Shown here: positions 1 to 32,342 of the stretch, piece by piece
How positions within the stretch are numbered: position 1 is the first letter of the stretch
Layout of the letters: every line of letters starts with the position of its first letter
From: Acidobacteriota bacterium
Lineage (GTDB): Bacteria > Acidobacteriota > Terriglobia > Bryobacterales > Bryobacteraceae
Direction: 5' to 3'
NCBI GenBank assembly: GCA_016871015.1
Contig: VFZX01000045.1
Span: 1 to 32,342 of the forward strand
Length of the DNA: 32,342 bases
Position numbers and translations under genes: made by a program
Notes under the pieces: generated by a model
Seen by the model: the letters and a program-made list of their open reading frames with translations, nothing else
Databases searched by the model: none
What the model was told of the DNA's origin: nothing

Positions 1-144
1 CCGGCAGCCTGGCAACGAAAAATCGTGCTACGCAACAACCACACTTCGACCGGCGGCGATGAGCGTTCGCCCGTCAATTCTCGGACAGGCTCCTAGGCCC
101 GCACTTGCAGGGGTCCAAATCGGAGACGTGATAGACTCACGGGT
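1..144. other. Upstream non-coding stretch
   Basis: No convincing gene is visible in either strand before the start at 145. The only signal I can point to is the -10-like box listed at 132-137. A TTGCAG at 105-110 resembles a -35 element, but it lies 21 bases from that box, which is too far for a normal sigma70 promoter. Confidence 0.4.
132..137 (+). promoter_or_regulatory. -10-like box TAGACT, 7 bases before ATG
   Basis: TAGACT matches TATAAT at 4 of 6 positions and ends 7 bases before the ATG at 145. Transcription would start at or next to the start codon, giving a leaderless message. No Shine-Dalgarno sequence is seen, which agrees. The same arrangement recurs at four other genes in the window. 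Confidence 0.35.
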
Positions 145-588
145 ATGCGACGTCACCTTCCGCTAGCGTTCCTCATTTCCATGGCCGCATTCGCCGTGGA
201 CAGCCAACAAGCCGAGTACGTCGGAGGCACCGCGAGCCTCCCGCAGAAGACAGAAGGCACGTTCCAGACGGCCGAGAAAGAGGCCCGCTTCGCCTATAAG
301 GGTGGCGAGCTGACCATTGACTACGCCAAGGTCACCTCTCTCGAATCCGGCCAGAAGGCGGGCCGCCGGGTCGGCTTGGCCATCGCCATCAACTGGGTCG
401 CGCTGTTTTCCAAGAAGCGGAAACACTACCTCACCATTGGCTACAGCGACGCGAAGGACGTCAAGCAGGGCGTAGTCTTTGAACTCGGCAAGGACATTGT
501 CCGGCCGGTGCTGACCTCACTCGAAGCCCGGACCGGCAAGAAGGTAGAGTACGAGTCGGAAGAAGCCAAGAAGCACGTCGGGAATTAA
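145..588 (+). CDS. Small secreted protein of unknown function
   Basis: The 147-residue product starts with a basic pair and a hydrophobic stretch ending near Ala16-Val18, a likely Sec signal peptide, so it is probably exported. The rest is a mixed alpha/beta protein rich in Lys and Glu, with a hydrophobic patch near residues 76-88 that could be a buried strand and helix rather than a membrane span. I do not recognise a named domain; short secreted proteins of this kind are common in Acidobacteriota. Its TAA stop lies inside TTAA at 585-588, and the opposite-strand gene ends in the same four bases. It probably has its own promoter, and I see no partner gene on the same strand. Confidence 0.7.
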   Translation: MRRHLPLAFLISMAAFAVDSQQAEYVGGTASLPQKTEGTFQTAEKEARFAYKGGELTIDYAKVTSLESGQKAGRRVGLAIAINWVALFSKKRKHYLTIGYSDAKDVKQGVVFELGKDIVRPVLTSLEARTGKKVEYESEEAKKHVGN

Positions 589-1982
589 CGCTTCACCGCG
601 AAATTATACAGCGCCGACGCCGTCCGGACCCAGATGTGCCCATCGGCGATCGCCGGTGTCGCAAACACTTCTTCCTGCATGTCCCCGGTCGCCATCACTT
701 CCCATTGTCCACCCGGCTTGAGGACACTCACCTTGCCATCCCGGCTGATCATGTAGATCTTCCCGTCTCCCGCCACCGGCGATGAGTAATACTCATCCAT
801 CGCATGTGACAATCGGCCCTGTTTGATCATCTTCCCTGTCGCTGGATCGAGCGTCTGCAGGATGCCTCCGTTGCGGATCAAGTACAGCACGTCCTGATAC
901 AGCAGCACCCCCGGAACATCCGGAAGCGACCTGTCATAGCGCCACTTCACGTGCGTGCCGGTGATGTCCCCGCGCCCTCCCAGCCGGATCGCCATCGTCG
1001 CGTTGCTGGAAGTGCGCCGCATCGTGTAGTACAGCCAATCCTTCTCGTTGAACAGCCCGTCTTTGTCGAGGTCCTGCATGTCCCAATTTCCGGGATGCCA
1101 GTTCTTCGGGACTTCCTCTTTCGACAGCTTGCCGTCGCCGTTCTTGTCATGCGCCTGCAGCATCGCGCCGAAAACCGGCAGCTCGATGCGTTCGCTTGGC
1201 TCGCCGCCTGGAGCCCAGCCGTTGAAATACAGCGTGTCGCCACCGATCACAGGCACTGACTTCACCTGGTAGGTGAGCCCGCGGACTCTCCACAGCAGCT
1301 TCCCGGTCTCGATCTCGTAGCTCGTCATCTGGTAGGACCCTGGGATGATCACCTCGCCACGGTGAACAATCGGAGTCGAGAAGCTGTGCACCATTTCCGG
1401 ACGCTCGGTGCGCCAGAGCTGTTTGCCAGTCTTCGGATCCACCGCGACAACATGGGCCTGCTCATCCTGGTCGACAATCATGATCAACTTCCCCTCGGCC
1501 AGCACGGGTGAAGCACCCATCCCGTGGAAGTTCGTGAACGGACCCATCGCCAGCCGCCACCGCTCGGCACCGTCGTTCGTGTAGGACACCAGTCCGAACC
1601 CCGCGAAAAACACGTAGACGTTGGCGCCGTCGGAGACCGGTGTCGGCGCGGCGGGATCGTTCAACTTGTGCCGCTTTTCATCCCGGTGGCCAGGCGATTC
1701 GCGGCGCCACAGAATCTGGCCGGACTTGCGGTCCAGCGCGAACGTGTACATTTTTCCGCCCTCGTGGGCCGTGAGGAAGATGTGGGATGCCGTCACCACG
1801 GGCGAGGACTTGCCCGCTGGGACCGCCGTCTTCCACACGGCAGGCTTATCCGCGCCAATTTCGACAGGCAGGCGCGCTCCCTCCGCGACACCGGATCCGT
1901 TGGGACCGCGAAAGCGGGTCCACTCGGCGGAATGGGCGGCGGCGGCAAAGAGGCCAGCGAGAACGAGTACCGGTAGCGTCAC
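585..1982 (-). CDS. PQQ-binding-like beta-propeller protein with EF-hand insert
   Basis: This is a 465-residue secreted protein. It begins at GTG, with a signal peptide of about 18 residues ending AHSA before the mature start EWTRFRGPNGSG. Repeated blade motifs of the type GK-x-LWR, SPV and D-G-x-x-Y mark a PQQ-like (YWTD/outer-membrane BamB-like) propeller. Near the middle is an inserted pair of EF-hand loops: DKNGDGKLSKEE is canonical for Ca2+ binding and DLDKDGLFNEKD is near-canonical. It is clearly paralogous to the protein at 20835-22241, which carries the same insert. Propellers of this family often accompany sugar or alcohol oxidation in Acidobacteriota and Planctomycetes, but PQQ binding itself is not shown. 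It follows the phosphatase gene by 39 bases yet has its own -10-like box. Confidence 0.85.
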   Translation of the reverse strand: MTLPVLVLAGLFAAAAHSAEWTRFRGPNGSGVAEGARLPVEIGADKPAVWKTAVPAGKSSPVVTASHIFLTAHEGGKMYTFALDRKSGQILWRRESPGHRDEKRHKLNDPAAPTPVSDGANVYVFFAGFGLVSYTNDGAERWRLAMGPFTNFHGMGASPVLAEGKLIMIVDQDEQAHVVAVDPKTGKQLWRTERPEMVHSFSTPIVHRGEVIIPGSYQMTSYEIETGKLLWRVRGLTYQVKSVPVIGGDTLYFNGWAPGGEPSERIELPVFGAMLQAHDKNGDGKLSKEEVPKNWHPGNWDMQDLDKDGLFNEKDWLYYTMRRTSSNATMAIRLGGRGDITGTHVKWRYDRSLPDVPGVLLYQDVLYLIRNGGILQTLDPATGKMIKQGRLSHAMDEYYSSPVAGDGKIYMISRDGKVSVLKPGGQWEVMATGDMQEEVFATPAIADGHIWVRTASALYNFAVKR

Positions 1983-1989
1983 ATCGGAG

Positions 1990-1995
1990 ATGATA
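1990..1995 (-). promoter_or_regulatory. -10-like box TATCAT, 7 bases before GTG
   Basis: On the minus strand TATCAT (5 of 6 to TATAAT) ends 7 bases before the GTG at 1982. It sits in the 39-base gap after the histidine phosphatase gene. It would give a leaderless transcript and supports independent expression of the propeller gene. Confidence 0.4.
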
Positions 1996-2021
1996 TCAGG
2001 TTGCCAGGCGCACCCATGCGG

Positions 2022-2585
2022 CTAGGCGCCCCAACACAGAATCGCAGGTGAGCCGGAGGCCCGCGCCAACACACCCACCGACGCCGGGACCATCACCAGC
2101 ATCCTTGCACTCTCCGGTGGCAGTCCGAGCCAGCACATCGTCAGGATCCGAAGATGGCTGCCGTGGCCGAACAGCGCCACTCTGCCTTCTACCGCCGCGG
2201 CCCGTTCGAGGACCCTTGATGCCCGTACCGCGACATCCGCCGGACTCTCTCCACCCGGTGGCGTATCCAGCCACAAGCGCCAATCCGGATACTCGGCAGC
2301 CGCCTCGGCATAGGTGAGCCCCTCTAGATCGCCGTAGCTGCGCTCGCGCAGATCCGGACACCGCTCGGCTTTGTCCAGCAGGCCCGCCATCCGGCACGTA
2401 TCCACCGCCCGCGAGAGTGGACTGACCAGGATCACGTCGAAATTGCGCCCGGTGAGTTTCGGCCGCAGCTTCTCCGCCTGCCGGATTCCCGTCTGCGTCA
2501 GGCACACGTCGGTTGTGCCGGTATAGCGTCCGGACGCGTTCCAGCCGGACTCTCCGTGGCGGATCAGCCAGATCTCTGACGCCAC
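2022..2585 (-). CDS. Histidine phosphatase family protein (phosphoglycerate mutase-like)
   Basis: The product has 187 residues and a GTG start. The catalytic signature LIRHGES is at residues 7-13, with His10 as the phospho-acceptor. S55-P-L-S-R59 and the acidic E81 of LRERSYG follow, and the second catalytic histidine is H141 in FGHGSHLR. This is a complete histidine phosphatase (branch 1) of usual length. Relatives include phosphoglycerate mutases, alpha-ribazole phosphatase (CobC) and sugar phosphatases, and sequence alone does not separate them. No cobalamin or glycolytic genes are adjacent. It starts 2 bases after the stop of the ACT-domain gene and is probably co-transcribed with it and the KdsC-like gene. 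It has no signal peptide, so it should be cytoplasmic. Confidence 0.88.
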   Translation of the reverse strand: MASEIWLIRHGESGWNASGRYTGTTDVCLTQTGIRQAEKLRPKLTGRNFDVILVSPLSRAVDTCRMAGLLDKAERCPDLRERSYGDLEGLTYAEAAAEYPDWRLWLDTPPGGESPADVAVRASRVLERAAAVEGRVALFGHGSHLRILTMCWLGLPPESARMLVMVPASVGVLARASGSPAILCWGA

Positions 2586-2587
2586 CG

Positions 2588-3244
2588 TTAAAACTCGCGC
2601 CTCTTGAGACGTTCGACAGTGAACTTGGCTGTGTCGGCCACCGCCATCACCGTCATCACTCCCGCCTGGACCGGATCGGTGACCACCAGGTCCGATGCGC
2701 CGGGAACGCTCCCCGCCATGTTCAGGCTGACGACGAGCAGTCCTTGCTGGCGGACCTCGATCACCGCCTGCTCGATCTCGCCCCCCATCAGCGATCCCGC
2801 CAGCACCAGCGCCTTGGCCCGAGGCAGCCGCGCCACCGCGCGGACGGCTTCGGCGAGCTGCTTCTCGCCCACCAGGGGGATGGTGTCAACCGAGATGTGC
2901 TCGCCGCGGATGTTGTGGCGGTCGGCCTCTGAGATCGCTCCAATCGCGACCTGTCCCACTTGCGCACCTCCGCCCATGATGATGATCCGCTTACCGTAGA
3001 TCTGCTGCAGCGTGTTCACCACCAAAGCTTCGCGCACGATTGCCAGATTCCGCAGCTCCGATGCCAGCGCGTCCACCGGTCCAGCCAGAGCCATCTCGAA
3101 GTACATCGTTGTCGGATTGACGATCTCCACCGACGTGATGTCGCCCTGGTGGCGCGCGATCACACCGGTGACCTGGTGCAGGATGCCGGGACCCGGATCG
3201 GCGTGGACCAGGAGTCCGATCCGCTCAGTCTTCGATTCCGCCAA
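2588..3244 (-). CDS. ACT domain protein with C-terminal DUF5612-like domain
   Basis: The 218-residue cytoplasmic protein has an N-terminal ACT domain (about residues 8-80; HADPGPGILHQVTGVI is the typical first strand-helix unit), which usually binds an amino acid. A second domain (about 85-215) contains a Gly-rich GGGAQVGQVA stretch and resembles the DUF5612 proteins known mainly from methanogenic archaea. Its biochemical role is unknown. The start is TTG inside the 3' end of the KdsC-like gene, overlapping by 20 bases; GGAGA lies about 9 bases upstream and no ATG or GTG fits. The phosphatase gene follows 2 bases after its stop. Together the three genes look like one operon whose pathway I cannot name; a regulatory role through ligand binding is an inference. 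Confidence 0.75.
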   Translation of the reverse strand: MAESKTERIGLLVHADPGPGILHQVTGVIARHQGDITSVEIVNPTTMYFEMALAGPVDALASELRNLAIVREALVVNTLQQIYGKRIIIMGGGAQVGQVAIGAISEADRHNIRGEHISVDTIPLVGEKQLAEAVRAVARLPRAKALVLAGSLMGGEIEQAVIEVRQQGLLVVSLNMAGSVPGASDLVVTDPVQAGVMTVMAVADTAKFTVERLKRREF

Positions 3245-3776
3245 TTTCGTATTTCTCCAGGATCTCGTCCCAGTATCCCTGCGCCTTGAGCACCATCTCA
3301 GCGACCTCGCGCAGCGCGCCCTCGCCGCCCTTGGCCGCGGTCACATAATGCGCGGACTGCTTCACCTCGGGCCTCGCGTTGCCGACGGCGACGGCCCATC
3401 CCACGCGCCGGAAGATCACCACATCGGTGAAGTCGTCGCCGATGAAAGCCACCTCTTCCGGCTTGAGCCCCGAGTCCTGAAAGATCTCCTCAAGCAGCGG
3501 GATCTTCTCGATGTTGCCCTGATAGCAGTAGGCCATGTGGCCTTGTTTGGCCCGGATCTCGACCGCGGGCGACTTCCTGCCGCTGATCACGCCCGTCTTG
3601 ATTCCCTTCCAGTGCAGCCACTGCAACGCGATGCCATCCTGGGAGTCGAAGGCCTTGGTCTCGGTCCATTCTCCGCCGGCGTTGGGCAGGAACAGGACGC
3701 GGCCATCGGTGAGCACGCCGTCGACATCCATGAGAAGAAGGCGCACCTTGCTGGCGCGATCGTAGTTGCTATTCAT
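3225..3776 (-). CDS. KdsC-like HAD-superfamily phosphatase
   Basis: This 183-residue protein belongs to the HAD subfamily of 3-deoxy-D-manno-octulosonate 8-phosphate phosphatase. Motif I is LLLMDVDGVLTDG with the nucleophile Asp17 and Asp19. Motif II is the Ser of VISGRKS, motif IV is GDDFTD, and the C-terminal KGGEGALREV is typical of KdsC proteins. KdsC makes free KDO for lipopolysaccharide, but kdsA, kdsB and kdsD are not adjacent, and the GDDFTDVVIFRRVG segment differs from the common GND-x-x-D form, so another sugar phosphate is possible. It is the first gene of the minus-strand run with the ACT and histidine phosphatase genes. Only 29 bases separate its ATG from that of the divergent tilS. 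Confidence 0.8.
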   Translation of the reverse strand: MNSNYDRASKVRLLLMDVDGVLTDGRVLFLPNAGGEWTETKAFDSQDGIALQWLHWKGIKTGVISGRKSPAVEIRAKQGHMAYCYQGNIEKIPLLEEIFQDSGLKPEEVAFIGDDFTDVVIFRRVGWAVAVGNARPEVKQSAHYVTAAKGGEGALREVAEMVLKAQGYWDEILEKYEIGGIED

Positions 3777-3783
3777 GGGATAA

Positions 3784-3807
3784 AGGAATCAGAAGGAATC
3801 GAGGAAT
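3784..3807 (+). repeat. Three AGGAAT repeats before tilS
   Basis: AGGAATC occurs at 3784-3790 and 3794-3800, and AGGAAT at 3802-3807, the last containing the A and T of the tilS ATG. They fill the 29-base gap between two divergent start codons. The middle copy contains AAGGA about 8 bases before the ATG and can serve as the Shine-Dalgarno sequence; the others may be chance or alternative ribosome contacts. Confidence 0.4.
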
Positions 3808-5184
3808 GAGGCTGCTAGGGCAGGTCCGTGAGACTATTTCCCGTTATAGCATGTTCCCCCTGGGAGCCCGGATCGGCGTGGCCGTTTCCGGGGGTCCGGA
3901 CTCGGTGGCGCTGCTGACAGTTCTGCGCGAGCTGGCATTGGACTGGGAACTGAGCCTGGTGGTCCTGCACCTGAACCATTGCCTCCGGGGCCCGGAATCG
4001 GACGAGGACGAACAGTTCGTCCGCGTGATCGCTGGCGAGCTGCCCTGCATCGCCGAGCGCCGCGCGGTGGGCCAGGAGTGCGGAAACCTGGAACAGAACG
4101 CACGCAGCGCACGGCTCGGCTTCTTCCGCCGGATGATGGTCCAGCACAGGCTGGCTGCGGTTGCCACTGGACACACCCGCTCGGACCAGGCGGAAACCGT
4201 GCTGTTCCGGCTCATCCGCGGCGCTGGGACCGCGGGGCTTGCGGGGATCCTGCCCGTGACCTCGGACAAACTGGTCCGTCCACTGATCCATGTCAGCCGG
4301 CCGGAGGTGAAGGAGTTCCTCGAAGCACGGGAAATCCCCTGGCGCCAGGATACCTCCAATTGCGATCTTCGCTTCACCCGCAACCGGATCCGCCACGAGC
4401 TGCTGCCGGTGATCGAGTCGGGATTCAACCCCCGGATCGACGAAGTTCTCGCCTCGGCCGCCGAGGTCGCTCGGGAGGAAGAGCGCTACTGGGACGGGAT
4501 TGCCGAGGCAGCGCTTTGGTCGTGTGCAAGGCCCCATCCGAGGGGAGCCATCATCGATTGCGAGGCTTTCGGCGAACTGCATCCGGCCACCGCGCGCCGT
4601 GTGATCCGCAAGGCGATTGCGGCCGCGCGCGGAGATCTCCGCCGGATCGAGTTCGCCCATGTCGAAGCCCTGCGCGAGGTATTGTCGGGCGGGCCTCCAG
4701 CGGCTTCGGTGCCGGGCGCCGTTGCCGTACGGTCCGGCGGCGCGGTACTGGTGGGGCGGGCACCGGACCGGACGCCCGTCACGCTCTCGATCCCTTCCTC
4801 GACGGCAGTCGCGAATTGGGGTACCAGGCTAGTACTCCGCGAATCCGGATATAATACAGATGACCGGTTGATGTCTCGCGGCGGGCCGCTCGTCCTACGG
4901 ACGTGGAGACCTGGCGACGAGTACCAGCCGGCGGGTTCCCGGAAGCCACGTAAGTTGAAGGATCTGTTCCAACAAGCCCGGATTCCCTTATGGGATCGTG
5001 CCTGTTGGCCGATTATTACGGAGAACGGCATCATCATCTGGGCACGGCAGTTTGGTCCGGCTGAAACATCGGACGGCAAGGTGGTGTTCTACTTGAGTGA
5101 AAAGAAATTGGCGGCTAATGAATCGGCGGACAGGGAATCGCCGTCTTTACATGTAAGCGGGCAATCCGCCGCCAGGGAGAGTTC

Positions 5185-5188
<4 letters not shown>
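3806..5188 (+). CDS. tilS: tRNA(Ile)-lysidine synthase TilS
   Basis: This 460-residue enzyme uses ATP and lysine to convert cytidine 34 of tRNA-Ile(CAU) to lysidine, so that it reads AUA and is charged with isoleucine. The PP-loop SGGPDS is at residues 28-33, just after the strand ARIGVAV. The N-terminal ATP-pyrophosphatase domain includes the [12 protein letters not shown] and [12 protein letters not shown] segments typical of TilS. The C-terminal substrate-binding part contains [11 protein letters not shown] and [12 protein letters not shown], matching the conserved R-x-GD and K-L-K-x-x-F motifs. Full length indicates a functional gene. Its stop overlaps the ftsH start (ATGA), so tilS and ftsH are translationally coupled, an order seen in many bacteria. 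Confidence 0.95.
5174..5180 (+). promoter_or_regulatory. Shine-Dalgarno AGGGAGA of ftsH inside tilS
   Basis: AGGGAGA lies within the last codons of tilS and ends 4 bases before the ftsH ATG at 5185. With the 4-base ATGA overlap it fixes the ftsH start and supports coupled translation. Confidence 0.6.
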
Positions 5189-7104
<1,916 letters not shown>

Positions 7105-7482
7105 TTACTGGTGTGCTGAGAATTGAGGCTGGGGAGGGTTGAGCTTCACCTCAACCGTCTTCTCCTCTTCGTCGATGTCGTGGGTCTTGCCGTAGGTTTG
7201 GAAACCCTTGGCGATCACTTGGATCAGGATCTTGCCCTGCGGGATTGGCGGGATCTTCGCCACGCCCTGCTGATTGGTGCGCAGCTCCCAGTTTTTGCGA
7301 ACCTTCTTGCCGAACTTCGCCGCGGAACGGCCCTCGACAAACTTCACCACCACGCTCGCCCGGTCCACCGGTTTTCCGTGGAGGTCAGTGACCGCGATCT
7401 GCAGCGCTGTCAAGTCCTTTTCCGCGAACAAAGGGGTGGCGCAGCAGGCCGCCGAAAGAAACATGGCTCGCCGGGTGATCAT
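7105..7482 (-). CDS. Small secreted carboxypeptidase-regulatory-like (transthyretin-fold) protein
   Basis: The product has 125 residues. The N-terminus MITRRAMFLSAACCATPLFA is an export signal with a twin-arginine character (TRRAMF), cleaved near residue 20. The mature part follows the beta-sandwich pattern of carboxypeptidase regulatory-like domains: AVTDLHGKPVDRASV, TNQQGVAKIPPIPQG and IQVIAKGFQTYG. Such domains are common in secreted acidobacterial proteins and often bind carbohydrate or serve as structural modules. I chose the ATG at 7482: a longer frame upstream runs antisense-free through hpnE coding and has no family support. The start lies 15 bases after the hpnE stop, with a -10-like box and GGGAG between, so both read-through and separate transcription are possible. 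Confidence 0.72.
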   Translation of the reverse strand: MITRRAMFLSAACCATPLFAEKDLTALQIAVTDLHGKPVDRASVVVKFVEGRSAAKFGKKVRKNWELRTNQQGVAKIPPIPQGKILIQVIAKGFQTYGKTHDIDEEEKTVEVKLNPPQPQFSAHQ

Positions 7483-7488
7483 ACTCCC

Positions 7489-7494
7489 AATATA
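7489..7494 (-). promoter_or_regulatory. -10-like box TATATT, 6 bases before ATG
   Basis: TATATT (5 of 6) on the minus strand ends 6 bases before the ATG at 7482. The bases between are GGGAGT, which could also act as a very close Shine-Dalgarno sequence, so leaderless and leadered translation cannot be told apart here. Confidence 0.35.
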
Positions 7495-7496
7495 GT

Positions 7497-8753
7497 TCAC
7501 TTCAGGAACCGGGCGGGTCTGCCCAGGTACCGGGACACCGCCTCGGCCGCGATGTAGCCGCTCCGTACGGCCCCCTCCATGGTGGCGGGCCAGCCGCTGT
7601 TGGTCCAATCTCCCGCCAGGAACACGTTCGGCCAGCGGGACTCGCATCCCGGCCGGACCAGCCCCGGAACCGCCGAAAACGTCGCGCGGACTTCCTTCAC
7701 CACGTGAGCCTTGACCACCTGGACGCCACGGACCACCGGCAGGAATTCGGCCAACTCGTCCACGGCCATCCGGATGATTTCGGCGCGCGGAGTGTCCAGG
7801 ACAGACCGTGAAGCACTGATCACCAGTTGCAGGTAGCGGCCCTCCGACTTGTTGAAGAACCACTGGATCGTACGGTCGAGCAGCGCTGCGTGGGGCAGGG
7901 AAGTGACCGGGCGGTCAAACCATAGGTGGACGCCAGTGATCGGGGAATGCTCCCAGCCGTCGAACCGCAACCCGGGGACCAGCGCGCCCGCCCGCTCGAA
8001 TGGCACGGCGAGGACGAAGGCGTCGGCCGCGAGCGGGATGCCCGAGCAGTCAACCGCGGCCGCACGGCCTGAGTCCTCAATCACGCCGGTGGCAGTGGTC
8101 CGGTAATGGATCCGGACGCCTGGAGCCCGCGCATACAGGTCGCTGAGCGGGACCGCGGGCACGCCCATCTCGTGCGCGCCGGACCCGGCCAGGAATCCCT
8201 CGCGGAACACCTGGAATCCGTGCTCCGCGGCCATCCGGTCGAGATCCTCGTTGATGGCGCTGACCAGCACCGGACCCCAGAAGCGCGACACCGCCCGCGC
8301 CGTCTGCCGCATCCCACGCAGCCATTCCCCCATCGTCGTGCGGGGCGCGGTTCCGCGCCGGATCGCCAGCATCGCGCGCGCGATAGCTGCCTTGTCGGCC
8401 AGGCCCAGGAAGCGGAGCCTGGCGAACGATCCGGTGAAGTGCAGAGGTGCGGGCAAAACTCCGGCCTTCATCACTGACATGCGCCCACCGGGCTCGATGA
8501 AGAAGAACTCGCGGTAGAACCGGACCTTGTCCGCCACGCCAAGGCGCGCGTACAGGTCCAGCAGGTTCACGCAGCATCGCAGCAGCACATGCTGGCAGTT
8601 GTCGATCGTTTCGTCCTGATGCGGATACGACGATGCGCGGCCTCCGAGAAACGGCCGTGCTTCGGCCAACTCCACATCGCAACCGGATTGGGCCAGGGCA
8701 GTGGCCGCCGCCAGCCCGGCGAGTCCGCCCCCGGCGACTAGCACCCGGGGCAT
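7497..8753 (-). CDS. hpnE: Hydroxysqualene dehydroxylase HpnE (FAD-dependent)
   Basis: This 418-residue amine-oxidase-family flavoprotein begins with the dinucleotide-binding motif VLVAGGGLAGLAAA and E-A-R-P-FLGGRASS. Conserved HpnE segments follow: DNCQHVLLRCC, RFYREF and FWGPVLVSAINED. The C-terminal FAD motif is NVFLAGDWTNSGWPATMEGAVRSG. HpnE reduces hydroxysqualene to squalene, the precursor of hopanoids, after HpnD and HpnC. Neither hpnC nor hpnD is in the window, so the pathway link rests on family membership alone; related carotenoid desaturases are the main alternative. I chose the ATG at 8753, which places the FAD motif at the N-terminus as usual. A 35-codon frame ends 4 bases upstream. 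Confidence 0.82.
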   Translation of the reverse strand: MPRVLVAGGGLAGLAAATALAQSGCDVELAEARPFLGGRASSYPHQDETIDNCQHVLLRCCVNLLDLYARLGVADKVRFYREFFFIEPGGRMSVMKAGVLPAPLHFTGSFARLRFLGLADKAAIARAMLAIRRGTAPRTTMGEWLRGMRQTARAVSRFWGPVLVSAINEDLDRMAAEHGFQVFREGFLAGSGAHEMGVPAVPLSDLYARAPGVRIHYRTTATGVIEDSGRAAAVDCSGIPLAADAFVLAVPFERAGALVPGLRFDGWEHSPITGVHLWFDRPVTSLPHAALLDRTIQWFFNKSEGRYLQLVISASRSVLDTPRAEIIRMAVDELAEFLPVVRGVQVVKAHVVKEVRATFSAVPGLVRPGCESRWPNVFLAGDWTNSGWPATMEGAVRSGYIAAEAVSRYLGRPARFLK

Positions 8754-8757
8754 GCGT

Positions 8758-8865
8758 CTAGATGGGCAGCCTGGCTCTCCGTCCGCCCCCTCCGCTTCCA
8801 TCGATGAGTTCGATCACCAGCCAGATCACCATACACAGGAACAGGACGAAGATGGCGTCTTCCAT
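8758..8865 (-). CDS. 35-residue single-pass membrane peptide upstream of hpnE
   Basis: An ATG-to-TAG frame of 35 codons lies between the Cys-rich membrane protein gene and hpnE, ending 4 bases before the hpnE start. The peptide has an acidic N-terminus (MEDA), one hydrophobic helix (about residues 5-21: IFVLFLCMVIWLVIELI), then a Gly/Ser linker and a basic tail (RRAR). This charge pattern predicts N-out/C-in topology. No clear Shine-Dalgarno sequence is seen. I do not recognise the family, but the clean transmembrane pattern and operon-like spacing favour a real gene over chance. A role linked to membrane lipid synthesis would be speculation from position. Confidence 0.42.
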   Translation of the reverse strand: MEDAIFVLFLCMVIWLVIELIDGSGGGGRRARLPI

Positions 8866-8910
8866 GATTCGACCAGTATGAGGTGAATCCGCCCCGGACC
8901 ACAAGCACTC

Positions 8911-9252
8911 CTAGTCCCAGTACCCCGTGTATTTCCCTAGTGCCAGTGCAAGCACAATGAACGTGGCGGGGAATGCAAGCAGCGCCGCCGCCAGCCGGAC
9001 CCGCCAGCTCCAGGCGAACAGGAAGCTGGCCGCCGCCTGCACCGCCACGATCGTGCTGAAAATGGCCGCATATCCGCTGTAGCCGAACGAGCAGAACGGG
9101 CAGTGCTTCCCGGTCTTGTTGTGGATATTGCAATGCGCATCGGCTGCCGCCCACAGCCAGTCGCAGCCGCATTGGAACACCCAATCGCAGACCTTGATGA
9201 AGCCCGTGCTGGTCACAGCCGCCGCCGCGAGGAAGACCATCCACGGCTTCAT
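8911..9252 (-). CDS. Cys/His-rich small integral membrane protein
   Basis: This 113-residue protein has hydrophobic segments at about 3-20, 62-82 and 86-106. Between the first and second is a loop carrying six cysteines (22, 28, 30, 41, 51, 54) and three histidines (40, 44, 50), arranged as C-x5-C-x-C, HCNIH and HCPFC. The HCPFC piece contains a CxxC motif, so metal binding or disulfide chemistry is plausible. I cannot name the family with confidence. The ATG at 9252 overlaps the stop of the upstream anthranilate synthase gene by four bases (ATGA), indicating coupled translation; an earlier in-frame start would lie inside that gene. No functional link to tryptophan synthesis is evident. Confidence 0.75.
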   Translation of the reverse strand: MKPWMVFLAAAAVTSTGFIKVCDWVFQCGCDWLWAAADAHCNIHNKTGKHCPFCSFGYSGYAAIFSTIVAVQAAASFLFAWSWRVRLAAALLAFPATFIVLALALGKYTGYWD

Positions 9253-11420
9253 CGGGCAGCTACCGTCTGCGTCAGGACCGCCAGCGCGTTCCGGATCAAC
9301 CGCAGCCCGCAATCATCCTCCAACGTGAGGATCGACTCCGGATGGAACTGTACGGCCTCGATCGGAAGCTCGCGGTGCCGCACTCCCATGATCACCCCGT
9401 CGTCGCTCCGGGCAGTCACTTCCAGCTCGGCCGGCAGCCTCTCCGGCAGCGCATACAAAGAATGGTAGCGCCCGACCTTGAACTGCTCCGGCAGCCCCTC
9501 GAATGCGCCCTTGCCGGTGTGGGCTACAGTCGACGGCTTGCCGTGCATCGGATAGTCGAGGACTCCCAATTCTCCCCCGAAAGCCTCAACAATCCCTTGC
9601 AAACCCAGACAAACGCCGAACGTGGGAATCCGGCGCGCGGCCAGCCACCGGACCAGATCCGGAACGCCAAAGTCCGATGGGCGTCCGGGTCCGGGAGAAA
9701 TGAGCACCAGGTCGGGATTGACCTTGCCGATCAGTTCCAGCGGGAATCCGCTGCGGTAGGTGACCACCTCCGCGCCCGTCTGCCGGGCGTAGTTGGCCAG
9801 CGTGTGGATGAAGCAGTCCTCGTTGTCGACCAGGAGCATCCGCAGGCCCTTGCCGGACTGCCCCGGTTCGAACGACGGACGCGGCGCCGCTTCCGGCTGA
9901 GGATGCAGCGCCCGGAAGAAGACCGCGGCTTTGTGGCGCGTTTCCAGCTCCTCGTTTTCGGGAATCGAATCGTAGAGGATCGTCGCCCCCGCCGGATACC
10001 CCGCGATCCCGTTGCGCAGATGGACCGTACGGATCAGGATTCCGGTGTTGATGTCGCCGCTCAACGAGATCATCCCCACCGCGCCGCCGTACCAGCCGCG
10101 GGCGCTCTTTTCGAGATTCTCGATCGCCTGCGCGGCCCACTTCTTAGGCGCGCCGATCACGGTCACGGCCCACATGTGCGTCAGGAATGCATCGAGCGAA
10201 TCGTACTGCGGTTCCAGGATGCCTTCCACATGATCGACCGTATGGAACACGCCTGCGTAGGATTCGATGAGCCTCCGTCCGATCACCTTCACCGAACCGG
10301 GAATGCTGACGCGCGACTTGTCGTTACGGTCGACATCCGTGCACATGGTCAGCTCGGACTCCTCCTTGGCGGACCCGAGCAGCTCGCGGATGTTGTCGGC
10401 GTCGCGCAGTGGATCGCCCGTCCGCCGCGCCGTGCCCGAGATCGGGCAGGTCTCGACCCGCGATCCCTCCACCCGCACGAACATCTCGGGTGAGGCGCCC
10501 ACAAGAGCCTCGTCGCCGAACTGGATCAGGAATTCGTAGGGGCTCGGCGAAGCCTTTTGCACGCGCTGGAACAGCTCGGCCGCGCTGCCCTGATACGGCG
10601 CGCTGAACGTCTGGCGGATGACGACTTCGTAAAAGTCGCCGCGCTTCATGCCCTCCTGCAGCGTGCGGACCTTGGCCATGTACTCTTCGGGCGTGTGGTC
10701 GGAGGTGATGTCGCCAGTGCCGGTTGCTGGCGGTGGAGGGATCCGTTCACCGCCGCGCTCGTGTCCATCGGTGGAGAGGGCCCCGAAACTGAATTCGTAC
10801 TCGAAGCGCTCGATGACCTCCCGCTTGCGGTCGACAAAGTAGATGTCGTCGCACAGGAACAGCCGGAAATCCTTGGCGCCCGTGCGCGGCAGCTTGAGAT
10901 CGATTGGATCGAACTGAAACAGGAGATCGTAGCCGAACGCGCCGATGAGCGCCAGCCGCGAGTCCTCCGGGTTCTTGAATTCTTCGATCAGCGCCCGGAG
11001 TATCGTGAATCCGGACGGCTGCCGGCTGCGCTCTTCTTCCGGGAACAAGCTGGAGAGCCCCTTCAGGGTCCCCTTGAGGCCCCCGCCTTCCCAGCCAAAC
11101 GATTCCCAGTGCGGGTGTTCGTGCAACACGGCGTCGAGCATCCGGCACAGGACCTCGCCCCGTTGATTCAGCGGGCGGAACTCGGCGATCCGGCCCGCGC
11201 CCACGATTTCGAGCGGCGGCATGCTGGAGGCGATGTCCCACCGCGAGTAGCGGCCGGGGAACTCGTAGCCCGAGGAAAGGTAGATGCCCCGGTGGCGGTC
11301 GAGCACGGCTGGCAGGTCGCGCAAACCCCCCTCAAAAGGAACGCTGGACGCCTTGCGGGACACCGTGATCCCATGGGGCGTGACGTAGGACAGCAGGCTC
11401 ATCCGGGTTGAGATCAGCAT
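9249..11420 (-). CDS. trpE(G): Fused anthranilate synthase TrpE-TrpG (component I + glutamine amidotransferase)
   Basis: This 723-residue bifunctional enzyme makes anthranilate from chorismate and glutamine, the first step of tryptophan synthesis. Residues 1-230 hold the TrpE N-terminal domain. The chorismate-binding domain (about 245-505) carries PISGTARRTGD, ELTMCTDVDRND and GGAVGM. The class I amidotransferase domain (about 526-720) has LVDNEDCFIHTLANY, the nucleophile Cys604 in FGVCLGLQG, and His693/Glu695 in QFHPES. Length and architecture match the single-chain rhizobial-type TrpE(G) rather than separate subunits. Phenazine PhzE is the main alternative, but no phenazine genes are present. 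No other trp gene or leader attenuator is visible in the 35 bases upstream. Met7 is a possible alternative start. Confidence 0.92.
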   Translation of the reverse strand: MLISTRMSLLSYVTPHGITVSRKASSVPFEGGLRDLPAVLDRHRGIYLSSGYEFPGRYSRWDIASSMPPLEIVGAGRIAEFRPLNQRGEVLCRMLDAVLHEHPHWESFGWEGGGLKGTLKGLSSLFPEEERSRQPSGFTILRALIEEFKNPEDSRLALIGAFGYDLLFQFDPIDLKLPRTGAKDFRLFLCDDIYFVDRKREVIERFEYEFSFGALSTDGHERGGERIPPPPATGTGDITSDHTPEEYMAKVRTLQEGMKRGDFYEVVIRQTFSAPYQGSAAELFQRVQKASPSPYEFLIQFGDEALVGASPEMFVRVEGSRVETCPISGTARRTGDPLRDADNIRELLGSAKEESELTMCTDVDRNDKSRVSIPGSVKVIGRRLIESYAGVFHTVDHVEGILEPQYDSLDAFLTHMWAVTVIGAPKKWAAQAIENLEKSARGWYGGAVGMISLSGDINTGILIRTVHLRNGIAGYPAGATILYDSIPENEELETRHKAAVFFRALHPQPEAAPRPSFEPGQSGKGLRMLLVDNEDCFIHTLANYARQTGAEVVTYRSGFPLELIGKVNPDLVLISPGPGRPSDFGVPDLVRWLAARRIPTFGVCLGLQGIVEAFGGELGVLDYPMHGKPSTVAHTGKGAFEGLPEQFKVGRYHSLYALPERLPAELEVTARSDDGVIMGVRHRELPIEAVQFHPESILTLEDDCGLRLIRNALAVLTQTVAAR

Positions 11421-11455
11421 AACACGACCTAAAGGTGGTGCTTAGCTCCGGACGG

Positions 11456-12307
11456 CTATTCGAGTAGCGTTTTCCAGGTGGTGGCGACCAGCGCGTGGGT
11501 CACCATCGCCGCGCGGATCGAGGCGGTCCTCAGGTACACTCCGCCGTAGAACAGCCCCGCCACCGAGGCCAGCGCGACTACCTTCCAGTTGGGAAATTTG
11601 TGGGCGTACCAGAGGTGGACCGCGCCAAACGCCAGGCTGCTGATCACCAGCGCGGCGGGCACGCCCCACAACTTCTTCAGGCGCTCGAGCACCACGCCAC
11701 GGAACAGGAACTCCTCGAAGACAGACACCACGAGCAGCAACCCAAGGAACAGCAGTGGCGCTTTCCACGCGATCCCGTTGACAGCCCGGAATTGCCCTGC
11801 TCCGATCAGGTAGGCGGCCAGCGCCAGAACCGGCATGCTCAAAGCGTACGCCGCGGCGCCGGTCCGCCAGTCCGCGGCGCGCGGCAGGAATCCGAAGCTG
11901 AGATGCGAAGTGTCCCGGTGCAGCAGGAACGCGTTGAGCGCCAGCCGGAACCAAAGCAACTGGCCGAGCGCGGAGAGTTCGAGTCCCTCAACCGGACTCG
12001 TATAGACGCGCTTGTGCCATCCGCCGATATAGGCCGCGCCGATGAATGCCAGGTAGACGAACTCCGCCACTGGATGCTTCCAGACCGCAAGCCACCAGAC
12101 TGCTCCGCCGCAAAGCACGGCCAGCAGGGCCAGCGATTCGACGCGGAACTGCCCCGATGGAATGCTGAACAGCAGATACGGGACGATCGCGCTGGCCATC
12201 AGCCGCGCTGGCGTCCACAGTCCGCGCCGGGAAGTCGAAAAAAAGCAGGCCAGCTCGATCAGGAAGGCGGCAAGCAAACTCGCCATGACCGCAGGCGGTA
12301 TACTCAT
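11456..12307 (-). CDS. CPBP-family intramembrane metalloprotease (Abi/CAAX protease-like)
   Basis: From the ATG at 12307 the protein has 283 residues; an upstream ATG at 12349 would add 14. It has about seven hydrophobic segments. The C-terminal half has the CPBP signature: EE-x3-R in FEEFLFRGVVLE, FGAVHLW with a conserved His, and a late RAAMVTHALV with a third conserved His. These Glu and His residues form the metal site in CPBP (type II CAAX prenyl protease/ABI) enzymes, which cleave within membranes; bacterial members have roles in peptide maturation and self-immunity, mostly unknown. The gene precedes trpE(G) by 35 bases in the same direction. Its start overlaps the divergent gene at 12306, and the longer form would overlap it by 44 bases. 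Confidence 0.82.
   Translation of the reverse strand: MSIPPAVMASLLAAFLIELACFFSTSRRGLWTPARLMASAIVPYLLFSIPSGQFRVESLALLAVLCGGAVWWLAVWKHPVAEFVYLAFIGAAYIGGWHKRVYTSPVEGLELSALGQLLWFRLALNAFLLHRDTSHLSFGFLPRAADWRTGAAAYALSMPVLALAAYLIGAGQFRAVNGIAWKAPLLFLGLLLVVSVFEEFLFRGVVLERLKKLWGVPAALVISSLAFGAVHLWYAHKFPNWKVVALASVAGLFYGGVYLRTASIRAAMVTHALVATTWKTLLE
12293..12298 (+). promoter_or_regulatory. Shine-Dalgarno AGGCGG deciding the 12306 start
   Basis: AGGCGG ends 7 bases before the ATG at 12306, which begins a good signal peptide. This favours 12306 over earlier in-frame starts that would run antisense through the CPBP gene. A TATACT at 12299-12304 is too close to the ATG to be the promoter of this start. Confidence 0.45.
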
Positions 12308-13040
12308 GGCAAGAATCGTGTCCACCGCCTTTTGCATCGGAGTTCTCATCCTAGCATCGAGCGTAGCGGCTCAGCCTCCACCGAACCTGGCCAAGCTGGT
12401 GGCTGCGCGCGAGGCCCAGGAGCGCGAGGCCCGGATGAACTACACCTACCGCCAAGAGGTGTTGATCGAGGAGATGGCGCCGCGGGGCGGCCGTGCGGGC
12501 GATTACCGCGAGACCCGCGAGGTGGTCTTCTCGCCCGAAACCGGCCGGATTGAGCGGATGGTGGGCAAGCCGTTCCAGAGCCTGGTCCGGCTGCGGCTCA
12601 CGGACGAGGACTTTCGCGATATCCGCGACGTCCAGCCGTTCCTGTTCACCTCCGAGGACTTGTGGCTCTACGAAACGCGTTTCAAGGGCGAGGAAGCCGC
12701 CGATGGCGTCGACTGCTGGTTGTTGCAGGTCCGGCCGCGCCAGACCCACCAGGGCCAGCGCCTGTTCGACGGCATCTTGTGGGTTGACAAGCGCGACTAC
12801 TCGGTGTTCAAGACCGAAGGAGTGGCTGTCCCCCAGATGTTCTCCAAGCGGGAGGAGAACCTGTTTCCCCGTTTCACCACCTTCCGCGACAAAGTGGACG
12901 GGCACTGGTTTCCGGTCCACACGCATTCCGACGACACGCTTCCGTTCGCCAACGGTCCGCTGCGGATGCGAATGTCGATCAAGTATTTGAACTATCGCAA
13001 GTTCAGCGCCACGTCGAGCGTCACCTTCGACGCCCGCTGA
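12306..13040 (+). CDS. Secreted protein of unknown function
   Basis: The 244-residue product has a signal peptide (MARIVSTAFCIGVLILASSVAA, cleaved near residue 22), so it is periplasmic or outer-membrane associated. The mature part is rich in beta-strand patterns and begins with a charged helix (LAKLVAAREAQEREARMNYTYRQ). Segments such as FDGILWVDKRDYSVFKTEG and DGHWFPVHTHSDDT resemble the strand pairs of the LolA/outer-membrane lipoprotein-sorting fold, where a hydrophobic ligand sits inside a half-barrel. That likeness is weak, and I would call it hypothetical. Its ATG overlaps the divergent CPBP start within CATG. The next gene, amtB, starts 110 bases downstream with its own candidate promoter. 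Confidence 0.72.
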   Translation: MARIVSTAFCIGVLILASSVAAQPPPNLAKLVAAREAQEREARMNYTYRQEVLIEEMAPRGGRAGDYRETREVVFSPETGRIERMVGKPFQSLVRLRLTDEDFRDIRDVQPFLFTSEDLWLYETRFKGEEAADGVDCWLLQVRPRQTHQGQRLFDGILWVDKRDYSVFKTEGVAVPQMFSKREENLFPRFTTFRDKVDGHWFPVHTHSDDTLPFANGPLRMRMSIKYLNYRKFSATSSVTFDAR

Positions 13041-13093
13041 GATCCGGCTGCCCGGGTTTCCAAAAAAAATCTGATCGGCCCGATAAAGAAAAT

Positions 13094-13122
13094 TTGCGAG
13101 ACTCGATCCCCCCAATTTTGAT
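13094..13122 (+). promoter_or_regulatory. Candidate sigma70-type promoter of amtB
   Basis: TTGCGA (13094-13099) and TTTGAT (13117-13122) are separated by 17 bases. They match the -35 and -10 consensus at 4 of 6 positions each and would give a leader of about 20 bases before the ATG at 13151. No sigma54 GG-N10-GC element is visible, although amtB is often sigma54-dependent in Proteobacteria. Confidence 0.35.
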
Positions 13123-13150
13123 AACCTCCCTCTGAAAGCGAGGCTCCGAG

Positions 13151-14510
13151 ATGAAGCTACGACAGCTTTTCCTCGCCGCACTTTGTTGTGCACTGCTCCC
13201 GGCCCAGACGCCGGACGCGGACGCCATGAAGGCGGCGATTCAAGCGGCCCAGTCCGCCGGTGATAATGCGTGGATGCTGGTGAGCGCCGCGCTGGTGCTC
13301 ATGATGACGGGTCCCGGCCTGGCGCTGTTCTACGGCGGTTTGGTGCGCCGCAAGAACGTGCTCAACATCATGGTCCAGAGCTTTGCGATGCAGGCGGTGA
13401 TCACGGTGCTGTGGGCCGTGATCGGCTACAGTCTGGCGTTCGGGGAGGCCTGCCCCTACATGGGCGGGTTCCAATACATATTTCTCAACGGAGTGGGCAC
13501 CGCGCCGAACGGCGACTACGCGGCGACGATCCCGCAGTTGACGTTCATGGTGTACCAGATGATGTTCGCCATCATCACACCCGCGCTGATCACGGGCGCC
13601 TACGCCGAGCGTGTCAAGTTCACGGCGATGCTGCTGTTCAGCGTTCTGTGGACCCTCATTGTCTACATCCCGCTGGCCCATATGATCTGGGGCAAGGGTG
13701 GACTGCTGAACGCCTACCTGGGCGGCAAAATTCCGGTGTTCGATTTCGCCGGCGGCACCGTGGTCCACATCTCGTCGGGAGTCTCGGCGCTGGTGTGCGC
13801 GTTGTACCTGGGCAAGCGGGTCGGATACCCCGATCAGACGCGGCCGCACAGTCTGGTGCTGTGCTTCATCGGCGCCTGCATGCTGTGGGTCGGCTGGTTC
13901 GGGTTCAATGCGGGAAGCGCGCTCGCCGCGTCGGGACTCGCATCAAGCGCTTTTGTCAACACTCATCTCGCCTCGGCCACCGGCGCCATTGGATGGGCGG
14001 TTGCCGAGTGGTACCGCAACGGCCGGCCCAGCGTGCTGGGCATCGTCTCCGGATCCGTCGCGGGACTGGCGACTATCACCCAGTCGTCCGGATTCGTGCA
14101 GCCGCAAGCCGCGATGCTCATCGGTCTCACCGCTGGCATCGTCTGCTACTACATGGTGGCCAAGGTCAAGGACAAGTTCGGCTATGACGATTCGCTCGAC
14201 GCGTTCGGCGTCCACGGGGTAGGAGGCACAATGGGATGCCTGTTCACCGGCGTGTTCGCCACCAACAAGATCAACGACGCATTGAAGGTCAATGGCGTCC
14301 CGGCGCCGCTCGGATGGGTGGACGGAAACTCCGGCCAGATCTTCAATCAGGCGATTGGCGCGGCGATTGGCATCGGACTCGCGATCGTGGGGACCTACCT
14401 GATTCTCAAACTGTGCGACATCCTGGTCGGGCTGCGCGTGGAGCAGCATCAGGAGATTTCCGGGCTCGATGTGAGTCTGCACGGCGAAGAGGGGTACAAT
14501 TTAGAGTCCT

Positions 14511-14512
<2 letters not shown>
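13151..14512 (+). CDS. amtB: Ammonium transporter AmtB
   Basis: This 453-residue Amt/Rh-family channel has an N-terminal signal peptide (about residues 1-19, MKLRQLFLAALCCALLPAQ), as in many bacterial Amt proteins. Eleven transmembrane helices follow. Diagnostic residues are present: the Asp198 segment DFAGGTVVHISSG with the first pore histidine His206, and the second pore histidine His355 in DAFGVHGVGG. The C-terminal cytoplasmic tail (LRVEQHQEISGLDVSLHGEEGY) has the conserved form that contacts the P-II protein. It conducts ammonium when external nitrogen is scarce. The P-II gene begins 12 bases after its stop, supporting direct regulation of the channel. GAGG lies about 8 bases before the ATG. 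Confidence 0.96.
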
Positions 14513-14863
<351 letters not shown>

Positions 14864-14896
14864 CGCTTCCGCCGGTTTCCGCCACTCTTGCCTTTG

Positions 14897-14903
14897 AAGG
14901 AGG
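14897..14903 (+). promoter_or_regulatory. Strong Shine-Dalgarno AAGGAGG deciding a TTG start
   Basis: AAGGAGG ends 6 bases before the TTG at 14910. This near-perfect ribosome-binding site supports the TTG as the real start of the haloperoxidase homologue and argues against a missing upstream signal peptide. Confidence 0.7.
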
Positions 14904-14909
14904 GCGGAA

Positions 14910-16289
14910 TTGAACTCGATTCTGTTCTGGAACGGCGTTGCCCTGGACGCCAACAAAGAAAGCCATTCAAACGGCAACCGCGAAAACACGGGACCGACGC
15001 TGAGCGCGCGTGCGCTGGCTCTCGTCCATTTGGCGATGCATGACGCCTACTTTGGCATCAACACGCCCACAACATTCACCCCATACACGAGCGGATTGCC
15101 AGGCGTCCCGTCTCCGGGAGCGGGAGCATCGGCGGACGCCGCCGTGGCCTCGGCGGCCTACTTCATGCTCACCAAGCTCTTTCCGAGCCAGAAAGCTGCA
15201 TTTGACGCCAAGCTCGCCGCCGCGCCGATGTCCGGTGGCGACGCGTCGAAGGGCCACATGTTCGGTGTCGCCATCGCCAATTTCATCAACAACCTGCGCA
15301 AGGATGATCCGGGGGCCGGCGATGCGGGTTATTCACCCTCAGCCGCACGCGGCGCGCACCGTCCCGACCCGGACAACCCGCAGGGATTCCATGCTCCCTA
15401 CTATGGCGATTCCGCCAAGCTGTTCTCGAGCAACGCGTTCACTCTGGCTCCTCCACCGATGCCAGGCAGTGCGGACTATGCAACCGCGCTCGAACAAGTG
15501 CGGCGGTTGGGGATCAAGCACGGATGGCAGGAAACGGCGGGATCTGCCGCACGGACGCCCGAGCAGACGGTGATCGGTGTGTACTGGGGCTACGACGGCG
15601 CCAACGGCCTTGGCACGCCGCCCCGGCTTTACAATCAGATCGTACTTAAGGTCATGGAGGCGCAGGGAACCACCGACCCGGTGGACCAGTTGCGGCTGCT
15701 CACGATGGCCAACGTGGCGATGGCCGACGCCGGGATCCTGGCGTGGAAGGAAAAGTATCGCTACGACCTGTGGCGTCCGGTGGTCGGGATCCGCGAACAC
15801 GACAGCGGCATGGGTCCACTGGGTTCGGTGCAAGCCGGACCGATGGCCGCCGATTGCGATCCGGCGTGGCTCCCGATGGGCGCTCCGGCGTCGAACTCTT
15901 CGAAGAAGAACTTTACGCCGGACTTCCCTGCCTATCCGTCCGGGCACGCGACGTTTGGCGCGGCTTCCCTGCAGGTGGTCCGGTTATGGTACGGAATCGG
16001 TTCGAAGAATCCCGACATGCTGCTGACGTCGTTTGTCTCCGATGAGTACGACGGCAAGACACGCGACAACGCGGGTACGGCCCGGCCGCGGTACGTCCGC
16101 CACTTCCCCAAAGGACTGTGGGACATGATTCGCGAGAACGGTGAGAGCCGCGTGTACCTGGGAGTCCACTGGATCTTCGATGCGTTCGCGGAAGGCGACC
16201 AGGACAAGTACGACAAGCAAATCGGCGGAGTGCCCCTTGGGCTGTGGATCGCCGAGAGCATCTTCAACAAGAAGATGACACGCGCGTAG
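14910..16289 (+). CDS. Vanadium-dependent haloperoxidase-family protein (PAP2 superfamily)
   Basis: The product has 459 residues. All vanadate-binding residues of the haloperoxidase/acid phosphatase superfamily are present: Lys282 and Arg289 in KYRYDLWRP, Ser344-Gly345-His346 in YPSGHATFG, and Arg414 and His420 in SRVYLGVHW. The 7- and 6-residue spacings equal those of fungal vanadium chloroperoxidase. These enzymes oxidise halide with hydrogen peroxide; bacterial relatives of this subfamily are mostly uncharacterised and some may act as phosphatases. The protein starts at TTG behind a strong ribosome-binding site and shows no signal peptide, which is unusual because many relatives are exported. 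It follows the P-II gene by 46 bases on the same strand, with no evident functional link, and converges with the coiled-coil gene, 6 bases apart. Confidence 0.87.
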   Translation: MNSILFWNGVALDANKESHSNGNRENTGPTLSARALALVHLAMHDAYFGINTPTTFTPYTSGLPGVPSPGAGASADAAVASAAYFMLTKLFPSQKAAFDAKLAAAPMSGGDASKGHMFGVAIANFINNLRKDDPGAGDAGYSPSAARGAHRPDPDNPQGFHAPYYGDSAKLFSSNAFTLAPPPMPGSADYATALEQVRRLGIKHGWQETAGSAARTPEQTVIGVYWGYDGANGLGTPPRLYNQIVLKVMEAQGTTDPVDQLRLLTMANVAMADAGILAWKEKYRYDLWRPVVGIREHDSGMGPLGSVQAGPMAADCDPAWLPMGAPASNSSKKNFTPDFPAYPSGHATFGAASLQVVRLWYGIGSKNPDMLLTSFVSDEYDGKTRDNAGTARPRYVRHFPKGLWDMIRENGESRVYLGVHWIFDAFAEGDQDKYDKQIGGVPLGLWIAESIFNKKMTRA

Positions 16290-16295
16290 TCCGGA

Positions 16296-17090
16296 TCAGC
16301 GGCGGGCGGCGGCCAGCTCCTTTTGGAGACGCGCCGCCTGCGCACCCAACGCCTGCAGTTGCCTGAGGTCGTCCTCGGCCAGTGCAATCGCGCTCTGGAT
16401 ACGGGAAAGGTCGACGCCGGCGGGCAGTTCCGCGCCTCGCACCGCGAGTGAGCGGTACTGGTCCGTCACTTCGCGGTAGCGGCGCTGCAGATTGTTCAGA
16501 TGTAGGTCGCGGCGGCGGCTGAGGTCCTCGATCTCCTCGGCCGCCTTGCGGAGGCGCGCCAAATTGCGGGCGTTCTCTTCCTGCCGGGACAATAACTCAC
16601 GGTTCGATGTCTCGATTCGAACCACGCGCTCGCTCCGTCCCTTCACCTCCGCTTCGAGCGCGGCGTTCACCCGGTTCGCTGTTTCCAGACGGTCTTTCAG
16701 ATCGGTCTCCGCGGCCGCAAGTTTTCGGATCTCAGCTTCGGCGGCTGCGGACTTTTCTTCGAGTTCGTGGATCCGGTTCTCGGCATCCCCGAGGCTCTTC
16801 TGTGCCGTGGCGAGACGGGTCTGCTTCTCATCGGCCAGCTTAACGAGCGCGTCAAGGGTCGCCGTATCTTGCTTGACGATGGTGCGTTCTTCGACCCGCG
16901 TGGAAGGTGCAGGGGGAGCGGGCGCGGGATCGGCGGCTGCTTTCGGCGGCTCAACCGCCGGAGGCGCGGCGGAGATTGCATTCAGGCGCGCGATCTCGGC
17001 GCGCAGCTCTTGCGTCGATGCCGCCTCCTTCCGCCACCGCACGGCAACCACCGCAAGTGCAAGAGCGAGTACAACCGTGAGGATACGCAT
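16296..17090 (-). CDS. Membrane-anchored coiled-coil protein
   Basis: The product has 264 residues. It begins with a hydrophobic helix (about residues 1-18) that is either an uncleaved anchor or a signal peptide. A Pro/Ala-rich linker (about 42-65) follows, and then a long heptad-rich coiled coil (about 75-200) of Leu, Ala, Glu, Lys and Arg. A second short helical pair is near the C-terminus. I recognise no catalytic domain, and a structural or scaffold role is an inference. ATG at 17090 is preferred to a GTG six bases earlier because GGAGG then sits 5 bases upstream. The gene starts 2 bases after the stop of the VWA-like gene, so the barrel, VWA-like and coiled-coil genes form one coupled operon. 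Confidence 0.78.
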   Translation of the reverse strand: MRILTVVLALALAVVAVRWRKEAASTQELRAEIARLNAISAAPPAVEPPKAAADPAPAPPAPSTRVEERTIVKQDTATLDALVKLADEKQTRLATAQKSLGDAENRIHELEEKSAAAEAEIRKLAAAETDLKDRLETANRVNAALEAEVKGRSERVVRIETSNRELLSRQEENARNLARLRKAAEEIEDLSRRRDLHLNNLQRRYREVTDQYRSLAVRGAELPAGVDLSRIQSAIALAEDDLRQLQALGAQAARLQKELAAARR

Positions 17091-17092
17091 GA

Positions 17093-17989
17093 TCACCTCC
17101 GGATCGCGATTCGCTGCCGGTGTTTCAACACACGGCCTTCCGCAGCCAATTCCAAACTCACCTGCCGGACTTTGGTCACCGGCAGTTGGATCTCGGCCGT
17201 GTGCGCGGCGAGAATCCGTTGGAACGTGGATCCCACCGCCGCCGGAATCTCAGCCACCGAACGGCAAAACTCGGCGTTGCCGCCGGTGGAGGCGGCGATC
17301 TCCACCAGCCCTGTCTGATAGGCCTCGTTCAGACGGTCGTTCTGATAGTTCAGATGGACAATGAACAGCGGCGCTTCTGCTACGCTGATCGAGGCCAGGA
17401 GCTGCGAGATCTTCTCCTTGATCAAACCCTCGGGAAACCGGCGGCTCATGTCGCGGGAGTCGCTCGAATTGATCACGGGATTCGTGTAATCCTCCCGGTA
17501 GTTTCCGATCGTGGAATCCGTGACGTAGAGGACGGCGATCCGCACGCTTGCCTTCGCGGTCACCGCATCGGCAATCTGCAGCGCGGTTTCGACTGTACCC
17601 AGCAGACCCGCGCGTCCACTGATGTTCAACGAGCGGATGGTGTCGGCCGCCTTGGCCCGGTCCGGTCCCGGATCGAGCAGGACTTGAAGTCCGTCCTGCG
17701 CGCGCAGGAGTCCGGCGTAGACGTTCGCGGGAAGCTCGTTGATGGAGGCGATCACAGCTTCGCGGGCTGGATCGGCCAGCGCCAGGTCGCCAGCCAGATC
17801 GAGGACGACGAGCAACATCATGTCGTGCCGGGGACCGTGAGCCCGGACCACGCGGGCGGGTTTGCCATCCACCGTTGCCTGGATTGACGTCACAGGGTCG
17901 CCCTCCACCCAATAGGGTACGTGCAGCGTCGTCCGCGGCGGGCCCGCGGCGAACATTGTGGCGGCGGTAAGGAACGTTGCGAGCCGCAT
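17093..17989 (-). CDS. Secreted VWA-like domain protein
   Basis: This 298-residue secreted protein has a short signal peptide (MRLATFLTAATMFAAG). The core (about residues 55-220) follows the von Willebrand factor A fold: a hydrophobic strand MMLLVVLDLAGDLAL, helix, strand VYAGLLRAQ, then VRIAVLYVTDST and APLFIVHLNY. This resembles the VWFA-related proteins widespread in Acidobacteriota. The metal-binding DxSxS motif is replaced by DLAGD, so a standard MIDAS site is missing or altered. These domains usually mediate protein contacts. The ATG shares one base with the stop of the barrel gene (TGATG), with GAGG about 10 bases upstream, so translation is probably coupled. It may be a periplasmic partner of the barrel and coiled-coil proteins; this is inferred from gene order. 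Confidence 0.72.
   Translation of the reverse strand: MRLATFLTAATMFAAGPPRTTLHVPYWVEGDPVTSIQATVDGKPARVVRAHGPRHDMMLLVVLDLAGDLALADPAREAVIASINELPANVYAGLLRAQDGLQVLLDPGPDRAKAADTIRSLNISGRAGLLGTVETALQIADAVTAKASVRIAVLYVTDSTIGNYREDYTNPVINSSDSRDMSRRFPEGLIKEKISQLLASISVAEAPLFIVHLNYQNDRLNEAYQTGLVEIAASTGGNAEFCRSVAEIPAAVGSTFQRILAAHTAEIQLPVTKVRQVSLELAAEGRVLKHRQRIAIRR
17096..17100 (-). promoter_or_regulatory. Shine-Dalgarno GGAGG of the coiled-coil gene
   Basis: On the minus strand GGAGG ends 5 bases before the ATG at 17090 and overlaps the 3' end of the VWA-like gene. It selects ATG over the overlapping GTG at 17096. Confidence 0.55.
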
Positions 17990-20775
17990 CAGAAATTGAA
18001 CCTCACTCCGAGCTGGACCACGCGGCTTCCGCGCGATCCAATGATCTTGCCCGCGTTCACGTTGGGTGCGTTCGGCGGCCCGATCACCGTGTCGGGCTCG
18101 GTCCAGTCGGCGTGGTTGATGAAGTTCAAACCCACCGCGCTGAACTCGACGCTACGCTCCGGCGTCAGCGGAATCCGCTTGTTCACCGAAAGGTCGTGAT
18201 TCTGATTGATCGGCATGCGCAGCGAAGGATGCGTACGCGCTGCGTTGCCGACGCTGAAATCCGAGGGATGGGAGAACGCCGCCGGGTTGAACCACTGGTT
18301 CGGGCCAGGATCCGGTACATGCGGATCGACCCCAGGGACGGCGTTGACGTTGAGTGCGTCGACCAGTCCGCCGGTATTGTTGAACTGCGGACGCAGCGCC
18401 ACGGGCTCGCCGCTTGCCACCGTGCTTTGTCCGCTCAGCGACCATCCCTCGACGAAGTGCCGCCGCCAATCGGTGACCGTCAACAGAGCCCGGTTGGCGC
18501 CAAGCGGTAGCTCGTACATGTAGGTGAGCGTGAACCGGTGCGGAGTGTTCGAAGCCGTCAGCGACCATTCGTTGCGCCGGTTGAAGAAATCCTGAATGCC
18601 GTAGGGACCCGAATAGTTGTCCATCTGCTTGGAGAACTCGTAGTAGGCCGAAACCGACAGCCCGCCCGACGCCCGCTTTTCAAGCCGCACGTAGCCGGCG
18701 TCGCGCTGATACCGGCCCTCCGGCCATGAACTGTAGACGTCGAACCGCTGGTAGTGCGGAAACGGCCGCAACGAGCGGTTGAAGTTCTCGTCGTTCAGCC
18801 GGTCCCGCAGAGCCAGGTTGTCAAGATGAATGGCGTTGGGATTCGAGCCTGAGTTACTGAGGAACATGTTGCGGCCCTCGGAGTGTCCAAAGCCGACGGT
18901 GACTACCGCCGCGCCCGGCAGTTCGTGCTCCGCCGACAGTGACGCGGACTGGTAGGTTGGCTGGCGGCCCGTTGGCTCGATCAGGTCGGCCGTGGTGAAG
19001 TTGGCGCTCTCTGGACGTGGATCCGGAAACGGCCGCGGCAACGGGGGAAAGCTGCCGGAAAGCACGAATGCCGGATCGAGCTGCGGGTTGAGCGACACCC
19101 AGGTGGGAGATCCGTTGAAGGCCTGCGTGCCCCACTGGCCCAGGTACACCGGAGTTGGCGTGTAGGATCGCGAGTAGCCAGCCCGTGCCACAGACCGCGT
19201 GCGTCCAAGGATGTTCCAGGCGATACTTGCGCTGGGCTCGGCCGTGAGCTGGAGCGGCTGAAAAGCGCGGGGAGTCCCTTCGTGCCCGGCAACGATCATT
19301 GCGCCGGGCCGTCCGTTGAACGGATTGGTGCGGTCGAAAGCCACGGTGGACTGGCGGTCGTACCTTTCGACGCGCGGCGTGGCGCCATCGAAGTTAAGCC
19401 CGAGACTCAGCGTGAGACCTGGCCGGAGATCCACCTGGTCGCGCAGGCCAACCAGGCCGCGCGACCGCCGGAAGTAGGAAGGTGAGATGACGATGCTCTG
19501 TTCCACAGTCTCCGGCGCCCCCAGCAGGAAGCTGGCGAATGGATGGCCGGTGTTGACGATGCCCGGCAGGCTTGTGTATCCCGCGCCGAAGCGGAATGCG
19601 CCGTTGGGATACTGTGGCCAGAACGTGTTGATCTGCTCCCGCGTGAGCTGGACGATCGCGCGCAGCCGGTGTTCCTTCCAGCGGCTGGAGAAGGAGTCGG
19701 TCGCGGTGTAGGTGTTGCGTGCGTTGCGGGACAACGGGTAGGACTGGCCCATGCCGAGGTAGGTCGAATTGAAACGGTAAAAGGGAAACGGCTGCCCGGT
19801 GGAGTCCAGGCTCGGCCGGTTTTCGGACTGGTCCGTGGACGCGTCGAGCGTGAGTGTGTTGATGTTGCGCGCCGACTGAGTGAAAACGTGCTCCGCGGTC
19901 AGGCGGCGGCTGCGCCGGTCGCGCGGGACAGACCCTGAGTTGGCGATGGTGGGGAAGTACGGCGCTTGCCCGTCGTGTCCGTTCGAATAGTTGATGCCGC
20001 AGCCGAGCCGGTGCCGGTCGCTCGCCGTGTGATCCACTCGCGCGATGATCCCGTCGGCGCGGTTCACTTCCGGGGCAACGATGAAATAGTTGTTGCGGAA
20101 GAAGGGGCCGGCGTCGGCATTGGGAGCCGGATAATATTGCATCGTATCCTTCGCCACCGGATTCAGCCGCGCCGTAGGAATCCGGTTCCCAGGGAACGGC
20201 AGACGGTTGTACTGGAGGTTGTTCCGCGTGACCGGCTGTCCGGGGCCGTACGCCGGATTCGGACTCGTTGTCGCCGGATCGTAGATGGAAAGCGGCTGGC
20301 CCGCCTGATCGACGACATGCGCCCAGTCGCCAGTGCGTTCCCCCATTGTGGGGATCGTGCGGAGCTGGCTGCGCGCCACCTTCTCCCGCATTCCTTCATA
20401 AGTGACGGAAAATGTCGTGTTTCGTCCCCCGTGGAACAGCTTGGGCACGTACACGGGACCGGTGACGTTAAATCCGAACTGGTTGCGCCGGAGCAAGCCC
20501 TGGGTCCCGCCGCGCTGCACGATCTCGTGCGGTACCGCGTCGAGGAAGTTGTTCCGCAGGTTTTCGAACAGCCGCCCGTGCCAGGATCCACTCCGCTGCC
20601 GGGAGTCTCGGCGGGCCGGCGAGTCGGCGCGCAATCCCAGATTCCGGCTCTGGGTCCGGAATTCATCGACAGCTTTTTGCATCTCGGTGCGCGCCGGGGA
20701 TGGGTTGCGCTGCTGAGCTGACGCTACGAACGCCCACGCCACCAGCGCGGCGGCCGCGCGTGGAGGTCGGATCAT
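17989..20775 (-). CDS. TonB-receptor-like outer-membrane beta-barrel lacking the usual N-terminal domains
   Basis: The product has 928 residues, with a signal peptide at 1-20 (MIRPPRAAAALVAWAFVASA). From about residue 63 it follows the acidobacterial TonB-dependent-receptor pattern: GSWHGRLFENLRNN, the NQFGFNVTGPVY strand, and NTTFSVTYEGMRE. It ends in a C-terminal aromatic strand LGVRFNF, the barrel-closing signature. Typical relatives carry a carboxypeptidase-regulatory-like domain and a plug before this point (about 200 residues); here only about 40 residues separate the signal peptide from the barrel region, and I see no TonB box. It is either an open pore or porin-like variant, or is gated by another protein. 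I chose the ATG at 20775 because it starts a signal peptide and avoids overlap with the divergent gene. It is the first gene of a three-gene operon. Confidence 0.82.
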   Translation of the reverse strand: MIRPPRAAAALVAWAFVASAQQRNPSPARTEMQKAVDEFRTQSRNLGLRADSPARRDSRQRSGSWHGRLFENLRNNFLDAVPHEIVQRGGTQGLLRRNQFGFNVTGPVYVPKLFHGGRNTTFSVTYEGMREKVARSQLRTIPTMGERTGDWAHVVDQAGQPLSIYDPATTSPNPAYGPGQPVTRNNLQYNRLPFPGNRIPTARLNPVAKDTMQYYPAPNADAGPFFRNNYFIVAPEVNRADGIIARVDHTASDRHRLGCGINYSNGHDGQAPYFPTIANSGSVPRDRRSRRLTAEHVFTQSARNINTLTLDASTDQSENRPSLDSTGQPFPFYRFNSTYLGMGQSYPLSRNARNTYTATDSFSSRWKEHRLRAIVQLTREQINTFWPQYPNGAFRFGAGYTSLPGIVNTGHPFASFLLGAPETVEQSIVISPSYFRRSRGLVGLRDQVDLRPGLTLSLGLNFDGATPRVERYDRQSTVAFDRTNPFNGRPGAMIVAGHEGTPRAFQPLQLTAEPSASIAWNILGRTRSVARAGYSRSYTPTPVYLGQWGTQAFNGSPTWVSLNPQLDPAFVLSGSFPPLPRPFPDPRPESANFTTADLIEPTGRQPTYQSASLSAEHELPGAAVVTVGFGHSEGRNMFLSNSGSNPNAIHLDNLALRDRLNDENFNRSLRPFPHYQRFDVYSSWPEGRYQRDAGYVRLEKRASGGLSVSAYYEFSKQMDNYSGPYGIQDFFNRRNEWSLTASNTPHRFTLTYMYELPLGANRALLTVTDWRRHFVEGWSLSGQSTVASGEPVALRPQFNNTGGLVDALNVNAVPGVDPHVPDPGPNQWFNPAAFSHPSDFSVGNAARTHPSLRMPINQNHDLSVNKRIPLTPERSVEFSAVGLNFINHADWTEPDTVIGPPNAPNVNAGKIIGSRGSRVVQLGVRFNF

Positions 20776-20834
20776 TGATTCTACTTTCAGTGTATCGCCT
20801 GGTGGCGCGGCGAGAGTTGGAGTAGCGTAGTAGA
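20776..20834. promoter_or_regulatory. Divergent promoter region of barrel and propeller operons
   Basis: These 59 bases separate two divergent starts and must hold both promoters, perhaps with shared control. On the minus strand TACACT (20786-20791) and TAGAAT (20778-20783) are -10 candidates for the barrel operon. On the plus strand TAGCGT (20823-20828), 6 bases before the GTG at 20835, fits the loose TANNNT pattern. No operator symmetry is obvious. Confidence 0.35.
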
Positions 20835-22241
20835 GTGCTGATCCGCGTTTGCTTCCATGCTCTCCCAATGCTGCTCACCGCGGCGGACTGGCCCCAGTTC
20901 CGGGGGCCGAACTCTTCCGGACTTGGCGAAGCCAGGGACCTGCCGGTCGAGTTTGGGCCGGACAAAAACGTCCTCTGGCGGACCCCACTGCCGGAAGGCT
21001 ACTCGTCGCCGGTACTCGCCGGACCACGGATCTACGTCACCGCGGCCGGGGACGGCAAGCTGTTCACGATCGCCATGGAACGCGCCACGGGCCGGATCCT
21101 GTGGCGGCGCGAGGCGCCCCGGCCGCGCGTGCAGGAGATGCAGCGGGCCAACTCGCCGGCGTCCGCGAGCCCAGTTTCCGACGGTGCCAACGTCTACGTG
21201 TTCTTCCAGGATTTCGGCTTGCTCGGCTATGGTCCGGATGGCAACGAGATGTGGCGCATGGCGCTCGGTCCGTTCAACAATCCGTTCGGACACGGAGCGT
21301 CGCCAGTGCTTGCGGGCGGCACGCTGCTGATGAACATCGACCAGGACACGGATTCCTACCTGCTTGCGTTGGACAAGAACTCGGGCAAGGTGCTCTGGCG
21401 CGCCGGGCGTCCCGTCGCGCAACGGGGCTATGCGACCCCGGTGCTGTACAAGGATCAGGTGTTGATCGCGGGCTCCTACCGGCTCACGGCGTACGATCTG
21501 CGGACCGGCAAGCAGGTCTGGTTCATTCGCAAGCTGCCCTGGCAAATCAAGCCGACGCCAGTGCTCGACGGCGACACGCTCTACTTCACGACGTATTCGG
21601 CCGAGTCCGCCCCGGGCCAGCAGGAGAACGTGCCGGAATTCGCAGAGGCGCTGGCCAGGATGGACGCCAACAAGGACGGCAAGCTCTCGAAGGATGAGAT
21701 TCCTGACGCCAAGGTGAAGGCCCGGTTCGACGAGTATCTGGACCTCGATGACACCGGCTTCCTCGAAGCTCGGGATTGGGACCAGTTCCGCGAGCGGCGG
21801 CAAGGCGAGAGCGGACTGCGCGCCTACAATATCGCTGGCGCCAAGGGCGACATCACGGACAGCGGATTCCTGTGGAAGTCGGCGAAGTCGCTTCCCAATG
21901 TTCCCTCACCGCTGATCTACCAGGGCGTGCTGTACACGCTGAAGGAAGGCGGCGTGTTCACCTCGATCGATCCCAAGACGGGCGAGGTCCTCAAGCAGGC
22001 CCGCCTGGAGGGCGCGCTTGGCGCATACTTCGCTTCGCCGGTAGCATCCGACGGCAAGGTCTATGCCGCGAGCGAAGAGGGCGCCATCACGGTGCTCAAG
22101 GCGGGCGCGCGGTGGGAGATCCTCAAGGTGAACCAGATGCACGAGCCGGCCAAGGCGACTCCCGCGCTTGTGGATGGCAGGATCTACTTGCGCACGTTCA
22201 AGGCACTGTACTGCTTCGCGCAGGAGCGGCAGATTCAATGA
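20835..22241 (+). CDS. PQQ-binding-like beta-propeller protein with EF-hand insert (paralogue)
   Basis: This 468-residue exported protein starts at GTG with a short signal peptide (about 17 residues, MLIRVCFHALPMLLTAA) before the mature start DWPQFRGPNSSG. Blade motifs are LWRREAP, SPVSDGANVYVFF, SGKVLWR and GDTLYFTT. The mid-protein insert carries a canonical EF-hand loop DANKDGKLSKDE and a degenerate one, DLDDTGFLEARD. It is a diverged copy of the protein at 585-1982, aligning along its whole length. Its stop overlaps the start of the GMC oxidoreductase gene (ATGA), so the two are translated together. This makes it a likely periplasmic partner in an oxidation system, as a scaffold or a redox carrier; cofactor binding is not proven. 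Confidence 0.87.
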   Translation: MLIRVCFHALPMLLTAADWPQFRGPNSSGLGEARDLPVEFGPDKNVLWRTPLPEGYSSPVLAGPRIYVTAAGDGKLFTIAMERATGRILWRREAPRPRVQEMQRANSPASASPVSDGANVYVFFQDFGLLGYGPDGNEMWRMALGPFNNPFGHGASPVLAGGTLLMNIDQDTDSYLLALDKNSGKVLWRAGRPVAQRGYATPVLYKDQVLIAGSYRLTAYDLRTGKQVWFIRKLPWQIKPTPVLDGDTLYFTTYSAESAPGQQENVPEFAEALARMDANKDGKLSKDEIPDAKVKARFDEYLDLDDTGFLEARDWDQFRERRQGESGLRAYNIAGAKGDITDSGFLWKSAKSLPNVPSPLIYQGVLYTLKEGGVFTSIDPKTGEVLKQARLEGALGAYFASPVASDGKVYAASEEGAITVLKAGARWEILKVNQMHEPAKATPALVDGRIYLRTFKALYCFAQERQIQ

Positions 22242-23881
22242 GCGCCGCCGTGTTCAAGCCCTCGGAGACGGTGGACTTCGCCGTCATCGGATCCGGCGCG
22301 GCGGGCGGCGTCGTCGCCAAAGAGCTATCCGCCGCTGGCTTCAGGGTCGTGGTGCTCGAGCAGGGTCCATATCTGCGGAACAAGGACTTCACGCACGATG
22401 AAGTCAAGTTCTACCAAGGCAACCTGATCAACGACTGGAAGCGCCAGCCCAACACGTTCCGCAAGACGGAGTCGGAACGTGCGGTGAAGCAGCCTGCTGT
22501 ACTCTATGGATGCGAGGTGGGCGGCGGAACCGTCCACTTCACCGGCAACTTCTGGCGCTTCAAAGAACCCGATTTTGAAGAACGGACGCGATGGGGTGCG
22601 GTGCCGGGCGCCGACCTCCAGGACTGGCCCATCAGCTACGCCGAGCTCGAACCGTACTACACCAAGGTCGAACAGGAGTGGGGAGTCTCCGGGCTATCTG
22701 GCGCGCCGTTCGATCCACCGCGGTCGCGGCCGTATCCGTTGCCGCCACTGCCGGTGAAGTCATCCGGCGTGCTGTTTGAACGGGCCACGAAGAAGCTCGG
22801 TTTGCACCCGTATCCAGCACCGATGGCGATCCTCTCGCGTGCCTATCGCGGACGCCCGGCGTGCGTGCAGTGCAGCTTCTGCAAGGGCTACGGATGCGAG
22901 GTGGGCGCCAAGTCGTCGAGCCTGGTCACCGTGATCCCGGAAGCGGAGAAAACGGGCCGCTGCGAGATCCGGGCGAATTCCTACGTGCGCAAGATCGAGA
23001 TCAACGGCCAGGGCCGGGTGACCGGAGTTGTGTACTTCGATTCGCGCAAGAAGCAGGTGTTCCAAAAGGCGCGCGCGGTGGTGGTGTGCGCCAACGGAGC
23101 CGAGACTCCGCGCCTGCTGCTGCTGTCCAAGTCCAAACGGTTCCCGCACGGACTGGCGAACTCGAACGGCGTGGTGGGCAAGTACTTCCAGGGCGACACC
23201 GGCGTGATGATGAACGCGCTGTTCGAGCATCCGCTGAACGACTATCGCGGCGTGCACGTGTCGCGCCTGATTCACGACTTCTACGGCTCCGACCCGAAAC
23301 GCGGCTTCTATGGAGGCTGTGGCATTGATGCGCGGTTCGACCAGTTCCCGGTGGGATTCGCACAGGGCGCCCTGCCAGGCGATGTTCCGCGGTGGGGCGA
23401 AGGCTACAAAAAAGCCCTGGGCCACTACTTCACGAGGATGATGTCGCTGCTCGCGCACACCACTTGCCTCGCGGTTGAGTCCAACGCGATCAGCCTGGAT
23501 CCGGACCTCAAGGACTCCTGGGGTTTGCCCGCGCTCCGCATGACGTTCAAGAACCACCCGGACGATCTCAAGATCCTGGCCTTTGCGCGCGACCGGATGC
23601 GCGAGATCCTCGAAGCCGCGGGCGCAAGCAAGATCTGGGGCGGCGAGTTCGGAGATCTCACATTCACCGGACACCTGATGGGATCCTGCCGCATGGGCAA
23701 CGATCCGCGCACATCGGTGACCGACAAGTTCCATCGCGCGCACGAGGTCCGGAATCTGTTCCTTGTCGATGGAAGCAGCTTCGTCACCTGCGCGCGGCAG
23801 CAGCCCACCTGCACAATCGCGGCTCTAGCCTACCGGGCCGCGGACCACATCACCGCCGCCGCCAAAAAAGGCGAACTCTGA
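22238..23881 (+). CDS. GMC-family FAD oxidoreductase with four-Cys motif
   Basis: The product has 547 residues. The FAD-binding motif VIGSGAAGGVVAKEL is at about 16-30, a GMC-type VGGGTVHFTG is near 94-103, and the C-terminal GHLMGSCRMGNDP (478-490) with His479 and DGSSF (511-515) are typical of choline, gluconate and glucose dehydrogenases. The usual active-site N-P of the C-terminus is Gln522-Pro523 here. A C-x2-C-x2-C-x4-C motif (Cys209, 212, 215, 220) may bind an iron-sulfur cluster as in membrane-linked FAD dehydrogenases. No signal peptide is seen. ATG at 22238 is set by the four-base overlap with the propeller gene; the frame is open further upstream but only as antisense-like noise. 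The substrate is probably a sugar or alcohol. Confidence 0.88.
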   Translation: MSAAVFKPSETVDFAVIGSGAAGGVVAKELSAAGFRVVVLEQGPYLRNKDFTHDEVKFYQGNLINDWKRQPNTFRKTESERAVKQPAVLYGCEVGGGTVHFTGNFWRFKEPDFEERTRWGAVPGADLQDWPISYAELEPYYTKVEQEWGVSGLSGAPFDPPRSRPYPLPPLPVKSSGVLFERATKKLGLHPYPAPMAILSRAYRGRPACVQCSFCKGYGCEVGAKSSSLVTVIPEAEKTGRCEIRANSYVRKIEINGQGRVTGVVYFDSRKKQVFQKARAVVVCANGAETPRLLLLSKSKRFPHGLANSNGVVGKYFQGDTGVMMNALFEHPLNDYRGVHVSRLIHDFYGSDPKRGFYGGCGIDARFDQFPVGFAQGALPGDVPRWGEGYKKALGHYFTRMMSLLAHTTCLAVESNAISLDPDLKDSWGLPALRMTFKNHPDDLKILAFARDRMREILEAAGASKIWGGEFGDLTFTGHLMGSCRMGNDPRTSVTDKFHRAHEVRNLFLVDGSSFVTCARQQPTCTIAALAYRAADHITAAAKKGEL

Positions 23882-23885
23882 CAGC

Positions 23886-23891
23886 TATAAT
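23886..23891 (+). promoter_or_regulatory. Perfect -10 box TATAAT, 7 bases before ATG
   Basis: TATAAT ends 7 bases before the ATG at 23899, in the 17-base gap after the GMC gene stop. There is no Shine-Dalgarno sequence and no clear -35. The likely transcript is leaderless, giving the aldo/keto reductase its own promoter in addition to read-through. Confidence 0.5.
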
Positions 23892-23898
23892 CAGACTC

Positions 23899-24852
23899 AT
23901 GCCGAACACGCGACGCGATTTCGTTCTCTCCGCCACCTCCATGACTGCCGCCTCTGCGCTCGCCGCCACCGGGGTCCCACGCCGGACCCTCGGCAAGACC
24001 GGGTTGCAAGTATCCATCATGGGGCTCGGTGGAGCGCGCATCGGCACGCTGGATGACGGCCGCGAGGCACAGGCCATCATCAAGCGCTGCTACGATCTCG
24101 GTGTCAACTACTTCGACACTGCGGGCGCCGGCGCCTATGGACTCAGCCAGGCCCGCTACGGCGCCGCTTTCAAGGGTATTCGTGACAACGTCGTCATCTC
24201 GACCAAGACCCGCCACCGCACCGCCACGCAAGCGCAGCTCGACCTCGACCAGAGCCTGTCCAACATGCGGACCGACCGCATCGACATCTACCAGGTCCAC
24301 AACGTGATCAACGAAGAGGACATCGAATTCATCTTCGCTCGCAACGGCGTGATGGAAATGATCGAGAAGGCAAAGAAGGCGGGCAAGATCCGCTTCGTCG
24401 GCGTCACCGGCCACACCGATCCTAAGATCATCAACAAAATCCTGGGCATGTACGACTTCGCCACGGTCCTGATTCCGCTCAGCGCCACTGATGGCGGAAA
24501 CGTGCAGAAGAGTTTCGAGAACGAGACCCTTCCGCTCGCCCGCAAGAAGAACATCGGCGTGATTGCGATGAAGACGCTCGGCGCGGGGGCGATCCTCAAG
24601 AACAAGGCCGCGACCGTGGAAGAGTGCCTGCGCTACACGTGGTCACTGCCTGTTTCGACGGCGATCCTTGGCTGCGACCAGATCTCCCATGTTGAGAGCA
24701 ATCTCGCGCTTGCCCGCACCGCCAAGCCAATGACCGCGGCGGAGATGGAATCGCTACGCCAGCGCACTGCATCGTTCGAACTCGCGGCGCTCGAGCCCTG
24801 GAAGCTCGGCCACGCCGAGGATCCCTCGGGACCTGTCTACCGCGCCGACTGA
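23899..24852 (+). CDS. Tat-exported aldo/keto reductase
   Basis: This 317-residue NAD(P)H-dependent oxidoreductase starts with a twin-arginine signal (TRRDFVLSATSMTAASALAATG), so it is folded before export. The mature part begins with the family motif RRTLGKTGLQVSIMGLGGARIG. The catalytic tetrad is visible: Asp73 (NYFDTA), Tyr80 (GAYG), Lys103 (STKTR) and His134 (YQVHNV). C-terminal segments such as IGVIAMKTLGAG and VSTAILGCDQISHVESNLA fit the AKR fold. It shortens the carbonyl groups of sugars or aldehydes in relatives, here probably in the periplasm with the propeller and GMC proteins. Its 3' end overlaps the convergent LRR gene by 16 bases. Confidence 0.9.
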   Translation: MPNTRRDFVLSATSMTAASALAATGVPRRTLGKTGLQVSIMGLGGARIGTLDDGREAQAIIKRCYDLGVNYFDTAGAGAYGLSQARYGAAFKGIRDNVVISTKTRHRTATQAQLDLDQSLSNMRTDRIDIYQVHNVINEEDIEFIFARNGVMEMIEKAKKAGKIRFVGVTGHTDPKIINKILGMYDFATVLIPLSATDGGNVQKSFENETLPLARKKNIGVIAMKTLGAGAILKNKAATVEECLRYTWSLPVSTAILGCDQISHVESNLALARTAKPMTAAEMESLRQRTASFELAALEPWKLGHAEDPSGPVYRAD

Positions 24853-25685
24853 ACCGCCGTCATCCGCGTCCGGATCTCGCGCAGCTTCGGGAGCTGGCGC
24901 AGCGGCGCGATCACCGCTTCGGTCACCGGCAGCCGGCTGAGGTCCAGAAATTCGAGCTGGCGCAACGACGCCAGTGCCGAAAGGTCGCGGATCTCCGCCC
25001 GCTCAGCTTCGGGATTCCCGGGCCGGTCCGTGCCCCGGTCCGACAGCGTGGCGCCGTTCAGATTCAACGACCGCAGTTGCGTCAACTGTCCGAGCCGGCG
25101 GAGATTCTCCGGAGTCAGCGGCAGGCCCCACAGCCCGCTATCGACACGCTGGATTCCGCCCACGTCCAAGTGGACCAGTGTCCGGATCGGACGCAGCACT
25201 TGAACCGCCGACCCGGTCAGCCGGTTGCCGCCCATCGCCAGCCGCTCAAGATGCGGAAGCTGAACCAGTTGTTCGAAGCCCTCGTCGTCGACCTGCGTGA
25301 ACGCGATATCCACGTCGCGCAACGACGTCATCCGCGCCAGATGCTCGAACACCTTGCTCGTGACCTGAGTCCCCCGCAGGTTCAACCGCTCGATCTTCTT
25401 CCAGCCCGTGATATGAGCCACTCCATCCTCGGTCAGGTACTCCGCGTAGTGGCAGTCCAGCTCGCGGACTTCCGTCAATCCGCGCAGGTGCTCCATGGCG
25501 GCATCGGTGATCTTGGCCTGCGACAGCACCAGACGGCGGAGTTTCGGCATGCGTCCCACTTTGGCGAGATCGGCGTCCGTGATCCAGGTTCCGGTGAAAT
25601 CGGCCTCCACGACGTTGCCAGCGGCGTCGCGCGTAAGCTGGCCGTCGTGGATCGCGAAAGCGAGAACAAGAGGAAGCAGTTGCAT
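24837..25685 (-). CDS. Secreted leucine-rich-repeat protein (short)
   Basis: The 282-residue protein starts at an ATG with a short signal peptide (MQLLPLVLAFA) and AGGAG 9 bases upstream. About nine leucine-rich repeats of roughly 24 residues follow, of the form L-x-x-L-x-L-x-x-T-x-(V/I)-T-D-x-x. LRR solenoids bind proteins or other ligands; nothing here indicates catalysis. The gene starts 5 bases after the stop of the longer LRR gene, with its ribosome-binding site inside that gene, so the two are co-transcribed. An upstream in-frame start would overlap the longer LRR gene and adds no signal peptide. Similar secreted LRR proteins occur in Planctomycetes and Acidobacteriota; their role is unknown. 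Confidence 0.8.
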   Translation of the reverse strand: MQLLPLVLAFAIHDGQLTRDAAGNVVEADFTGTWITDADLAKVGRMPKLRRLVLSQAKITDAAMEHLRGLTEVRELDCHYAEYLTEDGVAHITGWKKIERLNLRGTQVTSKVFEHLARMTSLRDVDIAFTQVDDEGFEQLVQLPHLERLAMGGNRLTGSAVQVLRPIRTLVHLDVGGIQRVDSGLWGLPLTPENLRRLGQLTQLRSLNLNGATLSDRGTDRPGNPEAERAEIRDLSALASLRQLEFLDLSRLPVTEAVIAPLRQLPKLREIRTRMTAVQSAR

Positions 25686-25690
25686 GCGGG

Positions 25691-27625
25691 TCAACTCCTG
25701 CGGCGGTTCGGAAGGTTCGACTTGCCGTCCCAAATGATCGTGCAGCCGGGCAGCGCCTGTTTGATTTGTGCCAGGGCCTCTTCGCCCACCAGCGTGTGGT
25801 AAAGATTCAGCCGCTTCAGGCCGGAGAGCTGCGTCAACACCCCCACCGCCTTGCCGGTGATCAGCGTGCTGTCGAGACTCAGCTCCAGCAGCCCGGACAG
25901 CGCCGCCAGCGGAGCCAGGCCCTCGTCGCGCACCTCGGCATAATCGATCAGCAGAGTCCGCAGGCTCTTGATCCTGCCCAGCGCCGCCATGCCCTTGTCG
26001 CTGATCCTGGTCCGGACCAGGTCGAGCGTTTCGAGTTCCGGCAGCCCGGCGATCGATTCGAGCGCCGCGTCCGTGTGGCGCGCATCGCGTAGCACGAGCA
26101 CCCGCAGCCCGGTGAGCTTGGCCAGGCCCTTGAGTCCGGAGTCGGTGAGATCGGTTGACTGCAAGTCAAGCTCGCGCACCTGTTGCAGCGCCTCGATCCG
26201 GGCCCCATCGGCGATATCGGTGGCGGCTAGGGACAGCTTCCGCAGCTTGGGAAGCGTGCCAAGCCGCTCGACTGCGGAGCTTGAAACGGGCGATCCGTGA
26301 AAGTCCAGTTCCTCGAGCGCCTGCAGCGACTCGATCCCCGTTCCTTCGACGTAGGTGTTCCGCACGGTCAGCTTGCGCAGCTTCGGCAGGGCCTTGAGAG
26401 CCGCGATTCCGGCGTCGGACACCGATGTGCTCGAGAGGTTCAATTCCTCGATGCTGGCCAGGCGCGCGATGTGGGCCACGCCCGCGTCCCCTATCTCCGT
26501 ACCGGGCAGATCCAGCCGCCTGATGGCCCCCAGGTCCGCCAGCTTCACCAGTTGCGCATCGGTCACCGCCGACCCGGCCAGGAACACCGCGTTCCCCGCG
26601 CGCCGTCCGCCGAGCGCCGCAAGCCAGGCATCACCACGCAACGCCGCCGCATCCCGCGCCGCTTTCGGACGCGACGCGAGCTCCAGGTGCTGCACGCGCA
26701 CCGATGGAAGTGCAGCCGTCAGCGACTCAACCCCGCCGCGCGTCACGCGGCTGTACCGCAGATCCACCGCCGCGAGCTTGCGGAGCTGGTGCAGGGGTGC
26801 GAGTCCGGCGTTGGTCACGCGGGTCCGGTAGAGGTTCAGCTCTTCGAGGTGTTTCATTCCGGACAGGAAGGCGATGTCGGCGTCGCCGATTGGCAGCCCC
26901 ATCAGGTTCAGTTTCCTGAGTCCGGTGAGGCTCTGCAAGTGCGCGAGTCCCGCGCCCGTCACCACCGTGCCGTGGATGTCGAGGTCCTCAAGCTTGGCCA
27001 TTCCGGCCAGAACCTGCATCCCGGCGTCGGTGACCGCCGTGTCGCCGATCCACAACCGCCTCATGTCCGCCATCCCCGCCAGATTCTTTAACCCCGCGTC
27101 GTCGAACGGACACAGCGTGCAATCGAACGCCTGCAATTGGCGGAACGGCTCGAGCGTATGTCCCTGGACCCCGGATTGCCGCAAAACCAGCTCACGCATC
27201 CCGGTGAGCCCTTTGATCTCCGTCAGACCTGCGTCTCGGAACCGGATATTGTCAAGGAAGTGATAGCCAAAGGTAATCGCTTCGAGCGTCGCGATCGGAG
27301 CCAGGTACTTCAGGTCCTTGCTTCCATCCCGTCCGCTGTCGGCGTTGCGATTCCAGAACGGACCTCCAAGGTGCAGCTCCCGCAGCGCCCGGAGTCCGGT
27401 CAGGCGCTCCAGGTCCGGTGGATCCGCGTTGACACCCACCCAGTCGAGCACCACAACATCGAAGTCGCCCGCCGGAAGCTGAGAGATGTCGTGCAACCGG
27501 ACGGACTGGCCTTGCAGGACCACCCTGCCGCCCATGGTCAGCGTCCACTCCGCCACCCGGCGGTCGGCTGTACCCGCCCATAGCGCGGTACAAGTCAGAA
27601 TCAGCGCGAGTGTCCGGGTCCGCAT
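25691..27625 (-). CDS. Secreted leucine-rich-repeat protein (long)
   Basis: This 644-residue secreted protein has a signal peptide (MRTRTLALILTCTALWAGTA). An N-terminal region (about 22-65) with strands such as GRVVLQGQSV caps the solenoid. From about residue 66 to the end are more than 20 repeats of about 24 residues with the consensus L-x-x-L-R-x-L-x-L-x-x-T-x-I-T-D-A-G-L. The array is interrupted near residues 310-350 by an Ala/Arg-rich segment (SRPKAARDAAALRGD) without Leu periodicity, then resumes. The role is probably binding at the cell surface or in the periplasm. No partner domains (cytochrome c, kinase) are present, though such fusions exist in relatives. It has a TATGAT box 8 bases before the ATG and heads a two-gene operon. 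Confidence 0.82.
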   Translation of the reverse strand: MRTRTLALILTCTALWAGTADRRVAEWTLTMGGRVVLQGQSVRLHDISQLPAGDFDVVVLDWVGVNADPPDLERLTGLRALRELHLGGPFWNRNADSGRDGSKDLKYLAPIATLEAITFGYHFLDNIRFRDAGLTEIKGLTGMRELVLRQSGVQGHTLEPFRQLQAFDCTLCPFDDAGLKNLAGMADMRRLWIGDTAVTDAGMQVLAGMAKLEDLDIHGTVVTGAGLAHLQSLTGLRKLNLMGLPIGDADIAFLSGMKHLEELNLYRTRVTNAGLAPLHQLRKLAAVDLRYSRVTRGGVESLTAALPSVRVQHLELASRPKAARDAAALRGDAWLAALGGRRAGNAVFLAGSAVTDAQLVKLADLGAIRRLDLPGTEIGDAGVAHIARLASIEELNLSSTSVSDAGIAALKALPKLRKLTVRNTYVEGTGIESLQALEELDFHGSPVSSSAVERLGTLPKLRKLSLAATDIADGARIEALQQVRELDLQSTDLTDSGLKGLAKLTGLRVLVLRDARHTDAALESIAGLPELETLDLVRTRISDKGMAALGRIKSLRTLLIDYAEVRDEGLAPLAALSGLLELSLDSTLITGKAVGVLTQLSGLKRLNLYHTLVGEEALAQIKQALPGCTIIWDGKSNLPNRRRS

Positions 27626-27633
27626 CTCCCGCC

Positions 27634-27639
27634 ATCATA
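27634..27639 (-). promoter_or_regulatory. -10-like box TATGAT, 8 bases before ATG
   Basis: TATGAT (5 of 6) on the minus strand ends 8 bases before the ATG at 27625. GGGAG directly abuts the ATG and is too close to work as a normal Shine-Dalgarno sequence, so near-leaderless transcription is likely. Confidence 0.4.
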
Positions 27640-27806
27640 TCTCACGGGAAAACATAGCTCACGAAAAAAATCCGGCGGCGGCCGGCCCGGACGAGTCGCC
27701 CCGTCCGTTCCTCCTGAAATCCACGCCGCCGCCAGAAAAGAGGCCCGCCGCCGCTCCGAACGGCACGCGGGCATTCACCACGGGAATTTAGCGTTGTACC
27801 CTTATA

Positions 27807-27833
27807 GTGAAACTGGGCGAACTCCCGTTTCAC
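27807..27833 (-). terminator. Hairpin just downstream of the CHAT gene
   Basis: GTGAAAC-t-GGG (27807-27817) pairs with CCC-GTTTCAC (27824-27833), with a one-base bulge and a 6-base loop. That is ten base pairs, starting 17 bases after the CHAT stop. On the minus strand no T-run follows, so it is not a textbook intrinsic terminator; it may stabilise the 3' end or assist termination. A smaller stem (27832-27836 with 27840-27844) overlaps it and is followed by a T-run on the plus strand. Confidence 0.4.
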
Positions 27834-27849
27834 GTCCCTGACGTTTTTC

Positions 27850-30234
27850 TTAAAAAATTTCGGCCGAGTAGTGGATCAGCGGCGCCCAGTACCAGGGCTT
27901 AGCCGGATTCCCGCCGTTCTTCAGAAACGACAGCTTTGCTTCCCGCAGTGCCCGTGACGGCGTGGCTCCCGCGCGCAATCCCACATAGAAGCGCTCCATC
28001 AAGACCGGTGCCGCGTCCTGGGAGACATCCCAGATTCCGGCGGCGACCGATCCGGCTCCGGCGTGCAGGAACGCCCACGCGAATCCGAGCAGTCCTTCGC
28101 CCCGGACGGCGGTCTCACCAGCCGCCCGGCACCCGGACAGCGTGACCAGGCGCGCGTTGAGCTTTCTCTCCGCGATGTCGCGTGCATACAGGCGCGTCCC
28201 GGACAGGATCACGCCCGAGTCCAGCGGCACGTTCGGATTGCTCAGTGCATGGGCGGCGAAATGGATGTGGGTGAATCCTTCGAGGTTGGTCCGCGCGTAA
28301 GCCTCAGCCGAGGCTTCAGCGCCGGTCAAGCGCACGCTCTGCCCGGCTTCGAACGTGCCCGCCACCGCACGCACCTCTTCCGGCCCACGCGACAGCACGC
28401 CGAACTCCGGCTCCGACTGTAGGGGATCCCCGATCAGCAACAGCCGGCGGGGGCCCGGCCCAGGTCCGGCGGCCCTGACACTACTCAACGACGGCGCCAC
28501 GGTGATCGAAGCCTCCTCGATCCAGTAGCGCCGCGGCTGTCCCACCGGCAACGTCTCGAAATTGAGGTTCCACAGCGGACCATCCGGCACGATGACCACC
28601 TGTTGCCCAGGCCCGATCTCCTGCCACACCGGATCTCCCACTGCGTCCGCCAGTTTCCAACTCGCCGAACCGGGCATCTCCCGCGGATTCCGCTGCGACA
28701 GGATCAGTTTTTGGTGCCGTGCGACCAACGCCCGGATTTCGGCTTCGGGCGGGAGCTTGATCCGCCGCCAGCCGCGCGCGGTGATCACGTCGGCGTGCGA
28801 CCCCGCGGGCGCGACCCAATAGGAGACCAGCGCCACTCCCGAGCCACGTGCCAACGTCTGCAGTCCCGCTGGAGTCGCGCCCCGCGCCAGTCCCGGCAAG
28901 CTGCGCGCGCGGCTCGCCTCGATCACGCGCAGCGAACCGGCGAGATCGCCTTGTCCCGCGAGCAGTTCCTGGAGCCGCTGGTAGGGTTCGAACACCGGAC
29001 TCAGAAACGCGGTGGATGCATCCAGCGACTCGGTCCTGCCGTGCAGCGACTCGATGTCCCGGATCGCGGCCTCGAAGTGATTCCGCGCCTTTTTGGGCTC
29101 CGCGTTCTGCAGCAACCGGCCGAGCCGGTTATGGCTTGACCATCGAATCAAGGCTCTGGGCTCGGCTGCGGTGTGGAGTTGGAGCAACTCCACCGCGCGC
29201 TTCGGGTCGCCACTGGCTTCGGCCACGTGGGCCTCGGCCCGGATCAAGTCCCGCTTGGTTGCGCCGTCCACCTTGTCCGCCAGTGCCTGAGCCTGTGCCA
29301 GCGCCGCCCGTACCGCGTCAATTTCGCCCAGGGACGACAGGACCAGCACCCGGTTGGACAGATAGATCATCTCGGACCGCTGCGCTTGGACCGTCCGCGC
29401 CTGTCCGACGGCCTGGTCGTAGAAGCGCGCCGCTTCCTTCAGGTTCCCCATGCGGTAGTGGATATTGCCCAGGTCGCCGAGCCCTTCGGCCAGATCGGCA
29501 CCGGCACCGGCTCTGGTTTCGAGGTCGATCGCCTCTTGGCGCGCCCGGAGCGCTTCCGGAAACTGGCCTGACCTGGCGAGCGCATGGGCAAGGTTGCCGA
29601 GCAGCAACGCCCGGAATCCATCGGCGTCCCGTTGTGGCAGCAACTCCAGGCCTTGCCGCAGCACCCGCGCCGCCGCATCGAAACGCTCGCCGGAGAGCAG
29701 CAGCGCCGCCTCGCCGAACAGACAGAGCGCCTCCCGGACCCGGTCGCCGCTGGCGCGCGCGAGATCCCGCGCTTCCCGGTAGGTGGAGCTGGCGCGCTGG
29801 TTGTCCTCGCGCATCCGTTCGGCGCGGCCGCGGCCGAGCAGCGCATCGATCTGTTCGGGCCGCGAGTTCAATGACCGGGACCGGGCCGCCAACTCGCCGA
29901 ACCGGGCTGTCAATGCCGTGGCATCCACTCCGGGTGAGCGGAGTGCGATGGTCGCGCGCAAGCGGTCCCGGCGTAGTGCGGATAGCGGATCCGCCAGTGC
30001 CGGAGCCGAGTCGAGGATGCGCGCCGCATCCTGCACGGATCCGCGGCGCAGCTTCAACTCCGCGCGCAGCAGAAGGGCCGGCCAGCCATCGCAATTCCGG
30101 CACTGGTCCAGGCGCTTCTCGGCGGCGGCGAAGTTGCCGGCGCGGAAGAGGCGTTCACTTTCGGCTAGGGGGTGACCGGAGGGGGAGCAGGTGCAGAGGA
30201 GGAGGAAAAGTGCAAGCAGTCCGCTCCGGCGCAT
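27850..30234 (-). CDS. TPR-CHAT domain protein (caspase-like protease), probable lipoprotein
   Basis: The product has 794 residues. The N-terminus has a hydrophobic segment ending in LLLCTCSPSG; Cys14 or Cys16 could be lipidated, though the lipobox is imperfect. Residues about 25-400 are helical repeats of TPR type, clearest at 251-284 (GLGDLGNIHYRMGNLKEAARFYDQAV). The C-terminal CHAT domain (about 510-790) has the His-Cys dyad: His662 in HFAAHAL and Cys702 in VTLSGCRAAGE, with EGLLGFAWAFLHAGAGSV after it. CHAT proteins are caspase/separase-like cysteine proteases; TPR-CHAT includes the Craspase protease of type III-E CRISPR. It is the last gene of a run with an ECF sigma factor, an anti-sigma factor and an unknown protein, 74 bases after the latter. 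Confidence 0.9.
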   Translation of the reverse strand: MRRSGLLALFLLLCTCSPSGHPLAESERLFRAGNFAAAEKRLDQCRNCDGWPALLLRAELKLRRGSVQDAARILDSAPALADPLSALRRDRLRATIALRSPGVDATALTARFGELAARSRSLNSRPEQIDALLGRGRAERMREDNQRASSTYREARDLARASGDRVREALCLFGEAALLLSGERFDAAARVLRQGLELLPQRDADGFRALLLGNLAHALARSGQFPEALRARQEAIDLETRAGAGADLAEGLGDLGNIHYRMGNLKEAARFYDQAVGQARTVQAQRSEMIYLSNRVLVLSSLGEIDAVRAALAQAQALADKVDGATKRDLIRAEAHVAEASGDPKRAVELLQLHTAAEPRALIRWSSHNRLGRLLQNAEPKKARNHFEAAIRDIESLHGRTESLDASTAFLSPVFEPYQRLQELLAGQGDLAGSLRVIEASRARSLPGLARGATPAGLQTLARGSGVALVSYWVAPAGSHADVITARGWRRIKLPPEAEIRALVARHQKLILSQRNPREMPGSASWKLADAVGDPVWQEIGPGQQVVIVPDGPLWNLNFETLPVGQPRRYWIEEASITVAPSLSSVRAAGPGPGPRRLLLIGDPLQSEPEFGVLSRGPEEVRAVAGTFEAGQSVRLTGAEASAEAYARTNLEGFTHIHFAAHALSNPNVPLDSGVILSGTRLYARDIAERKLNARLVTLSGCRAAGETAVRGEGLLGFAWAFLHAGAGSVAAGIWDVSQDAAPVLMERFYVGLRAGATPSRALREAKLSFLKNGGNPAKPWYWAPLIHYSAEIF

Positions 30235-30308
30235 TCAGATATTGTCCAACAAGAATACCGGCCAGCCTGCAAGATTCCCTCCGCATCCGCCACCGCGGTA
30301 ACGCCAGC

Positions 30309-31160
30309 TTATGGATACTCGTGCTGGCCGCCCGATCCCTCGCCAGCGGTGGAGTCTCCGCCGTCCGGTGACCCAAGCTCTACGCGCAGCATGGAGATCC
30401 GCCGCGTGAACCGGCTCAGCATCACCTCTCCGAAGTGGATGACGCCAAAGTCCGGAAACACGACTGAGTTGCCATGAATGGCGACCCCGGGGAGCGGCGC
30501 TCCAGCCCATTCAATCTTGTCTACGACTGTTGCCGCCGTCATCCCGTACGCCTTCGGGAACATCCTGGGACCCCCGGCCGCCAATGGCACAGGCGGAATC
30601 ACCATGTGTCCATACCGCTGATAGAACTGCTCGTCCTGTTCGTAGGCTTGGGCCAACTGATCGGAGGTGGCTTTCAGCGCCTCGGGCGCCAGCGTCACCG
30701 CAAGCTTTGCCACGCCGTCAAGCACCACTCCGGTGATGGAGGTAGCCACGGTGAACGATGTGGGCAGATTCGAGCGTGCGATGCTGTTGATCTCGAGATT
30801 CAAGGATCCGATACTGAGCGTGCGCACACTCAAAGGTCCACGGTTGACGTATGTCAACCCTTCCACCTGGCAGACGATTTTCGCCGCGATCGGCGACGGA
30901 TTCGCATTCCAATTTCCGAACGTGAATTGAGCGGCCGTTTCCCGGTCCCCGAAGTCTCCCTCGACCATCGAGTAGACCCGGTCAAACCGGATCATGCCGC
31001 CGTGGAAACTTCCGTTCTTCACCTCGCCCTCGGCCGTTCCCCCTGTTATTGGCAGCGCCACCGAAGCCTGTACGGGCACGTTGACTTCCAAGGGCCTCCG
31101 AATGCGCGCACTCAGCCCGCACGCATGCGCCCCAAAATACTTCCGATTCGGTTCTGGCAT
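30309..31160 (-). CDS. Unknown protein between anti-sigma and TPR-CHAT genes
   Basis: This 283-residue protein has no signal peptide or transmembrane segment. It is rich in beta-strand patterns with Val, Thr and Gly (for example VPVQASVALPITGGTAEGEV and TSITGVVLDGVAKLAVTL), followed by a short helical part (about 165-185) and more strands. The C-terminal tail is Gly/Ser/Asp-rich (SPDGGDSTAGEGSGGQ) and probably disordered. The GLSA...P-x-x-GGT pattern faintly recalls choice-of-anchor-type extracellular proteins, but no export signal is present, so I leave it unnamed. The start is strongly supported by AGGAGG 3 bases upstream. It lies 18 bases after the anti-sigma gene. It could be the substrate or effector of the CHAT protease; this is speculation from gene order. 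Confidence 0.7.
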   Translation of the reverse strand: MPEPNRKYFGAHACGLSARIRRPLEVNVPVQASVALPITGGTAEGEVKNGSFHGGMIRFDRVYSMVEGDFGDRETAAQFTFGNWNANPSPIAAKIVCQVEGLTYVNRGPLSVRTLSIGSLNLEINSIARSNLPTSFTVATSITGVVLDGVAKLAVTLAPEALKATSDQLAQAYEQDEQFYQRYGHMVIPPVPLAAGGPRMFPKAYGMTAATVVDKIEWAGAPLPGVAIHGNSVVFPDFGVIHFGEVMLSRFTRRISMLRVELGSPDGGDSTAGEGSGGQHEYP

Positions 31161-31178
31161 ATCCCTCCTATGCTCTGA

Positions 31179-31817
31179 TTAACGGACGACGAACGGATGA
31201 CGCGTCGTCTTCCCGGACACAGCCTTCAGCACGGCGACGTACCGGCCTGACTGGATCGTATCCCCTGGCAACTGAATCCCCAACTGCGTACTCGTCTGGT
31301 CTCCTCGAACTGCGAGCTTCCCCCCTGCGAGGGGGTTTCCATCTGGTGTACCGTCCGGCTTAGCCCGGTGAACCGCCCAAGTGACCGGGCCCTCTTCGTC
31401 CGGCAGGTCCAGTGCCAGGAGAAAAAACGCCTGGCCAGCCTGCCGCTCGATCGCAACCGGAGCTCCGAGAGTCTCCGGTGCCGCCGGAATGAGAAGCGCA
31501 GCCGCGGGCACCACCCTTGCCCCCGGCGTAAAAGACCACGTAAGGAAAGCCCCTGCCGCCGCAGCCGCGATCGCCACCGGAATCGATCTCCGGATCCTGC
31601 CGGGAAACCCGACCACCGGAGCCAGCCTCGCCATGGGTGCCTGATTCCGCAGCACATCCTTGAGGTTGGCCTCAAAGACAGCGGACTCTTGAACCACGCG
31701 GCTGCACTCCGTGCAATCAAAGAGATGCGCTTCAAATTCCTCGCACTCGGCCGGGTTCAGATCCCCGAAAGAATACCGTTCGGCAAACCTGTCACGCGAG
31801 GCGGTCTGGTGGTCCAT
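31179..31817 (-). CDS. Membrane-bound zinc-finger anti-sigma factor
   Basis: The product has 212 residues. The N-terminal cytoplasmic part has the zf-HC2/ZAS-type motif His31-x3-Cys35-x2-Cys38 (EAHLFDCTECSRV) after a helix with AECEEFE. One transmembrane segment is at about 79-97 (IPVAIAAAAAGAFLTW). The extracytoplasmic part (about 98-212) has beta-sandwich patterns such as EEGPVTWAVHRA and PGDTIQSGRYVAVLKAV, resembling anti-sigma sensor domains. Such proteins hold an ECF sigma factor inactive until a signal triggers release, often by proteolysis. The gene starts 23 bases after the stop of the sigma factor gene, with AGGA about 6 bases before its ATG, consistent with co-transcription. Confidence 0.85.
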   Translation of the reverse strand: MDHQTASRDRFAERYSFGDLNPAECEEFEAHLFDCTECSRVVQESAVFEANLKDVLRNQAPMARLAPVVGFPGRIRRSIPVAIAAAAAGAFLTWSFTPGARVVPAAALLIPAAPETLGAPVAIERQAGQAFFLLALDLPDEEGPVTWAVHRAKPDGTPDGNPLAGGKLAVRGDQTSTQLGIQLPGDTIQSGRYVAVLKAVSGKTTRHPFVVR

Positions 31818-31840
31818 GCTTTCCTAGATGAATAGTGAAA

Positions 31841-32342
31841 TCACCACTGAATCCGTATCATGATTAACAAAAAAATCCCGGCTGCCTGGAAGGATCCTCC
31901 CCGCAGCTCCGCGCGGAAGCGGTTCCGTGCCCGGAAGATCAGAACACGGAGATAGTCCCGGCTGATCCCCATCCTCTCGCAGACTTGATCCCGGTCTTCC
32001 TCATCCAGGAAAACCGCCCGCAGCACCGCCTGATCGCTTGCGGACAGCGTTTGGATCAGCAGCGTCACTGCTCTCCGGCGCTCGGCGGTCACCATCGCGG
32101 CCTCTGGCAAGGGACTCAGGTCGGCGTACTCTTCGAACGTGTCCTGCACCGCTCTGGCCCGGCTATCGTGCCGCACACGCTCCATCAGCACGTTCCCGCA
32201 GACCGCGTTGACGAAGGCGCCGAGCGCACCTGCGTTGTCCAGCTTCTGGTGCTTCTTCAGGTACGCCAGGACCCGCACATACGTCTCCTGGATGACGTCG
32301 AGCCGCTCTTCCTGGCGGACCCCTCGATTGCGCAACTTAGAG
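31841..32342 (-). CDS. ECF-type RNA polymerase sigma factor (5' end outside window)
   Basis: The reading frame is open to the window edge, so the N-terminus is missing; a TTG at 32335 is unlikely to be the start because sigma region 2 is already under way. Region 2 shows RLDVIQETYVRVLAYL and a later promoter-contact helix. Region 4 (LSASDQAVLRAVFLDEEDRDQVCERMGISRDYLRVLIFRARNRFR) has the helix-turn-helix of ECF sigma factors. The C-terminus ends in an unusual hydrophobic tail (AAGIFLLIMIRIQW), encoded next to a run of seven Ts (minus strand). The cognate anti-sigma gene follows. It probably directs transcription of this operon and other genes. Confidence 0.85.
   Translation of the reverse strand, partial: SKLRNRGVRQEERLDVIQETYVRVLAYLKKHQKLDNAGALGAFVNAVCGNVLMERVRHDSRARAVQDTFEEYADLSPLPEAAMVTAERRRAVTLLIQTLSASDQAVLRAVFLDEEDRDQVCERMGISRDYLRVLIFRARNRFRAELRGGSFQAAGIFLLIMIRIQW

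Follow-up and report, generated by a model that had tools for sequence, protein, structure and literature searches.

Three genes read in tandem in a stretch of acidobacterial DNA, the window of 32,342 nucleotides analysed here, raise the question of which of them belong together and of how an outer-membrane barrel of the TonB-dependent-transporter type could work beside an exported protein with a von Willebrand factor A-like (VWA) fold. The original prediction had described a trio of barrel, VWA-like and coiled-coil genes, the first two overlapping by 1 base and the last two lying 2 bases apart, and all three open reading frames are indeed present on the minus strand, with the following features:

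17989 to 20775, minus strand: plug-less TonB-dependent-transporter-type barrel (928 aa; ATG at 20775, stop at 17989)
20590 to 20685, minus strand: N-terminal remnant of the barrel, residues 31-62, with the conserved AxEEFKxxTRxLGLRxDSP and a linker (orthologue and paralogue alignments)
17093 to 17989, minus strand: exported VWA-like protein (298 aa; ATG at 17989, stop at 17093)
17786 to 17800, minus strand: altered metal-site motif DLAGD (D64-D68) replacing DxSxS (orthologue alignment, 51 rows)
17432 to 17503, minus strand: near-invariant loop of the VWA-like protein, NYREDYTNPVINSSDSRDMSRRFP, residues 163-186 (from conservation; low confidence in the lone model)
16296 to 17090, minus strand: membrane-anchored coiled-coil protein (264 aa; ATG at 17090, stop at 16296; orthologues in alignment A3)
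16347 to 16514, minus strand: best-conserved coiled-coil segment, residues 195-250 numbered from the GTG (alignment A3, 34 rows)

Gene order at the locus and among relatives

The VWA start codon has one base in common with the barrel stop codon (TGATG), and the coiled-coil ATG lies two bases past the VWA stop with a GGAGG just 5' of it; an alternative GTG start at 17096 gives a coiled-coil protein of 266 aa and a 4-base overlap with the VWA gene. In all 51 non-redundant loci, of which the window's is one, the barrel gene precedes the VWA gene on the same strand, while the barrel was not found in any of the 18 VWA-negative relatives tested and was recovered in 3/3 positive controls. The coiled coil is found by tblastn downstream of both genes in 45/51 loci and is common in the window's family, and its residues R195, R215 and R232 are invariant, with near-invariant neighbours (A3, 34 rows); its sequence links are generic coiled-coil matches only. 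Because no copy was found in the four loci read from a second family, nor in two loci lying outside the class and some loci of the window's own family, the conserved core is the pair of barrel and VWA genes and not the trio, and the coiled coil is dispensable to it. Of the conserved gene order that had been expected, the adjacency of barrel and VWA genes thus held in every locus read, and the constant presence of the coiled coil did not.

Beyond the trio, no gene recurs as a neighbour in more than 9 of the 35 loci that were compared: the commonest extra neighbours (9/35) are other barrel genes at scattered positions, followed by a divergent LpxD gene (8/35). An assignment of the upstream genes to a MoxR cluster, guessed from gene lengths, was discarded, given that Pfam identifies LpxD, a lysine-decarboxylase-like protein and a SpoIIE phosphatase. 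Bryobacterales carry a conserved gene pair encoding a plug-less outer-membrane barrel and a small exported VWA protein, and a complex of the two products is plausible, since their genes are tightly coupled and co-occur.

Loss of the plug from the barrel

The barrel belongs to Pfam PF25183 (E 1.7e-125), with no Plug or CarboxypepD match in the window protein, and its predicted structure, of middling confidence (pLDDT 76.0, pTM 0.71), resembles PirA (5fp2: VIA Z 23.4, 415 residues aligned, rmsd 4.0) and BtuB (1nqf: VIA Z 22.4, 401 aligned, rmsd 2.8). A hand count from the DSSP list, short extra strands excluded, gives 22 strands, so that the family match, the structural matches and the DSSP assignment all point to a barrel of the TonB-dependent-transporter type. 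The protein had been called receptor-like, a misleading term here, because none of the 30 full-length orthologues was found to have the plug by which a TonB-dependent receptor is defined. Between 57 and 81 residues precede strand 1 in these orthologues, as against 180-446 in 30 paralogues from the window's genome, and neither Plug (PF07715) nor CarboxypepD was matched in any of the 30, PF25183 being the sole match at E <=0.01. CarboxypepD_reg was matched in 29/30 paralogues and Plug in 17/30; the Pfam Plug model is thus insensitive, and the absence of a plug rests on the length of the N-terminus and on the structural model. In the structural alignment, barrel residues from 63 onward pair with BtuB from 134, FhuA from 158 and Cir from 162, that is, from the first barrel strand of each solved transporter. 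What remains at the N-terminus aligns with the plug end of the paralogues and includes, in the model, a low-confidence helix at residues 31-45.

Misplaced start codons were also considered. The open frame upstream of the barrel start adds at most 20 codons in 21/29 orthologues (window excluded), and in five loci (L030, L034, L038, L055 and L057) it continues 86-315 codons further upstream, overlapping a divergent lpxD-type ORF in four of them. When the frames of these five loci and of L036 were extended, PF25183 was the sole match at E <=0.1, so that no N-terminal plug inside the barrel was found in the 30 orthologues or the six extended frames, and neither they nor the window barrel show the Oar-type combination of a CarboxypepD_reg domain and a plug.

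It seems most improbable that the gene for the plug of an otherwise ordinary TonB-dependent receptor lies elsewhere, or that the barrel gene is decaying. The plug and barrel of FpvAI can function as separate chains, according to the available text of one study (PMC10994204), which lends the former some credit, but the operon holds no plug gene, and one candidate for a free-standing plug partner, a short plug-bearing frame (G000:C25) and the only one examined singly among the 129 Plug matches listed for the genome, stops at the end of its contig and was set aside. Decay is opposed by the intact frames and by a mean column identity of 62% in 30 orthologues, and a pseudogene or truncated gene was rejected on finding the N-terminus equally short in 30/30 full-length orthologues.

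Among the closest known systems are the Oar-type transporters (CarboxypepD_reg, Plug and barrel), which also have 22 strands, and CarboxypepD-bearing paralogues are abundant in the genome; the window barrel differs in having neither the regulatory domain nor the plug and in adjoining a VWA gene. As judged from the alignments and the predicted fold, it descends from such a CarboxypepD-type (Oar-type) TonB-dependent transporter that has lost both domains. In a published survey, as excerpted, TonB-dependent transporters are by definition barrel plus plug, and Oar, which is required for PopC secretion in Myxococcus, relies on its own plug and TonB box (PMC6434023).

Other barrels, likewise with no plug recognisable by sequence, form a second class that is coupled to long VWA proteins. 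Five of the 14 long VWFA genes examined have no TonB-dependent-transporter barrel within 1.5 kb, and long VWFA proteins therefore need no such neighbouring partner. In a FastTree phylogeny the barrels form three groups, the window family (30 sequences, support 1.0), the long-VWA class (10, support 1.0) and the paralogues (30, support 0.24), and this tree is compatible with one shared plug loss as well as with two. If the plug was replaced in both classes, they would represent two architectures, a short VWA protein without the regulatory domain and a long VWA protein with that domain kept.

The VWA-like partner

The VWA-like protein, single-copy in its genome, matches Pfam VWA_2 at E 0.00083, under the family cut-off, and its AF2 model (pLDDT 88.9) has the Rossmann-type VWA fold, with Z scores of 17.2-19.2 over 163-221 residues among the 50 matches listed, including 6tnj (VIA Z 19.2, 165 aligned, rmsd 2.4) and 4fx5 (VIA Z 19.1, 221 aligned, rmsd 5.1). 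The altered metal site that had been predicted is real and family-wide in the alignment of 51 orthologues. The canonical DxSxS...T...D arrangement is replaced: D64 is present in 51/51, position 68 is D in 46, E in four and G in one, so that the fifth DxSxS position is D or E in 50/51; the position at which T would be expected, by an inferred mapping, holds A, P or S, and D158 is retained in 51/51. The loop NYREDYTNPVINSSDSRDMSRRFP follows shortly after, and around it the mean pLDDT of the lone model is 65 (residues 161-170), 57 (171-180) and 71 (181-190). By eye, the N-terminus reads as a Sec- or Tat-type export signal, with a loose twin-arginine pattern in 10/51 orthologues.

The acidobacterial VWFA family TIGR03436 is distant kin, matched by 25 of 38 VWA orthologues at E <=0.1 (best 1.4e-8). 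The window protein gave no match to it at E <=1, and hence none at the curated cut-off, and is not among the 18 matches in the source genome, 15 of them above cut-off; it differs in its changed metal site and in pairing with a plug-less barrel. SusC/SusD likewise combines a transporter-type barrel with the gene of an exported partner, but SusC retains its plug, and the partner gene at the window locus encodes a VWA fold instead of a SusD fold. LptD/LptE and other barrels whose lumen is occupied by a separate protein offer an analogy only, barrel and partner both being unrelated. A search of open-licence PMC papers returned no description of a plug-less TonB-dependent barrel paired with a VWA protein; the available text on Solibacter lists TonB plug receptors and VWA proteins among its paralogue groups and mentions no pairing (PMC3174227).

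Possible ways in which the pair works

Conservation in the barrel orthologues is 0.72 in extracellular loops, 0.70 in strands and 0.65 in periplasmic turns. The TonB box of a TonB-dependent transporter would sit on the plug, which the window barrel lacks, and opening by TonB in the way known for the family would therefore be impossible. The best reading, which we hold tentatively, is a two-protein outer-membrane assembly in which gating is supplied in trans by the VWA protein, docked on the plug-less barrel. The VWA protein would be made beside the barrel, its gene overlapping that of the barrel or lying close to it, exported by its Sec- or Tat-type signal and most likely kept in the periplasm, where its near-invariant loop may dock on the barrel and close or gate the wide lumen; the changed metal site would suit a fixed role in docking rather than ligand binding of the classical, metal-dependent kind. 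The membrane-anchored coiled coil would join them in most genomes of the window's family, probably as a periplasmic tether or force relay, and the cargo, at a guess, would be a large polymer or a protein rather than a small nutrient. Closure in trans is physically possible, since a separately expressed plug partly restores the plugless FpvAI barrel in the available account (PMC10994204). A plug-less barrel is not necessarily a working conduit, as an Oar variant deprived of its plug had reduced stability and failed to secrete PopC, according to the same excerpted survey (PMC6434023).

The extracellular loops are thus the best-conserved part of the barrel, which does not favour a periplasmic partner. 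It would fit a barrel serving as a surface platform, with the VWA protein crossing the outer membrane to act as a lid or adhesin on those loops in the style of SusD on SusC, an arrangement that we regard as rather doubtful. Loops as conserved as strands set the orthologues apart from diverse paralogues (0.46 against 0.55), and pilus VWA domains are among the structural matches of the VWA model (6tnj, Z 19.2; 7b7p, Z 17.3). The paralogue comparison is unfair, however, because paralogues bind different ligands, and by eye the VWA orthologues carry only the N-terminal export signal, no lipobox or sorting domain having been noticed.

Also unlikely is a barrel that forms a large channel, permanently open and ungated, with the VWA protein as its assembly factor or chaperone. 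S, R and T abound among the 159 positions inferred to face the lumen, where conservation is higher (0.73) than at the 159 positions facing lipid (0.67), and FhuA without its plug is a passive channel, as stated in an excerpt (PMC3064644); a permanently open lumen of such size should nevertheless weaken the envelope, and the constant pairing and the near-invariant loop suggest a lasting partner.

Gating of the barrel by the docked VWA protein may be one instance of something wider. It is possible, if somewhat doubtful, that Acidobacteriota evolved outer-membrane conduits, with two architectures or more, in which the covalent plug of a TonB-dependent transporter is replaced by a separate VWA protein, and which would be TonB-free and driven or tethered through the coiled coil or another link. 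If so, a conserved natural lineage without the plug, always accompanied by the same partner, would lend itself readily to tests of plug function, of how so wide a lumen stays safe and of whether such barrels act as conduits independent of TonB, in a phylum abundant in soil and difficult to culture.

The operon and its plug-less barrel

Three minus-strand genes for a barrel, a VWA-like protein and a coiled-coil protein were borne out at the positions and with the 1-base overlap and 2-base gap of the original prediction. They and their two neighbours are:

20775-17989, minus strand: plug-less barrel of the TonB-dependent transporter (TBDT) type (open reading frame)
17989-17093, minus strand: VWA-like protein (open reading frame)
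17090-16296, minus strand: coiled-coil protein (open reading frame)
14910-16289, plus strand: vanadium chloroperoxidase-like protein, convergent with the operon (Pfam VCPO_N, E 2.4e-26)
20835-22241, plus strand: beta-propeller of the PQQ type that bears an EF-hand-like segment; divergent from the operon (domain search)

The barrel stop and the VWA start have one base in common, and the coiled-coil ATG, preceded by GGAGG, lies 2 bases past the VWA stop. The propeller gene is followed by genes for a GMC oxidoreductase and then an aldo/keto reductase. The source genome (G000; 8.66 Mb in 720 contigs, of which the window is C45) holds a very large receptor repertoire, with at least 65 barrels of the Pfam family PF25183 over the cut-off and 129 Plug matches listed.

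No domain other than PF25183 was found at E up to 0.01 in any of the 30 full-length barrels, that of the window included. Among the best 30 PF25183 paralogues of the same genome, 29 match CarboxypepD_reg and 17 match Plug, the two N-terminal domains of Oar-type transporters. Since only 17 of these 30 match, the Plug model is insensitive and the length ahead of barrel strand 1 is the better test: the orthologues have 57-81 residues there (median 63), whereas the paralogues have 180-446, the latter being rough values from stop-to-stop frames, some of them cut by contig ends. In five orthologues the open frame extends 86-315 codons upstream of the chosen start, four of the five stretches overlap a divergent lpxD-type reading frame, and the extended frames match PF25183 alone at E up to 0.1. 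The orthologues retain a conserved segment, AxEEFKxxTRxLGLRxDSP, which aligns with the plug end of the paralogues and suggests that the ancestor of the barrel had a plug.

The AlphaFold2 model of the barrel (pLDDT 76.0, pTM 0.71, 166 residues under 50) has 22 long strands by our count, the first at residue 66. It aligns with solved transporters from model residue 61-64 to 928, and the solved side of the alignment begins at residue 134 of BtuB, 158 of FhuA and 162 of Cir, past their plugs.

Distribution of the pair and of the coiled-coil gene

A single copy of the VWA gene was found in each of 41 genomes out of 61, that of the window among them. In the order, 138 of 257 genomes searched have the gene, with two matches in one genome and at least two partial matches (G514, G586) among the 138. 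Most records with homologues have titles that name Bryobacterales, Bryobacteraceae, Acidobacteria or Terriglobia; one titled Acidimicrobiia (VFZE01000032.1, locus L023) carries the operon, and its title looks wrong, the counterpart genome G032 being placed in the window's family. Of the seven matches in a phylum-wide search of 396 genomes, one is in the window genome itself and one in another genome of its family. Two from outside the class are strong (G122, region L096; G334, region L095), and the remaining three are weak (45-49 bits) and were not counted as orthologues.

From 57 fetched loci, 51 remained, the window (L001) included, after removal of the duplicates L003, L005, L006, L017, L019 and L020, whose contigs recur, judged by length, among the later loci. 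Gene order in relatives, the check suggested in the original prediction, is conserved for the barrel and VWA genes, a barrel relative lying immediately upstream on the same strand in 51/51 loci, but not throughout for the coiled-coil gene, which tblastn detected in 45/51. Many barrels are cut by the locus end, the full-length ones being that of the window and 29 others. The barrel-VWA gap is -4 to +2 nt in 29 of the 51 loci and wider, from 8 to 72 nt, in the remaining 22; these values are approximate, given that start codons were picked by rule. Barrel and VWA gene also occur together in all 15 further regions (L095-L109, 12 of them from genomes outside the 51; two barrels are cut by the contig end). 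The barrel (E up to 1e-90) was found in none of 18 VWA-negative genomes, taken from 20 without G059 and G060, and in all three VWA-positive controls; since at most 42 candidates were scored per genome, a barrel may have been overlooked.

The divergent lpxD-type gene (lipid A synthesis), absent from the window, stands beside the barrel in L030, L034, L035, L036, L037, L045, L055 and L057 (one member assigned by Pfam, the rest by clustering), often together with genes for a lysine-decarboxylase-like protein and a SpoIIE phosphatase.

Among the six loci without a tblastn match to the coiled coil, L011 has a similar coiled-coil reading frame, L025 and L038 stop short of where the gene would lie, the 834 nt available in L028 hold a different reading frame, and no match was obtained in L012 or L050 although both have room for one. 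No coiled coil was found in the six regions L095-L100, four from a second family (f3) and two from outside the class, this absence being less certain in one region with masked bases. A profile search found none in the 8/8 genomes that have the pair and lack a coiled coil at the locus, and recovered 3/3 positive controls; weak matches (E ~1e-7) in two of three VWA-negative genomes are probably generic coiled coil.

The N-terminal helix of the coiled-coil protein is strongly hydrophobic in 38 of 44 sequences by our threshold, conservation is concentrated in the C-terminal part, and three sequences have a lipobox-like cysteine, of which that of L007 looks like a true lipoprotein start. We read the protein as periplasmic; charge balance does not settle its topology.

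The VWA-like protein and a second barrel-coupled class

Sequence libraries barely recognise the VWA-like protein: VWA_2 reaches E 0.00083 in the window protein and E up to 0.01 in 28 of 38 orthologues, and TIGR03436, an acidobacterial VWFA family, matches 25 of the 38 at E up to 0.1 and not the window protein. Its model (pLDDT 88.9) matches VWA domains with Z 17.2-19.2 over 163-221 residues. The altered metal site foreseen in the window protein recurs throughout the 51 orthologues: D64 and D158 are invariant (51/51 each), the third DxSxS position holds T or S in 32 orthologues and A or V in the remaining 19, the fifth is D in 46, E in four and G in one, and A, P or S takes the place of the expected threonine. 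Some 25 consecutive residues (NYREDYTNPVINxSDxxDxSRxFP) hardly vary, yet nowhere else in the interior of the model is confidence so low (block means 65, 57 and 71); such an invariant, apparently unfolded loop could be a partner-binding segment. A loose twin-arginine pattern fits 10 of the 51 starts, some of them doubtful, so that certain species may export the protein already folded.

A TIGR03436 search of three relatives (one to three contigs each) gave 70 matches, of which 30 were turned into loci. In nine of these a TBDT barrel ends just upstream on the same strand, and a tenth has a divergent barrel. All nine coupled VWA frames are long (696-952 aa); the five other long frames among the 30 lack a barrel within 1.5 kb, and the 16 short VWFA genes are all without an upstream same-strand barrel. 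Eight of the nine coupled loci were read together with two from the window's genome, which has 15 VWFA places over the cut-off. The gap is 1-3 nt in seven of these ten, and in the other three the longest reading frames overlap and the start is ambiguous. The six of these ten barrels that were scanned with Pfam all contain CarboxypepD_reg and none Plug at E up to 0.1, and in an alignment of nine of the ten the usual plug motifs are missing, their place being taken by short linkers or by stretches rich in glycine that surround an FLVNGS-like motif; the most that can be claimed from such comparisons is that these barrels have no recognisable plug. This second pair, seen at L155-L163 and L110 (the VWFA genes about 700 aa, most barrels 1-3 nt upstream), had no description in the literature searched.

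The second serine of the metal-site motif is absent from all eight second-class proteins in which the motif was found, two of the ten escaping the pattern. An altered site accompanies both barrel-coupled classes without being confined to them: DxSxS was matched in 8 of the 16 short VWFA genes and neither in the other 8 nor in the long uncoupled ones.

A possible gate in trans

The family combines a conserved plug-less barrel with a constant, closely spaced VWA neighbour whose metal site is altered. The open-licence PMC literature searched yielded no account of a TBDT barrel that naturally lacks its plug and has a VWA partner; the parts come from known families, whereas their combination and the absence of the plug are, within the reach of our searches, new. 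In published work, an engineered plug-less FhuA is described as a passive channel (PMC3064644), plugless FpvAI as partly restored by a separately made plug (PMC10994204), and TonB as acting via the plug's TonB box (PMC6434023).

The VWA protein might sit as a lid on the outer face of the barrel, a reading that stays alive because conservation in the barrel is highest in its extracellular loops, with loops and turns assigned from the usual TBDT topology rather than measured; this conservation is the main evidence against a periplasmic position. The reading we prefer is that the VWA protein would close or gate the barrel lumen in trans from the periplasm, for which the coiled coil may serve as an optional tether.
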